Positions 1 through 64,000 of a DNA stretch of 64,000 nucleotides are shown here, in pieces. The translations under genes and the position numbers were made by a program. How positions within the stretch are numbered: the first letter of the stretch is position 1; each line of letters begins with the position of its first letter. This DNA comes from Streptomyces sp. SAJ15 (lineage in GTDB: Bacteria > Actinomycetota > Actinomycetes > Streptomycetales > Streptomycetaceae). Location of the stretch: the NCBI RefSeq assembly GCF_007595705.1, contig NZ_NISY01000014.1, forward strand, positions 62,001 to 126,000, written 5' to 3'. Under the pieces are notes generated by a model. That model was not told where the DNA came from and searched no databases. It saw nothing but the letters and a program-made list of their open reading frames with translations.

Positions 1-1
1 G

Positions 2-2254
2 GAGGAGCTCCGCCGACTGCACCGCGCGGTCCTCACCCGCGACCCCGCCCTCGGCGGTCCGCCCGAGCCCGTACACCCCGCGAGACCCGCCGCCGTCTGG
101 CGGACCGTCGACCAACTCCCTCCCGACATCGCCGACTTCGTCGGCCGTGACCTGCTGACCTCCCGGGCCGCCGCCCTGCTGGAGCCCGCTGCCGACTCCC
201 CGTCCCCGACAGCTGCCGCCGAACCGCCGCCCCCGGCCGGCCCCGTCGTGGTTCTCACCGGACCGCCCGGCGTCGGCAAGACCACCCTGGCCACCCGCGT
301 CGCCCATCTGCTGCGGCACACCTTCCCCGACGGCCGGCTGTTCCTCCGCCTGGACGGCGCGCGCGGCCCCCGGCGTACCCCCGGCGAGGTGCTCGCCGAC
401 CTGCTGACCAGCCTGGGCGTCGCCGGGTCGTCCATACCGGAGGCGACGGTGGACCGGGCCGGGATGTTCCGTTCCCTGCTGGGCGACCGCAAGGTGCTGG
501 TGCTGCTCGACGACGCGGCGGACGAGGAACAGGTCCGCCCGCTGCTGCCGGGCATCCCCGGCTGCGCGGTCCTGATCACCAGCCGAGCCCGCCCGGACCG
601 GTTCCACGGCGCGCGGGTCGTCGCCGTCGGACCGCTCGGCGAGGAGGAGGCCCGCACGCTGCTGCGCCGGATCGTGGACGACTGCCCGCGACTCGACGCG
701 GAACCGGAAGCCGCCGCACGAGTCCTGGCCGCCTGCGCCGGGCTCCCCCTGGCTCTGCGGGTCGCCGCGGCCCGGCTCGCCGGCAGCCCGGACCTGACCC
801 TCGAACGGCTCGCGGACCGACTCGACGGACCGCGCGACGGGGAGAACGCCGTCGCGGCCTGCCTCGCCGCCGGCTACCGCGGCCTGGCGCCCGCCGCCGC
901 CCGCGCCTTCCGCGCTCTCGGGATGCTCCCGTCACCGGAGTTCCCGGGCTGGGTACTGTCCGCGCTGCTGGACGCCCCCGAGGCCGACCGCTCGATCGAC
1001 GCGCTGCTCGACGCCCACCTCGTGCAGATCGTCGGCACCGACGTGCAGGGCCGGCCCCGCTACCGCCTGCACGACCTGCTGCACGCCCACGCGGGGCGGC
1101 GCGCCGCGGCAGAGGAGCCCGCGCCCTGGCGGCGCGCGGCGGTCGCCCGCGTCCTCGACGGCTGGCTCTCCCGCATCCGGGCCGCCGCCGACCAGCTCAT
1201 CCGTGGGGTCCCGGTCGACGTCGTACGCGGCGGAACGACCGACCCCGTCGGCTGGCTGGAGGGCGAGCGCGCCGGCCTCGTCACGGCGGCCGAGTGGGCG
1301 GCGGACGCCGGGTACGGGCCGGAGTCGTTCGCCCTGGCCCTCGCCCTGGAGGAGGTCTGCCACCTGCGAAACTGGTGGGACGAGTGGGAGCGCGTGGTCC
1401 GGGCCGAGCACGAGCGGGCCGCGACCGCCGGTGACGCCGTCGCCGTCGCCGTCGCGCAGGGCTCCCTGGCCCGGGCGTCCGCCGTCCGCGGACGGGTGCA
1501 CGAGGCCGCGAACCAGTGGGCGTTCGCCATCGAGCAGCTGGACGAGCTGGGTGAGGCGCACCACGCGGCCCGGCTGCGCACCCACCGCGCCTTCGCCATC
1601 AGCGACCGGGGCATGGCCGAACTCGCCCACGCGGACGCCGCGTCGGCCGCCGCCGCGCTCGACGCCCTCGGCGACCGGCACGGGTGGGTGCTCGCGATGC
1701 GCAGCCTCGGGTACGCGCTCGTCTGCCAGGACCGGCAGGCCGAGGCGATCGAGGCACTGGGGCCGGTCCTGGAGACGGTCGAGCGGCTCGCCCATCCGCT
1801 CGCCCTCGCGGACGTGCTGCAACTGCTGGCCGTCGCGGAGCTCGGACACGGCCGGTTCGGCCGGGCGGCGCGCCATCTGCACCGGGCGCTGGCCGAGTAC
1901 CGGATGGTGCGGCACCGGCCCGGCGAGGCCTATGCGCTGCTGACGCTGGGCCGCATGCACGTGGACCTGGGGCCGGACCAGGCGCCCCGCGCGCTGGCGT
2001 CGCTCGGAGAGGCGGCGACGATCTTCGCGGAGCTGGGGGAGAGGCGAGGCGAGACGCTCGCGGCCTACTGGCTCGGCAGGGCGTACAGGGCGATGGGCGA
2101 TGAGGGGAGGGGCGCCGGACATGTGCGGGAGGCGTTGGCCGGGTTCCGGGCCCTGGGCATGCCCTTCTGGGCGGAACGCGCGGAGGTGGAACTGAGCGCG
2201 GTGGGGGTGCCGGCCCCCAGGACGGCCGAGGGGGCTCCCGCGGCAAGGTGCTGA
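2..2254 (+). CDS. AfsR/SARP-family transcriptional activator with NB-ARC and TPR domains (5' end outside window)
   Basis: The reading frame is already open at the window edge, so the N-terminal DNA-binding domain is missing. The first visible codons resemble the end of a bacterial transcriptional activator domain and run into the linker QLPPDIADFVGR, typical of SARP proteins. An NB-ARC ATPase follows: Walker A GPPGVGKTTLA near visible residue 87, a kinase-2 stretch VLVLLDDA, and the GLPLAL motif. The C-terminal half is alanine- and leucine-rich helical repeat sequence consistent with TPRs. Large SARPs switch on nearby antibiotic operons. The gene sits about 100 bp upstream of the isonitrile operon on the same strand, so it is the obvious candidate pathway activator, which is inference. 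Family assignment is confident; the target is not shown. Confidence 0.88.
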   Translation, partial: EELRRLHRAVLTRDPALGGPPEPVHPARPAAVWRTVDQLPPDIADFVGRDLLTSRAAALLEPAADSPSPTAAAEPPPPAGPVVVLTGPPGVGKTTLATRVAHLLRHTFPDGRLFLRLDGARGPRRTPGEVLADLLTSLGVAGSSIPEATVDRAGMFRSLLGDRKVLVLLDDAADEEQVRPLLPGIPGCAVLITSRARPDRFHGARVVAVGPLGEEEARTLLRRIVDDCPRLDAEPEAAARVLAACAGLPLALRVAAARLAGSPDLTLERLADRLDGPRDGENAVAACLAAGYRGLAPAAARAFRALGMLPSPEFPGWVLSALLDAPEADRSIDALLDAHLVQIVGTDVQGRPRYRLHDLLHAHAGRRAAAEEPAPWRRAAVARVLDGWLSRIRAAADQLIRGVPVDVVRGGTTDPVGWLEGERAGLVTAAEWAADAGYGPESFALALALEEVCHLRNWWDEWERVVRAEHERAATAGDAVAVAVAQGSLARASAVRGRVHEAANQWAFAIEQLDELGEAHHAARLRTHRAFAISDRGMAELAHADAASAAAALDALGDRHGWVLAMRSLGYALVCQDRQAEAIEALGPVLETVERLAHPLALADVLQLLAVAELGHGRFGRAARHLHRALAEYRMVRHRPGEAYALLTLGRMHVDLGPDQAPRALASLGEAATIFAELGERRGETLAAYWLGRAYRAMGDEGRGAGHVREALAGFRALGMPFWAERAEVELSAVGVPAPRTAEGAPAARC

Positions 2255-2356
2255 CCCGGGCTGTCGCCCTCGCGCACAGCCTCCGCCGGAAGCCGATTGT
2301 GCGTTTCGTATGCGCGCGCCGACGACCGTGGATCCCAGTCCACGAGGGGAGGCGCG

Positions 2357-3352
2357 GTGTCCGATCTGACCGCACCCGATATCGAACTGGCCGCCGTCGA
2401 GGTGATCCGGGAGGTCCTGACCCACCAGCGCAGGCTGCGGGACGGCGGCTGCACGGGCAGGGTGTGCCTGCGCTGCGTCAGGTACCACCTGGACGCGGTG
2501 CGCGGCACCATGGAGAGCGGCCGACGCGTCGAGTTCGTCCTGCCGGCCTTTCCGACCAAGTCCCCGAACCCGGCCAAGGTCCTCGGCACCCTGCCCGACC
2601 TGGCCGAGGAACTCGCGCTGCGGTTCCTCAACACGCTCTGCGAGCGCATCGCCGAGATCTACCCGCCCGGCGCGGTCATCAGGATCTGCTCCGACGGGCG
2701 GGTCTTCAACGACCTGCTCGGCGTCCGCGACGAGGACGTCTCCGGGTACGCCGAGGGCATCAACGCCCTCATCGGGCGGATCGGCGCGACCCACCTCGAG
2801 CAGTTCACCCTCGACGACGTCTACCGGGGCGCCGGGCACCAGGACATGCGGGCCATGCTGTCCGCCGGCCACGCCCCGAGCATCGAGGAGCTGCGCGAGG
2901 AGGTACGGGCCGGGGGCGCGCCCCTCAGCATGTACCGGGGTATCACCCGGTTCATGGTGGAGGACCTCTCCGGGCCGTCCTGGACCGGCACCCGGTCCGC
3001 CCTCCAACGCAGGTGCCGGGACCTCGCCTACCAGGTCATCCAGCGCAGCCGCGCCTGGGGCCGGCTGCTCGACGAGCTCTTCCCCACCGCCGTCCGGCTG
3101 TCGATCCACCCCCAGCCGTGCGCCACGGACAAGATAGGCGTCCTCCTCGCCGACACCCCCGACGCCTGGCTGACGCCCTGGCACGGCGTCGCGGTGCAGA
3201 CCCCCGGCGGCTACACCCTGATGAAGCGCGCCGAGGCCGAGGAGGCGGGCGCCCAGCCGGTGTACACGGCGGGCCGGGCCACCCACTACGTCCTGGAGCG
3301 GGCCGACGACGCCCCGGCGCGGAGCGAGGCGGGGAACAGGTCCCGCCCATAG
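2357..3352 (+). CDS. Isonitrile (isocyanide) synthase, PvcA/DIT1 family
   Basis: Members of this family convert the amino group of L-Tyr or L-Trp into an isonitrile, taking the carbon from ribulose-5-phosphate. Family hallmarks are visible: ICSDGRVFNDLLG, a YRGITRF block, LSIHPQP and TPWHG near the C-terminus. The length of 331 aa fits. I chose GTG at 2357 because GGGGAGG lies a few bases upstream; an upstream ATG at 2297 would add 20 residues of non-family sequence. A Cys-rich stretch GCTGRVCLRC near residue 30 is worth noting. The gene is followed by a PvcB-type oxygenase, the usual partner. Tyr is the more likely substrate because a phenol hydroxylase and a catechol dioxygenase follow, but this is inference. 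Confidence 0.9.
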   Translation: MSDLTAPDIELAAVEVIREVLTHQRRLRDGGCTGRVCLRCVRYHLDAVRGTMESGRRVEFVLPAFPTKSPNPAKVLGTLPDLAEELALRFLNTLCERIAEIYPPGAVIRICSDGRVFNDLLGVRDEDVSGYAEGINALIGRIGATHLEQFTLDDVYRGAGHQDMRAMLSAGHAPSIEELREEVRAGGAPLSMYRGITRFMVEDLSGPSWTGTRSALQRRCRDLAYQVIQRSRAWGRLLDELFPTAVRLSIHPQPCATDKIGVLLADTPDAWLTPWHGVAVQTPGGYTLMKRAEAEEAGAQPVYTAGRATHYVLERADDAPARSEAGNRSRP

Positions 3353-3429
3353 GAGCCCGACGGGTCGGGCCGGTCCACCCACCCCACCCTCGCCCCACCT
3401 CTCACCACCTCCCCACGACAGGAAGCACC

Positions 3430-4275
3430 ATGACCGACACCCCCCACGACATCGAGATCACCCCCATCGAGCCCTTCGGCGTGGCCGTCCACGCCCCGCG
3501 CCCCGGCGCGCGGGTGGGCGAACTCCCCGTCGCCACCCTGCGCGACCTCGTCCGCGAGCACCACATCCTGCTGCTCCGCGGCTTCGACGGCTTCGACACC
3601 CCGCAGGAGCTCGCCGCGTACAGCGAGCAGTGGGGCGAGCTCAGCGTCTGGCCCTTCGGCACCGTCCTCGACCTGATCGAGAAGGAACGACCGGAGGACC
3701 ACATCTTCGACTCCAGCTATATGCCGATGCACTGGGACGGCATGTACCGCGAGCAGATACCCGAGTTCCAGGTCTTCCAGTGTGTGCGGGCGCCCGGCGT
3801 CGACAACGGTGGCGAGACGACGTTCTCGAACACGCCCGCCGTACTCCGCGACACCGACCCGGAGACCGTCGCCAAGTGGTCCGCGGTGACCGGAACGTAC
3901 CACCGCGAGACAGACTTCTACGACAGCGTCACCACCTCCCCCCTCGTCACCACCCACCCCGTCACCGGCACCCCCGTGATCCGCTACAACGAGCCCACGG
4001 CCGCCGACGACGCCGACTTCGTCAACCACCCGGACCTGCGGTTCACCGGCCTGCCCGACGACGAGATGGCGGAGGCGCACCGGACGCTGCGCGCCGCGCT
4101 GTACGACCCCGCCCACCTCTACGCGCACAGCTGGCGCACCGGCGATCTGGTCGTCACCGACAACTACACGCTGCTGCACGGCCGCAACGCCTTCACCAGC
4201 GGCGCCCCCCGGCATCTGCGCCGCGTGCAGGTGCTCGGCACCCCGGCGCTGGACAACCCGGGGCTGGTCCGATGA
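3430..4275 (+). CDS. Fe(II)/2-oxoglutarate-dependent oxygenase, TauD family, PvcB-like
   Basis: This 281-aa protein is a TauD/TfdA-type non-haem iron oxygenase. The HxD iron ligands are seen in MHWDGMY, the distal His in LLHGRNAF, and the 2-oxoglutarate-binding Arg in the following HLRRVQ. In PvcB-type systems the enzyme acts on the isonitrile carboxylate, giving a vinyl isonitrile by decarboxylation-desaturation or keeping the carboxylate, depending on the homologue. Start ATG 3430 is preceded by CAGGAAG. The stop overlaps the next start (ATGA at 4272-4275), so translation is coupled to the hydroxylase gene. The family call is firm; the exact reaction is inferred from the PvcA neighbour. Confidence 0.88.
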   Translation: MTDTPHDIEITPIEPFGVAVHAPRPGARVGELPVATLRDLVREHHILLLRGFDGFDTPQELAAYSEQWGELSVWPFGTVLDLIEKERPEDHIFDSSYMPMHWDGMYREQIPEFQVFQCVRAPGVDNGGETTFSNTPAVLRDTDPETVAKWSAVTGTYHRETDFYDSVTTSPLVTTHPVTGTPVIRYNEPTAADDADFVNHPDLRFTGLPDDEMAEAHRTLRAALYDPAHLYAHSWRTGDLVVTDNYTLLHGRNAFTSGAPRHLRRVQVLGTPALDNPGLVR

Positions 4276-5792
4276 CCGACACCCCCACCGGTCGGCTGAT
4301 GACGGGCGACGACTATCTGGAGAGCCTCCGCGACGGCCGTCAGGTCTATCTGGGCGGCGAGCGGATCAAGGACGTCACCCGTCACCCCGCCTTCCGGAAC
4401 TCCGCCCTGTCCGTGGCCCGCCTCTACGACGCGCTGCACGACCCCGCCACCGCCGACGTCCTCACCGGCACCGACGAGGCGACCGGCATCCGTACCCACC
4501 GGTTCTTCAAGCCGAGCCGGTCCGCCGCCGAACTGGTCGAGGCCCGGGAGGCCATCGCCACCTGGGCGCGGATGAGCTATGGATTCCTCGGCCGTACGCC
4601 CGAGTACAAGGCGTCCTTCATGGCCGGCCTCGGCGTCAACGCCGACTACTACGGGCCGTACGCGGACAACGCCACCGCCTGGTACCGGGAGTTCGCGAGC
4701 AGGGCGCTCTACCTCAACCACGTCATCATCAACCCGCCCGTCGACCGCAAGCGGGCCATCCACGACATGGAGGACGTCTTCGTGCACGCGGTGCGCGAGA
4801 CGGACGCCGGCGTGGTGGTCAGCGGCGCGAAGATGCTCGCGACGGGCTCCGCCCTCACCAACGCCGGATTCGTCGCACCCGTCGGCTCCGCCGCCCTCGC
4901 CCCCGGCAAGGCCGAGGCGTTCGCCCTGGTCTTCTTCGTCCGCATGGACAACCCGGGCGTCAAGCTGATCTGCCGCACCCCCTACGGGAGCCATGCCACC
5001 ACCCCGTTCGACGCGCCGCTCAGCAGTCGCTTCGACGAGAACGACAGTGTGCTGCTGCTCGACGAGGCGCTGATCCCCTGGGAGGACGTCCTCGTCTACC
5101 GCGACATCGAGCGGGCCACCGGCTTCTACGCCACCTCCGGCTTCCCGAACCTCTACAACTTCCAGTCCGGGACCCGGCTGAGCGTGAAGCTGGAGCTCAT
5201 GGCCGGGCTGCTGTCCCGAGGCACCCGGGCGAACGGCACCGACGAGTTCCGCGGGGTGCAGGCCGCCGTCGGCGAGATCATCACCATGCGCGACATGGTG
5301 TGGGCGCTCACCTCGGCCATGGCGTACGACCCGGAACCGGGCAGCGGCGGCACGGTCGTCCCCCGGCTGGAACACGCCTCCGCGATGCGCATGTACAACG
5401 CGCAGATCTGGGACCGTGTCCACGAGCTCTTCGAGACGACCCTCGGCGGGGCGCCCCTCGCGGTGCCGTCCAGCGGCCGCGACCTGGCCAACCCCGAACT
5501 CCGGCCGCTCATCGACCGCTTCTACCGGGGCGCCGACACCAGCGCCCACGACCGGATCAAGCTGCTCAAGCTGGTGTGGGACGCCATCGGCACCGAGTTC
5601 GGCGGCCGCCACGAGCTGTACGAGCGCAACTACTCGGGCAACGGCGAGCAGGTCCGACTCGACGCGCTCCGCTGGGCGACCAGGCGCGGCAGCCTCGCCC
5701 GCTACGAGTCGCTGGTCCAGGACTGCCTCGACGACTACGACATCGACGGCTGGCGCCGCGGCCCCTGGCAGGACCTCGACCGCGCCGACTGA
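4272..5792 (+). CDS. FADH2-dependent phenol hydroxylase, HpaB/PvcC family
   Basis: This 506-aa protein matches the large oxygenase component of 4-hydroxyphenylacetate 3-monooxygenase in length and layout: N-terminal TGDDYLESLRDGRQVY, then DVTRHPAFRNS, THRFFKPS and the central HVIINPPVDR. These enzymes use reduced FAD from a separate reductase to hydroxylate a phenol ortho to its OH, giving a catechol. Pseudomonas PvcC belongs here and acts on the isonitrile product of PvcA/PvcB. The start ATG overlaps the upstream stop by four bases. A flavin reductase that could supply FADH2 is encoded at the end of the same operon. The expected product is a catechol isonitrile; the substrate is inferred. 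Confidence 0.9.
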   Translation: MTDTPTGRLMTGDDYLESLRDGRQVYLGGERIKDVTRHPAFRNSALSVARLYDALHDPATADVLTGTDEATGIRTHRFFKPSRSAAELVEAREAIATWARMSYGFLGRTPEYKASFMAGLGVNADYYGPYADNATAWYREFASRALYLNHVIINPPVDRKRAIHDMEDVFVHAVRETDAGVVVSGAKMLATGSALTNAGFVAPVGSAALAPGKAEAFALVFFVRMDNPGVKLICRTPYGSHATTPFDAPLSSRFDENDSVLLLDEALIPWEDVLVYRDIERATGFYATSGFPNLYNFQSGTRLSVKLELMAGLLSRGTRANGTDEFRGVQAAVGEIITMRDMVWALTSAMAYDPEPGSGGTVVPRLEHASAMRMYNAQIWDRVHELFETTLGGAPLAVPSSGRDLANPELRPLIDRFYRGADTSAHDRIKLLKLVWDAIGTEFGGRHELYERNYSGNGEQVRLDALRWATRRGSLARYESLVQDCLDDYDIDGWRRGPWQDLDRAD

Positions 5793-5836
5793 GCGCCCGC
5801 GACTCGACCGCACCTTCCGAGAACGGAGCACACACC

Positions 5837-7714
5837 ATGTGCGGCATCACCGGATGGGTCGCCTTCACCCGCGACCTCACCGACGAACACCAGACCGTCG
5901 CGGCCATGGCCGACACCCTGGCCGCCCGCGGACCGGACGCGGCCGGCGTCTGGCTGGACGACCACGCGGCCCTGGGCCACCGTCGGCTGTCCATCATCGA
6001 CCTGGAGCACGGCACGCAGCCGATGCGCACCCCGGAGCGCGGCCCCGGGGACCGGCCGCGCGCCGTCGTCTCGTACGGCGGCGAGATCTACAACTGCCGC
6101 GAGCTGCGCGAGGAACTCGCCCTCCTGGGGCACCGGTTCGCCACCCGCAGCGACACGGAGGTGGCCCTGCGCGCCTACCTGGAGTGGGGCGCGGACTTCG
6201 TCCACCGCCTCAACGGCATGTACTCCCTCGCCATCTGGGACACCGCCCGCGAGGAACTGCTGCTCGTCCGGGACCGGCTGGGCGTCAAGCCGCTCTTCTA
6301 CCAGCCCACCCCCGACGGAGTCCTCTTCGGCTCCGAACCCAAGGCGATCCTCGCCAACCCGCTGGCCGAGGCCGCCGCCGGCCCCGAGGAGCTGTGCGAC
6401 GCGCTGCTCTTCCTGCGCACCCCCGGCCGGGTGCCGTTCCGCGGCATGCGCGAGGTCAAGCCCGGCCACCTGGTGCGGGTCGGCCGCGACGGGATCGTCG
6501 AGCGGCGCTACTGGGCGCTGGAGTCCCGCCCGCACACCGACGACCTGAAGACGACCGTCGCCACCGTCCGCGCACTGCTCGACGACATCGTCCCCCGGCA
6601 GATGATCGCGGACGTGCCGCTGGTCTCGCTGCTCTCCGGCGGCCTCGACTCCAGCACCGTCACCGCCCTCGCCGCCCGTGCCCGCGCCGCCGACGGCGGC
6701 CGGCTCGCCACCTTCTCCGTGGACTTCACCGGCCACACCGAGAACTTCAAGGCCGACGCCATCCGGCCCACCCCGGACGGTCCGTACGCCCGAGAGGTCG
6801 CCCGACACGTCGGCAGCGACCACCACATGATCACCCTGGACCGGGCCCGGCTCCTCGACCCGGCCGTGCGCAAGTCCGTCCTCGGCGCCTGGGACCTGCC
6901 GTTCAACTTCGCCGACCTGGACGTGTCGCTGTACCTGCTGTTCGCCGCGGTGCGGGAACACGCGACGGTGGCGCTGTCCGGCGAGGGCGCCGACGAGGTC
7001 TTCGGCGGCTACCTGTGGTTCTCCGACCCGGAGGCGCGCAAGGCCGAGACCTTCCCCTGGCTCAAACTGGGCGCCCACCGCGGCCTGGACCCGCGGTCCC
7101 TGTTCCACCCGTGGTTCGTGGACGGGATCGACCTCGCGGAGTACGAGGCCGACCTCTACCGCACCGCGCTCGCCGAAGTCCCCCACCTGGACGGCGCGGA
7201 CACCGAGAACGCCGCGGACCGTCGCACCCGCGAGCTCGGCTACCTCACCCTCACCCGCTGGCTGCCCATCCTCCTCGACAAGAAGGACCGCATGGGCATG
7301 GCCAGCGGACTGGAGGGCCGGGTGCCGTTCTGCGACCACCGCCTGGTCGAGTACGTCTTCAACATCCCCTGGGAGATGAAGACCTACAGCGGCGAGGAGA
7401 AGGCCCTGCTCCGCGCGGCCGCCGCCGACCTGCTGCCGGAGTCGGTCCTGCGCCGAAAGAAGGCCGCCTACCCGTCGATCCAGGACTCCGCCTACGACCG
7501 CGCCCTCATCACCGGCCTCACCGCCGCGGCGGGCGACGACGCGGCACCCCTGAGCGCGTACCTCGACGCGGCCGCGGTGCGCCGGCTCGCCGACAAGACC
7601 ACCACCGGCAGCCTGTCCGAATTCGAGCGGATCCTCGTCGAGTCCACCGTCCGGCTCGACGACTGGACGCGCGCCTACGACGTCGACCTCACCCCCCTGA
7701 ACGGAGCCCACTGA
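5837..7714 (+). CDS. Asparagine synthase (glutamine-hydrolysing)-like amidotransferase, AsnB family
   Basis: This 625-aa protein has the N-terminal nucleophile Cys2 (MCGITGW) of class II glutaminases and a C-terminal synthetase domain with the ATP pyrophosphatase loop LLSGGLDSST near residue 267. AsnB enzymes release ammonia from Gln and transfer it to an adenylated carboxylate. Homologues inside natural-product clusters often amidate a pathway carboxylate or form other C-N bonds instead of making Asn. A GGAG ribosome binding site precedes ATG 5837, and the stop overlaps the next ATG (TGATG at 7712). Being sealed into the isonitrile operon suggests a biosynthetic role, possibly amidation of a carboxylate or ammonia delivery after ring cleavage. 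That role is inference. Confidence 0.87.
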   Translation: MCGITGWVAFTRDLTDEHQTVAAMADTLAARGPDAAGVWLDDHAALGHRRLSIIDLEHGTQPMRTPERGPGDRPRAVVSYGGEIYNCRELREELALLGHRFATRSDTEVALRAYLEWGADFVHRLNGMYSLAIWDTAREELLLVRDRLGVKPLFYQPTPDGVLFGSEPKAILANPLAEAAAGPEELCDALLFLRTPGRVPFRGMREVKPGHLVRVGRDGIVERRYWALESRPHTDDLKTTVATVRALLDDIVPRQMIADVPLVSLLSGGLDSSTVTALAARARAADGGRLATFSVDFTGHTENFKADAIRPTPDGPYAREVARHVGSDHHMITLDRARLLDPAVRKSVLGAWDLPFNFADLDVSLYLLFAAVREHATVALSGEGADEVFGGYLWFSDPEARKAETFPWLKLGAHRGLDPRSLFHPWFVDGIDLAEYEADLYRTALAEVPHLDGADTENAADRRTRELGYLTLTRWLPILLDKKDRMGMASGLEGRVPFCDHRLVEYVFNIPWEMKTYSGEEKALLRAAAADLLPESVLRRKKAAYPSIQDSAYDRALITGLTAAAGDDAAPLSAYLDAAAVRRLADKTTTGSLSEFERILVESTVRLDDWTRAYDVDLTPLNGAH

Positions 7715-8688
7715 TGCACGCCATCGAGATCCGGGAGACCGGCGGACCCGAGGTCCAGATCCACGTCGAGAAGCCCGACCCCGGGCAGCCCGGCGAAGGT
7801 CGGATCCTCGTCGCGCTCGCCGCCGCCGGCGTCAACTTCATCGACCTCTACCGCCGCGAGGGCCGCTATCCGCTGCCCCTCCCGTCGATCCCCGGGGAGG
7901 AGGGCTCCGGCACCGTCCTGGCCGTCGGCCCCGGCGTCACCCGCTTCACGGTCGGCGACCGCGTCGCCTGGACCACCGTCCTCGGCAGCTACGCCACCCG
8001 GGTGCTCGTCCCCGAGGAGAAGGCGATCCTCGTCCCCGACGGCATCGACCTGGTGACCGCCGGCGGCGTGCTCGTCCAGGGCATGACCGCCCACTACCTG
8101 GCCAACGACTCGTACCGGGCGAGGGAGGGCGACACCGTGCTGGTGCACGCCGCCGCCGGCGGGGTCGGGCTGCTGCTCACCCAGATGCTCAAGCGGCGCG
8201 GCGTGCGCGTCATCGGCACCGTCTCCACCGAGGAGAAGGAGAAACTCGCCCGCGCCAACGGCGTGGACGCGGTCATCCGCTACACCGAGACCGACGCTCT
8301 GGCCGCCGAGGCCCGCCGCCTCACCGACGGCGAGGGCATGCACGCCGTGTACGACGGCGTGGGCGCCGCCACCTTCGACGCCAGCCTGGAAGCGCTGCGC
8401 ACCCGCGGCACGCTCGTCCTCTACGGCGGCGCCAGCGGCGCGGTGCCGCCCGTCGACGTGATGCGGCTGCTGTGGGGCGGTTCGCTCACCCTGACACGCC
8501 CGTACCTGGAGCACTTCCGGTCCACGGTCGAGGAGTTCGAGTGGCGGGCGGGCGAGGTGTTCCAGGGCATCCTCGACGGCACGCTCAAGGCCACCATCGG
8601 CGGTGTCTACCCCCTCGCCGAGGCGTACCGCGCGCACACGGACCTGGCGTCCCGGCGCACCACCGGAAAGCTGCTGCTCGTCCCGTAG
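7714..8688 (+). CDS. NAD(P)H:quinone oxidoreductase-like medium-chain reductase (zinc-free)
   Basis: This 324-aa MDR-superfamily protein belongs to the quinone oxidoreductase branch. It has the GVNFIDLYRREG block, the IPGEEGSG region and the Rossmann motif HAAAGGVGLLLTQ. The catalytic and structural zinc-ligand cysteines of alcohol dehydrogenases are absent, as expected for this branch. Typical reactions are reduction of quinones or of enone double bonds with NADPH. It overlaps the AsnB-like gene by one base and is followed after 38 bp by the extradiol dioxygenase. In this operon it could reduce an o-quinone back to the catechol or an unsaturated ring-cleavage product. Family sure, substrate unknown. 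Confidence 0.86.
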   Translation: MHAIEIRETGGPEVQIHVEKPDPGQPGEGRILVALAAAGVNFIDLYRREGRYPLPLPSIPGEEGSGTVLAVGPGVTRFTVGDRVAWTTVLGSYATRVLVPEEKAILVPDGIDLVTAGGVLVQGMTAHYLANDSYRAREGDTVLVHAAAGGVGLLLTQMLKRRGVRVIGTVSTEEKEKLARANGVDAVIRYTETDALAAEARRLTDGEGMHAVYDGVGAATFDASLEALRTRGTLVLYGGASGAVPPVDVMRLLWGGSLTLTRPYLEHFRSTVEEFEWRAGEVFQGILDGTLKATIGGVYPLAEAYRAHTDLASRRTTGKLLLVP

Positions 8689-8726
8689 TCCCCGGTAACC
8701 GCCCGGACCGCAAAGGAGGTTTGTCC

Positions 8727-9602
8727 ATGGGTGAGATCGTGGGCGCGGGCCTGGTCTCGCACGCGCCGGTCATCATGTTCCCCGAGCCGGCCCGGATCGA
8801 GGCGAACGGCGGCCGTGACTTCACGCTCGTGACCGGGCTGAAGCGGCTCCGGCACGAAGTGATCGACACCGTCGACCACGACACGGTGGTGGTGTTCGAC
8901 TCGCACTGGGCGACGACGACCGAGGCGGTGATCACCGCCCATCCGCGCCGCGAGGGCCTGTTCACCTCCGACGAGATGCCGGCCGCGATCAGCCGGCTGC
9001 CGTACGACCTCGCCGGGGACCCCGAACTGGCCCAGGCGGTCGCCGGCCTGGCGGCGGAACGAGAGGTGTGGTTCCAGGCGAACGACGATCCGTATCTGCC
9101 GATGCACTACGCGACGCTCAACCTCTGGACCCACCTCGGGTGGGCGGACACGCCCTGGGTCTCGGTCTCCGTCTGCCAGACGGCCACCACCGAGGACTTC
9201 CTCCGCATCGGCGAGATCCTCGGCGAGGCGATCGACGGCCTCGACCGCAAGGTGCTGCTGCTCGCCTCCGGCGGCCTCTCGCACCGCTTCTGGCCGCTGA
9301 CCGAGCTGCGGAACCGGATGGCGGGCGACCCCGCGCACATCGTCACCCCCGAGGCACGGGAGGCCGACGAGCAGCGGATCGCCTGGCTGGAGGCGGGGCG
9401 GCACGACCGGGTGATCGAGACGATGCCCGAGTACCGACTCTTCGCCCCCGAGGCGCGGTTCGGGCACTACCTGATGCTGGCCGGCGCGGTCGGCGGGCCC
9501 AGGTGCGCCGCTCCCGGCCGCAGCTACGGCGCCTACGAGAACGGCATCGGCACCGGCCAGGCCCATGTCTGGTTCGACCGGCCCGCCCGGGGCTGGACGT
9601 GA
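8727..9602 (+). CDS. Extradiol catechol dioxygenase, class III (LigB/HpaD-like)
   Basis: This 291-aa protein resembles the LigB-superfamily 3,4-dihydroxyphenylacetate 2,3-dioxygenases. The N-terminal GLVSHAPVIMFPEP carries an early iron-binding His, FDSHWATT a second His, and LASGGLSHRFWP the His of the active-site block. These non-haem Fe(II) enzymes open a catechol ring next to the hydroxyls, giving a 2-hydroxymuconic semialdehyde. A strong AAAGGAGGT site lies seven bases before ATG 8727. Together with the upstream HpaB-like hydroxylase it suggests that a tyrosine-derived catechol is ring-opened in this pathway. That step is not part of the known Pseudomonas pvc pathway. Confidence 0.85.
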   Translation: MGEIVGAGLVSHAPVIMFPEPARIEANGGRDFTLVTGLKRLRHEVIDTVDHDTVVVFDSHWATTTEAVITAHPRREGLFTSDEMPAAISRLPYDLAGDPELAQAVAGLAAEREVWFQANDDPYLPMHYATLNLWTHLGWADTPWVSVSVCQTATTEDFLRIGEILGEAIDGLDRKVLLLASGGLSHRFWPLTELRNRMAGDPAHIVTPEAREADEQRIAWLEAGRHDRVIETMPEYRLFAPEARFGHYLMLAGAVGGPRCAAPGRSYGAYENGIGTGQAHVWFDRPARGWT

Positions 9603-10075
9603 CCGTGTCGGTCGATCCGCGCCGCCTGCGGACGTGCCTCGGGCACTTCGCCACCGGTGTCACGGTCGTCACCTGTGACGCCGGTGGCGTCCCGCACGGC
9701 GCCACCGTCAACGCCTTCACCGCGGTGTCGCTGGACCCGGCGCTGGTACTCGTCTCCCTCCACCGGGACAGCAAGGCGGCCCGCCACCTCGGCGGCCGAC
9801 CCTTCACGGTGAACGTGCTCCACGAGGCGCAGCACGACCTCGCCCTCCACTTCGCCGGCCGCGCCCCCACCCCGGCCACCCCCCACTGGGAGTCCTCGGC
9901 CCCCGGACTCGCCCCCCGCCTCGCCGGCTCGCTGGCCACCCTCGCCTGCTCGCCGTGGGCGGAGTACGACGGGGGAGACCACGTGCTCTTCCTCGGCCGC
10001 GTCGAGGAGTTCGCCCACCGCGCGGACGCCGACCCCCTCGTCTTCCACCAGGGCGGCTTCCGCGCGTTGGCGTGA
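9599..10075 (+). CDS. Flavin reductase, HpaC-like family
   Basis: This 158-aa FMN-binding split-barrel protein has FATGVTVVT near the N-terminus, PHGATVNAFTAVSLDP and FTVNVL, all typical of the short-chain flavin reductase partners of two-component monooxygenases. It reduces FAD or FMN with NAD(P)H and releases it to the oxygenase. I set the start at GTG 9599, which overlaps the extradiol dioxygenase stop (GTGA) and leaves an N-terminus matching family length. It probably feeds the HpaB/PvcC-like hydroxylase five genes upstream. It is the last gene of the operon. Confidence 0.88.
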   Translation: MTVSVDPRRLRTCLGHFATGVTVVTCDAGGVPHGATVNAFTAVSLDPALVLVSLHRDSKAARHLGGRPFTVNVLHEAQHDLALHFAGRAPTPATPHWESSAPGLAPRLAGSLATLACSPWAEYDGGDHVLFLGRVEEFAHRADADPLVFHQGGFRALA

Positions 10076-10130
10076 GGGCCGCGGCCCGCGGCCCGATGTG
10101 CGGGCAGGGCCGGCGACCGCCGTGGACGGG

Positions 10131-10448
10131 CTAACGCGGGCTCAGACGGAGGCTGGCGAAGGGCGCGTCGGCCGGTGCCGACTTTCCGGGGGCGAGCCGG
10201 GTCGCCTGGCCCTTGCACTTCTTCTGCGCGTAGACGACCACCGGCCCGCTCGTCCGGTTCTGCGCGCCGCGGGCCTCCTGAGACATGTCGAGGCATCGGT
10301 TGTCCGGCAGGTTCTCGACGTAGTACGGCTGCCCCTCGGGGCCGAACCAGTGGAACGTCCCGGTCGCGGCGACGGCCGAACCCGCCAGTGTGACGGCGAG
10401 GGTCAGTCCGCCGAGAGCGGCGGCAAGAGGATGGCGAAGACGCATCAT
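10131..10448 (-). CDS. Small secreted protein of unknown function
   Basis: About 105 aa on the minus strand. The N-terminus is a signal peptide: Arg at residues 3 and 5, then a hydrophobic Ala/Leu/Val core ending in AGSAVAATG, a plausible signal peptidase I site. The mature part of roughly 75 residues has two cysteines (NRCLDM and KKCKG) that could form a disulphide, and a GPEGQPYYVENLP segment. I do not recognise the family. GGAAGGAA lies just upstream; of two adjacent ATG codons (10448 and 10445) the second has the better spacing. It converges on the isonitrile operon and is probably unrelated to it. Confidence 0.65.
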   Translation of the reverse strand: MMRLRHPLAAALGGLTLAVTLAGSAVAATGTFHWFGPEGQPYYVENLPDNRCLDMSQEARGAQNRTSGPVVVYAQKKCKGQATRLAPGKSAPADAPFASLRLSPR

Positions 10449-10603
10449 CGTTCCTTCCCTGGGCACAGATGGCCAGTCAGTGATCTTCCACGCCGTGAAC
10501 GAAGCTCGGCCCCGCACGTCACGCGGCCTTGCGCCGTAAGAGGAGGGAAGCCTCCCCTTGCGCGGGCCGCCCCCTCAGCCGGACAGCCGGCCGGCCGTGC
10601 TCG

Positions 10604-11458
10604 CTACCGGCCCGCCACGATCTCGCGGGCCAGGCGGACCAGGGCGGGGATCGCCGGGTGGGTCGGGGTGCCGCGCCGCCAGGCCAGGAGCACCGGCACC
10701 GGTGGGGCGTCGGTCAGCGGGCGGTAGGCGATCGAGGGGTGGGTGTGCAGACGGGGCGTCGCCGAGGTGGAGATGCCCACCGCCCGTCCCACGGCGATGG
10801 CCGTCAGCCACTCGTCCGTGTTGGTGACCTCCAGCGTCGTGGTGGGGCGTGCGGCGGTGGGCCACAGGTCCAACGTGGTCGTGCCCGCCACCGTGTTCAG
10901 GGCGAGGGGCCACGCGGCGAGGTCCGCCAGCGTGAGGGTCGCGCGGTCGGCGAGCTCGCTCCCCGCGGGCACCACGGCCACCCGCTCCTCCTCCAGCAGC
11001 GGCTCCGTGACCAGACCCGGCGCCGTCACCTCTCCGCGCAGCAGCGCCACGTCGACCTTGCCCTGGGTGAGCCCGGCCGCCCGGTCGTCGATGCGGCGCA
11101 GCTCCAACGGCACGTTGGGGTGCTCCTCGTCCCAGCGGCGCAGCAGCGGGATGGTGTGCTCCCCGAGCGCGGCCCAGGGGTGCCCGAGGCGCAGCGGCAC
11201 GGCCGTCAGCGAGCGGGGGTCGAGGGCCGCGTCCACGGCGGCCAGCGCCGCGACGGCCTTGTCGCGGAACGTCCGGCCCGCCGCCGTCAGCTCCAGGTGG
11301 TGCGTGGAACGGTCGACCAGCCGTACGCCGAGATGGCTCTCCAACTGGCGCAGCGTACGGGAGAGGGCGGGCTGACCGGTGTGCAGTCGAGCCGCGGCGT
11401 GCGTGATCGTGCCCTCCTCGGCGATGGCGAGGAAGGCCCGCAGATGACGCAGCTCCAT
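10604..11458 (-). CDS. LysR-family transcriptional regulator
   Basis: This 284-aa protein begins with the classic LysR winged-helix opening MELRHLRAFLAIAEEGTITH, followed by AARLHTGQPALSRTLRQLE and LGVRLVDRS. The rest is a periplasmic-binding-like effector domain. Two ATGs (11464 and 11458) are possible; CAGG is better spaced for the second. It is transcribed divergently from the EamA transporter at 11533. LysR proteins usually control the gene facing them, so it probably regulates that exporter in response to a small ligand, which is inference. Confidence 0.88.
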   Translation of the reverse strand: MELRHLRAFLAIAEEGTITHAAARLHTGQPALSRTLRQLESHLGVRLVDRSTHHLELTAAGRTFRDKAVAALAAVDAALDPRSLTAVPLRLGHPWAALGEHTIPLLRRWDEEHPNVPLELRRIDDRAAGLTQGKVDVALLRGEVTAPGLVTEPLLEEERVAVVPAGSELADRATLTLADLAAWPLALNTVAGTTTLDLWPTAARPTTTLEVTNTDEWLTAIAVGRAVGISTSATPRLHTHPSIAYRPLTDAPPVPVLLAWRRGTPTHPAIPALVRLAREIVAGR

Positions 11459-11468
11459 GGTCATGCCT

Positions 11469-11502
11469 GTGAAGCATAATCGCGCGTCAGTCGGCATTTC
11501 AC
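11469..11502. promoter_or_regulatory. Possible LysR operator in the divergent LysR/EamA intergenic region
   Basis: The 74-bp gap between the two divergent starts contains GTGAA (11469-11473) and its inverted copy TTCAC (11498-11502), 24 bp apart, and an AT-rich CATAAT (11475-11480) that could be a -10 element. The arms are short and this is only a candidate site. Confidence 0.3.
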
Positions 11503-11532
11503 GCGGAGTCGGCGGCTTCCTAGCGTGGAGGC

Positions 11533-12498
11533 ATGACACAGATGAGGACCCAGGCGGCGCCCGCGGGAGCGGCGACCGCGACCGCGCAGGGCGCACCGGC
11601 GGCGCGGGGCACGTCGACGGCCGTTCGTATCCAGAAGTCGACCGCGCCCGCCAGCGTCGGCAGCCTCGCCGGCATCGGGCTGATGCTGGCCGGCACCCTG
11701 TCGGTGCAGTTCGGCTCGGCGGTCGCCGCGCTGCTCTTCCCGCGCGTCGAGGCCCTCGGAGTGGTGGCGCTGCGGGTGACGATCGCGGCCGTGCTGCTGC
11801 TGGTCGTGTGCCGTCCCCGGCTGCGCGGCCACAGCCGTGCCGACTGGGCCGTCGTCGGTGCCTTCGGGCTGGCCCTCGGCGGCATGAACATCCTCTTCTA
11901 TCAGGCGATCGACCGGATCCCGCTCGGCCCGGCGGTGACCCTGGAAGTGCTCGGGCCGCTCCTGTTGTCCGTCGCCACCGCGCGCCGGGCGGTGAGCCTG
12001 GCCTGGGCCGGGCTGGCGCTCGGCGGCGTCTTCCTGCTCGGGCGGGACGGCTTCGACCAGCTCAACCCGGCGGGCGCCGGCTTCGCACTGGGCGCGGGCG
12101 TCATGTGCGCGGCGTACATCGTCTGCAACTCCCGGGCCGGGGCCCGCTTTCCGCGGCTGGACGGGCTGGCCCTGGCCATGGGTGTGGCGGCGCTGGTGAG
12201 CCTGCCGCTGGGTGTCGGCTCCGCGGGCACCACGCTGCTGGAGCCGGAGGTGCTGGGTCTCGGGCTGGCCGTGGCGCTGCTGTCGTCGGGGCTGCCGTAC
12301 ACGCTGGAGCTGCTGGCCCTGCGCCGCCTGCCCGCGTCGACCTTCGCGGTCCTGATGAGCCTGGCCCCGGCCGTCGCGGCGCTGGCCGGCTTCCTGGTGC
12401 TGGGACAGACGCTGTCGGTCTCGCAGTGCCTGGCGATCGCCCTGGTGGTGGCGGCCAGCGCGGGTGCGGTACGGACGGGGAGGGCGAACCGGAGCTGA
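11533..12498 (+). CDS. EamA/RhaT-type drug/metabolite transporter (DMT superfamily)
   Basis: This 321-aa protein has about ten hydrophobic segments arranged as two EamA repeats after an Ala/Thr-rich N-terminal tail of about 45 residues. DMT carriers export amino acids or related small metabolites across the cytoplasmic membrane. GGAGG at 11527-11531 is only one base from ATG 11533 and ten from ATG 11542, so the true start may be the second. The divergent LysR gene is its likely regulator. The substrate cannot be read from the sequence. Confidence 0.85.
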   Translation: MTQMRTQAAPAGAATATAQGAPAARGTSTAVRIQKSTAPASVGSLAGIGLMLAGTLSVQFGSAVAALLFPRVEALGVVALRVTIAAVLLLVVCRPRLRGHSRADWAVVGAFGLALGGMNILFYQAIDRIPLGPAVTLEVLGPLLLSVATARRAVSLAWAGLALGGVFLLGRDGFDQLNPAGAGFALGAGVMCAAYIVCNSRAGARFPRLDGLALAMGVAALVSLPLGVGSAGTTLLEPEVLGLGLAVALLSSGLPYTLELLALRRLPASTFAVLMSLAPAVAALAGFLVLGQTLSVSQCLAIALVVAASAGAVRTGRANRS

Positions 12499-12522
12499 CG
12501 TACCGACCGTCGCGTGAAGCGA

Positions 12523-12544
12523 GCCCCGCGGTCCGCCGCGGGGC
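12523..12544 (+). terminator. Hairpin terminator after the EamA gene
   Basis: GCCCCGCG (12523-12530) pairs perfectly with CGCGGGGC (12537-12544) around a six-base loop, 25 bp after the stop. The rest of the 298-bp gap up to 12796 shows no gene. Confidence 0.6.
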
Positions 12545-12796
12545 CTCCGGCTCGCGGCCCGCGGCTCGATGCGCGTTGGAGCCCAGGTCACGGCCTCGAT
12601 GTGCGAGCGGGCAGCCATCGGCCTAGTGTGCTGTTCGGGGGAGTTTGTCGGGGGTTCGCTTTTCTGTCAGGCGATCCGCGAGGGTTCCCGTCGCGCTCTC
12701 CGCCCACATGGTTCCCGTCTCCGCTCGTGCTCCCCACGTTCGGCGTCGGCCACGCCCGAACTCGTCGGAGAAGGAGTGAGGTAAAGGAGTACCGCG

Positions 12797-14652
12797 ATGA
12801 GCAGCACGCGACGAGGCGTCACACGACGCACCGGATCCGGATACCGGACCTCCCCGCCCTGGCGGATCGTCACCGAGGCCGCCGCCCTCGTCGACCGGCG
12901 CGTCGGCTGGGACCGACTGCCGGTCGTTCTCGGCCTGCTGACGCTCCTCGGCCTGCGGGTCAGACTCCGGCAGAAGAACCTCCACGACACCGGCCTGCTG
13001 CCGTCCGTCGACCTGCCCGATCCCGCGCCGCCGGCCCAGAGCCACAAGGTCAACCGGACCGCCGACGGCAGCCACAACGATCTCGACGAGCCGCGCATGG
13101 GCATGGCGGGCACCCGCTTCGGACGGAACATCCCGCTGGACCGGGTCGCGCCGACCACCCCCGAGGCCGTGCTCTCCAGCCCGAACCCCCGAGAGGTCAG
13201 CCGGGCCCTGCTCACCCGCGGCGAGCTGATCCCCGCCGAATCGGTCAACTCGCTGGTCGCCGCCTGGTTGCAGTTCATGATTCGCGACTGGTTCAGCCAC
13301 GGGACGAGCCCCACGGAGCGGCCCTGGGAGGTGCCCCTCGTGGAGGACGACCCCTGGCCGGAGCGCCCGATGCGGATCATGCGGACCCCGGACGACCCGA
13401 CCCGGGACCCGCAGGCGCCCGCCGGGACGCCCGACACCCGTGTCAACGTCTCCTCCCACTGGTGGGACGCGTCCCAGATCTACGGGACGAACGAGGCGGA
13501 GCAGCGCCGGACGCGCACCGGCGAGCTGGGCAGGCTGCACCTGAGGGACGGCGAGCGGACCCCGGGCCCCTCGGACCCCTCCCGCGACCCCTCGCGGGTT
13601 CCCGGCTTCTGGCTGGGCCTCGCCATGATGCAGGACCTGTTCGCCCGGGAGCACAACGCGATCTGCGACCACCTGCACGCCACGTACCCCTCCTGGGGCG
13701 ACGAGGAGCTGTTCCAGCGCGCCCGGCTCGTCAACGCCGCGCTCCTCGCCATGATTCACACCGTGGAGTGGACCCCGGCGTGATCAGCCACCCCACCACC
13801 GTCACGGCCCTGCGCGCCAACTGGTGGGGCCTCGCCGGCGAGCGCGTCCACAAGCTCTTCGGACGGATCAGCGGGAGTGAGGTCGTCAGCGGCATCGCCG
13901 GCGGCGGGACGGACCACTACGGCGTCCCGTACTCCCTCACCGAGGAGTTCGTGGCCGTCTACCGCATGCATCCGCTCATCCGCGACGAGTGGCACCTGCG
14001 CTCCGTCTCCGACGACTCCACGCTGCGCCACTGCACCCTCCGCGACCTCGCCGGCCCCTCGGCGCTGAAGGTCCTGGAGTCCACGTCCACGGCCGACCTG
14101 CTCTACAGCTTCGGCACGCTCCACCCCGGACTGGTCACCCTGCACAACTTCCCCAGGTTCCTCCAGGAGTTCGAGCGTCCGGACGGGCATCTACAGGACC
14201 TCGCCGCCACCGACATCCTGCGCACCAGGGAGCTGGGCGTCCTCCGCTACAACGAGTTCCGGAGGCTGCTGAGGCTGAAGCCGGCCGAGACCTTCGCGGA
14301 ACTGACGGACAATCCGGCGTGGGCCGAGGAGATCGAGCGGCTCTACGACGGCGACATCGAGAAGGTCGACCTGACGGTGGGGATGTACGCGGAGACACTC
14401 CCCGCCGGATTCGCCTTCAGCGACACCGCGTTCCGCATCTTCGTCCTGATGGCCTCACGCCGGCTGAACAGCGACCGCTTCTTCACCGAGTACTACACCC
14501 CCGAGGTGTACTCCACGGCTGGCATGGCCTGGATCGACGACAACACCATGGTCACCGTGCTGCTGCGCCACCACCCCGAGCTGCGCACCGCCCTCGCCGG
14601 GCTGACGAACGCCTTCGTGCCCTGGCACACCGCCGGAAGGGCGGTGGCCTGA
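12797..14652 (+). pseudogene. Animal-type haem peroxidase gene split by a one-base frameshift
   Basis: Two adjoining open frames together encode one animal haem peroxidase family protein of about 618 aa. The first, 12797-13783 (328 aa), has AAWLQFMIRDWFSHG and the conserved HWWDASQIYG, and ends within the proximal-histidine motif MIHTVEWTPA. The second continues the domain at once as VISHPTTVTALRANWWG and runs to 14652. In the first frame a TGA occurs at 13781-13783. A single missing G around 13778-13780 would join the frames exactly where family members read TP-A-x-x-HP. Start ATG 12797 has AAGGAG seven bases upstream. A GTG at 13780 overlaps the stop, but a split just after the haem-ligand His could not give two working proteins. 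It is either a recent pseudogene or a sequencing error. Confidence 0.8.
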
Positions 14653-14689
14653 GGCCGGGGACCCGGTGCTTCCGGCGCGGGCCCGGTGA

Positions 14690-15847
14690 CTACGCCGGTT
14701 CGGCGGGTGCGGACTCCGCCTCGGCCCGCCGGGGAGCGGGCGCGGCCTTCGCGTCGGCCCGCGGGGAAGCGTCGGCGCGCCGGGAAGCGGGCTCCACCGC
14801 CGCCCGGCGGGGAGCGGGGGCCGTGGCGAGGCGTGGCAGGGCGTACGGGTGCTCCCGGCGCAGCCAGCGGATCAGCTCTTCCCGCACCTCACAGCGCAGG
14901 TTCCAGGCGTCGTCGGCGTCCCTCGCCGTGACCAGCGCACGCACCTGGATGGTGCTGGGCGTGGTGTCGGTGACGGCGAGTCCCCAGTCGCGGCCGTCCC
15001 AGGACTCGGAGGCACGGACGATCTCGTGGAGCTTCTCGCGCATCGCCTCGACGGGCGCGGCGTGGTCGAGGTGGAGGAAGACCGTGCCGGTCTTGCGCGT
15101 GCCGCCCCGCGACCAGTTCTCGAAGGGCTTGCTGGTGAAGTACGACACCGGCATGGTGATCCGCCGCTCGTCCCAGGTCCGTACGGACAGGAAGGTCAGG
15201 GTGATCTCCTCGACGGTGCCCCACTCGCCGTCCACCACCACCGTGTCGCCGATCCGCACCATGTCGCCGAACGCGATCGACAGCCCGGCGAACATGTTGC
15301 CGAGCGTGGTCTGGGCGGCGATTCCGGCGACGATGCCGACGATCCCGGCGGAGGCCAGCATGGACGTGCCCATGGCGCGCATCGGGGGGAAGGTCAGCAG
15401 CATGGCCGACCCGGCCACCACCCCGACCACGGCGGTCACCACCCGCTGGATCAGGGTCACCTGCGTCCGCACCCGACGCACCCGGGCCGGATCACGGGCA
15501 CCGGCCGCGTAGCGCGAGTACGTGGACTCCACCACGGCCGCCGAGACACGCACCGCGAGCCAGGCGGTGGCGGCGATCAGCGTCAGGGTCAGGACCCGGC
15601 TGATGCCCACGGCGTGGTCCTGGGCGACGCGCGCCGTGTCGTACGAGCCGCGCAGCACCGCCGAGCAGACCACGGCCCGCAGCGGCGGCCCGCAGCGGCG
15701 CAGCAGCCCCCACAGCGGGGTCTCGGGGTGTCGGGCGTCGGCCCGGAGCAGCAGCCGGTCGGCCGCCCAGCCGACGATCAGGGTGATCGCGACCGAGGCG
15801 CCGCCGACGATGAGCGGACGCAGCACGTCCTCCATGAGCGGGTCCAT
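14690..15847 (-). CDS. MscS-family mechanosensitive ion channel
   Basis: About 385 aa. There are several N-terminal transmembrane segments, then the pore-lining helix and the beta-domain signature AAQTTLGNMFAGLSIAFGD followed by VRIGDTVVVDGEWGTVEEI, diagnostic of MscS. It opens under membrane tension to release solutes. The last 45 residues are a low-complexity Ala/Pro/Arg/Glu tail with short repeated blocks. The start is uncertain: GTG 15871, ATG 15847 (touching AGGAAGG) and ATG 15835 are all possible. It is convergent with the peroxidase gene; only 37 bp separate the ends. Confidence 0.88.
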   Translation of the reverse strand: MDPLMEDVLRPLIVGGASVAITLIVGWAADRLLLRADARHPETPLWGLLRRCGPPLRAVVCSAVLRGSYDTARVAQDHAVGISRVLTLTLIAATAWLAVRVSAAVVESTYSRYAAGARDPARVRRVRTQVTLIQRVVTAVVGVVAGSAMLLTFPPMRAMGTSMLASAGIVGIVAGIAAQTTLGNMFAGLSIAFGDMVRIGDTVVVDGEWGTVEEITLTFLSVRTWDERRITMPVSYFTSKPFENWSRGGTRKTGTVFLHLDHAAPVEAMREKLHEIVRASESWDGRDWGLAVTDTTPSTIQVRALVTARDADDAWNLRCEVREELIRWLRREHPYALPRLATAPAPRRAAVEPASRRADASPRADAKAAPAPRRAEAESAPAEPA

Positions 15848-16019
15848 CCTTCCTGTCAGCCCACCCGGCACGGTGGGGCCCTGCTCCGTGCCGTCCGCTG
15901 ATGCGGCGGGAGAGCTGGTACGGCAGGAGATGCGCGTACCCGATCCACGCGCGGGACACCGGGTGACCTTCGCCGCACCGGGGAACGCGCCGCATGGAGG
16001 GGGAGGAGAAGAGGACGAA

Positions 16020-16056
16020 TGCCTACGCCTGTGCCTACGCCAGTACCTACGTGTGC
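16020..16056. repeat. Short tandem microrepeat TGCCTACGCC-like
   Basis: Four imperfect copies of a 10-12 bp unit (core CCTACG) lie in the gap between the MscS and TetR genes. No gene is seen in 15872-16106. Confidence 0.55.
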
Positions 16057-16106
16057 CTACGCCCGACCCATCCGGGGCAGCGGCCGGGCGGCGCGGAAGA
16101 GCCGGG

Positions 16107-16709
16107 TCACGGGGTCGGCTCAGGGGCTCCCAGGGAGTCGAGCCAGCGGTCCAGGCGGGCTCCCTCGCGGATCATGATGCTCGGGTCGCGCAGGGCGTTG
16201 GCCAGGAGCGACATGCCCTGGTAGGCGGAGACGAGGGTGACGGCGAGGTCCTCGGGATCGGGCAGGCCCAGGGCGCGGAACTGGTCCGCGGCCCAGTCCA
16301 GCAGCCGCCGGATCACCGTGCCGACCTCGGCGTCGAGGGCCCCGTCGGCGCGCTTGTCGAGTTCGACGGCCAGGGTGCCGGTGGGGCAGCCGTAGCGGGC
16401 GGCGATGTCCCGCTGGTCGACCCAGGCCGCGATCAGGGCCCTGAGGCGGTCCCGCGGGTCAGCCAACCGGTCCAGCTCGCGGGTGAGTTCGTCCAGGTGG
16501 GCACGGTGCTCGGAGAGGGCGGCCTGGACCAACTCGTCCTTCGTCTTGAAGTAGTAGTAGACGTTTCCCACGGGGACCTCGGCCACGCGCGCGATGTCGG
16601 CGAGGGTGGTCCGTTCGACGCCCTGCTCATGGAGGACCCGGGCGGCCGCGGTGGTGAGCCGTCGGCGCTTGTCGGCCGCTCGCGCCCGTGGCTTCGGTGA
16701 GTCAGTCAC
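16107..16709 (-). CDS. TetR-family transcriptional regulator
   Basis: This 200-aa protein has an N-terminal TetR DNA-binding domain: RRRLTTAAARVLHEQGVERT, then LADIARVAEVPVGNVYYYFK as the helix-turn-helix. The helical C-terminal ligand domain contains TGTLAVELDK. The GTG start (16709) lies inside an AGTCAGTCA repeat shared with the region before the divergent NmrA-like gene. It probably represses itself and that oxidoreductase until a ligand binds. This arrangement is common for TetR regulators of quinone- or aldehyde-responsive oxidoreductases; the ligand is unknown. Confidence 0.88.
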   Translation of the reverse strand: MTDSPKPRARAADKRRRLTTAAARVLHEQGVERTTLADIARVAEVPVGNVYYYFKTKDELVQAALSEHRAHLDELTRELDRLADPRDRLRALIAAWVDQRDIAARYGCPTGTLAVELDKRADGALDAEVGTVIRRLLDWAADQFRALGLPDPEDLAVTLVSAYQGMSLLANALRDPSIMIREGARLDRWLDSLGAPEPTP

Positions 16710-16774
16710 CCAACCAACTATAGGCAGCGCCCTCGGGGCGTGCTACGGTCGTTCTAAGTCAGTCAACTAACTAA
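16700..16774. promoter_or_regulatory. Probable TetR operator region (repeated AGTCAGTCA elements)
   Basis: AGTCAGTCA occurs at 16700-16708, over the TetR start codon, and again at 16757-16765. The second copy opens a clear imperfect palindrome, AGTnAGTnnACTnACT (16757-16772), just before the NmrA-like gene. This AT-rich stretch stands out from the GC-rich surroundings and sits where a shared operator and promoter would be. Confidence 0.65.
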
Positions 16775-16793
16775 TTCAGGGGATCGATTCGCG

Positions 16794-17639
16794 ATGATCG
16801 TGGTGACGGGTGCGACCGGCAATGTCGGGCAGACGCTGGTGCCGCTGCTGGCCGAGGCGGGCGAGGAGGTCGTCGCCGTCTCGCGGCGTCCGGGCCGCAC
16901 GGGGCTTCCGACCGGCGTCCGACACGCCCGGGCCGACGTCGGGGACTCGCTGAGCATGCGGCCGGTCCTCGAAGGCGCCGACGCCGTCTTCATCCTGCTG
17001 GGCGGCGAGCTCAACAGCCACGGGGAGAGCCCCACCGCCCTGGTGGACGCGGTCGTGGACGCCGGGGTCAAGCGGCTCGTGCTGCTCTCCTCGCAGCTCA
17101 ACTCCACCCGTCCCGAGGCTCTCTCCCACGCCCGTCTGCGCGCGTACGAGGCGGCCGTGCGGGCGTCCGGGCTGGACGTCACCATCCTGCGCCCGGGCGG
17201 CTTCGCCTCCAACGCCTTCGCCTGGGCCGAGTCGGTCCGCACCCGGCGCATGATCTTCGCCCCGTTCGGCGATGTGGCGCTGCCCGTCGTCGATCCCGCG
17301 GACATCGCGGCGGTCGCCGCGGCCGCGCTGCGCGAGGACGGCCACGCGGGCCGTACGTACGAGCTGACCGGACCCGAGGCGATCAGCCCGCGCGGGCAGG
17401 CCGCGGTGGTCTCCGACGCCCTGGGCGAGAAGGTGACCTTCGTGGAACTGTCCCGCGAGGAGGCCCACGCCCACATGGCGCGGTTCATGCCGGAGGAGGT
17501 CATCGACGGCACCCTGGACGTCCTCGGCCTCCCGCTCCCCGCCGAGCGGGAGATCAGCCCCGACGTGGAGCGCGTCCTGCGCCGCCCGGCCAGGCCCTTC
17601 GAAGAGTGGGTCGCGCGCAACCTGCCGGCCTTCCGATAG
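16794..17639 (+). CDS. NmrA-like NAD(P)-binding oxidoreductase (atypical SDR)
   Basis: This 281-aa protein opens with the Rossmann motif VVTGATGNVGQTLVPLL and has VVDAVVDAGVKRLVLLSSQL and TILRPGGFASN, typical of NmrA-like/NAD(P)H:quinone reductase 2-type atypical SDRs. It may act as a quinone reductase or a redox-sensing NAD(P)-binding protein. It is divergent from, and probably controlled by, the TetR gene. Only a weak AGGGG is seen upstream, 11 bases before ATG 16794. Confidence 0.85.
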   Translation: MIVVTGATGNVGQTLVPLLAEAGEEVVAVSRRPGRTGLPTGVRHARADVGDSLSMRPVLEGADAVFILLGGELNSHGESPTALVDAVVDAGVKRLVLLSSQLNSTRPEALSHARLRAYEAAVRASGLDVTILRPGGFASNAFAWAESVRTRRMIFAPFGDVALPVVDPADIAAVAAAALREDGHAGRTYELTGPEAISPRGQAAVVSDALGEKVTFVELSREEAHAHMARFMPEEVIDGTLDVLGLPLPAEREISPDVERVLRRPARPFEEWVARNLPAFR

Positions 17640-17647
17640 CGCCCGTC

Positions 17648-17671
17648 CCGGGCACCGAGGACAGTGCCCGG
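17648..17671. terminator. Hairpin between convergent NmrA-like and alcohol dehydrogenase genes
   Basis: CCGGGCAC (17648-17655) and GTGCCCGG (17664-17671) form a perfect 8-bp stem with an 8-base loop right after the NmrA-like stop. The remaining gap to 17942 (about 270 bp) has no gene; it contains a 16-bp direct repeat with core GGCGCCGGGCCGTGC at 17809-17824 and 17840-17855. Confidence 0.55.
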
Positions 17672-17942
17672 CACACCACCGCCCCGAGAGAGCGGCGGAA
17701 CTGACGGCGGCTCACGGGTGGTGCGCGCGACCAACTGTGTCGAGCGACCACAGGCCGGCCCGGCCCGTGACGGAGCGCCGGGGCGCCGGGGCGCGGCGCG
17801 GACGCGCACGGCGCCGGGCCGTGCGCGTCACGCGCGGCTCGGCGCCGGGCCGTGCTGGGGGAGGGGCGTGTCAACCGGCTCCGCGGGGGCGGGCTGGGAA
17901 CCTGGCCGTGATCCCGGCCGCGAACCCGACGAGGGGCGCGCC

Positions 17943-19127
17943 TCAGGGCGTGAGGAGGACCTTCACCATGCCGTCCTCCTTGGCCTGGAAGGCCCGGTAC
18001 GCCCAGGGCGCGTCCTCCAGGGGCACCTTGTGGGTCGCGAAGCCCTCCACGCCCAGCGGGTCGCCGTCGGCCAGCAGCGGCATGATGTCGTCCACCCAGT
18101 GTCGGACGTTGGCCTGGCCCATGCGCAGTTGGATCTGCTTGTCGAACATGGTCATCAGCGGAAGCGGGTCGGTCATGCCGCCATAGACCCCGCTCAGCGA
18201 GATGGTGCCGCCGCGGCGCACCACGTCGATGGCGGTCAGGAGCGCCGCCAGACGGTCCACGCCGGCCCGGCTCATGATCTTCTCGGCCATCGTGCCCGGC
18301 AGCATGCCGGCCAGCCGCTGGGCGAGCGCCGCCGCCGGCGCGCCATGGGCCTCCAGGCCCACCGCGTCGATGACCGAGTCCGGGCCGCGGCCGTCCGTCA
18401 TCTCGCGGATGACGTCGCCCACGTCGGACTCGTGCTCGCGGAGGTCGACCACCCGCACACCGCGTGCGGCGGCCCGCTCCAGCCGCTCGGGGACGAGGTC
18501 GACCCCGAAAACCTGCCCGGCGCCGCGGTGCAGCGCCACCCGGCACGCCATGTCGCCGATGGGCCCGAGGCCGAGCACGGCCAGGCTGCCGCCGGGCGGG
18601 ACGGCCGCGTACTCCACGGCCTGCCAGGCGGTGGGCAGCACATCGGAGAGGTAGACGAACCGCTCGTCCGGCGGGCCGTCCGGCACCTTGATCGGCAGGG
18701 TGTTCGCGAAGGGCACCCGCAGGTACTCGGCCTGCCCGCCGGGCACCTCGCCGTAGAGCTTGGTGTAGCCGAACAGGGACGCGCCCATGCCGCGCTGTCG
18801 GACCTGGGTGGTCTCGCACTGGGATTGCAGGCCGGCCTCGCACATGTAGCAGGTGCCGCAGGAGATGTTGAACGGGACCACGACGCGGTCGCCGGCGCTC
18901 AGCTCGGTCACCTGGGAGCCCACGGTCTCCACGACGCCCATCGGCTCGTGCCCGAGGATGTCGCCCTCTTCGAGGAACGGGCCGAGCACCTCGTAGAGAT
19001 GCAGATCGGAGCCGCAGATGCCACTGGAGGTGATCCTCACGATGGCGTCCGTCGGCTCCTCGATCGATGGATCCGGCACGGTGTCCACGCGCACATCGCG
19101 GCGTCCGTGCCATGTCAGAGCCCTCAT
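17943..19127 (-). CDS. Zinc-dependent alcohol dehydrogenase (MDR family, formaldehyde/threonine dehydrogenase-like)
   Basis: This 394-aa protein carries the catalytic-zinc ligands in SSGICGSDLHLYE and ILGHEPMGVVE, the structural-zinc cysteines in SCGTCYMCEAGLQSQC, and the NAD(P)-binding loop VLGLGPIGDMACR. It oxidises an alcohol or aldehyde adduct with NAD(P)+. The closest pattern is the glutathione-independent formaldehyde dehydrogenase-like branch. GGAAGGAGG lies just before ATG 19127, which excludes an upstream in-frame start at 19196. Substrate unknown. Confidence 0.88.
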   Translation of the reverse strand: MRALTWHGRRDVRVDTVPDPSIEEPTDAIVRITSSGICGSDLHLYEVLGPFLEEGDILGHEPMGVVETVGSQVTELSAGDRVVVPFNISCGTCYMCEAGLQSQCETTQVRQRGMGASLFGYTKLYGEVPGGQAEYLRVPFANTLPIKVPDGPPDERFVYLSDVLPTAWQAVEYAAVPPGGSLAVLGLGPIGDMACRVALHRGAGQVFGVDLVPERLERAAARGVRVVDLREHESDVGDVIREMTDGRGPDSVIDAVGLEAHGAPAAALAQRLAGMLPGTMAEKIMSRAGVDRLAALLTAIDVVRRGGTISLSGVYGGMTDPLPLMTMFDKQIQLRMGQANVRHWVDDIMPLLADGDPLGVEGFATHKVPLEDAPWAYRAFQAKEDGMVKVLLTP

Positions 19128-19407
19128 GATGCCTCCTTCCGGAGCCGGTAGGCGGCTTGTGCCCGCAGGGGCGTCATGAGGGGCAACTCCCCGCACGGGC
19201 TTCCAGTTTCACGTTCCCCGGCACCGGTCGCAAACGCGCTCCCCGTGGTCGGCCGCGTATGTCGGCGGCCGTATGCCCATGGGTGGCCGGCGCGCGGCGA
19301 GACGGACGTCGAAGGCAGGGGAGGTGGTTCCGATCGCGGGAAGCCGTCGGGAAGGTGACGATGAAGAGTGCCACCACACGCGACCTCACTGTGAGGGAGG
19401 CAGATTC

Positions 19408-19824
19408 ATGACCATGGCGAAGGACATCATGCACTCGGGCGCGGCGTGGATACCCCGCGACACCACGCTCGCCGACGCGGCTCAGAAGATGCGGGACCTG
19501 GACGTGGGCGCCCTGCCGGTGGCCGACGAGAACGAGCGGCTGTGCGGCATCGTCACCGATCGCGACATCGTCGTGAAGTGCGTGGCGGACGGACGGTCGC
19601 CCTCCGAGATCACCGCGGGCGACCTCTGCGAGGGCACCCCCCGCTGGATCGACGCCAACGCCGACGTCGAAGAAGTCCTGAACGAGATGGAGAGCCACCG
19701 CATCAAACGACTGCCGGTCATCGAGAACAAGCGCCTCGTCGGCATCATCACCGAGGCGGACCTGGCACAGAACCTCAGCGAAGAGCAGATCGCCGAGTTC
19801 GTGGAGAAGGTCTACGCCCACTGA
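19408..19824 (+). CDS. CBS-domain protein
   Basis: This 138-aa protein is almost entirely two CBS domains. The first contains DVGALPVADENERLCGIVTDRDI, given here only by its position (residues about 25-50), and the second RIKRLPVIENKRLVGIITEAD. CBS pairs bind adenosine nucleotides and sense energy or stress; stand-alone ones are numerous in Streptomyces. GAGGGAGG is seven bases before ATG 19408. The molecular target is unknown. Confidence 0.87.
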   Translation: MTMAKDIMHSGAAWIPRDTTLADAAQKMRDLDVGALPVADENERLCGIVTDRDIVVKCVADGRSPSEITAGDLCEGTPRWIDANADVEEVLNEMESHRIKRLPVIENKRLVGIITEADLAQNLSEEQIAEFVEKVYAH

Positions 19825-19860
19825 GCCCCCGTCGGCGAGGTCGGTAGCGTACCGGTAGGC

Positions 19861-19884
19861 GATCAGGCGATCAGGCGATCAGGC
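19861..19884. repeat. Tandem 8-bp repeat, three copies of GATCAGGC
   Basis: Three exact head-to-tail copies lie in the 293-bp gap after the CBS gene. The gap also holds an 18-bp direct repeat (19949-19966 and 19978-19995, core GTCCGCGCGGGCCGCA). No gene is seen in 19825-20117. Confidence 0.75.
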
Positions 19885-20117
19885 GCTCCGGTACACGATC
19901 CGGGCAGCGGGCAGCTGGGCGGCGTGCCCTGGTTGGCGCGGCACCACCGTGTCCGCGCGGGCCGCAGGAGCCGCCCGGTGTCCGCGCGGGCCGCACGGCC
20001 GGCGCGGCCCGCTCGTCCCGTGGTCGTCGGCCCTCGGCGGTCGGGCGTCGTGCGCCGGAGCCCGTCCTCCACACGGGCGCGCACATGCCGGCCGCGCCGC
20101 TCTTCCCGTCGTATGCG

Positions 20118-20312
20118 CTACATGTGTCCGGAGCTCTGGTCCGGACGCTCACCGCGGGCGAGCTTCGCCGCCTCCTCGGCCGCCACGTTCGCCCCCTCGC
20201 GCGCCTGCTCCTCGCGGCCCCGTTCCTCCGGGGACTCGTCGCGCGCGGCCTTGCCGACGCTCTCCTCGGGCTTGCCCTTCCCCCGCCTGGCGCGCCCCTT
20301 CAGCCTGATCAT
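20118..20312 (-). CDS. Small highly charged protein, possibly CsbD-like
   Basis: This 64-aa protein is rich in Arg, Lys and Glu, beginning MIRLKGRARRGKGKPEESVG and continuing as a charged helix with REGANVAAEEAAKLARGER. The KGKxxExxGKA pattern resembles CsbD/general-stress small proteins, but the match is loose. GGAAGGGG lies about seven bases before ATG 20312. It follows the broken LLM gene by 85 bp on the same strand. Function unknown. Confidence 0.6.
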   Translation of the reverse strand: MIRLKGRARRGKGKPEESVGKAARDESPEERGREEQAREGANVAAEEAAKLARGERPDQSSGHM

Positions 20313-20397
20313 GTCGCATCCCCTTCCAGGAACACGGGGGTGTCTGTCACGTCTCCACCCTCTGCTCCCGGCGTTCTCGTCGCAAGGTGCCCGTATG

Positions 20398-21374
20398 TCA
20401 CAGCGCGCGCAGCGCCGGGAGCAGCTCCTTCTCCGCCCACTCCAGGTAGGACAGCTGGGAGGCGCCACCGATCTGCACCAGGGCGATCTCGGTGAAGCCG
20501 GCCTCCAGGTAGGGCCTGACCGCGTCCACGAAGCGGCCGACGTCGTTCCCGCAGGGGATGGACTCCGCCACGTCCTGCTCGCGGACGTACTCGGTGGCGG
20601 CGGCGAAGGCGGGCGGTCCTGGCAGCTCCGCGTTGACCTTCCAGCCGCCGCCGAACCAGCGGAACTGCTCGTGCGCCCGCCGCACCGCCGCCGCACCGCC
20701 GCCTCGCGGTCGCGGTCGTAGCACACGGGGAGCTGCCCGACGCGTGGCTTGCCGGTGCCGCCGTGCCGGTCGAACGCGTGGAGCAGCTCGGCCTCCGGCT
20801 CCACCGCGATCACCAGATCGGCCAGGCGGCCGGCGAGCGCGCAGGAGCTCTCGCCGGAGACCGCGATCCCGATCGGGGGCGGCGGGTCCGGCAGGTCCCA
20901 CAGCTTCGCCGACTCCACCTGGAAGTGTTCGCCGCGGTGGTTGACGTGGCCGCCCTGGAACAACGCGCGGATGATCCGGACGGCCTCGTCGAGCCGGTCC
21001 AGGCGCACGTCGGCGGGTGGCCAGCCGCCGCCCACGATGTGCTCGTTCAGGTTCTCCCCCGACCCGAGGCCCAGTCGGAAGCGTCCACCGGACAACAACT
21101 GGACGGTGGCGGCCTTCTGCGCCACGACCGCCGGGTGGTAGCGGAAGGTCGGGCAGGTCACATAGGTCATCAGCGGCAGCCGCGAGGTCGCCTGGGCGAC
21201 CGCTCCCAGCACGGCCCACACATAGGGCGAGTGGCCCTGGGTGTCGAGCCAGGGGAAGTAGTGGTCCGAGGCCACGGCGAAGTCGAAACCGCTCTCCTCG
21301 GCCCGGACGGCGTGGGCCACCAGCTCGACCGGACCCGCCTGCTCGGTCATCATGGTGTATCCGAATTGGGTCAT
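20398..21374 (-). pseudogene. LLM-class F420-dependent oxidoreductase disrupted by an 11-bp tandem duplication
   Basis: The 5' part (21374 to about 20703) encodes the first two-thirds of a luciferase-like F420-dependent oxidoreductase: MTQFGYTMMTEQAGP, VASDHYFPWLDTQGHSPYVW and FRLGLGSGENLNEHI. At 20681-20702 the 11-bp unit CGCACCGCCGC is present twice in tandem, shifting the frame. Removing one copy restores REAAVRRAHEQFRWFGGGWK and the family C-terminus ending at 20398. As it stands the frame runs on into unrelated sequence. It is therefore an inactivated gene, a reversible slippage variant, or an assembly artefact. The F420 assignment rests on family pattern. Confidence 0.8.
20681..20702. 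repeat. Perfect 11-bp tandem duplication inside the LLM gene
   Basis: Two adjacent copies of CGCACCGCCGC (20681-20691 and 20692-20702). Deleting one restores the reading frame of the oxidoreductase. Confidence 0.9.
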
Positions 21375-21468
21375 ATGGTGTGGCCTACCCCAGGAGTCGC
21401 ATCGTCTATCAGCCGCCGGCGCGCGCGGCAGGCGACCGACCCCCGGGGCGAAGCGCTCCGCCCGGCGG

Positions 21469-22326
21469 TCAGGGCTGCTCGTCGCCGAGGCGTGCCAGGA
21501 GGAGGACGCCGACGGCGGTGAGGGCGGTGCCCGCGGCCTCCGGCAGGAGCCACCATCCGGTGCGGACGCGGTCTCCGAAGAGGGCCGCGCCGAGCAGGAG
21601 GCTGAATCCGGCCTCGCCCAGGGTCAGCGCGGGTTGCGCGGCGATGAGCGGGCCGGAGCCCATCGCGTTGGCGAGCAGGAACAGCGCCGCGGCGCCCGCC
21701 AGGACACAGCCGTACGTCTGCCAGGCCGTCAGCAGCCCCGGGGCGCCGGCCTCGCCGAAGCGGTGGGTGGACTCCTTCATCAGGGCGGCCGTCAGGGCGT
21801 AGCTGATGGCGGAGGCCGTGGCGAAGAGGGCGGCGCGGGTCGGGCCGTGGCGTCGGCGCAGCGCGCCGGCCGTGCAGAGGGCGACGGCCGCGCCTGTGCC
21901 GACGAGGGTGATCGTCCAAGTGGCGGCGGTGACGGGGCGGTTCCCCTCGGCCGGCGCGGCCGCGGTGAGGGCGAGGGCCAGCCCCACAGCGGTGAGAGCG
22001 CAGGCCCGCCAGCCGCCGCGGGGCATCGGAGTGCCGATGAAGACACGGGCGATGATCAGGGTGAGGGGCAGTTCGGCGACGAGGATGGGCTGGACGAGGG
22101 TGAGGGAGCCCAGGGCGAGGGCCGTCGCCTGCCCGCCGGCGGCCAGCACGATCACCGCGATGCTGGCGCTCCAGGCCGGGCTGCGCAGCAGGCGCCGGAC
22201 GCCGCGGAGGCTGAACGTCTGGCCCGGAGGAACCGTCAGGGCGGCGACCCGCTGCAGCACGGTGGCGGTCGCGTTCGCCGCCGCGGTCAGGACGGCCAGC
22301 AGGGCGGACAGGGCGACGGCTGCCAC
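21469..22326 (-). CDS. DMT-superfamily membrane transporter
   Basis: This 285-aa protein has nine or ten hydrophobic helices and the DMT layout. It opens with MAAVALSALLAVLTAAANAT and has a QPILVAELPLTLI helix and a LTLGEAGFSLLLGAALFGD helix near the C-terminus. It is probably an exporter of a small metabolite; no substrate can be assigned. It lies downstream of the DUF998 gene on the same strand but is separated from it by a strong hairpin, so it may have its own promoter. Confidence 0.8.
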   Translation of the reverse strand: MAAVALSALLAVLTAAANATATVLQRVAALTVPPGQTFSLRGVRRLLRSPAWSASIAVIVLAAGGQATALALGSLTLVQPILVAELPLTLIIARVFIGTPMPRGGWRACALTAVGLALALTAAAPAEGNRPVTAATWTITLVGTGAAVALCTAGALRRRHGPTRAALFATASAISYALTAALMKESTHRFGEAGAPGLLTAWQTYGCVLAGAAALFLLANAMGSGPLIAAQPALTLGEAGFSLLLGAALFGDRVRTGWWLLPEAAGTALTAVGVLLLARLGDEQP

Positions 22327-22360
22327 GACGCTCCTCTCACCGTAGACCCCGGCTCACCCC

Positions 22361-22388
22361 GGGCGGCCCGGACTCACCCGGGCCGCCC
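22361..22388 (-). terminator. Hairpin terminator after the DUF998 gene
   Basis: GGGCGGCCCGG (22361-22371) pairs perfectly with CCGGGCCGCCC (22378-22388) around a six-base loop, between the DUF998 stop (22399) and the DMT gene start (22326). Confidence 0.6.
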
Positions 22389-22398
22389 ACGGCTCGGG

Positions 22399-23199
22399 TC
22401 AGCGGTTGCGGGTGGCGGTTCGATCGTGCGCCGATCGTGGCGGGGCGTGGACCCGGGGCAGGGTGCCATGGGCCGGGACGGGGGTGCGTACGGCCGGGGC
22501 CGGGGTCTGGAGCGCGGTGTGAGCGGCGCAGGCCAACAGCAGCAGCCAGGCGCCGACCACCAGCAGATGGGCGCGCTGCGGGACGCCGTGCCAGCCGGGG
22601 TGGCCCAGCAGCGGGCCGACGGTGAGCAGCGACGACACCAGCGCACAGACCAGCAGTCGCGGTCCCCACCAGGCGATGCGCGCGGCCCCGGGCCGGCTCG
22701 CGTGCCGCGGCGACCACCAGCTGAGCAGGGCCAGCGACGCGAACAGGCAGAGGTGCACCAGCGCGCTGGTGAGGGTGTGCCAGGGGTGCAGCGGCTGGCA
22801 GTCGGGCCGCACGGAGGGGGCGCAGGACATCGGGAGGAGCACGTCGGCGACCGAGGCCGCCCCGAAGCCGGCCAGCGCCCACCACCCGGCGCCGGCGGCC
22901 GTATGGCGGCCGAAGAGGCCGCGGCAGACGAGTGCCGCGACGGAGATCAGCGCCGCGCACACCAGCTCCAGGTTGCCGAACAGCCACCGGTAGGGCTGAT
23001 CGGCCGCGTACAGCTCACTGACGTACGAGTGTCGGGAGTCCAGGTAGGTCGGCACGACGACCTCCAGGATCCAGGCGTTGTACAGCACCGCCGCGGCCGC
23101 CAGTATCCACACCGCCCCGCGCTGGCGCGCCTCCCGCCAGCGGTCACGCCGACCGCGCTGGGGAGGCACACCGCCTGATCCCCTGGCTCGTCGTGTCAC
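22399..23199 (-). CDS. DUF998-family integral membrane protein
   Basis: This 266-aa protein has a basic N-terminal tail of about 25 residues and six or seven transmembrane helices. The pattern YVSELYAADQPYRWLFG after the first helix, the VLLPMSCAP motif in the third and HTLTSALVHL fit DUF998. Members are uncharacterised membrane proteins. A proline-rich tail of about 40 residues follows the last helix. The 369-bp gap upstream (23200-23568) shows no gene of its own. Confidence 0.78.
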   Translation of the reverse strand: MTRRARGSGGVPPQRGRRDRWREARQRGAVWILAAAAVLYNAWILEVVVPTYLDSRHSYVSELYAADQPYRWLFGNLELVCAALISVAALVCRGLFGRHTAAGAGWWALAGFGAASVADVLLPMSCAPSVRPDCQPLHPWHTLTSALVHLCLFASLALLSWWSPRHASRPGAARIAWWGPRLLVCALVSSLLTVGPLLGHPGWHGVPQRAHLLVVGAWLLLLACAAHTALQTPAPAVRTPVPAHGTLPRVHAPPRSAHDRTATRNR

Positions 23200-23568
23200 C
23201 GGTACCCCTCCGGCCGTCGTGTGCTGTCCGACGCGGCATTGTCGTCAAGCCGAGCCCACGACAGGGCGTCGACAGCGCCGCGAGGTCACTCCATCGACGT
23301 ACGGACCACTCGACCCGGCGCGCCTGGAGCGCCAGTTGACCCGGGTCGAGTTACCATGCTTATGGGCGTATTGCGCTTCTTTGAGCGCTTTCTTCGGAGC
23401 GCATCGGGCACTCACCCCCGTCGACATCAGCGGCGCCCAAGGCGGGCGGACCCCACCTCGGGGGCGCTCGGGCGGCCGCGGGACGGCCCGCACTCTAGCC
23501 GCCCCAGCCGCCCCAGCCGCGCCCATGAAGAGAATCTCCCCTCCACGCGGGTTGAGGAGGGCGTCACC

Positions 23569-24099
23569 ATGGCCCAGGATCACGGCGTACAGCAGCGGAA
23601 CCAGCCGGGCCCCGAAGCCGACAAGCCGCTGCGGATCGTTCCCGACGCGGGGGAGCACACCGATGACGACGGTGTGCTCCGAAGGTATGTCGATCCCGGA
23701 GCCACGCTGGCCCGCGCATCGAGTGCCCGGGAGGCCATCGAGCGGTTCATGGCGGAGCGCACGGGCCAGCTGAGGTCCGACCGCATCGATCTGCGCGAGG
23801 TGGACACGAGTGAGGGTGCGGCGACGCTGCGGATTCGCTACCAGCAGTTCCCCCACGACCTCCCCGTGTCGGGAGCCACCGTGCAGGCGGTGGCCGACGT
23901 GCGGCAGGCCGGTGTCATCGAGGTCGACCACGGCGGGGAGCTCGATATGACGGGCGCGCCCGATCCGGGTGCCGCCCGCTCCGTCGACGCCCTCGGAGAG
24001 GTCGCCCTCGCACCCTTCGAAGAGGTTGGCGGACCGGTCCCCGCCGACCGGCTCGTGCGGTTCGACAACAATGTGGGGCTGCGCGATGTGGCCCCGTGA
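23569..24099 (+). CDS. FTP-type (fungalysin/thermolysin propeptide) domain protein
   Basis: This 176-aa protein contains one recognisable domain at about residues 60-130. ATLRIRYQQFPHDLPVSGAT followed by VQAVADVRQAGVIEVD matches the FTP propeptide that folds and inhibits metallopeptidases. The N-terminus, starting MAQDHGVQQRNQPGPEADKP, has no signal peptide. GAGGAGGG is seven bases before ATG 23569; the frame stays open further upstream, but without a good site. The stop lies 13 bp inside the next gene, an M28 peptidase, so the two are coupled and may work as a separate propeptide and enzyme. Confidence 0.7.
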   Translation: MAQDHGVQQRNQPGPEADKPLRIVPDAGEHTDDDGVLRRYVDPGATLARASSAREAIERFMAERTGQLRSDRIDLREVDTSEGAATLRIRYQQFPHDLPVSGATVQAVADVRQAGVIEVDHGGELDMTGAPDPGAARSVDALGEVALAPFEEVGGPVPADRLVRFDNNVGLRDVAP

Positions 24100-25135
24100 C
24101 CGGACCGACCGGAACGACGCGCACGACGGCGACGGGCGGCCGTCACGGCGACCCGACAGCCACGAGGGGCGGTCGTTCCCCGTCCCCGACAAGCGTCGAC
24201 CGCCGAGCGCGGCCGTACCGGTCGCGCCGCGGGAACGCACGGGGGCCGGCGTGCCGACGGACGAGTTCACGGCGACACATGTCGAAGCGGTCTCCCCGGT
24301 GGCCCTGCGGGACACGGTCGAGGCACTCGCGTCCTTCTACACGAGGCACACCTACTCGCCCCACCTCAAGGCGGCCGCCACGCTGATATCGGACCGGTTC
24401 ACGGCGGTGGGATATCCGGACGTGGACCGACGCCCCTGGTCCCACGCCGGGCACAGCGCGCACAACATCGTCTGCACCAAGCCGGGGACCGGAGACGGCG
24501 AACCCGAGATCATCGTGTGTGCCCACTACGACTGCCGGATGGAGGACCTGGCCGACGCGACCGCACGGGCCCCCGGAGCCGACGACAACGGAAGCGGCGT
24601 CGCGGCCGTCCTCGAAGTCGCCCGGCTGCTCGCCCCGGTCGACCTCTCCACCACGGTCCGCTTCGTGGCCTTCTCCGGAGAGGAACAGGGGCTGTGGGGG
24701 TCCGCGGCCTACGCCGCCGAGCTCCACGCCGCGGACTCCGACGTCTACCGGGTCATCAATCTGGACATGGTCGGCCGGCCGCCGGCGGACGGCTCGGTGA
24801 CGGTGGAGCGCGACATCGGCAACGCCGTGCCGGGCAACGACGCCGCCTCGCACGCCCTCGGCGCGGTGATGGCGCAGTCCGCCGCGGCCTACACATCGCT
24901 GCCGGTCAAACTCGGCCCCATCTACGCCAGCGACTACATGCCCTTCGAGGCGCACAGCGACATCACGGTCGGCGCCTACGAGGGAGAGGGGAACCCGCAC
25001 TACCACCGGACGTCCGACGCGCCGTCGACACTGGACTACGGCTACCTCGCCGCCGTCACCAAGACGGTGCTGGCGACCCTGCTCACCGAAGCGCTGGACG
25101 GCGTCGACGCGGCCCGCTCGACCGGAGCCCCGTAG
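24086..25135 (+). CDS. M28-family zinc aminopeptidase-like metallopeptidase
   Basis: About 349 aa. The five co-catalytic zinc ligands are visible in order: His and Asp in VCAHYDCR and GADDNGSGVAAV, the Glu pair in FSGEEQGLWGS, Asp in NLDMVG and His in HYHRTSD. M28 enzymes remove N-terminal residues from peptides using two zinc ions. The ATG at 24086 overlaps the FTP-domain gene by 14 bp. The first 60 residues are hydrophilic, so no signal peptide is visible even though most relatives are secreted. Export may use another route, or the true start may differ. Confidence 0.84.
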   Translation: MWPRDRTDRNDAHDGDGRPSRRPDSHEGRSFPVPDKRRPPSAAVPVAPRERTGAGVPTDEFTATHVEAVSPVALRDTVEALASFYTRHTYSPHLKAAATLISDRFTAVGYPDVDRRPWSHAGHSAHNIVCTKPGTGDGEPEIIVCAHYDCRMEDLADATARAPGADDNGSGVAAVLEVARLLAPVDLSTTVRFVAFSGEEQGLWGSAAYAAELHAADSDVYRVINLDMVGRPPADGSVTVERDIGNAVPGNDAASHALGAVMAQSAAAYTSLPVKLGPIYASDYMPFEAHSDITVGAYEGEGNPHYHRTSDAPSTLDYGYLAAVTKTVLATLLTEALDGVDAARSTGAP

Positions 25136-25208
25136 CCGGTCTCCGCGACGGACGCCGCCCGGCGGCCGCCACGCCCGCTTCAGCCGCCACGCCTGCTTCG
25201 GCGGCGCG

Positions 25209-25814
25209 TCACCGGCTCGCGGCGTAGGGGCGGTCGCGGCGGGCGTCATGCAGCACCGAGCCCCACCACAGCAGCTGGTCGAGCATCTCCTTGGCGGCGC
25301 CCTCCGGGCCTTCCGGGTCGAGGAGCGTGCCGTCGGGGGAGAAGAGCAGGTAGTAGCGGGGGAAGGAGACGTAGTCGCGGACGGTGTGGGCCTGCAACTC
25401 GTTGAAGACCTGCCGCAACTGCTCGATGGCCAGCAGGCCGCCGCTGGCACCGCTGTACCCGACGAAGCCGATCGGCTTGGCCTGCCACTCCGTGTAGTGC
25501 CAGTCGATGGCGGCCTTCAACGAGGCCGGGAAGCTGCGGTTGTAGTCGGGCGTCACGACGACGACCGCGTCGGCGGCCTCAAGGCGGCGGGTCAGCGCGG
25601 ACATCCCGTCCGGGCGCGGCAGGTCCGGCTGCATCGCCGGGGGCACGGACGGCAGTTCCAGCGGGATGTCGAGGTCCGCCAGATCGATCAGATCCACCAC
25701 GAACTCGCCGTGCCGCTCGGCCTGTTCGACGAACCACTTCGCGACCACGGGCCCGAAGCGGCCCTCTCGGACACTGCCGACGATCACGGCGAGGCTCAGC
25801 TGCTCACGGGACAT
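25209..25814 (-). CDS. NADPH-dependent FMN reductase-like flavoprotein
   Basis: This 201-aa flavodoxin-like protein has the FMN phosphate loop VIVGSVREGRFGPVVAKW and the PDYNRSFPASLKAAIDW and GFVGYSGASGG blocks. Members reduce FMN, quinones or azo compounds with NAD(P)H. GAGGAGC precedes ATG 25814 by seven bases. The gene is divergent from the XRE-type regulator, a pairing often seen for regulator and target. Confidence 0.86.
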   Translation of the reverse strand: MSREQLSLAVIVGSVREGRFGPVVAKWFVEQAERHGEFVVDLIDLADLDIPLELPSVPPAMQPDLPRPDGMSALTRRLEAADAVVVVTPDYNRSFPASLKAAIDWHYTEWQAKPIGFVGYSGASGGLLAIEQLRQVFNELQAHTVRDYVSFPRYYLLFSPDGTLLDPEGPEGAAKEMLDQLLWWGSVLHDARRDRPYAASR

Positions 25815-25968
25815 CAAAGTGCTCCTCATACGGAAGGGAGGGGTTGCCGGCCCCGAGGCGGGGCCGTGCACTCACCCTGCCGGGCGGGCGGAGGTGGTGG
25901 GGAGGCCGGGCGGAGAGTGGTAGTGGCAGGGCCACCCTCCCGCCCGACGGGGGTGCTACGTTCGGCGC

Positions 25969-26817
25969 GTGAGCGACAACGAGCTGGGGCTTTTCCTGCG
26001 ACTCCGCCGTGAGGCCGTCACGCCGGCCGAGGTGGGACTGCCCGCCGGGGCGCGCCGCCGCACGCCCGGACTGCGCCGCTCGGAGCTGGCGACGCTCGCC
26101 GGGGTCAGCGTCGAGTACCTCACCCGGCTGGAACAGGGGCGTGACCGGCGGCCGTCGACTCAGGTGCTGTCCGCCCTGGCGGACGCGCTGCGCCTCACCA
26201 GCGGCGAGCGGGTCCATCTGCACCGCCTGTCCAAAGGCGCCGACGCGAGCTTCAGCTGCACCGGCGGGACCGAGCCGAACCGGGACGTCAGGCCCACCGT
26301 ACGGGCGCTCCTCGACCGGTTGGAACCGGCGCCCGCCGTCCTGCTGAACCGGCTGAGCGAGATCCTGGCCTACACGGACGGCTACCGGCGGCTGGTCGGA
26401 CCGCTGGGAGCACTGGACGGCAGCCGACCGAACCTCGCTCGCTACGTCTTCACCGATCCGCGGGCGCGCACGGCCTACCCGGACTGGGACCGCGTCGCAG
26501 ACGAGCAGGTCGCGATCCTCAAGCAGGGGCCGGGCCGGACCGACGTCCATGTGGGGGCGCTCATGGACGAGTTGATCGTCTCGTGCGGAGCGGAGTTCGT
26601 CGGGCGGCTTGAGACGCTCCCGGGGCTGCCGACGTCGAGCGGGCTCATGCGGCTGGTCCACCCGGAGACGGGTGAACTGCGCCTGGCGTACGAGACACTC
26701 GACCTGCCCACCGACGACGACCAGCGGCTCGTGGTCCATCTGCCCGCCGACGACGCGGCCGCCGCGGCGCTCGACCGCCTCACCGGCCGGCGCCCCGGCG
26801 CGCTCCGAGCGGTCTGA
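25969..26817 (+). CDS. XRE-family helix-turn-helix regulator with MmyB-like ligand domain
   Basis: This 282-aa protein has an N-terminal HTH with RRTPGLRRSELATLAGVSVE and YLTRLEQGRDRRPS, followed by the MmyB-like sensor domain (residues about 100-275; NRLSEILAYTDGYRRLVGP). The family occurs in dozens of copies in Streptomyces and usually controls an adjacent oxidoreductase. Here that would be the divergent FMN reductase. The start is GTG 25969 with no strong ribosome site, so it may be leaderless. Confidence 0.87.
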   Translation: MSDNELGLFLRLRREAVTPAEVGLPAGARRRTPGLRRSELATLAGVSVEYLTRLEQGRDRRPSTQVLSALADALRLTSGERVHLHRLSKGADASFSCTGGTEPNRDVRPTVRALLDRLEPAPAVLLNRLSEILAYTDGYRRLVGPLGALDGSRPNLARYVFTDPRARTAYPDWDRVADEQVAILKQGPGRTDVHVGALMDELIVSCGAEFVGRLETLPGLPTSSGLMRLVHPETGELRLAYETLDLPTDDDQRLVVHLPADDAAAAALDRLTGRRPGALRAV

Positions 26818-26842
26818 GCGGTCTGACACGACGGCCGGCGCG

Positions 26843-26859
26843 GGCCGCCCAAGGCGGCC
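26843..26859 (+). terminator. Short hairpin after the XRE regulator
   Basis: GGCCGCC (26843-26849) and GGCGGCC (26853-26859) form a perfect stem with a three-base loop, 25 bp after the stop. The rest of the gap to 27088 shows no gene. Confidence 0.45.
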
Positions 26860-27088
26860 GCCGGCTCCTGCCCGGGCGCTTTCTCGGCGCCTGGGCACGG
26901 TGACGTCCGGGCGATCGGACCAGGCCCGTCGGCGTCGTCGACGGGCAGCTCGGGCCGGTGCCGGACGCCGCCGGAGCCCCATCGGTTGGATGACCGATGC
27001 GCACGGTTCCCGGGAGGGCGCAAGGTGGCTGCGGCTCCCGTGGATACGCCGCGGCGGCCGCAGTGACGCTTCGAGGAAGGACACCGCC

Positions 27089-28795
27089 TTGCCCGCCACC
27101 CCAGCAGACATCGTCTTCGTCAACGGCTCGGTCCTGACCGTCGACTCCCGCTTCTCCGTGGCCTCCGCCCTGGCGGTCAGCGACGGCCTCGTGAGCGCGG
27201 TCGGCGACCGGGCGGAGGTCATGGCGCACGCCGGCCCCGCGACCCGGGTCGTCGACCTCCAGGGCGGCACCCTCCTGCCCGGCATCAACGACTCGCACCT
27301 GCACGGCTGCGCGTTCGGGCTGACCCAGCCCCCGCTCTCCGTCGACGTCGCCTACCCCACCGTACGGTCCATAGCCGACGTGGCCGAGGCCGTGCGCAAG
27401 GCGGCGGAGACGACCCCGGCGGGGGAGTGGATCAGCGGACACGGGTGGGACGCGGGGTACCTCGCCGAATGCGTCGCCGACTCCTCCCGGCTGCCCACCC
27501 GCCAGGACCTCGACGCCGTCAGCCCGCACCACCCCGTCCTCCTCTACTCCGCCACCGGCCACGCCACCTGGGTCAACTCCGCGGCGCTGGAACGGGCCGG
27601 AGTCGACCGGAACACCCCCGTGCCGCCCGGCGGGGTCATCGTCACCGACGCGGCGGGCGAGCCCACCGGCCTGTTCCAGGAGGGCGCCCAGGACCTCGTC
27701 CACGGGGCGCTGCCCGCCCTCTCCCCGGAGGTGCGGGCCGACGCCATCCGGGCCACGCTGCGCACCCTGGCCAAGCTGGGCGTCACCAGCTACACCGAGC
27801 CCGGCCTCGGGCCCGGCGGCGACACCCTGATGCGCGGCGCCCTCGCCCACAGCACCCTCGACGTCTACCGGCGGCTGCTGGCCGCCGGCGAGTTGACCGC
27901 ACGGGTCGGCGTGCTACTGCTTCCGAGCGGGATGACGGGGACGGCCGAGGAGTTCGTCAAGACGCTGACCGCCCTGGACGAGCCCGCGTCCCCCGACCCC
28001 CGTCGCCTCGCCATCCTCGGCGTCAAGCTGTTCGCCGACGGCATCCCGGTCAACAAGACCGCCTGGATGCACGAGCCGTACATCGGCGGCGGCTGCGGTG
28101 CCCTGTGCGTCGGCGGAGACACCGACGAGGAGCGCGTCGCCCAGATCAGCGAGATGATCCGCTTCACGCATGCCGCCGGCTACCAGGCCGGCGTCCACGT
28201 CACCGGGGACCGGGCCATCGACACGGTGGTCGACGCCTTCGCCGCCGCGGCCGCGGCACACCCCCGGACCGACCCCCGGCACTACGTCATCCACGGCGAC
28301 TTCCTCAGCGCCGACAGCATGCGCAAGCTGGCCGCGCACGGCTTCGGCGTCAACATGAACCCCACCATCAAGTGGACGGTCGCCGACCTGGAGGAGGAGT
28401 TCGTCGGCCCGGAGCGAGCCGGCTACGAGTGGCCGTACCGCGACGCGATCGACGCCGGCGTCACCGTCACCAGCGGCTCCGACGCCCCCGTCACCCTCCC
28501 CGACTGGCGGCAGGGACTCTCCACCATGCTGCTCCGCGAGTCCAAGGCCAGCGGCCGCGTCAGCGGCCCCGACCAGCGCATCCGCCTCGCCGAGGCCCTG
28601 CGCACCTACACCTCCGACGCCGCCTGGCAGGACTTCGCCGAGGAGTGGAAGGGCACCCTGGAGGTGGGCAAGGCCGCCGACCTGTGCGTCCTCGCCGGCG
28701 ACCTGCTGACCGCCGACCCGCACGACATCCCCACCATGCCCGTGGTCTTCACGGCCGTCGGCGGCGACGTCGTGCACGATGAACTGACCGCCTGA
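27089..28795 (+). CDS. Amidohydrolase, YtcJ-like (amidohydrolase family 3)
   Basis: This 568-aa metal-dependent hydrolase has the N-terminal beta-sandwich piece with ADIVFVNGSVLTVD, the metal site LLPGINDSHLHG, and later ITH-type equivalents GVHVTGDRAID and VTSGSDAPV carrying the catalytic Asp. YtcJ-like enzymes hydrolyse N-substituted or cyclic amides; substrates are rarely known. I set the start at TTG 27089, with GAGGAAGGA seven bases upstream, because the family N-terminus begins there. The frame stays open further upstream but encodes arginine-rich sequence with no family likeness. Confidence 0.83.
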   Translation: MPATPADIVFVNGSVLTVDSRFSVASALAVSDGLVSAVGDRAEVMAHAGPATRVVDLQGGTLLPGINDSHLHGCAFGLTQPPLSVDVAYPTVRSIADVAEAVRKAAETTPAGEWISGHGWDAGYLAECVADSSRLPTRQDLDAVSPHHPVLLYSATGHATWVNSAALERAGVDRNTPVPPGGVIVTDAAGEPTGLFQEGAQDLVHGALPALSPEVRADAIRATLRTLAKLGVTSYTEPGLGPGGDTLMRGALAHSTLDVYRRLLAAGELTARVGVLLLPSGMTGTAEEFVKTLTALDEPASPDPRRLAILGVKLFADGIPVNKTAWMHEPYIGGGCGALCVGGDTDEERVAQISEMIRFTHAAGYQAGVHVTGDRAIDTVVDAFAAAAAAHPRTDPRHYVIHGDFLSADSMRKLAAHGFGVNMNPTIKWTVADLEEEFVGPERAGYEWPYRDAIDAGVTVTSGSDAPVTLPDWRQGLSTMLLRESKASGRVSGPDQRIRLAEALRTYTSDAAWQDFAEEWKGTLEVGKAADLCVLAGDLLTADPHDIPTMPVVFTAVGGDVVHDELTA

Positions 28796-28857
28796 ATGTT
28801 GATCGTTGAAGCCCGCGGGAGTTCTCACTCCTGGTCTCAGGTCGGCACCTGAGGCGG

Positions 28858-28880
28858 TGCCCCTGGCTCAGCCCGGGGCA
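28858..28880 (+). terminator. Possible hairpin terminator after the amidohydrolase
   Basis: TGCCCC (28858-28863) pairs with GGGGCA (28875-28880) around an 11-base loop. It lies in the 330-bp gap 28796-29125, which otherwise holds no gene and where base composition starts to fall towards the nuclease gene. Confidence 0.4.
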
Positions 28881-29125
28881 AGGCCGAACGGCCCCTGTAG
28901 CAATCGCACGGGGGGCGTCGGGCTGTCCGGGCATGCCGACGCCGGAGATCACTCGGAAGGTCACGCGATGGTGCGGCTGCCGGAGATCCTGGGCAGGACC
29001 GCTGACTGTCGATGTATCAGCCAAGAATTCGCAGCGTTCAAGCCACCTGGCCCGCACGCCGGATGAAGTCATGTACTCCTGTTTCCCGAACAGATTGTCG
29101 GGTTCTGGAACCACAGGAAGGCAAC

Positions 29126-30550
29126 ATGACTCGAAGGCATCAGGTGCTGCGGCACCCCCGTCGACTACTTGCACTCTTAGGGGCTGCAGCACTGATTCCC
29201 CTGGCGGCCCCCGGAGCTACAGCACAGGGTGAATCTCAAGATCTGACGGTGTATTCGTACGCGCTGCCCGTAGGCACTCCCAGGCCGTCCTTGGAGGAGC
29301 TGAAATCACGCGCAGGGATTAAAGAGGTTGCCCGGCTGGCGAAAAAATCTCCGGGCGGTCGCCTGCCAATGGAGATGGTGGGACCTGCGGCGACCCATCT
29401 CCCTGTAGCCGATGTACCGTCGGCTATGTCCCCAGACCTCAAGATGCCTCTCGCGGGAAAGAGTGCAACCTACCCCGACCCTCCGCGCTCCATGAACCAG
29501 AAGGAGTGCAAAAAGGGGCTTCAGGGTGGCCAGCTCTTCTACATCAAGTCGCGTTTCGCGATGTGTACAGGGATGCAAATGGTACAGGTCTGGGCGAGGA
29601 AGGGGGTTCCCGTGGGGGAGAGTTCCTTCACTGTGTGGATCCTCTCCACGGTTCCCGGGAAAAAGGATCGCACGGTCCGCTATCAGTACCTTTTCACGGA
29701 CTTTTACAAGTTCAAGAAGACGAAAACTAGCGGCCTGAAAATCAACACCGACGTCGACATGACAGCCTGGCCGGGACGCGCCCGAAGAGTGGAAGGAGGG
29801 AAGATTCCTCCAACCTTGAGCTTCGATAAACTCAAGAAAGCCAATAAATACCTGCACACAGTGCACTATGACGCAGGGCAAGGGCGAGGCAAGGATGACG
29901 TCATATCCATGGCTTACGAGCCGTATATCCAACTGAAATTCCCGCCCCCGTACACTTCCCCCAACACTGGGAGGGTGCGCGTTGGTTTCCTGGCGGCGCA
30001 GTGGGACGCGGCCAAGTACCTCAACAACTCAGGCGGCGGGGGCAGCGCTAAGAAGAAGGGCAGCGTCGCCTTCCCCGTGTCCACATACTTGGTCTACAGC
30101 TCGAAGCCACGCGCTCCAGAAAAAGCGGTCGCTGACCATATAAAGCTTGCCTATAACCGGCCCGGAAAGACCAAGCCTGTCAATCAGTCCAAGAAGGTCC
30201 CCGGATTTGATAACGATCACAAGCTGCATCGCCTGTACCACGACACTAAGCGTCGTAAGGCAAACCGGGATGCGGCCATAGCGGTCTGTGAGCAATACTG
30301 GGGAAAGGGATACCCTCAGGGAAAGAAGTACCAGTGCGACGAATGCCCCTTCGCTGTCACATATGAAGGAAGCGCACAGGCAAAGTATGACAAGAAGGCG
30401 AAAAAGAAAAACTTCTCAGCGATGCCGCTCGCCGCAAGAGATAACGAGAAAGCAGGGTCGATTCTGGCGCAGTTTCTCACCAAGAACCGCGTGCTCGATG
30501 GCCGGATCGGAGATGAGGAGATAGACAGCTTCAAGGTGTGGATTGATTAG
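29126..30550 (+). CDS. Secreted NucA/NucB-type deoxyribonuclease (lower GC, TTA codon)
   Basis: This 474-aa protein has a signal peptide, twin-arginine-like RRHQVLRHPRRLLALLGAAA running into LAAPGATAQ. A long Lys-rich middle region with no recognised domain follows. The C-terminal NucA/NucB domain contains DNDHKLHRLYHD upstream and YQCDECPFAVTYEGSAQ, ending LTKNRVLDGRIGDEEID. NucA/NucB enzymes are extracellular or surface nucleases; they act in sporulation-linked DNA degradation and competence in Bacillus and as toxin warheads elsewhere. Base composition and AAA/AAG use differ sharply from the neighbours, suggesting transfer. Codon 18 (29177-29179) is TTA, so translation may depend on the bldA tRNA. 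AGGAAGG precedes ATG 29126. Confidence 0.8.
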   Translation: MTRRHQVLRHPRRLLALLGAAALIPLAAPGATAQGESQDLTVYSYALPVGTPRPSLEELKSRAGIKEVARLAKKSPGGRLPMEMVGPAATHLPVADVPSAMSPDLKMPLAGKSATYPDPPRSMNQKECKKGLQGGQLFYIKSRFAMCTGMQMVQVWARKGVPVGESSFTVWILSTVPGKKDRTVRYQYLFTDFYKFKKTKTSGLKINTDVDMTAWPGRARRVEGGKIPPTLSFDKLKKANKYLHTVHYDAGQGRGKDDVISMAYEPYIQLKFPPPYTSPNTGRVRVGFLAAQWDAAKYLNNSGGGGSAKKKGSVAFPVSTYLVYSSKPRAPEKAVADHIKLAYNRPGKTKPVNQSKKVPGFDNDHKLHRLYHDTKRRKANRDAAIAVCEQYWGKGYPQGKKYQCDECPFAVTYEGSAQAKYDKKAKKKNFSAMPLAARDNEKAGSILAQFLTKNRVLDGRIGDEEIDSFKVWID

Positions 30551-30556
30551 AGCTCC

Positions 30557-30591
30557 GCAGCGGCCCGCAGCATCAGCATGCGGGCCGCTGC
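30557..30591. terminator. Strong bidirectional hairpin between nuclease and small convergent gene
   Basis: GCAGCGGCCCGCA (30557-30569) and TGCGGGCCGCTGC (30579-30591) form a perfect 13-bp stem with a nine-base loop, exactly between the two convergent stops (30550 and 30600). Confidence 0.85.
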
Positions 30592-30599
30592 AATCCCTC

Positions 30600-31067
30600 T
30601 CACTTTAGAGAAGGCCAGGCCTGCACGAGGTAACGTTCCACCCCTTCTGGAACCTCGAAGTCTGCCAGCCGAGCGACCTCCGCACGACCTACCGAATGAA
30701 CACGAACCTTCCACAGGCTATCTGCCCGGCCTAGTTCAATTCTCTCCTCGCCTGCGCCCGCCATCACCCAGACAGCCAGGATCCCTGAAGGCGAAAAGAT
30801 TTCCGACTCGCCGCTCTCTTCCCAATCTTCACGCGCATCTGCAGGCGGTTCGCCATCCCAAACCTCTACGACCAGCTTAGCTTCGTGAGTATGCCCTGCG
30901 CTCTCAATGTCGAGGCGGCTCTCGAACGCATTGAGGAAGCCGGAACCCAGCTCGGCGCGCTCCTCTGGGTAGGGCAACGGCAGGTCTGTGTCTTCCTCGT
31001 CTTGAAGTGCAAAACCGTTGTAATCGATTAAGACGTCACACTCTTGCTGTCGAATTAGGGTGGCCAT
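30600..31067 (-). CDS. Small cytoplasmic protein, possible ComJ-like nuclease inhibitor
   Basis: This 155-aa acidic protein has no signal peptide. The pattern VLIDYNGFALQ at the N-terminus, a central AKLVVEVWDG strand and a C-terminal FEVPEGVERYLVQAWP loosely resembles ComJ (Nin), the inhibitor of Bacillus NucA. The resemblance is by eye only. The position next to a NucA-type nuclease supports the idea, although the genes converge and are not in one operon. AGGAG lies five bases before ATG 31067. Codon 13 (31029-31031 on this strand) is TTA. It could equally be an unrelated Streptomyces hypothetical protein. Confidence 0.6.
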   Translation of the reverse strand: MATLIRQQECDVLIDYNGFALQDEEDTDLPLPYPEERAELGSGFLNAFESRLDIESAGHTHEAKLVVEVWDGEPPADAREDWEESGESEIFSPSGILAVWVMAGAGEERIELGRADSLWKVRVHSVGRAEVARLADFEVPEGVERYLVQAWPSLK

Positions 31068-31150
31068 GCGGACTCCTAGACTCGTCTGGTGCGGCTGGGT
31101 CAGTTGATCGTATCCGCTCCACAAGGTGCATGTGCGACGAAAAGTGAAAT

Positions 31151-31183
31151 GCTTCCCTTCCTGGTCGGATCAGGAAGGGAAGC
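31151..31183 (-). terminator. Perfect 13-bp hairpin with T-rich tail (minus strand)
   Basis: GCTTCCCTTCCTG (31151-31163) and CAGGAAGGGAAGC (31171-31183) enclose a seven-base loop. On the minus strand the stem is followed by ATTTCACTTTT, the form of a factor-independent terminator, unusual in this GC-rich DNA. Confidence 0.8.
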
Positions 31184-31193
31184 CCATGGGAAT

Positions 31194-31289
31194 TCAACGA
31201 GTCGGCATCTGCACCAAGGCCAGCGCCAGGGCAGCGAGACCGACCAGTGCTGCGATCCGGCTGCCAGACCGCGTAAGAGCGCACGTCAC
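31194..31289 (-). CDS. Possible tiny membrane peptide or gene remnant
   Basis: A 31-codon frame starts at GTG 31289 (AGGGG four bases before) and ends at TGA 31194, eleven bases before the strong minus-strand terminator. It encodes one hydrophobic helix, RIAALVGLAALALALVQMP, with basic residues at its N-side. The terminator implies that some transcript ends here. It may be a true small membrane peptide or the 3' end of a decayed gene, since the frame stays open upstream. The remainder of the gap 31068-31530 shows no other gene. Confidence 0.3.
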   Translation of the reverse strand: MTCALTRSGSRIAALVGLAALALALVQMPTR

Positions 31290-31530
31290 CCGGCCCCTGA
31301 CGTCCTTGTCGGCCTGCGAGGAGTACCGGTCGCAGCGCTCGCGGCGAGGCGCGCATGCATCGCGGCGATGGACGGCGAGCGACGGCCGGCGGTGGGGAAC
31401 TCGCGCCCGCAGAACGGCTCGTGCGCGCGGGCGCGATGCGCTGGCCCCCGGAAAGCCGAAGGCCCGTCGGCGTCCAGTGGGACGCCGAGAGCCCACACGC
31501 CTCCGTTGTGGGTGTTCGGCTCGGTGGTCG

Positions 31531-32538
31531 TCAGTGGCTGTAGCGTTCCGGTTTGGGGGCTCGTGCCATCAGCATGGCGGCGGCCTCGCGGAGATCGACG
31601 GTGCCGCCGAGTACCGCGACGACGACTTCGGTGATGGGCATCTCCACTCCGTGCCGCTGGGCGAGTTCCAGGATGGACCGGGACGACTTCACGCCTTCGG
31701 CGGTCTGGCGGGTGGCGGCGGCCGCTTCCGTGACGGTCATGCCCTGGCCGAGGTGTTCGCCGAAGGTGCGGTTGCGGGAGAGCGGTGAGGTGCAGGTGGC
31801 GATCAGATCGCCGACGCCGGCGAGTCCGGAGAGGGTGAGCGGGTTGGCGCCCAGGGCTTCGCCGAGCCTGGCGGTCTCCGCGAGGCCGCGGGTGATCAGC
31901 ATCGCTCGGGCGTTGTTGCCCAGTCCCATGCCGGCGGCGAGTCCGACGGCGAGGGCGATGACGTTCTTCACCGCACCGCCGAGCTCGCAGCCCACCACGT
32001 CGGTGTTGGTGTAGGGGCGGAAGTACGGGGTGAGACAGGCTTTCTGCAGGGCTTTGGCGGTGGTCGCGTCGTGCGAGGCGACCACGGAGGCGGCGGGGCT
32101 GCGGGCGGCGATCTCCCGGGCCAGGTTCGGACCCGAGACCACCGCGACACGGTCGGCGGGAACTCCGGTGACCTCGGTGATGACCTCGCTCATCCGCAGG
32201 CCGCTGTGGGTCTCGATGCCCTTCATCAGACCGACGACCACCGTGCGCTCGCCGATCAGGGGCGCCCACCTGGCGAGGTTGTCGCGCAGCGACTGAGCGG
32301 GGATCGACACCACCATGTAGTCCGCGCCGTCCAGTGCCTCGCCGACCTCGGTGGTCGCGCGGAGCGAGTTGGGAAGGGAAACGGCTGGTAGATAGGGCGA
32401 GTTCCGGTGTCGGGTGTTGATCTCGTCGACGACCTCCTGGCGGCGTCCGTGGAGGACGACGTCGTTGCCGGCGTCGGTGAGCACCGCCGCGAACGTCGTT
32501 CCCCATGAGCCGGCCGAGAACACCGCGACCCGGTTCAT
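31531..32538 (-). CDS. gpsA: NAD(P)H-dependent glycerol-3-phosphate dehydrogenase
   Basis: This 335-aa protein has the N-terminal NAD(P)-binding motif VAVFSAGSWGTTFAAVL, VVGLMKGIE, VSGPNLAREI, the catalytic lysine block GGAVKNVIALAVG, and GLAGVGDLIATCTSPLSRNR. All are hallmarks of GpsA. It reduces dihydroxyacetone phosphate to sn-glycerol-3-phosphate for phospholipid synthesis. The nucleotide loop reads SAGSWGT where most GpsA have GAGSWGT. GGGGAGAGGG lies upstream of ATG 32538. Streptomyces often carry more than one gpsA; this isolated copy next to accessory genes may be a paralogue. Confidence 0.9.
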   Translation of the reverse strand: MNRVAVFSAGSWGTTFAAVLTDAGNDVVLHGRRQEVVDEINTRHRNSPYLPAVSLPNSLRATTEVGEALDGADYMVVSIPAQSLRDNLARWAPLIGERTVVVGLMKGIETHSGLRMSEVITEVTGVPADRVAVVSGPNLAREIAARSPAASVVASHDATTAKALQKACLTPYFRPYTNTDVVGCELGGAVKNVIALAVGLAAGMGLGNNARAMLITRGLAETARLGEALGANPLTLSGLAGVGDLIATCTSPLSRNRTFGEHLGQGMTVTEAAAATRQTAEGVKSSRSILELAQRHGVEMPITEVVVAVLGGTVDLREAAAMLMARAPKPERYSH

Positions 32539-32833
32539 CCGTAACCCTCTCCCCTGAGCGCTGACCATCACGCGACCTTATCGGCGCCGGGCTCGGGCGG
32601 GCGCCGTAACGTCAGCGCGAACGCGCCACGTTCGCTGAGTAGAGGGAGAATGCGGTTCTCCTTCCGCACCATGGTCTCCGCCTGGGCGCGGTCCAGCTCG
32701 TGGTGAAGGCACCGCGAAGATCCGCGAGTCGACAGCGCTGGCGACCGTTCTTCATGGCGGCGGTCGGCGAATGGCGGTGACCGGCGCGGAAATCGGCTTG
32801 CCTCACCGTGCTGCGGGAGCGAGGCTCGCCCCC

Positions 32834-33307
32834 ATGACCACCGATTTCATCGTGCGTCCGGCCCGGCCCGCCGATTCCCGGGCCTTGGCCGAACTGCGTT
32901 GGACCTTCAAGCAGGAGGACCACGAAGGGCCACTGCCAGCTCCCGCTCGGCACCTGGAAGAGGCTGAGCACTGGATCCGTGACCGGCTCGGCGACGGCCG
33001 CTGGTCGGCCTGGGTCGCGGAGACCGACGGCGAGATCCGCGGTCACGTCTTCCTCTGTCTGGTGGAGCGGATGCCGGAGCCCTATGAGGACAACAACCCG
33101 ATCGGCTACGTCACGAACTTCTTCGTCATGCCGTCACAACGGAACAAGGGAGCCGGCTCGGCGCTCCTCGAGGCGCTGAGGCGGCATTCGCGCGGCGCCG
33201 GCCTGGAGGGCCTGATCGTCTGGCCGTCGGAGCGCAGCACCCCGCTCTACCAGCGCTTCGGTTTCCAGCCTTCGGAGGAACTGCTGGAACTTCCCTTCGA
33301 CAGGTGA
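32834..33307 (+). CDS. GNAT-family N-acetyltransferase
   Basis: This 157-aa protein has the GNAT fold. RPARPADSRALAELR opens beta-1/alpha-1, the central strand is IRGHVFLCLVERM, and the acetyl-CoA loop is VTNFFVMPSQRNKGAGSALL, followed by LYQRFGFQ. It transfers acetyl from acetyl-CoA to an unknown amine. It is divergent from gpsA; the 295-bp gap between them must hold both promoters but shows no gene. Confidence 0.86.
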   Translation: MTTDFIVRPARPADSRALAELRWTFKQEDHEGPLPAPARHLEEAEHWIRDRLGDGRWSAWVAETDGEIRGHVFLCLVERMPEPYEDNNPIGYVTNFFVMPSQRNKGAGSALLEALRRHSRGAGLEGLIVWPSERSTPLYQRFGFQPSEELLELPFDR

Positions 33308-33385
33308 TGACCGCAGTCGTCGGCGACGTCGTGCCCGCCGCGCTCGCCGTTTGACCTGCGGATATCGGATGGTCATGCTGAACGG

Positions 33386-34399
33386 GTGACAGTGAAGCAG
33401 AGCACGACGGATGTGCTGGGCGCGGCCCTGCACGTGCGTGAGGCAGCGCGCCACGCCGTCAGGGGGCGCGGCGGCGCGGACACCGTGCTCACGGCGCTCT
33501 CCGCGGTGATCGACTACGACCACGCGTCGCTGTCCCGCTGGGATCCGCTGCGGCGGCGGCACCTCACCCTCGCCGGCAGCTACCCGGCCGAGGCCACCCG
33601 GTACATCGAGAACCGGCTGCACGACGACCCCGGCTTCACGCTCATCCGGCACTCGGCGGACACCGCCCGCTGGTGGCACGACGTGCCCGGCCCGGTGCGG
33701 CGGACCTCCACGGGGTTCCACTCCGTCCTCGAACCTCTGGGTGTGGAGGACGGAGTGGCGCAGTGTCTGTTCGCCGCGGACGGCAGATACGTGGGCATCC
33801 TCAACGTCAGCACCACACGGGCCCGGTGCGACCAGCCGGCCGTCCGGGCCGTGATGACCTTGCTGGGCGAGTGTCTCGCGGCCGTCACCGACCCGCTGCT
33901 CGGGGCCGGTTCCGCCGGCGACAGCGGCGGTGCCGGCGGGCCCGAGGACGCCGGGGCCGGCTCCTGCGCCGTGCTCGTGCCGGACGACGAGGACGCCACC
34001 CCGGTCGCGGTGAGCGGCGAGCCGCTGCCCGGACTCACCGACGCCGGCTCCCCGCTGGTGGCCCTGGTGCGGCGCACCGCAGCCCGGCAGGCGCTCCCGA
34101 CCACCGTCCTGGTGCCGTACCGACAGCGGCCCCTCGAACTGCGCCTCACCCGCCAGGGCGCCGGGACCGTCGTGGTGTGCCGCGCCGTGGCCCGCCCCTC
34201 GGCCCTCTCCCCGCGCGAACTGGAGGTGCTGGCGGAGCTCACCCAGGGGCGGACCAACCGGGAGATCGCCGACCGTCTCTTCCTCAGCCCGCGCACGGTC
34301 GCCACCCACATCGAGCACATTCTCGCCAAACTCGACGTCCCCAACCGTGCGGCCGCCGCGGGACGGGCCGTCGCCTGGGGCCTCGAGCCGGCGCCCTGA
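33386..34399 (+). CDS. LuxR-family regulator with GAF-like sensor region
   Basis: This 337-aa protein ends in a LuxR/NarL helix-turn-helix: LSPRELEVLAELTQGRTNRE, then IADRLFLSPRTVATHIEHIL. The first 170 residues look like a GAF-type sensor (VIDYDHASLSRWDP; YVGILNVSTT), joined by a Gly/Ala/Asp-rich linker. The sensed ligand is unknown. Start GTG 33386. It lies just upstream of the TIR locus, 228 bp away on the same strand, so it could regulate that locus, but nothing in the sequence proves it. Confidence 0.85.
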   Translation: MTVKQSTTDVLGAALHVREAARHAVRGRGGADTVLTALSAVIDYDHASLSRWDPLRRRHLTLAGSYPAEATRYIENRLHDDPGFTLIRHSADTARWWHDVPGPVRRTSTGFHSVLEPLGVEDGVAQCLFAADGRYVGILNVSTTRARCDQPAVRAVMTLLGECLAAVTDPLLGAGSAGDSGGAGGPEDAGAGSCAVLVPDDEDATPVAVSGEPLPGLTDAGSPLVALVRRTAARQALPTTVLVPYRQRPLELRLTRQGAGTVVVCRAVARPSALSPRELEVLAELTQGRTNREIADRLFLSPRTVATHIEHILAKLDVPNRAAAAGRAVAWGLEPAP

Positions 34400-34627
34400 T
34401 CCCGCGACGTCTCCAGCCGCCACACGTCGGCGGCTCCCGGCGGCGTGCCGTCGCGGTCCGTCCGAGGCGTCCGGCGGGCCGCCGCGCGGTCGAGCGCGGG
34501 GCGCGTCCGGCCCCGACGACCGGCCGCCGTCGATGTCGATGCCGTACGCCCCCCTGACTCGCGCGCCCCCCGCTCGTATCCTTGCGCTACGGCGCATCGG
34601 CCGAGCGTTACTTACGGGGGCAACGCG

Positions 34628-36058
34628 GTGTACGACGTCTTCATCTCCTACGCGGAAGCCGACGCCGACTGGGCTGCCCTGCTCGCCGATCGACTCCGGT
34701 CCGACGGAGTGCGCGTCTTCTTCGACCGATGCAGCCTGCGGCCGGGCGACGTCGTGGTGCACCAGCTGGAGGCGGCGATGCGCGGGTCCCGGCACGGGAT
34801 CCAGATCGTGGGCCCGCTCACCATGACCGAAGCCTGGGCGCGTCAGGAGTACGCGGCGCTGGTGCAGGCGTCGACCGGACACGGCATGCGGCTGATCCCC
34901 GTGCTGTGCGGCGACGCCGACATCCCGCCGTTCGCCGCGACCCGCGTGTGGATGGACTTCCGCAAGCTCAGCGGAGACGCGTTCAACGAGAAGGCGGCCG
35001 AACTGGCCCGGGTGCTGCGCGGCGAAGAGCGGGTCCGCACCGGCCACCCGGAGCGGGAACTCCTCGATCTCGTACGACCGCGGAGCCCTCGGAGCCCGAC
35101 CGAGCCGACGCCCGCCTCGTTCGTCGTCTGCTACGCCCGTGCCGACGCCGGTTACGGTGAAGGGCTGGTGGACCACCTGGCCCGAGCTGATCTGCCCGTG
35201 TGGTCCCTGGGCGACCTCACCTGGGGTGACGACTATCTCTGGACGATCAGACAGCGGCTCCGGCACGCCCTCGCGGTGGTCGTCCTGATGTCGCCGGAGG
35301 CCGAGGAGTCCGAGGACGTCACCCGAGAGATCCTCGAAGGCCAGCGCCACAGCCGGGAGTTCTTCCCCATCCTGCTGCGCGGGGAACGCAACTATCTGCT
35401 CGCCAGCAGCTGGTACTTCGACGCCAGGAACGGCGAACTCCCCGGGCCCGAGGAGTTACGCCTGCTGCGCCGCCTCCACCCGCGGAGCGCCGGCGTCGAC
35501 CGGTCGCCCGCCGGCGCGCCGGTCATGCCGCCGCCACCGGCGCGGGCCCGCGGGCCGGCCCGGGCGGCCCTGACGCCGGCCGTGCGCGCCCGCACGTCGC
35601 TGAGCAGGCTGGAAGCCCTCCTCGCGGAGCGGGAGTTCGAGCACGCCGACCTGCTGACGACGACGCTGCTCCTGGAGTCGGTCGACAGACTCGACACCGG
35701 CTGGCTGCGTCGAGCCGACGGAAGACGGCTGCCCGACGCCCTGCTGTCCGAGATCGACGGCCTCTGGACGCGCTTCTCGGGCGAGACCCACGGATTCCGC
35801 GCGCAGGCACGGCGCGCCCTGCTCGGAGGCGGCCGCCACGCCGACTTCCTGGCCCTGTCCGTGGCGTACGGATGGCGCGGTTCGGCGGCTGACGCCGTGC
35901 CCACGTACCAGGACTTCGTCCGTCGGGCCAAGGGCCACGGGTTCTTCCCGACGCTGCGCAACCCGCAGAGCGAACGGTATGTGGACTGGTACGACCAATG
36001 GACGGAGACGGTGCTCGCCGTCCATCTCCGGCTTCGGGAGGAGGGACGCGTCCGGTGA
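34628..36058 (+). CDS. Tandem TIR-domain protein with C-terminal GUN4-like domain
   Basis: About 476 aa. First TIR (residues 1-140): YDVFISYAEADADWAALLAD, FDRCSLRPGD, and E74 in the WARQE motif, the likely NADase glutamate. Second TIR (about 165-290): SFVVCYARADAGYGEGLVDH with VTREILEG; it looks degenerate. A proline/alanine linker follows, then a GUN4-like domain (about 325-476): LEALLAEREFEHADLLTTTL, then GWLRRADGRRLPDALLSEID, LW and HGF. TIR domains cleave NAD+ or make cyclic ADP-ribose signals in defence; GUN4 domains bind tetrapyrroles in phototrophs and occur with conflict modules in other bacteria. Codon 277 is TTA (35456-35458). The stop overlaps the next start (GTGA). GTG 34628 is preceded by GGGGG. 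Confidence 0.83.
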   Translation: MYDVFISYAEADADWAALLADRLRSDGVRVFFDRCSLRPGDVVVHQLEAAMRGSRHGIQIVGPLTMTEAWARQEYAALVQASTGHGMRLIPVLCGDADIPPFAATRVWMDFRKLSGDAFNEKAAELARVLRGEERVRTGHPERELLDLVRPRSPRSPTEPTPASFVVCYARADAGYGEGLVDHLARADLPVWSLGDLTWGDDYLWTIRQRLRHALAVVVLMSPEAEESEDVTREILEGQRHSREFFPILLRGERNYLLASSWYFDARNGELPGPEELRLLRRLHPRSAGVDRSPAGAPVMPPPPARARGPARAALTPAVRARTSLSRLEALLAEREFEHADLLTTTLLLESVDRLDTGWLRRADGRRLPDALLSEIDGLWTRFSGETHGFRAQARRALLGGGRHADFLALSVAYGWRGSAADAVPTYQDFVRRAKGHGFFPTLRNPQSERYVDWYDQWTETVLAVHLRLREEGRVR

Positions 36059-37941
36059 CGTGGATTCTGTGGTTCTTACTGGTCGTCGGGGTGGCGGCGC
36101 TGGTCGCTCTCGTCGGCTACGGGGCGGGTCAGGCGAAGCGGGGCCCGTCCGGGCGTCGAACGCAGCGGACCGGCGCCCTCGTCGGATACGGCGCCGGCAA
36201 ACTGGGCTCCTGGACGGGGCTGTGCGTGGTGCCCGCCGAACACGTCGGCATCGTCTACCGAAGGTTCGGGTTCGCCCGGGCGGACCAGCGGTTCAAACGC
36301 ATCACCCCGTACGCGTCCCGCGGCATCCAGGCGCGCACCCTCCTCCCGGGCCGCCCCTACTGGCTCATGCCCTTCCTGCACGGCGTCCGGTTCGAGCCGC
36401 GGACCCACATCCCGGCCGGAAAGATCGGACTGGTCATCGCCACCGACGGAGCCAAGCGCGGCCGCCGTCGGACGCTCGGCCAGTACGTGGAGTGCGACAA
36501 CTTCCAGGACGGCGCGGCCTTCCTCCTGGGCGGCGGCGAGCAGGGCCGGCAACTGGCCGTCCTGTCCGGCGACGCCTCGTACTACATCAACACCGCCCTG
36601 TTCCAGATCGACATCGTGCCCCGGACCTACATCGAGCCGGGGACGATCGGACTGGTCATCGCCAAGGACGGCGCCATCCGGCCGCCCGACCGCCCCTTCG
36701 GGCGGTATGTGGAGTGCGACAACTTCCAGGACGGCGCGGCGTTCCTGGAGGGCGGCGGCGAGCAGGGCCGGCAGCTGGCGATCCTCGCCGGCGGCACCTC
36801 CTACGACATCAACCCCCACCTCTTCCAGGTCATCACCAGACAGAACGTGGGCAGTGCCGACCACAGCGAGGGCGGCCTCCGCGCCGGACACCTCAAGGAG
36901 ATCGCGATCCCCGTCGGCCACGCCGGAGTCGTGATCACCCTCGACGGCGCCGAGCCCGAACGGGGGCAGCGCCGGGTCGGCCCGCTGGTGAAAGGGCACA
37001 GCAGCTTCCGGCTGCCCTGGGCCTTCCTGGAGAACGGAGGCTGGCGGGGCGTGCAGGAGGAGACGCTCGGCGAGGGCTCCGTGTGCGCGCTCAACCCCTG
37101 GTTCGTCCGGGTCGTGCTCATCCCGACCCGGCTGCTCATCCTGGACTGGAGCAACAAGGTCGGCGGCCAGGCGGACAACTACGACGCCGCGCTCGACCGC
37201 ATCGTCGTCAACGTGCAGGGCCACCGGCTCCAGGTGGAGCTCAGGCAGACGCTCAACATCCCGGAGGCGGCCGCTCCCCGACTCGTCAGCGAGTTCGGCG
37301 ACTCCTCGACGTCCGGGGTGGGGGGCCTGGTGAACAACCCCGCTCCGGTGCAGCGGTTCGTGGAGCGGGTGCTGGGCGGCGCCGTCGACACGTACTTCAA
37401 CGGCATCGCCGCCGAGTCCACGGTGGAGGAGTTCCTCACCCTGTACGCCAGCATCCGCACGGACCTCGCGGCGCAGGTCCGCAACGCCCTCGCCGCGTGG
37501 GGAGTGGAGGCGGCCAGCACCAACCTGGGCGAGTTCGAGTCCCTCGACGGGGACCTGGACCAGGCGCGCAAGAGGGTGTCCGCGGAACAGATCCGCACCC
37601 AGGAGCTGGTGGAGCAGAAGAAGAACGCCATGATCAAGGCGGATATCCACCGTATCGAGCTGGAAGCCGAGCGGCAGCGCCGGCTGCTGAACGTCGCGGA
37701 GCTCGAGCGCAGGATCGAGGTCCTCGGCCGGGACGCCATCGCCATGCAGATGTTCCTCGCGGAACTACGGCACATGAAGGTGCCGCAGATCGTCAGCGGT
37801 GACGCGGAGTCCCTGCTCCAGTACCTGCCGATGCAGCGGGCCCTGGAGCTGATCGACGGGGCGAAGCAGCGTGCCGAGCAGGCCGCGCTGGAGAAGCCCG
37901 GCTCGCAGCCCGATGTGGCGGGTCCGGCGGGCGTGGCGTAG
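36055..37941 (+). CDS. SPFH/Band 7 (flotillin-like) membrane protein with tandem repeats
   Basis: About 628 aa. An N-terminal transmembrane helix (TWILWFLLVVGVAALVALVG) is followed by an SPFH-type start, CVVPAEHVGIVYRRFG and LLPGRPYWLMPFL. Two near-identical blocks of about 65 residues come next, each with GLVIA-x-DGA, YVECDNFQDGAAFL, GGGEQGRQLA and INxxLFQ, and a diverged third block. The C-terminus is a long Glu/Arg/Gln helix likely to form a coiled coil. SPFH proteins assemble membrane rings or scaffolds. GGGAGGAGGGA precedes GTG 36055, which overlaps the TIR gene stop, so the pair is translationally coupled. Codon 8 is TTA (36076-36078), suggesting bldA control. Confidence 0.82.
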   Translation: MTWILWFLLVVGVAALVALVGYGAGQAKRGPSGRRTQRTGALVGYGAGKLGSWTGLCVVPAEHVGIVYRRFGFARADQRFKRITPYASRGIQARTLLPGRPYWLMPFLHGVRFEPRTHIPAGKIGLVIATDGAKRGRRRTLGQYVECDNFQDGAAFLLGGGEQGRQLAVLSGDASYYINTALFQIDIVPRTYIEPGTIGLVIAKDGAIRPPDRPFGRYVECDNFQDGAAFLEGGGEQGRQLAILAGGTSYDINPHLFQVITRQNVGSADHSEGGLRAGHLKEIAIPVGHAGVVITLDGAEPERGQRRVGPLVKGHSSFRLPWAFLENGGWRGVQEETLGEGSVCALNPWFVRVVLIPTRLLILDWSNKVGGQADNYDAALDRIVVNVQGHRLQVELRQTLNIPEAAAPRLVSEFGDSSTSGVGGLVNNPAPVQRFVERVLGGAVDTYFNGIAAESTVEEFLTLYASIRTDLAAQVRNALAAWGVEAASTNLGEFESLDGDLDQARKRVSAEQIRTQELVEQKKNAMIKADIHRIELEAERQRRLLNVAELERRIEVLGRDAIAMQMFLAELRHMKVPQIVSGDAESLLQYLPMQRALELIDGAKQRAEQAALEKPGSQPDVAGPAGVA

Positions 37942-38024
37942 GAGTGGCGTCCGTGGGTGTGGTGCGCGCGGCGTGCGGCTCTCCTCGGAGCCGTCCGGAT
38001 CATCGACGGTCGTCACCGTCCGGC

Positions 38025-38687
38025 TCATCGACGGTCGCCGCGCAGCGCCGACGCGATCTCGTCGATCCGCCGCGCCTGGACGTCCTCGCTCACGCCGCGG
38101 AAGTCCGCGCAGTAGCGGGTGGCGGCGAACCCGGGCAGCTCGACTTCCCCGATCACCACGGGGATGAACAGCCGACCGGTCTCGATCGACGGCTGCATCA
38201 GGGCGGCGTACTCCTGCCGCACCCAGCCGCTCGCCATCGACGCCGGGCTGAACACCAGCAGTCCGTGGGCCGCCTCACGGATCGCGGTCTCGACGGTGTG
38301 CACCCGGACCCCGCCCGGCCGGCTCACGACCTCGTCGTAGGCGACGTCGAGCCCCTTCTCGCGGAGCCGCTCCGCGAAGGGGCGCACCCAGTCGGCATCC
38401 TCGCGGTCGTAGGAGACGAACACGTCATAGCGCGGGGTGTCGTCGCCGGTCGGCGCGGAGGTGGAGGCGGGCGGCGGGTTCGGTGCCGGCGCGGGCGGCG
38501 CCGGTGGGGCGGACGTGGGCGGCGTCGGCCGGTGCCGACGCCGCGACAGCTGATGGCGCACCGCCACATACGCGAAGTACGCGCCGACGACCCCGGCGAC
38601 CGTGCCGACCATGCTGAGGACCAAGCCCGCCGTATCCACGGACAGCAGGTTAGTTCCCAGCTGTCCCCGATGTGAGGGTGCGCGCAC
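38025..38687 (-). CDS. Membrane-anchored TIR-domain protein
   Basis: About 220 aa: an N-terminal transmembrane helix (residues about 19-44), a Pro/Ala-rich linker (53-80) and one TIR domain (85-220) with YDVFVSYDREDADWVRPFAE and E159 in the WVRQE motif. The domain is close to the first TIR of the protein at 34628, including the QEYAALMQ/QEYAALVQ stretch. It converges on the SPFH gene, ending 83 bp from it. The start is uncertain: GTG 38687 or GTG 38640, neither with a good ribosome site. It is likely part of the same conflict locus, with its signalling domain held at the membrane. Confidence 0.8.
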   Translation of the reverse strand: MRAPSHRGQLGTNLLSVDTAGLVLSMVGTVAGVVGAYFAYVAVRHQLSRRRHRPTPPTSAPPAPPAPAPNPPPASTSAPTGDDTPRYDVFVSYDREDADWVRPFAERLREKGLDVAYDEVVSRPGGVRVHTVETAIREAAHGLLVFSPASMASGWVRQEYAALMQPSIETGRLFIPVVIGEVELPGFAATRYCADFRGVSEDVQARRIDEIASALRGDRR

Positions 38688-38714
38688 CGGACGTGAGGGC
38701 GGGCGTCCTCGGTG

Positions 38715-39500
38715 TCAGGGTGTGCGTCCCACGGCTTGGTTCTTGCGCGCGGTCACCAGCGCGAAGCCGAGGAACTCGCCGCCGTCCGCGGTGAGCATGT
38801 CGATCACGGGTTGGTTCGATGCCCGGCCGTCCGGCCGGTGGTCGGCGCAGGTCCGGCTCCACAGCAGCCAGTCCCGCCAGCCGTCCTCCTGCAGTCGGGC
38901 GGAGGTGACCGTCACCAGCTCGGTGATCTCCCATTGGAAGCGCCACCACTCCGCCGTGTGCCAGGCGAGAGCCTCCCAGCCGACGACCGCCTTGACGTGC
39001 GAGGGGATCGCCCCGAGCTCGCGTACCTCGTGGGTCATCGCGGGGGTCGCGATGCCCAGTCGGCCACCCGGGCGCAGGAACCGTGCGAGGTAGGGCAGGT
39101 AGCCGTCCGCCGTGCCGAAGTACTCGAACGCGTCGATGCTCACGACGGCGTCGAAGCTCTCCGCTTCGAACGGCAGGACGTGCGCCTCCGTTCGTACCGC
39201 CTCCACCCGGTCGCCCACGCCGGCCTCGGTGAAGACGGCAGCCGCCTCCTCCGCGGTGATCCACCAGTCGGCGGCGACGACCTGAACGCCGAACTCGCGG
39301 GCCAGGAACACCGAGGTGGCGCCCTTGCCGGAGCCGAGGTCGAGCACCCGCATGCCCGGGCGCAGATCGAGGTCCTGAGCGAGGTCCTCCAACAGCCACA
39401 AAGGGTTCGGCCCCATGTCCAGTTCGAGCAGCCAGGCCGGGTCGTAGCGGGACGAACGCGGATACCGGTCCGGACGTATGAGGTCATCCAGGGAAGTCAC
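38715..39500 (-). CDS. Class I SAM-dependent methyltransferase
   Basis: This 261-aa protein has motif I VLDLGSGKGATSVFLARE, an acidic post-I end VVAADWW and motif II region FDAVVSIDAFEYFG. The N-terminal RPDRYPRSSRYDPAWLLELD and the WxxEALAWHTAEWW segment mark a family common in Streptomyces but of unknown substrate. The start is set at GTG 39500, where family sequence begins. It is convergent with nothing; its 3' end lies 28 bp from the TIR gene start region on the same strand. Confidence 0.85.
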   Translation of the reverse strand: MTSLDDLIRPDRYPRSSRYDPAWLLELDMGPNPLWLLEDLAQDLDLRPGMRVLDLGSGKGATSVFLAREFGVQVVAADWWITAEEAAAVFTEAGVGDRVEAVRTEAHVLPFEAESFDAVVSIDAFEYFGTADGYLPYLARFLRPGGRLGIATPAMTHEVRELGAIPSHVKAVVGWEALAWHTAEWWRFQWEITELVTVTSARLQEDGWRDWLLWSRTCADHRPDGRASNQPVIDMLTADGGEFLGFALVTARKNQAVGRTP

Positions 39501-39628
39501 AGACCCCGACCCAAGCGGATCACGGGCGCTCGGGCAAGCTCGTTCCGCCGCGGCGACCGCTCCTTCCTCGGCTGAGGGGGCCAGGGGGATGATGCCCTCG
39601 GCCCCTCGGCCCCTCGGCCCCTCGCCGG

Positions 39629-40195
39629 TCAGACGGCGCGGCGGCGGCGTCGGGTGCGCAGCGCCACGTATCCGGTGAGCCCGCCGAGGGTGACACAGAT
39701 CGGGGAGTAGACGCGCAGGTCCCAGTGCCGGAACACGGCGGGCACATCGCCCAGGCGGAGGCCCGAGACGGCGAGGCCGCCGAGGCCGCGGGCGCTGAGG
39801 GCACCGGCGACCGTCCACATCCCGGCGCGCACCGGCCAGGAGCGGGCCCACCGGTTCGACGTCGGGCGGGAGCCGGTCAGGACCAACCCCGCGGCGGTGC
39901 CCAGCAGCCCCGCCACCGCGAACGTCTCAGGACCGGACGGGCGTTGTGACTCGTCGACTCCTCCGATCGTCGCCGCGAACTCGGCCCACGACTTCAGCGG
40001 CCACGGCGAGAACACCCACACCACGTGCAGCACCCCCGCCGCGAGCAGTGCCCCGGTGGCCGCCGTCGTGGCGACGCGCACGGTCCAGTCCGGGGCGACC
40101 CCGGACCCCGTGTCCGCCGTGTCCGGCGCGTCGGCCGTGTCCGCCGTGCTCGCACCGACCGCCTCGCCGCCGTCTGCGATCGACCTGACGTTCAT
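39629..40195 (-). CDS. DUF3995-like integral membrane protein
   Basis: This 188-aa protein has a hydrophilic N-terminus rich in Ala, Asp and Thr, then about four transmembrane helices starting with TTAATGALLAAGVLHVVWVF. SPWPLKSWAEFAATIGG and HWDLRVYSPICVTLG fit the DUF3995 pattern. Function unknown. GGGGAGG is well spaced before ATG 40195. The gene is divergent from a TetR gene and shares with it two strong operator-like palindromes, so it is the probable target of that regulator. Confidence 0.75.
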   Translation of the reverse strand: MNVRSIADGGEAVGASTADTADAPDTADTGSGVAPDWTVRVATTAATGALLAAGVLHVVWVFSPWPLKSWAEFAATIGGVDESQRPSGPETFAVAGLLGTAAGLVLTGSRPTSNRWARSWPVRAGMWTVAGALSARGLGGLAVSGLRLGDVPAVFRHWDLRVYSPICVTLGGLTGYVALRTRRRRRAV

Positions 40196-40214
40196 CGCGT
40201 TGCCTCCCCGCTTT

Positions 40215-40260
40215 CCGTACATGCCTGTATGGATGTTCCGTACAGTACTGTATGGAACAT
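40215..40260. promoter_or_regulatory. Two tandem TetR operators between the DUF3995 and TetR genes
   Basis: CCGTACA-N4-TGTATGG occurs twice, at 40215-40232 and 40238-40255, 23 bp apart. The second sits in a longer near-perfect palindrome (40233-40260) with outer arms ATGTTCC/GGAACAT and core TACAGTACTGTA, running into the TetR start codon at 40259. This is a textbook autoregulated divergent operator. Confidence 0.85.
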
Positions 40261-40843
40261 GGCCAAGGGGAGAGTCAGCCGGGACGACTGGACGATGGCG
40301 GCGCTCGGCGCGCTGGCCCGGGGCGGGGTCGCCGCGGTGGCGGTGGACGCGCTCGCCCGGGAGCTCGACGTCACCCGCGGCAGCTTCTACTGGCACTTCG
40401 AGAACCGCGACGCCCTGCTCGTGGCCGCGTTGGAGACCTGGGAGCGCCGCGCGACGACCGACGTCATCGCCGCCCTCCGCGACGTGACCGACCCCCAGGT
40501 GCGGGCCCGCGCGCTCTTCGCCGAGGCGCTGGGCAGCGAGGAGATCGCCGGCCTCGAACCGGCGCTGGTCGCCCAGGCGTCCCACCCGGCCATCGCCGCC
40601 GTGGTGGCCCGGGTCAACCGCACCCGCCTCGACTTCCTGACCGAGATCTTCGGCGACCTGGGCTTCGCCTCCCCGGACGCCCGTCACCGGGCCCTGGCCT
40701 CCTACGCCGCCTACCTCGGCTGGCTCGAACTGCGCCGGACCTCGCCCGAGGTCGCCCCCGAGGCGCGGTTGGAGGACCCCCGCGCGGGCGGGGCGCTGGA
40801 CCACCTGGTGGGCATGATCCTGGCGCCGACCACCCGGCCGTAG
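40259..40843 (+). CDS. TetR-family transcriptional regulator
   Basis: This 194-aa protein has an N-terminal TetR HTH: DDWTMAALGALARGGVAAVA, then ALARELDVTRGSFYWHFENR. The C-terminal helical domain has no recognisable ligand signature. ATG 40259 overlaps the end of a palindromic operator, so DNA binding would block its own expression and probably that of the divergent DUF3995 gene. Confidence 0.87.
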   Translation: MAKGRVSRDDWTMAALGALARGGVAAVAVDALARELDVTRGSFYWHFENRDALLVAALETWERRATTDVIAALRDVTDPQVRARALFAEALGSEEIAGLEPALVAQASHPAIAAVVARVNRTRLDFLTEIFGDLGFASPDARHRALASYAAYLGWLELRRTSPEVAPEARLEDPRAGGALDHLVGMILAPTTRP

Positions 40844-40945
40844 CCCGCCGCGTCGACACCCCCGGCCGCGCGCGGTCCCCGGCGCTACGCCTCGTCGGTA
40901 TACGGCCGGCGTGGCGGAGGTGAGCCGGGAGGGCGCGCGGCGCGC

Positions 40946-41006
40946 CCTCCCGACCCCCACGGTGCCCCGGGCGGCGACGAACCTCCCGACCCCCACGGTG
41001 CCCCGG
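40946..41006. repeat. Direct repeat, two copies, 36-bp period
   Basis: A 25-bp block beginning CCTCCCGACCCCCACGGTG occurs at 40946-40970 and 40982-41006, with similar spacer sequence and a partial third copy after it. It lies in the 219-bp gap between TetR and metE. No gene is seen there. Confidence 0.75.
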
Positions 41007-41062
41007 CGGCTACGAACCTCCCGGCTTCTCCGCGGCCGCCGGTCCCGTTCCGCGCGGTGCCG

Positions 41063-43381
41063 TCAGGTCCCGGACAGCTCCGTACGGACCGTGCGGGCCG
41101 CGGCGACCAGGTTCTCCAGGGACGTACGGGTCTCCGACCAGCCGCGGGTCTTCAGGCCGCAGTCGGGGTTCACCCACAGCCGCTCGGCCGGGATGGCCCG
41201 CAGCCCGGTGCGCAGCAGGGCCGCGGCCTCCTCCGCGCTCGGCACGCGTGGCGAGTGGATGTCGTACACGCCGGGTCCGGCCTCGCGCGGGTAGCCGTGG
41301 GCGGCCAGCTCGCGGGCGACCTGCATACGGGAACGGGCGGCCTCCAGGCTGATGACGTCCGCGTCGAGGTCGTCGATGGCCTGGACGATGTCGCCGAACT
41401 CGGCGTAGCACATATGGGTGTGGATCTGGGTGTCCGGGCGCACCCCGCCGGTCGTCAGCCGGAACGCCTCCGTCGCCCACGCCAGGTACGCCGGGCGGTC
41501 GGCGGCGCGCAGCGGCAGGGTCTCGCGCAGCGCCGGTTCGTCCACCTGGATCACCGACGTCCCGGCGGCCTCCAGGGCGTCGACCTCGTCGCGCAGGGCG
41601 AGGGCGACCTGCCGCGCGGTCTCGGCGCGTGGCTGGTCGTCGCGGACGAAGGACCAGGCGAGCATGGTCACCGGGCCGGTCAGCATGCCCTTGACCGGCC
41701 GGTCGGTGAGGGACTGGGCGTACGTCGTCCAGCGCACCGTCATCGGTTCGGGCCGCGAGATGTCACCGGCGAGGATCGGCGGGCGGACGTACCGGGTGCC
41801 GTAGGACTGGACCCAGCCGTGCTGCGTGGCGAGGTAGCCGGTGAGCCGCTCGGCGAAGTACTGCACCATGTCGTTGCGTTCGGTCTCGCCGTGCACCAGG
41901 ACGTCCAGGCCCGCCTTCTCCTGGAAGGAGATCACCTCCCGGATCTCGGCCTTGACGCGCTCCTCGTACTCGGCCGTGTCGATCCGGGCCGCCCGCAGGG
42001 CCGCCCGCGCGGTGCGCACGTCGTCCGTCTGCGGGAAGGAGCCGATGGTGGTGGTCGGCAGCAGCGGCAGCCGGAGGTGGGCGCGCTGTGCGGCCGCCCG
42101 CTCGGCGTACGGCTGGGACCGGCGGGCGTCGGCGTCCTCGACGGCGCCGGTGCGGGCCCGGACGACGGGGTCCCGGGTGATGGGCGAGCCGGCGCGCGAC
42201 GCCAGGTCCGCCCGGTTGGCGGCCAGTTCGGCGGAGACGGCGCCCACGCCGTGTGCCAGGCCCTTGGCCAGGGTGACGACCTCGGCGCTCTTCTGACGGG
42301 CGAAGGCGAGCCAGCGCAGGATCTGCGGATCGATGTCCCGTTCCACGGCCGCGTCCAGGGGCACATGGAGCAGCGAGCAGGAGGCGGCCACGTCGACCCG
42401 GTCGGCCAGGCCGAGCAGGGTGCCGAGGGTGGCGAGCGACTTCCCCAGGTCGTCGACCCAGACGTTGCGGCCGTTGACGACGCCGGCGACCAGCCGCTTC
42501 CCGGGCAGCCCGCCGACGGCGGCGAGCGCGTCCAGGTTGCCGGCCGCGGCCTCCGTGAAGTCGAGGGCGAGCCCCTCCACGGGGGCCTTGGCCAGCACCG
42601 GCAGCGCCTCCCCGAGCCGGTCGAAGTACGAGGCGACCAGCAGCTTCGGTCGGTCGGGGAGCGCACCGAGGTCGCGGTAGGCGCGTGCGGCGGCGTTCAG
42701 CTCGGCCGGTGTGCGGTCCTGGACCAGGGCGGGCTCGTCGAGCTGCGCCCACTCGGCTCCCGCCGCCCGCAGTTCGGCGAGGACCTCGGCGTAGACCGGG
42801 AGCAGTCGGTCGAGGAGCGTCAGCGGCTCGAAGTCCGCGGCCACGCCCGGCGCCGGCTTGGCGAGCAGCAGATAGGTCACCGGACCGACGAGCACGGGCC
42901 GGGGGGTGAGGCCCAGGGCGAGCGCCTCCCGAAGCTCGGCGACCTGCCGGGAGGCGTCCGCCGCGAACACCGTGTCGGGGCCCAACTCCGGGACCAGATA
43001 GTGGTAGTTGGTGTCGAACCACTTGGTCATCTCCAGCGGCGCCACGTTCTGGGTGCCGCGAGCCATGGCGAAGTAGCCGTCCAGGTGGTCCGCCGCCACG
43101 GCGGCGCGGTGGCGGTCGGGGATGGCGCCGACCATGACGCTGGTGTCCAGGACGTGGTCGTAGTACGAGAAGTCGCCGGTCGGAACCTCGTGGATGCCGG
43201 TCGCGGCCAGCTCCCGCCAGTGGGAGCGGCGCAGTTCGGCGGCGGTGGCCCGGAGGGCGTCGGCGGTGACGCGACCCTTCCAGTAGCCCTCGACGGCCCT
43301 CTTCAGCTCCCGGTTCCGGCCCTGCCGGGGGTAGCCGTACACGGTGGCCCGTGCTGCCGCGGCTGCGGGCTTCGCTGTCAC
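41063..43381 (-). CDS. metE: Cobalamin-independent methionine synthase
   Basis: This 772-aa protein is full length for MetE: 5-methyltetrahydropteroyltriglutamate-homocysteine methyltransferase, the last step of methionine synthesis without B12. The N-terminal domain has YGYPRQGRNRELKRAVEGYW. The C-terminal catalytic domain has LPTTTIGSFPQTDDVR, VHGETERNDMVQYFAE, the zinc ligands in IHTHMCYAEFGDI and the second Cys in VNPDCGLKTRGW. The start is GTG 43381, with AAGGAG seven bases upstream. A cobalamin riboswitch lies in the long leader, so expression should fall when B12 is plentiful and the B12-dependent MetH can take over. Confidence 0.96.
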   Translation of the reverse strand: MTAKPAAAAARATVYGYPRQGRNRELKRAVEGYWKGRVTADALRATAAELRRSHWRELAATGIHEVPTGDFSYYDHVLDTSVMVGAIPDRHRAAVAADHLDGYFAMARGTQNVAPLEMTKWFDTNYHYLVPELGPDTVFAADASRQVAELREALALGLTPRPVLVGPVTYLLLAKPAPGVAADFEPLTLLDRLLPVYAEVLAELRAAGAEWAQLDEPALVQDRTPAELNAAARAYRDLGALPDRPKLLVASYFDRLGEALPVLAKAPVEGLALDFTEAAAGNLDALAAVGGLPGKRLVAGVVNGRNVWVDDLGKSLATLGTLLGLADRVDVAASCSLLHVPLDAAVERDIDPQILRWLAFARQKSAEVVTLAKGLAHGVGAVSAELAANRADLASRAGSPITRDPVVRARTGAVEDADARRSQPYAERAAAQRAHLRLPLLPTTTIGSFPQTDDVRTARAALRAARIDTAEYEERVKAEIREVISFQEKAGLDVLVHGETERNDMVQYFAERLTGYLATQHGWVQSYGTRYVRPPILAGDISRPEPMTVRWTTYAQSLTDRPVKGMLTGPVTMLAWSFVRDDQPRAETARQVALALRDEVDALEAAGTSVIQVDEPALRETLPLRAADRPAYLAWATEAFRLTTGGVRPDTQIHTHMCYAEFGDIVQAIDDLDADVISLEAARSRMQVARELAAHGYPREAGPGVYDIHSPRVPSAEEAAALLRTGLRAIPAERLWVNPDCGLKTRGWSETRTSLENLVAAARTVRTELSGT

Positions 43382-43552
43382 GGAAATCTCCTTCGCGAGA
43401 TGCTTCCCTGAGATCCCGGCGACGGGACGAGGACGCGAAGGGGTGACGGAACCGGACGGATCGACCCCGCGCGGCGCGGCGCGATCATCCGCCTGGTGTG
43501 TACGCCGACCCGCCCTCGAGGTCACCGGGGTGTCCACGCACGACCGTTCGCG

Positions 43553-43735
43553 CGCGGGCAGTGGCAGGTCTTCGGACTCGCGGGCGCGCCTCGTGTCGTA
43601 CGAGGCTCCTACTGGCCGTCGCTTCCCAGGCCCGGCCGGGCCCAGTGCGTATGACGGCGGTCGTTCCCGCTCACCGCTGCGGGGCAGTCCCGGACTTCCA
43701 CCGGGTTCCCTCTTACGACGCGTCCCGCCTGGCGG
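43553..43735 (-). promoter_or_regulatory. Cobalamin (B12) riboswitch in the metE leader
   Basis: On the minus strand the leader reads GGGAACCCGGTGGAAGTCCG near 43710-43691, then ACTGCCCCGCAGCGGTGA. It ends with the B12 box AGTCCGAAGACCTGCCACTG near 43580-43560. These are conserved elements of cobalamin riboswitches in the right order. About 170 nt separate it from the metE start and would hold the expression platform. Binding of cobalamin is expected to shut off metE, as known in other actinobacteria. Ends are approximate. Confidence 0.92.
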
Positions 43736-43924
43736 ACGGGGCGAACCAGCTGCAGGGATCAGCGTAGAGGGCGACGCGGGCCGCGGAGAGCCGAGTTCAC
43801 CATTGCGATGGTGAGTTGGGACACGCGACGACCGAACGCGCGGTGCGGCGGAGCCGCCCCTCCTCGGTGGGCCCGACGCGTGCGAAGGGAAGTCGTCTCA
43901 CGTCGGTGTGTACAGTCCCCCACC

Positions 43925-44398
43925 ATGACGGAAGACTGGCGGAAGGACCGGATCGGCAGCGCGCTCCGGGGTGAGAACCCCTCGGTGCTGCGGAGGTTGG
44001 AAGCGGGATTCGCGGTGATCGGGGACGTCCAGTTCCTCCCCGGATACTCGGTGCTGCTGGTCGACGACCCCACCGTCCACCGACTGTCGGAGCTTCCCCG
44101 ACGGAAGCGGCTGGCCTTCCTCGCCGACATGGACCGGCTGGGCGAGGCCGTCGAGCGTGCCTGCACCCGGCTGGACCCCGACTTCCGGCGGGTCAACCTG
44201 GAGATCCTGGGCAACACCGACCCGTTCCTGCACGCGCACGTGTGGCCGCGGTTCGCCTGGGAGCCGGCCGAACTCGTCGGCCGGCCGGTGTGGCTCTATC
44301 CGCGCGAGAACTGGACCGACGAGCGGTATGCGTTCGGCCCCCGGCACCGCGCCGTGCGCGAGGCGATCGGCGAGGAGCTGGACCGCCTCGCGCCCTGA
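43925..44398 (+). CDS. HIT-family hydrolase-like protein
   Basis: This 157-aa protein contains the histidine-triad-like block NTDPFLHAHVWPRFAWEP. HIT proteins hydrolyse dinucleoside polyphosphates or nucleotidyl conjugates through the central His. The usual HxHxH is reduced here to HAHVW-P-R, as in a diverged Ap4A hydrolase/galT-like branch, so activity is less certain. ATG 43925. It is divergent from metE and its long leader. Confidence 0.78.
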   Translation: MTEDWRKDRIGSALRGENPSVLRRLEAGFAVIGDVQFLPGYSVLLVDDPTVHRLSELPRRKRLAFLADMDRLGEAVERACTRLDPDFRRVNLEILGNTDPFLHAHVWPRFAWEPAELVGRPVWLYPRENWTDERYAFGPRHRAVREAIGEELDRLAP

Positions 44399-44500
44399 CC
44401 CGATCGCGCCGCACCGAGGGCCGTTGGTGAAAGAATTCGATCTTGCGAGGGACCATGTCCGTACCGGAGAGCGTCGAGAGAGCGTAGGGCGGGGGAGACG

Positions 44501-44938
44501 ATGCTGGAGGAACTGATACTGGCCGGCGGCACCACGGTGGTCGGGGCCATGGCCACCGACTCCTGGCTGGCCGCGCGCGGTGGGGTGACGCGGCTGTTCC
44601 GCCGCCGGGGCGAGGACGGACAGTCCGCCATCGAGGCCCAGTTGGACAACAACGCGGCACTGGTCGCACGGGCGGACGACGCCGAGCGGGTACGCCAGAC
44701 CCTGCTCCCGCTGTGGTTGCTGGAGCTGGAGTCGCTGCTGGACCAGCACCCGGACGCCGCCGACGAACTACGCGAGCTGGTCGAGGAGATCCGGGAGCGA
44801 CTGCCCGCCGCGGAGCGCACCTGGGTGCAGAACAACGTGGCCAAGGACGGCGGACAGGTCTTCGCGGTCCAGGGCGGGAACGTCATCGTGCACCAGGCCC
44901 TCCCCGGCCAGGGAGGCGGCGGCGGAGCCGCCGGGTGA
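44501..44938 (+). CDS. Hypothetical protein with a QGGNVIVHQ-type C-terminal motif
   Basis: This 145-aa protein begins MLEELILAGGTTVVGAMATD, followed by a basic LFRRRG segment, a charged helical middle (residues 40-110) and a C-terminal strand-like QVFAVQGGNVIVHQALPG, then a Gly-rich end. I have seen this layout as a small protein near STAND/NB-ARC or TIR-type signalling genes in actinobacteria, but no function is known. GGGGGAG lies just before ATG 44501. A role as an adaptor is speculation. Confidence 0.65.
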   Translation: MLEELILAGGTTVVGAMATDSWLAARGGVTRLFRRRGEDGQSAIEAQLDNNAALVARADDAERVRQTLLPLWLLELESLLDQHPDAADELRELVEEIRERLPAAERTWVQNNVAKDGGQVFAVQGGNVIVHQALPGQGGGGGAAG

Positions 44939-45016
44939 GCCGGCCGCGCCGCGAACCCCTCCAGACGGGGGAGCGCGTCGGCGGCCCTGGCCGGGCTGGG
45001 CCGCCGCGGATCGTCG

Positions 45017-46051
45017 TCAGTACCGGGGGCCGGCGACCAGCGGTGGGGTGTCGACGGCGGCACTCTCCCGCAGACCGGCCAGCAGATCCTGGAGGGCTTC
45101 CACGGAGGAGTGTTCGGGCTGCCAGCCCAGCTCGTCCCGGGCCCGCCGGGTGTCCATGAGAGGCAGCCGCAGCACGGCGTCGAAGAGGTACGGCGAGGTG
45201 GGGACGGCGCGGAGCCGCCAGGCCGCGGAGAGCGCGGCGCGCACCGGTCGGGCCGGCAGCCGTACCGGACGCGCCGCGAGCACCTCGGCCAGGACGTCCG
45301 CGGTCACGGGAGGGTCGGCGGCCAGGTTGAACGCGCCCTGGACGGGGCGGGTGACGGCGAGCCGGTAGGCGCGGGCGGCGTCGTCCGTGTGCAGGGCCTG
45401 GAAGACGAGTCCGGGCAGGTCCGGGACGACGGGCAGCAGGCCGGGACGGACCAGACGTCCGGGCACCAGGGGGCCCGCGAAGAGCCGGCACTGTTCGGTC
45501 GCGGACTCCTTCTTGAACAGGAACGCGGGACGCATCCGTACGACGCGGATCCCGGGGTGGTGCAACTCGTAGGTGTCCAGGGCCCGCTCCAGATAGGACT
45601 TCTCCCGGCAGTAGGACGCCTCGGGCCAGCCGTGGGTGGGCCACGACTCGTCGACCGTACGGCTCTTGGGTCCCGGGGAGTAGGCGCCCACGGAGGAGGC
45701 GTAGACGAGGGTGCTCACCCCGGCCGCGGCGACGGCCGCGAACACCTCGTAGCTGCCGAGCACATTGGTTCGCCAGGTCACCAGGGGGTCGCGGCTGGGC
45801 TGGAGCAGCCAGGCGAGGTGGACGACGGCGTCGGCGCCGCGGAAGTGGGCGACGAAGTCGACGCCGGGGTCGGACCCGATGTCCGCGCTCACCCAGGTGG
45901 TCTTCGGCGGGTGCCAGCGGGGTCGCCGGCGGGCGATGCCCACGATCGACCCGACGGCCGGGTCCCGGCCCAGCTCGCGGACGACGCTGGTACCCACGTT
46001 GCCCGTGGCCCCGACGACCACCACCCGGAGCCCGTCTGACGATCGAGGCAC
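45017..46051 (-). CDS. NAD-dependent epimerase/dehydratase family protein (extended SDR)
   Basis: This 344-aa protein has the Rossmann motif VVVVGATGNVGTSVVRELG, AVVHLAWLLQPSRDP, TNVLGSYEVFAAVAAAGVST and the active-site YCREKSYLE, where the Tyr-x3-Lys pair reads as YxxxKS. It is followed by VRMRPAFLF. Members act on nucleotide sugars or similar substrates. It lies 30 bp downstream of the DUF6314 gene on the same strand and may be cotranscribed with it. Confidence 0.85.
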   Translation of the reverse strand: MPRSSDGLRVVVVGATGNVGTSVVRELGRDPAVGSIVGIARRRPRWHPPKTTWVSADIGSDPGVDFVAHFRGADAVVHLAWLLQPSRDPLVTWRTNVLGSYEVFAAVAAAGVSTLVYASSVGAYSPGPKSRTVDESWPTHGWPEASYCREKSYLERALDTYELHHPGIRVVRMRPAFLFKKESATEQCRLFAGPLVPGRLVRPGLLPVVPDLPGLVFQALHTDDAARAYRLAVTRPVQGAFNLAADPPVTADVLAEVLAARPVRLPARPVRAALSAAWRLRAVPTSPYLFDAVLRLPLMDTRRARDELGWQPEHSSVEALQDLLAGLRESAAVDTPPLVAGPRY

Positions 46052-46081
46052 GGTCGTCGCCTCGCTTTCCTCGGTCGGAGG

Positions 46082-46639
46082 CTACACGTTCCACCCTGTG
46101 ACCGAACCGCGGGCGTCGCAACCGCGCGCCCCGTCGGCGGCGCGGTCGGGCGGGCACCCCGGGCCTCCGCGGCGGTAGGTGGACTCCATCCGCTGGTCCT
46201 TGGAGGGGCCGACGGCATGCCAGCGCAGACGCCACTCGTCGGGCGAGACGGCGGTGAAGTCGCCGTCGTACCGATCGGCCGAGCACAGGTGCCGGGCGGC
46301 CCAGTGGCCGCCCCGCAGGTCGAGCACGTGGAAGGGGCGACCGTCGGCGAAGGCCACCTCCGCGGTGCCGTCCGGGTGGGGGATCAGTCGGAGGGTCCGG
46401 CTCGCCCGGCGCGTCGTCCCCGCCCACGTCAGCTCGCCCTCCTCGATGTGCAGCACACACGAGCCGTCGTCGGCCGGGCGGAACTCCGCCGTGCCGTGGA
46501 AGCGACCGCTCGCGCCCGAGGCCAGATCGACCACGGCGCGCTCCACCGTCCACCACCCGCTCAGATAGGCGGCGACGTCGGACACCGGATACGCGGACGA
46601 GGCCGCGGCCGGTGGTGGAGCGGAGGTGGTGCGGTTCAT
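46082..46639 (-). CDS. DUF6314-family protein
   Basis: This 185-aa soluble protein matches the DUF6314 pattern: YLSGWWTVERAVVDLASGAS near residue 25, GRFHGTAEFRP, YxGEL-like HIEEGELTW, FxDGRPFHVLDL and CSADRYDGDF. These short beta-rich proteins are uncharacterised. ATG 46639 is chosen; the last 35 residues diverge from the family and are rich in Gly, Arg and Asp. It is upstream of, and probably coexpressed with, the epimerase. Confidence 0.72.
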   Translation of the reverse strand: MNRTTSAPPPAAASSAYPVSDVAAYLSGWWTVERAVVDLASGASGRFHGTAEFRPADDGSCVLHIEEGELTWAGTTRRASRTLRLIPHPDGTAEVAFADGRPFHVLDLRGGHWAARHLCSADRYDGDFTAVSPDEWRLRWHAVGPSKDQRMESTYRRGGPGCPPDRAADGARGCDARGSVTGWNV

Positions 46640-46851
46640 GCCTCCAGTATCCGGTACCGCGCGCACCGTCCCGCGGCTCCGTCGCCGCGCCCGTTCGCCG
46701 TACCGAGGGACGGGTCGGGGATCTGTTCGCGGGCCGCTGCCGGCAGTCGGTGCGGCAGCACGCCGTGCGCGGTGCGCTCCAGGTCGAGTGCGCCGCGCAG
46801 GATCCAGGGCTCGATGGCGGTGGTGATCCAGTCCGCTAACTGGCGAAACAT
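46636..46851 (-). pseudogene. Remnant of an SGNH/GDSL lipase N-terminus
   Basis: A short frame preceded by AGGAGA encodes WILRGALDLERTAHGVLPHR and LPAAAREQIPDPSL, which is the N-terminal signature of a Streptomyces SGNH/GDSL esterase family. Likeness ends after about 45 residues and the frame stops at 46636 without the catalytic GDS block. The hydrolase body is absent from the following DNA, which encodes the DUF6314 protein. It is probably a gene truncated by deletion, still with a ribosome site and perhaps a promoter. Confidence 0.6.
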
Positions 46852-46894
46852 CATTCTCCTTGACATAGCGCCTTGTTGGCTCAGATCATCATTC

Positions 46895-46910
46895 CACTAT
46901 CTAATTAGTG
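46895..46910. promoter_or_regulatory. AT-rich inverted repeat in the divergent promoter
   Basis: CACTA (46895-46899) and TAGTG (46906-46910) flank an AT-rich centre, TCTAAT, that could also serve as a -10 element, just upstream of the GT39-like gene. It stands out strongly from the local base composition. Confidence 0.45.
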
Positions 46911-46920
46911 AAAGGGTGAT

Positions 46921-48588
46921 GTGGTGGTCGAGTACCGCATCGACCGCCGCGGCGGTGACGCCACCTACCGGGGCGGCTGGGCGCCGCGCGACGACAGGGG
47001 CCACTCGGCCACGGCTGCCGTCACGGCCCGTCGAGTGACGGCCGCCCGCACCACGACCGGCGAGCCCCCGGCCGGCCCCGCCGCCGCGACCCGCACCCCG
47101 GGACCGCTCCCGTTCCGGTCGGCCGCGCGCCCACCCGGCCGGTCGATCCGCGCGGCGGCCGTCGTCCTGGCCCCCATGGCGCTGATGCTCGCCCTCGGGC
47201 TGTGGGGCGTCCGCCACCAGGGGAGCATGGGGCGCGACGAGTCGACGACCTACCAGATGGCCCATCGCGACCTGGCCGAGATCTGGCAGGTGCTGGGAAA
47301 CATCGACGCGGTGCACGGCCTGTACTACCTGCTGATGCACGCCGTGTACGCGGTCTGGGACGGCGGGCTCGCGGCCCTGCGGCTGCCCTCGGTGCTGGCG
47401 ATGACGGCGGCGGCCGGAGCGGTCGCGCTGATCGGCCGGCGGCTGGCCGGCCCGGGGGTCGGCCTGGCGGCCGGGCTGGTCTTCCCGCTGATCCCCACCA
47501 CACAGCAGTTCGCGCAGGAGGGGCGGTCGTACGCGCTGGTCTGCGCGACCGTCGCCTGGTCCACGTACCTGCTGCTCCGCGCGGTCGACCGGCGGGACAA
47601 GCGGGCCTGGGCGGGCTACGCGGCGGTCGCCGTGGTCGCCTGTCTGCTGCACGAGTTCGCGGTGCTCGCCGTCGTCGCCCATGGCGTCACGCTGTCGCTG
47701 GCCCGGGTGCCGGGCGCGGTCCGGCGGGCGTGGGCGGTGGCGGCCGGCTGCGTGCTGGTCCCGTTGGTCCCGCTGGTGGTCATCAGCGAGCACCAGTCCG
47801 ACGCGGTGTCGTGGATCAAGCCCGCGGAGCCGTTCGAGATGGTGCGGTTGGCCGTCCTGACGGTGGTGGCCGCCGGATGTGCCGCCGCGCCCGGACCCGC
47901 CCGCCGCGGCCCGGTCCGACTGTGGACCGTGGCGCTGCCGCTGCTGGTCCTGCCGTCGACCCTGCTGATGCTCTCGGCGGTGGTCCACCCGCTCTACGCG
48001 CACCGCTACGTCGTCTACTCCTACCTCGGGCTCGCCCTGGCGCTGGGCGCCGGCGTCGACTGGCTGGCCCGTACCGCGAGGCGCCGCGGCCGGCCGGCCG
48101 TGGTCTGCGCGTGCGCCGTGGCCGTGGCGGTGCTCGCCGCGCTGCTGCCCACCTGGTCGCAACTGCGCGGCCCACAGGGCCATCTCGACGACCCGGCCGG
48201 CGCCGCCCGCGTCGTACGGGAACTGGCCGCGCCCGGCGACGGCGTGCTCTTCATGCCGGCCGACCGCCGCGAGTCGCTGCTGTCCCACCCCGACCACTAC
48301 CGGGGACTGAACGACCTGGCGCTCGATCAGACCCCGACCGCCTCCGGCACCCTGCACGGGATCGAGCTCACCGCCGCGCGCCTACCCGCCCGGATGCTGT
48401 CCGCCGACCGGATCGTCGTGCTGCGCGACGTCCGCTACCGGTCCACGGACGACACGGCCGAGGGCCGGGCGAAGCGCGCGGTGCTGGCGGCGCACTACGA
48501 GGAGTGCGCCAGCGGACGGGCGCACGGCATCACGGTGATCGTCTACGCCCGCCCGGGCCGCTGCGCGGAACGGGAGTCCGGGGCCTGA
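46921..48588 (+). CDS. GT39-like multi-membrane glycosyltransferase
   Basis: This 555-aa protein has a hydrophilic, low-complexity N-terminal region of about 75 residues, then ten or more transmembrane helices. The first external loop holds MGRDESTTYQMAH, the acidic motif expected in GT-C/GT39 polyprenol-phosphate-sugar transferases, and RDLAEIWQVLGNIDAVHGLY follows. A C-terminal soluble part ends near VIVYARPGRC. It probably transfers a sugar from a lipid carrier outside the membrane. GTG 46921 has GAAAGGG upstream. Confidence 0.78.
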   Translation: MVVEYRIDRRGGDATYRGGWAPRDDRGHSATAAVTARRVTAARTTTGEPPAGPAAATRTPGPLPFRSAARPPGRSIRAAAVVLAPMALMLALGLWGVRHQGSMGRDESTTYQMAHRDLAEIWQVLGNIDAVHGLYYLLMHAVYAVWDGGLAALRLPSVLAMTAAAGAVALIGRRLAGPGVGLAAGLVFPLIPTTQQFAQEGRSYALVCATVAWSTYLLLRAVDRRDKRAWAGYAAVAVVACLLHEFAVLAVVAHGVTLSLARVPGAVRRAWAVAAGCVLVPLVPLVVISEHQSDAVSWIKPAEPFEMVRLAVLTVVAAGCAAAPGPARRGPVRLWTVALPLLVLPSTLLMLSAVVHPLYAHRYVVYSYLGLALALGAGVDWLARTARRRGRPAVVCACAVAVAVLAALLPTWSQLRGPQGHLDDPAGAARVVRELAAPGDGVLFMPADRRESLLSHPDHYRGLNDLALDQTPTASGTLHGIELTAARLPARMLSADRIVVLRDVRYRSTDDTAEGRAKRAVLAAHYEECASGRAHGITVIVYARPGRCAERESGA

Positions 48589-48668
48589 CACGACCCCTGG
48601 CGAAGCCGACGCAGAAGGCCGGGGCGTGAGCCCGCGTCCGCGTCCTCGGCCGCGAAGGCCCTCGGGGT

Positions 48669-50645
<1,977 letters not shown>

Positions 50646-50700
50646 GGTGAGAGCAGCCCTTCGCGCACGGCGGGATCCGATGACGGCACCATACAGGACC

Positions 50701-50720
50701 ACATGAACATCTATTCATGT
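50701..50720. promoter_or_regulatory. ArsR/SmtB-type operator
   Basis: ACATGAA (50701-50707) and TTCATGT (50714-50720) form a perfect 7-bp inverted repeat with a six-base spacer, matching the TGAA-N6-TTCA core of SmtB/NmtR operators. It lies between the two divergent genes. Confidence 0.85.
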
Positions 50721-50744
50721 ATTAGGGCTCCGTAGGATGGCGGC

Positions 50745-51161
50745 ATGGGCCATGGAGCGAAACCCAAGACCGCGGACAGCGCAACGCCGCGCACCCACCT
50801 GACGCCGCACACCGCGCAACAGGTCGCCACCACGCTCCAGGCCCTGTCCACCCCGTCCCGGCTGCTGATCCTGGCGCGCCTGCGCGAGGGGCCCCTCGCC
50901 GCCACCGAGCTGGCCGCCGAGGTCGGCATGGAGCAGTCCGCCTGCTCCCACCAACTGCGGCTGCTGCGCAACCTGGGGCTGGTCACCGGCACCCGCCAGG
51001 GCCGCTCGGTGATCTACGCCCTCTACGACGACCACGTCGCGGAACTGCTCGACCAGGCCGTCCACCACGTCGAGCACCTCCGCCTCGGCCTCGCGGACGC
51101 ACCGGCGGAGGCGGGTCGGCCCGCGGCGGTCCCGGGGGACCGAACCACCGGGCCACGGTGA
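50745..51161 (+). CDS. ArsR-family metal sensor, NmtR-like
   Basis: This 138-aa protein has the winged helix with ELAAEVGMEQSACSHQLRLL and GRSVIYALYDDHV. The C-terminal alpha-5 helix holds D-x-H-x10-H-x2-H in DDHVAELLDQAVHHVEH, the ligand spacing of the Ni/Co sensor NmtR. It should repress the divergent P1B-4 ATPase until Ni2+ or Co2+ binds. Start ATG 50745. The operator lies directly upstream. Confidence 0.9.
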   Translation: MGHGAKPKTADSATPRTHLTPHTAQQVATTLQALSTPSRLLILARLREGPLAATELAAEVGMEQSACSHQLRLLRNLGLVTGTRQGRSVIYALYDDHVAELLDQAVHHVEHLRLGLADAPAEAGRPAAVPGDRTTGPR

Positions 51162-51223
51162 TCGCCTGCGGCGTGTCGGCCTGTACCCTCGGCGCGGACC
51201 ACACCAACGATCATGGGGGGCGT

Positions 51224-51742
51224 ATGACCGTCTTGGCCGAGATCACCGCACTGCTCGGCGAGCCCCGGTTCCACTGGTCGGACCCCGAGCCGTGGCGCGC
51301 GCTGGAGGCCGAGCTCGGCGTGCGGTTCCCCGCGGACTACCGCGCCTTCGTGGACGCCTACGGGCCCGTCCTCGTCAACGACCAGCTGTGGTTCGGGCAT
51401 CCGGGCGCCCAGCACGGCGACCTCGGACGCGCCATCAAGGCGGACATCGAGGCATGGGCCGACGTCCCCGAAGAGCTCGCGCCGCCGCACCCGGTGGGAT
51501 CCGCCCCGGGGGAACTGCTCCCGTGGGGGAGCGGTTCCTCGGGTGAGACGGTGTTCTTCCGGATACCCGCCACCGAGGGTGGGGACTGGCGCGTGGGTGT
51601 CGTCGAGCATGACGAAGGGACCTACGAGGAACACGACATGACGTTCGGCGCCTGGATGCTGGCCTATCTCCAGGGCCGTGACGTCACGGTGTGCTCACGC
51701 AACTTCGCGCCCGACGGCCCCTTCTACCGGTCCATCGGCTGA
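51224..51742 (+). CDS. SMI1/KNR4 (SUKH) family protein
   Basis: This 172-aa protein has the SUKH pattern: ALEAELGVRFPADYRAFVDA, then YGPVLVNDQLWFGHPG and, later, LLPWGSGSSGETVFFR. SUKH proteins are widespread immunity proteins against nuclease toxins, but many Streptomyces copies stand alone. GGGGGG precedes ATG 51224. No toxin gene is adjacent in the window. Confidence 0.82.
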   Translation: MTVLAEITALLGEPRFHWSDPEPWRALEAELGVRFPADYRAFVDAYGPVLVNDQLWFGHPGAQHGDLGRAIKADIEAWADVPEELAPPHPVGSAPGELLPWGSGSSGETVFFRIPATEGGDWRVGVVEHDEGTYEEHDMTFGAWMLAYLQGRDVTVCSRNFAPDGPFYRSIG

Positions 51743-51812
51743 GGCCACGCCGGTCGTGTCGCCCCCCCCGTCGACCGGACCCGCCGGCATCGCCGTGCCG
51801 GCGGGGGAGCGG

Positions 51813-52670
51813 TCAGGTGGTGGCGAGCAGCAGGTCCTCTCCGCTTGAGGGACGGAGGCCGTCGGTGCGGTCGGCGAAGTAGCGGTCGGCGAGCGACGTC
51901 CCCGACACATGTCGAACGTCGTCGAAGCCGGCTTCGCGGGCCAGTGCCAGCATCTCGGGCGGGGTGTAGAAGCTGATGAACGGCGTTCCGGAGGCCCGCG
52001 CGCCGGCCGCGCTCGCCCGAAGGCCGGGGCGATCGGCCTCGTCGACGAGTTCGATCGGCAGCAGATAGGTCATGGCGAGCGTCGAGCCGGGCGCCAGCCC
52101 GGCGATCTGGCGCAGGGTGGCCGCGGTGGCGTCCTTGGTGAGGTACATGGTGACGCCGGTGGAGACGATGACCGCCGGCTGGTCGGCGTCGAAGCCGGCG
52201 GCGGTCAACTGCTTCAGCCAGTCCTCGCTCGCCTCGAAGTCGACCGGCACCAGGTGCAGCCAGTCGGGGACGCCGTAGCCGAGTTCGACCAGACGCCTGC
52301 GCTTCCACGCCTGCGGGCCGGGCTGGTCGATCTCGAAGACCCGGAGGCGGGAGGCGATCTCCGGCCTGCGCTGGGCGAAGGTGTCCAGGCCGGCCCCGAG
52401 GATGACGTACTGGGTGACGCCGCGGTCCGCCTGCTCGGCGATCAGGTCCTCGATGAGACGGGCGCGGGCCACGATGGCCGCCCGGAATCCCCCGGTGGTT
52501 CGCGGGTCCGTGTCGGGGCGGCGGCGCCAGTCCCCCTCGGGAGCCGCCAGCCGCAGGCCGATCTCGTCTTCGAGCACATGCGGCGGCGAGTCGACCTGGA
52601 CGTGCGTGGCCCGCCAGAGGGCGGTCCGCACCGCGGTGTTGTCCGGCGCCTCGGTCTGCTCGTGTGCCAT
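51813..52670 (-). CDS. PPM1/leucine carboxyl methyltransferase-like SAM methyltransferase
   Basis: This 285-aa protein begins with RTALWRATHVQVDSPPHVLE and has the SAM site QYVILGAGLDTFAQRRPE, FEIDQPGPQAWKRRRL and the VSTGVTMYLTKDA block. These mark the LCMT/PPM1-like family found in many copies in actinobacteria. It methylates an unknown carboxyl or hydroxyl group. The 75-bp leader is unusual, C/A-rich on its own strand, and contains a 24-bp direct repeat. Confidence 0.87.
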   Translation of the reverse strand: MAHEQTEAPDNTAVRTALWRATHVQVDSPPHVLEDEIGLRLAAPEGDWRRRPDTDPRTTGGFRAAIVARARLIEDLIAEQADRGVTQYVILGAGLDTFAQRRPEIASRLRVFEIDQPGPQAWKRRRLVELGYGVPDWLHLVPVDFEASEDWLKQLTAAGFDADQPAVIVSTGVTMYLTKDATAATLRQIAGLAPGSTLAMTYLLPIELVDEADRPGLRASAAGARASGTPFISFYTPPEMLALAREAGFDDVRHVSGTSLADRYFADRTDGLRPSSGEDLLLATT

Positions 52671-52688
52671 GGTGTTTCCCCCTGTGTG

Positions 52689-52744
52689 GTCTGTTGCGTC
52701 TTATGTGTCGTGCTGTGTTGTCTGTTGCGTCTTTGTGTGTCGTG
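52689..52744. repeat. Imperfect 24-bp direct repeat in a leader region
   Basis: GTCTGTTGCGTCTTATGTGT plus CGTG (52689-52712) recurs with one insertion and minor changes at 52720-52744, between the VOC and methyltransferase genes. It is GT-rich and unlike the surrounding DNA. Confidence 0.75.
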
Positions 52745-52745
52745 G

Positions 52746-53090
52746 TCAGTTTCCGGCGGGCGCCTGAAGGCTCCACAGTCGCCCGTCGGGGTCGCGGACG
52801 GTCATCTCCCTGGTCCCGTAATGCGTCTCCTCGAACGGCGTGACCACCTCGACGGCCGGGTCGGGACCGAACACCTCCGCGTCCGGCACCTTCATCACGA
52901 GCCGCGTCTGGGGCTCCTGGTCCTCGGGGACCTCGGCGATGAAGACGTACGGCCCGTCGCCGTTGCGGAGCTGGCCGGAGTTGTGGTCGGTCGAGAACTC
53001 CAACTCGTAGCCCAGCGTCTGGAAGAACTTCGCCGCCTTGCCCCAGTTGTGGGTGGTCAGGAATACGGCCTCGATCCCCGCGGTTGCCAT
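52746..53090 (-). CDS. VOC-family (glyoxalase/bleomycin resistance-like) protein
   Basis: This 114-aa protein has one pair of VOC beta-alpha-beta modules: GIEAVFLTTHNWGKAAKFFQ, then LGYELEFSTDHNSGQL, and a C-terminal REMTVRDPDGRLWSLQAPAG with the usual DPDG turn. Such proteins are small metal-dependent enzymes or drug-binding proteins. AAGGAGAAC, which is the 3' end of the upstream RHH gene, serves as its ribosome site. Only one base separates the two genes, so they form a coupled pair. Confidence 0.82.
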   Translation of the reverse strand: MATAGIEAVFLTTHNWGKAAKFFQTLGYELEFSTDHNSGQLRNGDGPYVFIAEVPEDQEPQTRLVMKVPDAEVFGPDPAVEVVTPFEETHYGTREMTVRDPDGRLWSLQAPAGN

Positions 53091-53091
53091 G

Positions 53092-53271
53092 TCAGTTCTC
53101 CTTCTCGGTCGACTGCTGCTCTTCGCCATGGGCGTCGTCGAGGTAGGCCCGCAGTGCTTCGGCGACCAACGCCGACAACGACATGCCCGACTCGATGGCG
53201 CGGTACTTGACCTGCTTGATCAGCCCGATCGGCAGGTACACGTTGAACTGTTTGACTTCCTCATCGCCCAT
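53092..53271 (-). CDS. Small ribbon-helix-helix (CopG-like) regulator
   Basis: This 59-aa gene starts at ATG 53271 and stops at TGA 53092. The product opens [20 protein letters not shown], with a beta strand (KQFNVYLP) and two helices ([13 protein letters not shown] and [16 protein letters not shown]), the RHH/CopG DNA-binding fold, then a charged tail. RHH proteins bind short repeats near their own promoter; CTAGCA repeats occur just upstream. It is coupled to the VOC gene. It could be an antitoxin-type repressor, but no toxin is adjacent; the VOC gene takes that position. Confidence 0.8.
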
Positions 53272-53280
53272 GAGGCGATG

Positions 53281-53300
53281 CTAGCATCCTAGCAAGCTAG
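53281..53300. promoter_or_regulatory. Possible RHH operator (CTAGCA repeats)
   Basis: CTAGCA occurs at 53281-53286 and 53289-53294 and an inverted GCTAG at 53296-53300, within 30 bp of the RHH start codon. The 8-bp periodicity of the two direct copies suits an RHH dimer pair. Confidence 0.55.
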
Positions 53301-53519
53301 ATCGCTGACGGCGCCAGTGTTTCGTGAAAACCGGTCGTAGGAATTCGGGAGTGAGGTCCGGACGGGCGGTCGTGGCGGTGCTGCCTCGTGCGATTCAGGG
53401 TGGATGTCGGGGTCGGGCGGTGCGCTCCCCGAGCTCCCCGGTATGGGTGCATATGATCGCTGTTCGGCGGATTCGGCATCGGTCGCAGACGACGGCCCAC
53501 ACGGTAGAGCGGGGTGCGG

Positions 53520-54662
53520 ATGGATCCACTCGTCACGCGGTGGCCCCGATACGTCTCGTTCGCGCCCGCCGCGCTGATCGTGTGCGGGACCGTCTGGAAC
53601 GCGCTGTCGCCGCGGGAGTACTGGGGCGACCCGATGCTGGCCGCCGCCGTCGTGCTGGCGGGGGCGCTGCTCTCGCTCCGACACACGATCCTGACGGGAG
53701 TCGCCGTCGTCCTCATCGAGCTGGCCCTCGCGGTCAAGGACGGCTACGTCGGCCACATCGTCGGCACGCTCACCCTGGCCAACGCGGTGTTCACCGCACT
53801 CGTGGGCATCGGCGTGAACCGGGTGATCGCCCGCCATGGGCGCCGCCTGGAGGTGGTGCGCTCCGTCGCGGAGGCCGCCCAGCGGGCGCTGCTGCCGGTG
53901 CCGCCGGCGCGGGTCGGCCCGCTGGCCGTCGCGGCCGTCTACAAGGCCGCGCAGATCGAGGCGTTGATCGGTGGCGACGCGTACGCCGTGCACGACACGC
54001 CGTACGGCACCCGGTTGATGATCGCGGACGTGCGGGGGAAGGGCCTGGGCGCGGTCAGCGTGGTCTCGGTGCTGCTCGGCACCTTCCGGGAGGCCGCGGA
54101 GCGGGCGCCCGAACTGACGGTGCTGGCGGAACACCTGGAGCGCGCACTCGTACGGGAGGCCGCACGGAGCGAGCACCTCATCCAGATGGAGGGCTTCGTC
54201 ACGGCGCTGCTCGGTGAGATCCCAGCCGGCGCCGATCGGGTGTCCCTGCTGAACTGCGGCCATCCCTCGCCCTATCTCCTGGCGGGGCGCGCCCTGTCGA
54301 CCCTGGAGCCGCACGAGCCGGGCCTTCCGCTGGGCATGAGCGTCCTGGGCGTGCCGCAGGCGGCCCCCCAGACCTGGCCGTTCCCGGTCGAGGCCACGCT
54401 CCTCCTGGTCACCGACGGCGTGACGGAGGCCCGTGACCGCACCGGGAACTTCTACGATCCGGCGTCCCGGCTCTCCGGCCGGGGCCCGTTCCAGCGGCCG
54501 GAGGAGCTGATCGGGACCCTGGTGAGCGACGTGGAGCACTGGACCGGCGGGCCGCGCGACGACGACATGGCCGTTCTGGCGATCACCCGGTGCGCCGACG
54601 GCCCAGCCGGCCCGCAAGGGGATCCGGAAGGGGACACCCCGGGCTCCGACCACAAGGGCTGA
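53520..54662 (+). CDS. SpoIIE/RsbU-type PP2C protein phosphatase with membrane N-terminus
   Basis: About 380 aa. Three or four N-terminal transmembrane helices (residues 15-110) are followed by a PP2C-SpoIIE domain (about 125-365) with LIGGDAYAVHD, MIADVRGKGLGAVSVVSVLL, LLVTDGVTEARD and RDDDMAVLAITR, whose Asp residues bind two metal ions. These phosphatases dephosphorylate anti-anti-sigma factors in sigma-B-like stress switches. No partner gene is adjacent. ATG 53520 is chosen over GTG 53514. The end of the gene is part of a short direct duplication (about 54653-54703). Confidence 0.86.
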   Translation: MDPLVTRWPRYVSFAPAALIVCGTVWNALSPREYWGDPMLAAAVVLAGALLSLRHTILTGVAVVLIELALAVKDGYVGHIVGTLTLANAVFTALVGIGVNRVIARHGRRLEVVRSVAEAAQRALLPVPPARVGPLAVAAVYKAAQIEALIGGDAYAVHDTPYGTRLMIADVRGKGLGAVSVVSVLLGTFREAAERAPELTVLAEHLERALVREAARSEHLIQMEGFVTALLGEIPAGADRVSLLNCGHPSPYLLAGRALSTLEPHEPGLPLGMSVLGVPQAAPQTWPFPVEATLLLVTDGVTEARDRTGNFYDPASRLSGRGPFQRPEELIGTLVSDVEHWTGGPRDDDMAVLAITRCADGPAGPQGDPEGDTPGSDHKG

Positions 54663-54733
54663 CGCGTGGTCAGGGCCGGCAAGGGCTGATGGGTGGTCAG
54701 GCGGACCTGCTTCCCCCCATTGGTATCGAAGAA

Positions 54734-54748
54734 CCCCTCATCGAGGGG
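54734..54748. terminator. Hairpin between convergent phosphatase and cNMP-binding genes
   Basis: CCCCTC (54734-54739) and GAGGGG (54743-54748) form a perfect stem with a three-base loop in the 136-bp gap between the two convergent stops. Confidence 0.5.
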
Positions 54749-54798
54749 CGAGACCGCTCATCGGTCGGCCGGAGACCACGGCGGTGCCGCGGCGCGGC

Positions 54799-55275
54799 TC
54801 ACGGCACCACCCATCGCGGCATCCCGCCCGGACCGCCGTGCTCGGTGAGCAGGTCCAGCAGCCGGGTCCGGGAGGCCCTGAGTCGGCGCGCGACCACCGC
54901 GGCCGCGTGGGTGCACACCGCGTGGTCCAATCCGGGATCCTTCGCACACAGGGCGCGGACCTCCGCCGCGTCGAACGCGTAGGCGCGTACCGGCGTGCCC
55001 GCCTCCGCCCCGAGATGCCAGCGGCGGGGCGGGATCAGCCAGGACCAGCCCAGCAGCTCGCCCGGCCCGACGGTCTCGACGACCGCGGCGCGTCGGCCGG
55101 GGATGCGCAGGTCGAGCGCGACCGTTCCGGTGCGGACGATCCAGAAGCGGTCGGCGTCGCCGCCCTCCTCGAAGATCCGCTCTCCCCCGGGGAACGACAC
55201 CTCGTGGGCCAGAGCCGTCAGCCGCCCGTAGTACTCCTCCGACATCGCGCCGAAGACTCCGGACCTTGTGATCAC
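54799..55275 (-). CDS. Cyclic nucleotide-binding-domain protein
   Basis: This 158-aa protein is essentially one cNMP-binding beta-roll: ALAHEVSFPGGERIFEEGGD, then FWIVRTGTVALDLRI and VETVGPGELLGWSWLIPP, the phosphate cassette position. A C-terminal helix (AAAVVARRLRASRTRLLDLL) follows, but no helix-turn-helix of Crp type. GTG 55275 with GAGG upstream is preferred; ATG 55245 is possible. It may act as a small sensor subunit. The ligand is not predictable. Confidence 0.83.
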   Translation of the reverse strand: MITRSGVFGAMSEEYYGRLTALAHEVSFPGGERIFEEGGDADRFWIVRTGTVALDLRIPGRRAAVVETVGPGELLGWSWLIPPRRWHLGAEAGTPVRAYAFDAAEVRALCAKDPGLDHAVCTHAAAVVARRLRASRTRLLDLLTEHGGPGGMPRWVVP

Positions 55276-55646
55276 GCGTCGCCTCCTCGGTCTGGGCCCG
55301 CCCGGCAGGTCGTGGACCGCGCCGGACGGCAGCCGTCCGGGGCGATCGCCCGCCGTGGTCGGGGGGTTCCCGATCCGCCTCTCCCTCAGCATCCACCCCG
55401 GGGCGTCCCGGCCCCAGGGCCGGAAGGGGCATCGAGAGGGGCCGACCGGCCCGGGTGTCGCCAGGCCCTCCGGGCCGACCGGTCGCCGGCGACGAGCCGG
55501 TCTGCCCGTTGCCTGCCCGAGGGCGGCCGAAGGAAGAGGGCAGCGGCGGGAACAAGGAGCCGGACCGGGGGGTTGTCGATCACGTGGCCGGGACGGCGCG
55601 CCCCCGGACGCGACATCACCGAGAGCTCGGGAAGGACCGACACCTC

Positions 55647-56306
55647 ATGAAGATCGGCATCATCGGCGCAGGCAACATCGGCGGCAATCTGACCCGGCGA
55701 CTCACCGCGCTCGGCCACGACGTGTCCGTGGCCAACTCGCGGGGCCCGCAGACCCTGAGCGCGCTCGCCGAGGAGACCGGCGCCACCCCCGTCACCGTGG
55801 CCGAGGCGGCGCGCGGGGCGCGGATCGTGGTGGTCACGATCCCGCTGAAGAACATCCCCGACCTTCCGAAGGGCCTGCTCGACGGGGCCGCGGACGGCGT
55901 CGCCGTCATCGACACCGGCAACTACTACCCCAAGGAGCGCGACGGCAGGATCGCCGCGATCGAGGAGGGGCTGACGGAGAGTCGCTGGACCGAGCGGCAC
56001 CTCGGCCACCCCGTCGTCAAGGCGTTCAACGGGACCTACGCCCAGGACATCCTGGAGAGGCCGCGCCCCAAGGGGGACCCGGAGCGCATCGCGCTGCCGG
56101 TCGCCGGAGACGACGAGACGGCCAAGCAGGCGGTCCGCGACCTCATCGACGAACTCGGCTTCGACTCGGTGGACTCCGGCGGCATCGACGAGTCCTGGCG
56201 CCAGCAGCCCGACACCCCCGTCTACGGCCTGCGGGCCGGAGTCGAGGGCGTCACCGAGGCCCTGGCCGCCGCGTCGCCGGAGCGCCCGGAGGCGTTCCGG
56301 GCCTAG
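55647..56306 (+). CDS. F420-dependent NADP reductase-like protein (NADPH-binding)
   Basis: This 219-aa protein has the N-terminal KIGIIGAGNIGGNLTRRL Rossmann loop, VSVANSRGPQTLSAL and VVVTIPLKNIPDLPKGLL, with GHPVVKAFNGTYAQ later. This is the pattern of the F420-dependent NADP oxidoreductase/YrrT-like family, which shuttles hydride between NADPH and F420 or reduces small substrates. GGAAGGA lies about ten bases before ATG 55647. The 371-bp gap upstream, divergent from the cNMP protein, shows no gene. Confidence 0.83.
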   Translation: MKIGIIGAGNIGGNLTRRLTALGHDVSVANSRGPQTLSALAEETGATPVTVAEAARGARIVVVTIPLKNIPDLPKGLLDGAADGVAVIDTGNYYPKERDGRIAAIEEGLTESRWTERHLGHPVVKAFNGTYAQDILERPRPKGDPERIALPVAGDDETAKQAVRDLIDELGFDSVDSGGIDESWRQQPDTPVYGLRAGVEGVTEALAAASPERPEAFRA

Positions 56307-56375
56307 CGGAGGAGCACCGGCCGCGCCCCCGAGCCGCTGATGGGTCGGGGGCACGGAGGTGACGGGTGCGGGTGG

Positions 56376-56478
56376 CGGTCGGCTGCGCACGGTCCCCGCG
56401 CGGTGTGTGCGGCCGGCTGTGCGCGGTCCCCGCCGCGGCGTGTGCGGTCGGCTGCGCACGGTCTCCGCGCGGCGTGTG
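56376..56478. repeat. Three tandem repeats of 34-35 bp
   Basis: Units at 56376-56409, 56410-56444 and 56445-56478, each beginning CGGTCGGCTGCGCACGGT or a close variant and ending GTGTG. They lie between the F420-type gene and the RiPP cluster. No gene is certain in 56307-56737; a TTGACG at 56532-56537 could be a -35 element for the cluster. Confidence 0.8.
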
Positions 56479-56596
56479 CGCGGAGTCTTGTCGGCGGGTT
56501 ACCCCCTGGCTAGACTCCGCCGGAGTTTCACTTGACGCACATTTCCTTCACTGCTGTATCACCGACGATCGCCGATCTTCGGGACTCTCACAGGGG

Positions 56597-56713
56597 ATGC
56601 GCTCGACAGGGGGCCGGAGTGGAACGAAGAAGCGACGCACGCAGACGCGGAGCCTTATCCCCGATGTGCCCGCCGCGGAGTACGGCGGCTGGTCCACCAC
56701 CCACACGTCCTGA
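56597..56713 (+). CDS. Possible small peptide upstream of the RiPP cluster
   Basis: A 38-codon frame beginning ATG 56597 encodes a basic N-half (GTKKRRTQTR) and a Gly/Thr/Ser-ending C-half (AAEYGGWSTTHTS). It stops 24 bp before the MFS gene. AGGGG touches the ATG, which is poor spacing, and the frame is open further upstream. It may be chance, or a second peptide substrate of the cluster. I hold it only as a candidate. Confidence 0.25.
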   Translation: MRSTGGRSGTKKRRTQTRSLIPDVPAAEYGGWSTTHTS

Positions 56714-56737
56714 GAAGCGGGTGTCGCGCCGGGGCCG

Positions 56738-58108
56738 GTGATGGCGGCCGCTGCGGGAGGGCAGGGGGAGTCCGGCGACTCCGCGGCCCTCTCCACGGTG
56801 GGCGAGGACGGTTCCGCCGCGGCGACGCCGTCGCGGCCCGCCTCCGGCGGGGACGTGCGGCTGTACTGGTGGGCGAACACCACCGACGCCCTGGGCACGC
56901 AGATCTCCGGGCTGGTGCTGCCCGTCTTCCTGCTGTCGCTCGGGCAGTCACCGGCCGCGATCGGACTGATCACCGGCGCCTCCCTGGGGGCCGGACTCCT
57001 CCTGGCCCCCTACGCCGCGGTGCTGGCGGACCGCGGCGCCCGCAAGCGGGTGATGGTCTGGTCGGCCACCGTGTCCGCCATGGCGATGGGATCGGTCGCC
57101 GCGGCGGCAGCGTTGGGGCACGTCGTCTGGGCCCATGTGCTCACCGCGCTCGTGGTGGAGCGCTTCGCGACCTCCTGTCAGGAGGCCGCCGCCAGTGGGA
57201 CGGTGGCGGCCGTCGCCCCCCGGGCCGACTACCCCCGGGTGGTCTCCCGACTCCAGGCCGGCGAACAGGGTGCCCTGGTGGCCGGCCCGGTCCTCGGCGG
57301 CTGGCTCTACCAGTGGTTCCGCTGGCTGCCGTTCCTGGCGGACGCCGTCTCGTATCTCGTCGCCGCGGTGTGCGTACGCCGCATGCGATCCAAGCTGACC
57401 CCCGCACCCGCCCCCGTCTCCGGCCCCGACCCGAGCCCCGACCCGAGTCCGGACGGCGGGACGGAGGCGTCGGCGGGGCCACCCCGGACCGCCTGGCGCG
57501 CCACCGCGACCGAGGTCGGCGCGGGGCTGCGGCTGGCCCTCGACACCCCGTTCCTCCGGCTGGTGTTGCTGTGGACCACGGCCGTGGGCGGCGCCCTGGG
57601 CGGCCTCTACTACAGCGTCGTCTTCCGCGTCGGCGGCGACGGGACACACGCCTCGGCCCTGGGACTGGCGCTCTCCTGCGCGGGCGGCGCCGGGCTGGTC
57701 GGGTCGCTGGCCGCTCCCCGGCTGGCGCGCGGACTCTCCCCGGCCGCCGGCCTGGTGACGGTGTCCTGGCTCATGGTGCCGATCGCGGCGGGCCTCGCCC
57801 TGACCGACCGACTCTGGGCGTACGGGGTGCTGTTCGGCGCGCTGTCGCTGCTGACCGCGGTCGTCACCGTGGTGCTCCAGGCGCACGCCGTGGCGGTGAC
57901 ACCGCCGCACCTTCAGGCCCGCACCGGCACGGCCCTCGCCACCGCCGCCGGTGCCGCGGCGGCGCTCGCGCCCATCGTGGCCGGGGCGTGCGCCGACGGC
58001 TTCGGCCCGGCCGCGACCAGCGCCGGCTGCGCGGTGCTGCTGGCCGCGGTCGCCGCGCGGACCACCCGGGCGGCCCTCGCCGGCTCCCTACCGGGCAGGG
58101 CCGCATGA
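56738..58108 (+). CDS. MFS transporter (probable RiPP exporter)
   Basis: This 456-aa protein has about twelve transmembrane helices after a hydrophilic N-terminus of 40 residues. LYWWANTTDALGTQISGLVL starts helix 1, and the loop 2-3 motif region reads YAAVLADRGARKRVMVWSA. A long charged Pro/Asp/Gly loop lies in the middle (around residues 220-255). This is the pattern of the tetracycline/enterobactin exporter-like MFS group. The stop overlaps the S9 peptidase start (ATGA at 58105), so it belongs to the cluster and is the likely exporter. GTG 56738 or ATG 56741 may be the start. Confidence 0.85.
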   Translation: MMAAAAGGQGESGDSAALSTVGEDGSAAATPSRPASGGDVRLYWWANTTDALGTQISGLVLPVFLLSLGQSPAAIGLITGASLGAGLLLAPYAAVLADRGARKRVMVWSATVSAMAMGSVAAAAALGHVVWAHVLTALVVERFATSCQEAAASGTVAAVAPRADYPRVVSRLQAGEQGALVAGPVLGGWLYQWFRWLPFLADAVSYLVAAVCVRRMRSKLTPAPAPVSGPDPSPDPSPDGGTEASAGPPRTAWRATATEVGAGLRLALDTPFLRLVLLWTTAVGGALGGLYYSVVFRVGGDGTHASALGLALSCAGGAGLVGSLAAPRLARGLSPAAGLVTVSWLMVPIAAGLALTDRLWAYGVLFGALSLLTAVVTVVLQAHAVAVTPPHLQARTGTALATAAGAAAALAPIVAGACADGFGPAATSAGCAVLLAAVAARTTRAALAGSLPGRAA

Positions 58109-60135
58109 GCGCCCCGGCCTCCACCGCGGAGCCGACCGGCGGCGACGGGCCCCGGTTCGCGATCTACCGGGCCGAGCTCCCCGAGGTCTGTCCCACCGAT
58201 CCGGCGCTCATGGCCCTTACCGGCGACGCGGGCGGACGGTGCGAGATCTTCGCCTGGAACGGCCGGACCGGCCGCGCCCGCCAGGTCACCGACCGGCCGT
58301 ACGGCACGCTGCACTGCGCCATCGGAGCCGACGCCGCCATCTGGTGGTTCGACGAGGACCGCGACGGCGTCGGCGGCTGGCGCCGCCAGCCGTTCCTGGG
58401 CGGACCGGACCGGCCGGCCCTGCCGGGCGTACCCCCGGGCACCCCGCGCGGCCTGGCCTCGGCCGCCGACGGCACGGTCGCCGTCGGCCTGGGCGACGCC
58501 GAGGGCCTGAGCGTGTACCTGGGCGTACCGGGCCGCTCCGCCCGCCGGGTGCTGCGGGTCGCCGGCCCCGCCGTCCTCGCCGGTCTCTCCGCGAACGGCG
58601 AGCTGATCGCCGTCACCACCACCGCGGCCGGACCGCGGGCGGTCACGGTGTACCGGACCGACGGCACCCCGCTGGCGCGGCTCTCCGGCCGGCGCGGCCG
58701 GATCTGGTCACTCGGCTTCGCCCCGGCCGACGCTCGGCCGTCGGGCGACCCGCCCCCCGATGGCCGTCCCGTCTCCGCGTCCTCGCCCCACCACGCCACC
58801 TCCCCGCCGACCCGCCGGGCCACGTCCGAACTGCTGCTCGTCCGTGAGCACGGCGACGGTTACGCCCTCGCCACCTGGAGTCCCGGCGCCGGCCCGGAGA
58901 CACACGCGTGGTGCGCGTTCGACACCGAGATCACCGCCCGCTGGTACCCGGGCGGCGGACGGGTGCTGGTCCGGCAGGACCGATGGGGCCGCAGCCGCCT
59001 GTTCGCCGTCGACCTCCTACGGCGTACCCGGGTGCCGATCCCGGTGCCGGCCGGCACCGTGCTGGACGCCGCACCGCGCGGCGATGACGAGGTCCACTAC
59101 CTCTGGACCGACTCGGCCACCCCGCCCCGGCTCCGCTCCACGGGCCGGACCCGGCTGCCGACCGTCGGCACCCCGGCCGGCCGGGTGCCGGGCCGGCACA
59201 CCGAGCTGTGGACCGAGGGCGCCGACGGGCCGATGCACACCCTGCTCGGTCTGCCCGACACCGACGGGACGCGGCCGCCCCTGGTCTTCCTGGTGCACGG
59301 CGGGCCCGCCGACCACGACCGGGACGCCTACGACCCGATGGCGCACTCGCTGGTCGCGTCCGGATACGCGGTCGCGCGCGTCAACTACCGGGGGTCCACC
59401 GGCTACGGGCCGCGCTGGCGCGACGCCTACCGGGAAGGCGTGGGGCTCACCCAGGTCGCCGACCTCGCCGCGGTCCGCGCCGAGCTGCTCCGCCGCGGGC
59501 TGGTCCGACCCGACGCGGTGGGACTGTGGGGCACCTCCTGGGGCGGCTACCTGGTGCTGCTCGCCCTGGGCACCCGCCCGGAGCTCTGGCAGGCCGGGGT
59601 GGCGGTCAAGCCGGTGGCCGACTGCGCGCTGGCCCACCGCCTCGGCACCCCCGCCCTGCGCGCCCTGGACGAGGCGCTGTTCGGGGGCACGCCCGAGGAG
59701 GTGCCCGAGCGCTACGCCCGCAGCTCGCCCCTCCGGTACGCGGCCCGCGTCCGCGCGCCCCTGCTGGTGGTGGCGGGCACCCGGGACGCCAAGTGCCCAC
59801 CCGGACAGATCCGGAGCTATCTGTCGGCGCTCACCGCGGCCGGCGTCCCGCACGAGGCGATGTGGCTGGACACCGGCCACGACGGCTACCTCGGCGGCGA
59901 GCACATCGCGGTGCTGCGCCGCGCGATGACCTTCCTCGGCCGAGGGCTGCGCGGCCCACGGCGAGAGGAGCACCCGACCACCCGCGGCCGAGGGCGCGGG
60001 GGCGACGGGAGCGGCCATGCCACCGGCGTCACCGGTGACCGTGCCACCGGCGAGCCCGGTGGCCGCACCGACGGCCCTCCCGACGAACGCACCACCGACG
60101 CCGGCACCGCCGGCCGACCTGTGGAGAGGGGGTAG
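58105..60135 (+). CDS. S9-family (prolyl oligopeptidase-like) serine peptidase
   Basis: This 676-aa protein has an N-terminal beta-propeller (residues about 20-390) and a C-terminal alpha/beta hydrolase with the oxyanion block VFLVHGGPADHDRDAYDP, NYRGSTGYGPRW, nucleophile Ser in GLWGTSWGGYLVLLAL, Asp in AGTRDAKCPPGQ and His in DTGHDGYLGGEH. S9 enzymes cut short peptides, often after Pro. A Gly/Thr/Arg-rich tail of about 60 residues follows. It is coupled to the MFS gene and ends five bases before the candidate precursor gene, so it is a plausible leader peptidase. That role is inference. Confidence 0.85.
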   Translation: MSAPASTAEPTGGDGPRFAIYRAELPEVCPTDPALMALTGDAGGRCEIFAWNGRTGRARQVTDRPYGTLHCAIGADAAIWWFDEDRDGVGGWRRQPFLGGPDRPALPGVPPGTPRGLASAADGTVAVGLGDAEGLSVYLGVPGRSARRVLRVAGPAVLAGLSANGELIAVTTTAAGPRAVTVYRTDGTPLARLSGRRGRIWSLGFAPADARPSGDPPPDGRPVSASSPHHATSPPTRRATSELLLVREHGDGYALATWSPGAGPETHAWCAFDTEITARWYPGGGRVLVRQDRWGRSRLFAVDLLRRTRVPIPVPAGTVLDAAPRGDDEVHYLWTDSATPPRLRSTGRTRLPTVGTPAGRVPGRHTELWTEGADGPMHTLLGLPDTDGTRPPLVFLVHGGPADHDRDAYDPMAHSLVASGYAVARVNYRGSTGYGPRWRDAYREGVGLTQVADLAAVRAELLRRGLVRPDAVGLWGTSWGGYLVLLALGTRPELWQAGVAVKPVADCALAHRLGTPALRALDEALFGGTPEEVPERYARSSPLRYAARVRAPLLVVAGTRDAKCPPGQIRSYLSALTAAGVPHEAMWLDTGHDGYLGGEHIAVLRRAMTFLGRGLRGPRREEHPTTRGRGRGGDGSGHATGVTGDRATGEPGGRTDGPPDERTTDAGTAGRPVERG

Positions 60136-60140
60136 CAGCC

Positions 60141-60260
60141 GTGCAGAAGGACATCATCCAGAACGACCCGCTGATGGGTGACGAGGAGAACCGGAAGCCG
60201 GGCGTGATGATCAGCGTCACCGTCCCGTTCCGTAACGCGGAGGACAGCGAGGAGGAGTGA
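60141..60260 (+). CDS. Candidate RiPP precursor peptide (39 aa)
   Basis: A GTG-started frame with GGAGAGGGGG eight bases upstream encodes a 39-aa peptide: leader-like MQKDIIQNDPLMGDEENRKP, then hydrophobic GVMISVTVPF, then an acidic tail RNAEDSEEE. It sits between the S9 peptidase and the radical-SAM RiPP maturase and is followed by a perfect hairpin, the usual place for a precursor gene. The Val/Ile/Thr/Pro run could be the target of C-methylation. No cysteines are present. The match is by context; I do not recognise the peptide family. Confidence 0.72.
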   Translation: MQKDIIQNDPLMGDEENRKPGVMISVTVPFRNAEDSEEE

Positions 60261-60267
60261 CTCCTCT

Positions 60268-60301
60268 CCGGTCGGCCCGGTCCGACCACCGGGCCGACCG
60301 G
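60268..60301 (+). terminator. Perfect 14-bp hairpin (attenuator) after the precursor gene
   Basis: CCGGTCGGCCCGGT (60268-60281) and ACCGGGCCGACCGG (60288-60301) enclose a six-base loop, eight bases after the peptide stop. There is no T-run. It probably stops or stabilises part of the transcript so that the peptide is made in excess over the maturase. Confidence 0.8.
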
Positions 60302-60356
60302 TCTCCACCCCGCGCCGCCCTCCCGCCCTCTCCGTACCTCCCGCCGAGGAGCCGTC

Positions 60357-62276
60357 ATGCGCGTCCTGCTGGTCAACATGCCCTGGTCTCCCATCGATCT
60401 GCCGTCCCTGGCGCTCGGCATCCTCAAGCGCAGCGTCGACGAACGCGTGCCCGGCGCGCACGCCGACGTGCTGCACGCCAATCTGGAGTTCACCGACTGG
60501 ATCACCGCCCGTACCCCCTTCACCAGCGCGGACTACGAGTACTACGCGCTCTCCTCCTACTTCCTGGGCTGCGGGGACTGGGTCTTCTCCTCCGCGCTGT
60601 ACGACGACCCGGAGTGGCGGGTGGCGGAGTTCACGGCGGCGATGTCGGACAAGCTGCGCCCGTCACGGCTGGAGAAGACACTCCAACTGCATCGGACGGT
60701 GCCGCGCTTCGTGCGGGAGGCGGCCGAACGGATCGTCGCCGCCGCCCCGGACGTCGTCGGGTTCACCTCCACCTTCCAGCAGAACACCGCCGCGTTGGCC
60801 GCGGCCAAGGAGATCAAGCGGCTGGCCCCGCACATCGTGACGGTCTTCGGCGGTGCCAACTGCGACGCGGAGCAGGGGGCCGCCGCACACCGCAACTTCC
60901 CCTTCGTGGACCATGTGATCCGCGGCGAGGGCGAGGCCGCGTTCCCCGCGCTGCTCACCGCGCTCCGCGACGGCGGCGCGCTCGACGCCGTGCCGGGGCT
61001 GTGCCACCGCGGCCCCGACGGCGCCAGCGTCGTCAACCCGATGAGCACCAGACCGCTGCCGCCCGCCGCCATCCTGCCGCCCGACTACACCGGCTACTTC
61101 GAGCGGCTCGCCGCCTCCACGGCCCGCGCCTGGGTGGAGCCGAAGCTGGTGGTGGAGGGCGCCCGCGGCTGCTGGTGGGGGGAGAAGCACCACTGCACCT
61201 TCTGCGGTCTCAACGGCTCGTTCATGCAGTTCCGCAGCAAGAGCCCGGACACCTTCTACGAAGAGATCATGGAGCTCTCCCGGCGACACCGGGTCCTGGA
61301 CATGTACGTCGTCGACAACATCCTCGACATGGGCTACCTGACCACGGTCCTGCCGCGGATCATCGACAGCGGCCACGACCTGCGGCTGCACATCGAGATC
61401 AAGGCGAACATGCGCCGCGCCCAACTGCGCACCCTCGCCGAGGCCGGCCTGATCTACGTCCAGCCCGGCATCGAGAGCCTCAACAGCCGTGTCCTGGGCC
61501 TGATGGACAAGGGCGTCAGCGGCTGCCAGAACGTGCGGATGCTGCGCGACGGCGCGGAGACGGGCCTGTCCGTCGCCTGGAACTACCTGCACGGCTTCCC
61601 GGGAGAGACGGACGCCGACTACGAGCCGGTCATCGCCCAGATCCCCGCCCTGGAGCATCTGAACCCACCGGTCGACCGGTCCGCGCGGATCGCCATCGAA
61701 CGCTTCAGCCCGTACTTCGACCGGCCCGAACTCGGCTTCTCCGACCTGCGGCCCGAGAAGCACTACCGCTTCACCTACGACCTGCCGGAGGAGGAGCTGT
61801 ACGACCTCGCGTACGTCTTCGAGGCGCCGGATCGCGGCATCGGCGAGGGCACCGCGAACGCGCTCAGCGACGCGCTGACGGAGTGGAAGAAGCACAACGT
61901 CGACAGCCGGCTCACCCACTCCGACCTCGGCGACCGGGTCGTCCTGGTGAGCCGCCGGCGGAAGTTCGACTGGGGGGTGCGGGAGCTGACCGAGCCGCTG
62001 CACCTGGCGGCGTTCCGGCTGCTGGACCAGCCGCACGCGCTCACCCCGCTGACCCGCAAGCTGCGCGACCGGCTGCCCGGACGGGACGTCGAGGAGCCGG
62101 AGGTGGCCGCCCTGTTGGAGGAGTGGCTGGCCCTCGGGCTGGTGTTCACCGACGCCGGTCAGTACGTGCACATCGCGCCCGCCGCGGTCAACGAGGACCT
62201 GCTGCGGCTCTACTTCATGCGCCATGCGCACGCCGACCCCGCGCCCCGGACACCCGAGCCGGCCGGCCGGGCCTGA
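60357..62276 (+). CDS. Cobalamin-binding radical-SAM RiPP maturase (rSAM_ocin_1-like C-methyltransferase family)
   Basis: This 639-aa protein opens VLLVNMPWSPIDLPSLALGI and has an N-terminal B12-binding-like domain (to about residue 200; VVGFTSTFQQNTAALA, VFGGANCDAEQG). The radical-SAM cluster motif is CX7CX2C in GCWWGEKHHCTFCGLNG (C272, C280, C283), not the classic CX3CX2C. This spacing and the WWG/GLNG context are typical of RiPP maturation radical-SAM protein 1. The C-terminal 120 residues resemble a winged-helix peptide-binding part. Members methylate unactivated carbons of precursor peptides. GAGGAG precedes ATG 60357. Confidence 0.9.
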   Translation: MRVLLVNMPWSPIDLPSLALGILKRSVDERVPGAHADVLHANLEFTDWITARTPFTSADYEYYALSSYFLGCGDWVFSSALYDDPEWRVAEFTAAMSDKLRPSRLEKTLQLHRTVPRFVREAAERIVAAAPDVVGFTSTFQQNTAALAAAKEIKRLAPHIVTVFGGANCDAEQGAAAHRNFPFVDHVIRGEGEAAFPALLTALRDGGALDAVPGLCHRGPDGASVVNPMSTRPLPPAAILPPDYTGYFERLAASTARAWVEPKLVVEGARGCWWGEKHHCTFCGLNGSFMQFRSKSPDTFYEEIMELSRRHRVLDMYVVDNILDMGYLTTVLPRIIDSGHDLRLHIEIKANMRRAQLRTLAEAGLIYVQPGIESLNSRVLGLMDKGVSGCQNVRMLRDGAETGLSVAWNYLHGFPGETDADYEPVIAQIPALEHLNPPVDRSARIAIERFSPYFDRPELGFSDLRPEKHYRFTYDLPEEELYDLAYVFEAPDRGIGEGTANALSDALTEWKKHNVDSRLTHSDLGDRVVLVSRRRKFDWGVRELTEPLHLAAFRLLDQPHALTPLTRKLRDRLPGRDVEEPEVAALLEEWLALGLVFTDAGQYVHIAPAAVNEDLLRLYFMRHAHADPAPRTPEPAGRA

Positions 62277-62363
62277 CCGCCCGACCGCCGTCTTCCCCCG
62301 TTCGTGACGGCCGGAAGGCCACCCTGATCGTCACCCCGTCGGAAGCAGGAGGAGCGACCCCGG

Positions 62364-63062
62364 ATGAGCAGCACCACCACCCCGCCGACGGCGGAGGCCG
62401 ACGCCCCGGACCGTCCCGTGTCGGTACTCGCCTGGCGCGACTACGACATCGACGCCTGCCGCCTGCCGGGCATGGACCTGGGCGAGCTCGCGATCGGCGG
62501 TCGGTCCGCCGAGGAGGTCACCCGGCTGTGGGAGCTGGGCGCCCGCAGGGTGCGGCTCCCGAAGACCGTGGATCTGGCGGTCGCCGCGGCCGACCCGGTC
62601 GCCGCCGCCCGTGCGGTGCGCGCCCTGTGTCTGGTCCGCGACCTGACGGCCCGGGCGGTGCTGGTCGAGTGGCGGCTGACGCTCGCCGACGCGGACCCGG
62701 ACGGGTGGCGGGCGCTGAACCATCTGCAACCACCCCAGGACCTGGCCGGTCCGACCGGCGCGACCGAGGCCCTCGCGGAGTGGCGCCACCGCCACTACCT
62801 GTGCAAGTGCCTGTGGCGTCAGGGGCCGGGCTTCGTCCAGATCCGCGACCGCCGCTGGGGCGACCTCCGCCGGTTCACGGTCGCGGAACCCGAGTACCAG
62901 GAGGCGATCGCCCTCCTGGAGGACGGCGTGCCCGCCCGCCGGGTGGACCCGGAGATCCTCGCCGACCTGCGCTCGGAGCGCCTGGTCGGCGAGGTCGGCG
63001 AGCTGGTCTGGTGGCTGCCGTACCGGGTGCGGCGCTGGATCCAGGAGGCCATGACGGTCTGA
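62364..63062 (+). CDS. DUF5825-family protein
   Basis: This 232-aa soluble protein, with no membrane helix, has VSVLAWRDYDIDACRLPGMD, then a middle YLCKCLWRQGPGFVQIRDRR and LRRFTVAEPEYQEAIALLED. DUF5825 proteins travel with radical-SAM RiPP maturases in Streptomyces, and a role in substrate recognition or in catalysis has been supposed; none is proven to my knowledge. It follows the maturase by 87 bp and is the last gene of the cluster. AGGAGG lies upstream of ATG 62364. Confidence 0.75.
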   Translation: MSSTTTPPTAEADAPDRPVSVLAWRDYDIDACRLPGMDLGELAIGGRSAEEVTRLWELGARRVRLPKTVDLAVAAADPVAAARAVRALCLVRDLTARAVLVEWRLTLADADPDGWRALNHLQPPQDLAGPTGATEALAEWRHRHYLCKCLWRQGPGFVQIRDRRWGDLRRFTVAEPEYQEAIALLEDGVPARRVDPEILADLRSERLVGEVGELVWWLPYRVRRWIQEAMTV

Positions 63063-63122
63063 GCCCCGGCGCGACGCGCGGCACGCGCCGTGGTGGAGCC
63101 GGAGCGAGCGCGATGAGCGCAC

Positions 63123-63180
63123 GGCACACCGACGGGTGTGCCGGCACACACCGCCTCGGCGGCGCCTGCCGGCACACCCG
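63123..63180. terminator. Overlapping alternative hairpins between convergent genes
   Basis: GGCACACC (63123-63130) pairs with GGTGTGCC (63135-63142). The same middle strand can instead pair as CGGGTGTGCCGGCA (63133-63146) with TGCCGGCACACCCG (63167-63180), a perfect 14-bp stem. It probably terminates both the DUF5825 and ABC permease transcripts. Confidence 0.7.
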
Positions 63181-63223
63181 TCTGCCGATCTCACTCCCGA
63201 TGTCTCGTCATCGGATCGGCGTG

Positions 63224-64000
63224 TCACTTCACCGAGCCGGCCATCACACCCTGGACGAAGTGGCGCTGGAAGGCGAAGAACACGACCAGCGGCACCACCA
63301 GCGAGAGGAACGCGCCCGGCGCGAGCACCCCGATGTTGCTGCCGAACTGCCGCATCTCCGACTGGAGGGCCACCGTCAGCGGCTGCGACTCGCTGTCCGC
63401 GAAGATCAGCGCGACCAGCATGTCGTTCCACACCCACAGGAACTGGAAGATGGCCAGGCTGGCGATGGCGGGCTTGCCGAGCGGAAGGACCAGTCGCGAG
63501 AAGATCCGCCACTCCCCGCCGCCGTCCATCCGGGCCGCCTCCAGCATCTCCTTGGGGATCTCCGCGAAGTAGTTGCGGAGCAGGAAGATGGCGAACGGCA
63601 GTCCGTAGGCGACGTGGAAGAGCACCACTCCGGGGATGGAGCCGAAGAGCCCGAGGGCGCCGAACATCTTCGCCACCGGCAGCAGACCGATCTGGATGGG
63701 CACCACCAGCATGGCGACCACCAGCAGGAAGATCCAGTCGCGGCCGGGGAACTCCAGCCAGGCGAAGGCGTATCCGGCCAGCGCCGCGATCGCCACCACC
63801 GCCACCGTGGTGGGGACCGAGATCAGCACGGTGTTCCAGAAGGCCGCGGTGATGCCCGAGTTCTCCAGGAGCGCCGTGTAGTTGTCGAACGACAGCTGGC
63901 TCGGCGCGCTGAGCGCCTTCCACCAGCCGCTGCCGGCGTTCGCCTCCTCGGAGCGCAGCGAGGAGAGGAACAGTCCGGCGACCGGGGTGACCCAGATCAG
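63224..64000 (-). CDS. Carbohydrate ABC transporter permease, MalG-like (5' end outside window)
   Basis: The frame is open from the right window edge (257 visible codons). It has the SPSQLSFDNYTALLENSG external segment, several transmembrane helices and the EAA loop EAARMDGGGEWRIFSRLVLP, with C-terminal FVQGVMAGSVK, the usual MalG-type ending. It forms part of a sugar importer with a second permease and a binding protein expected beyond the window. The sugar cannot be read. Confidence 0.92.
   Translation of the reverse strand: MIWVTPVAGLFLSSLRSEEANAGSGWWKALSAPSQLSFDNYTALLENSGITAAFWNTVLISVPTTVAVVAIAALAGYAFAWLEFPGRDWIFLLVVAMLVVPIQIGLLPVAKMFGALGLFGSIPGVVLFHVAYGLPFAIFLLRNYFAEIPKEMLEAARMDGGGEWRIFSRLVLPLGKPAIASLAIFQFLWVWNDMLVALIFADSESQPLTVALQSEMRQFGSNIGVLAPGAFLSLVVPLVVFFAFQRHFVQGVMAGSVK

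Follow-up and report, generated by a model that had tools for sequence, protein, structure and literature searches.

The window, the whole 64,000-nucleotide stretch of Streptomyces sp. SAJ15 DNA analyzed here, very probably carries a clavusporin-type RiPP operon, an assignment in which the precursor was compared with that of Streptomyces clavuligerus, presumed from its name to be the clavusporin producer. The cluster is a genuine but ordinary addition to this known type, which is common in Streptomyces; it opens no new class, and its variant core, together with a lead on DUF5825, provides modest extras. Five genes lie on one strand in the order MFS transporter, S9 prolyl-oligopeptidase-type protease (POP), precursor, radical-SAM (rSAM) enzyme, and DUF5825 protein. 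Coordinates and family matches bear out the place and strand that the first-pass annotation had given to these genes, and profile matches agree with its parts list of MFS, S9 peptidase, short precursor, B12 radical-SAM enzyme, and DUF5825. The MFS gene (56738..58108, plus strand; PF07690 [MFS_1], E 3.6e-26), encoding the probable exporter of the mature peptide, has a homologue in the same slot in nearly all related loci. It overlaps by 4 nt with the gene for the MpcP-like POP (58105..60135, plus strand; PF00326, E 2.4e-35), the probable leader peptidase, in which a motif search located GTSWGG (59530-59547), GTRDAKCP (59776-59799), and GHDG (59875-59886). The 39-aa precursor (60141..60260, plus strand) is followed by the B12-binding rSAM RiPP C-methyltransferase (60357..62276, plus strand) and its partner protein DUF5825 (62364..63062, plus strand; PF19142, 254 bits, E 1.1e-75). 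The rSAM enzyme combines a B12-binding domain (PF02310, E 1.2e-10) with a Radical_SAM domain (PF04055, E 3e-12) in Pfam and is assigned by NCBIfam to TIGR03975 (rSAM_ocin_1, “RiPP maturation radical SAM C-methyltransferase”) scoring 608 bits where the cut-off is 282. The CX7CX2C spacing and the B12-binding domain that had been read from this gene earlier are both present, the iron-sulphur motif being CWWGEKHHCTFC (61170-61205), that is, C-WWGEKHH-C-TF-C. It was the single TIGR03975 enzyme found in the whole 8.1-Mb genome, and a second genome of the same species also holds the cluster, with a precursor that is 97% identical.

The cluster is bounded downstream by an ABC-transporter permease gene (BPD_transp_1; 63224-64000, minus strand), which was rejected as a member since it sits on the opposite strand. 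Just upstream lies an F420-dependent NADP oxidoreductase-like gene (55647-56306, plus strand; PF03807) that was likewise considered as a member; it is probably outside the cluster, as the related loci that were searched contained no homologue. A 34-bp tandem repeat (56368-56480; 3.4 copies, 85% match) precedes the MFS gene in the intergenic region. As for regulation, an Rfam scan of the cluster returned no cobalamin or other riboswitch, no sigma-70-type promoter was found at the cluster, and the five genes contain no TTA (bldA) codons, which could have tied them to development. A single terminator-like match, at 56506, is near shuffle expectation.

A passage in PMC12257519 that cites Zhang et al. 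(Nat Chem Biol 2025) attributes the C-methylation of clavusporins to a B12-rSAM/DUF5825 pair, and a passage in PMC12951456, citing the same study, assigns removal of the clavusporin leader to the prolyl oligopeptidase MpcP. As far as these passages describe it, rSAM, DUF5825, and POP are thus all known parts of the clavusporin pathway, and this is the set that the window shares with it (PMC12257519, PMC12951456). The title of Zhang et al., as far as its wording is quoted, speaks of “peptide surfactants ... that promote bacterial development.” On the S. clavuligerus megaplasmid pSCL4 (NZ_CP016560.1), the same five genes are found in the same order. The first-pass annotation had claimed that no characterized product was known from such a gene set, and had itself named a known product from the same genes as what would tell against novelty; with clavusporins arising from a B12-rSAM/DUF5825/POP pathway and all five genes present on pSCL4, this claim was wrong and the novelty falls, while the RiPP cluster logic and the C-methylation inferred alongside it are supported. 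Clavusporins are reportedly hydrophobic peptides with multiple C-methylations that reduce surface tension and support the formation of aerial hyphae in Streptomyces, and the operon for them is said to occur widely among actinomycetes. A keyword search of the open-access literature found no further accounts of them.

The S. clavuligerus homologues of the MFS, POP, rSAM, and DUF5825 proteins are WP_003958126.1, WP_003958125.1 (annotated as an alpha/beta hydrolase), WP_003958123.1 (a RiPP rSAM), and WP_003958122.1, respectively. Identity to the window is highest for the rSAM (81%), followed by DUF5825 (59%), POP (58%), and MFS (49%), and the S. clavuligerus precursor, MQKDVIHNDPLAGDEENRKPSVGITITVPFRNAEDADED (L063:8812-8931), is 74% identical over 39 aa (E 3.4e-17). 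The pSCL4 annotation table, which may be incomplete, lists no gene for this 39-aa peptide, whose start overlaps the 3′ end of the annotated “alpha/beta fold hydrolase” coding sequence (6897-8852). In a maximum-likelihood tree of the rSAM enzymes, window and S. clavuligerus fall, together with the other clusters of this type, into one 58-row clade (support 100/99) that excludes 15 divergent DUF5825-associated enzymes, and the order MFS-POP-precursor-rSAM-DUF5825 is kept in nearly all of 50 related loci. It could be argued that the same C-methylating machinery here serves a functionally different product, e.g., an antimicrobial or signal peptide, and not a clavusporin-like surfactant, given that Met23 and Ser25 of the window core recur in few or no relatives and that distant DUF5825 clusters have very different cores, so that product function may vary. 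Since the window matches S. clavuligerus in precursor, gene order, and rSAM clade, we regard this as rather unlikely and favor the clavusporin-type reading.

The precursor, MQKDIIQNDPLMGDEENRKPGVMISVTVPFRNAEDSEEE, begins at a GTG codon with GGAGAGGGGG upstream and can be divided into a leader (residues 1 to 20), a probable core (21 to 30; GVMISVTVPF), and an acidic tail (31 to 39; RNAEDSEEE). The first-pass annotation had proposed a search for DUF5825 beside rSAM_ocin_1 proteins with comparison of their small ORFs, and had named the lack of a conserved ORF as evidence against its reading. When run, this search recovered a homologous precursor between POP and rSAM in 47/47 other Streptomycetaceae loci with a fully readable slot, as well as in S. 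clavuligerus, which shows that the ORF is no product of chance; outside this count are three loci, one partly masked by an N run yet matching (L019), one reading N (L043), and one that begins at a contig end (L042). In the set of 48 readable precursors, which counts that of the window, Pro10 and Pro29 never change, 45 members have Pro20, and only Val or Ile occurs at positions 22, 24, 26, and 28. With few exceptions, the family follows the pattern MQKD[IV]IxNDPL..DEENRKP in the leader, [SGT][VI][GSM][IV][TS][VI][TK][VI]P[FIL] in the core, and RNAEDxEE in the tail. The pN/pS ratio is 0.47 overall, 0.37 for the leader, 0.40 for the tail start, and 0.75 for the core, where changes are mostly V/I exchanges. 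The ORF is short and starts with GTG, and the annotation of pSCL4 lacks an equivalent, which might suggest that the true precursor is encoded elsewhere. However, with conservation in the same slot of every fully readable relative, ribosome-binding sites, constrained leader residues, and same-slot small ORFs with a similar leader in several divergent DUF5825 clusters, there is hardly any likelihood that the 39-aa peptide is not the substrate.

Compared with the S. clavuligerus core SVGITITVPF, the window core differs by Ser21 to Gly, Gly23 to Met, Thr25 to Ser, and Ile26 to Val. Relatives mostly have Gly or Ser at position 23 and Thr at position 25. With Met23 and Ser25, the window offers a naturally occurring core variant for C-methylated peptides of a class described only recently, and such a variant helps to map the tolerance of the methyltransferase. 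Placed at every second position, the V/I residues point to a strand that is hydrophobic on one face.

Based on homology and the literature, the 39-aa precursor would be translated first, and the rSAM enzyme with DUF5825 would then methylate unactivated carbons of the GVMISVTVPF strand, most likely at the alternating Val/Ile residues 22, 24, 26, and 28. Unactivated carbons of a ribosomal peptide are also the targets of PoyB and PoyC, the B12-rSAM peptide C-methyltransferases of polytheonamide, a system that differs in having another precursor type and no DUF5825. A reaction other than methylation has a precedent in PbsB of biphenomycin-type pathways, a B12-rSAM that cross-links ortho-tyrosines (PMC12257519). 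For the enzyme in the window such cross-linking appears very improbable, because the core lacks Tyr, Trp, and Cys, the match to the C-methyltransferase family TIGR03975 reaches 608 bits, and the passage on clavusporins assigns C-methylation to the rSAM/DUF5825 pair (PMC12257519). Following methylation, the POP would take off the leader, as described for its counterpart MpcP, with the simplest cut being after Pro20. Cleavage at this site might not be general, since Pro20 is missing in 3/48 precursors, and the cut may lie elsewhere, given that all 48 have Pro10 and Pro29. The MFS protein would serve as the exporter. Should the product keep the acidic tail RNAEDSEEE, it would combine a C-methylated hydrophobic head with a charged tail, which would fit the “peptide surfactants” of the title cited above. 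The unmodified 19-mer GVMISVTVPFRNAEDSEEE, with a computed net charge of -4 and a mass of 2107.97, plausibly has such a detergent-like layout, and we infer a surfactant role in Streptomyces sp. SAJ15.

How DUF5825 assists the methyltransferase may be hinted at by its AlphaFold2 model (pLDDT 88); the prediction for the rSAM enzyme (pLDDT 55) was too low for use. The densest run of invariant family residues falls in the C-terminal part, modeled as strands 149-154, 157-165, and 167-174, helices 177-185 and 196-204, and a hairpin at 208-217. The best structural match of this part is TbiB1, a lasso-peptide leader-binding protein (5v1u/5v1v; residues 147-213 aligned with Z 5.5-5.6 and an rmsd of 2.7-2.9 over 62-64 residues), with ThcOx (5lq4) in sixth place through its N-terminal domain (Z 4.6); these Z values are low, below the level that would exclude a common arrangement. 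For the N-terminal half, only loose alignments to partial alpha/beta barrels were obtained. The C-terminal ~85 residues of the model are thus possibly an RRE-like leader-binding domain. Foldseek gave no match to the model at E <= 0.001, hhalign no match to a PqqD-like RRE profile (PF05402; 30 Streptomyces sequences; probability 0.6%), the Pfam scan of the protein no family other than DUF5825, and the comparison of its sequence with solved structures nothing convincing. Considering the low Z values together with the Foldseek and PqqD profile results, the RRE-like role is to be taken as a lead. It is tempting to speculate, with the odds somewhat against it, that DUF5825 serves as a divergent leader-recognition partner of two domains, an RRE-like winged helix at the C-terminus and an alpha/beta half at the N-terminus, and delivers precursors with short K-x(2-5)-[ND][DN]P-like leaders to TIGR03975 methyltransferases. 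If this were the case, clavusporins would be one clade within a wider group of beta-strand peptides that carry C-methylations.

DUF5825 was found in 70/296 Streptomyces genomes sampled (about 24%) and in two genomes of the same order but of a different family; of 396 genomes sampled across the phylum, four exceeded the cut-off, all from the same genus. The YHxYxY MNIO clusters (PMC12257519) have the B12-rSAM/DUF5825 pair in common with the window, whereas their MNIO, their cross-linking B12-rSAM, and their unrelated precursors are all absent from it. At L071 and L072, likewise from a different family of that order, divergent rSAM/DUF5825 pairs lie downstream of what by eye is a TPR-repeat-like frame, and no precursor-like small ORF was recognized upstream of the pairs. 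At distant pairs elsewhere, small ORFs occupy the same slot, namely MEKTVVENDPQIDDPDSALVTVGVSVSF and MEKTVVHNNPQMENRKDVDSTVISVMVVVSF (both L064), VEKTVVDNDPQTEGTESATITIPIITGRF (L086), VRKAVVHNDPLDLKNQSRANRPIIVIIVSS (L083), MKRRSVQNDPISTPERDRGAVVSAFTIDITKAAPVKPATALVKPATKK (L073), and VKKTTIVSDPRAMAAGKRSGTDVIGVRRTLAVEGL (L085); most of the distant ORFs come from inspection of six-frame translations by eye and should be regarded as leads. A K-x(2-5)-[ND][DN]P-like leader recurs in several of them, and their cores differ, some being V/I-rich. The comparison shows both fixed precursor residues and several other precursor types beside related rSAM/DUF5825 pairs. A second type of tiny ORF precedes divergent pairs (MEIKKVVVREEERGTGRRPAILEKRPTR in L087, with similar ones in L065, L075, and L076); it has a basic, Pro-containing end in place of the V/I-rich core, which suggests a different product.
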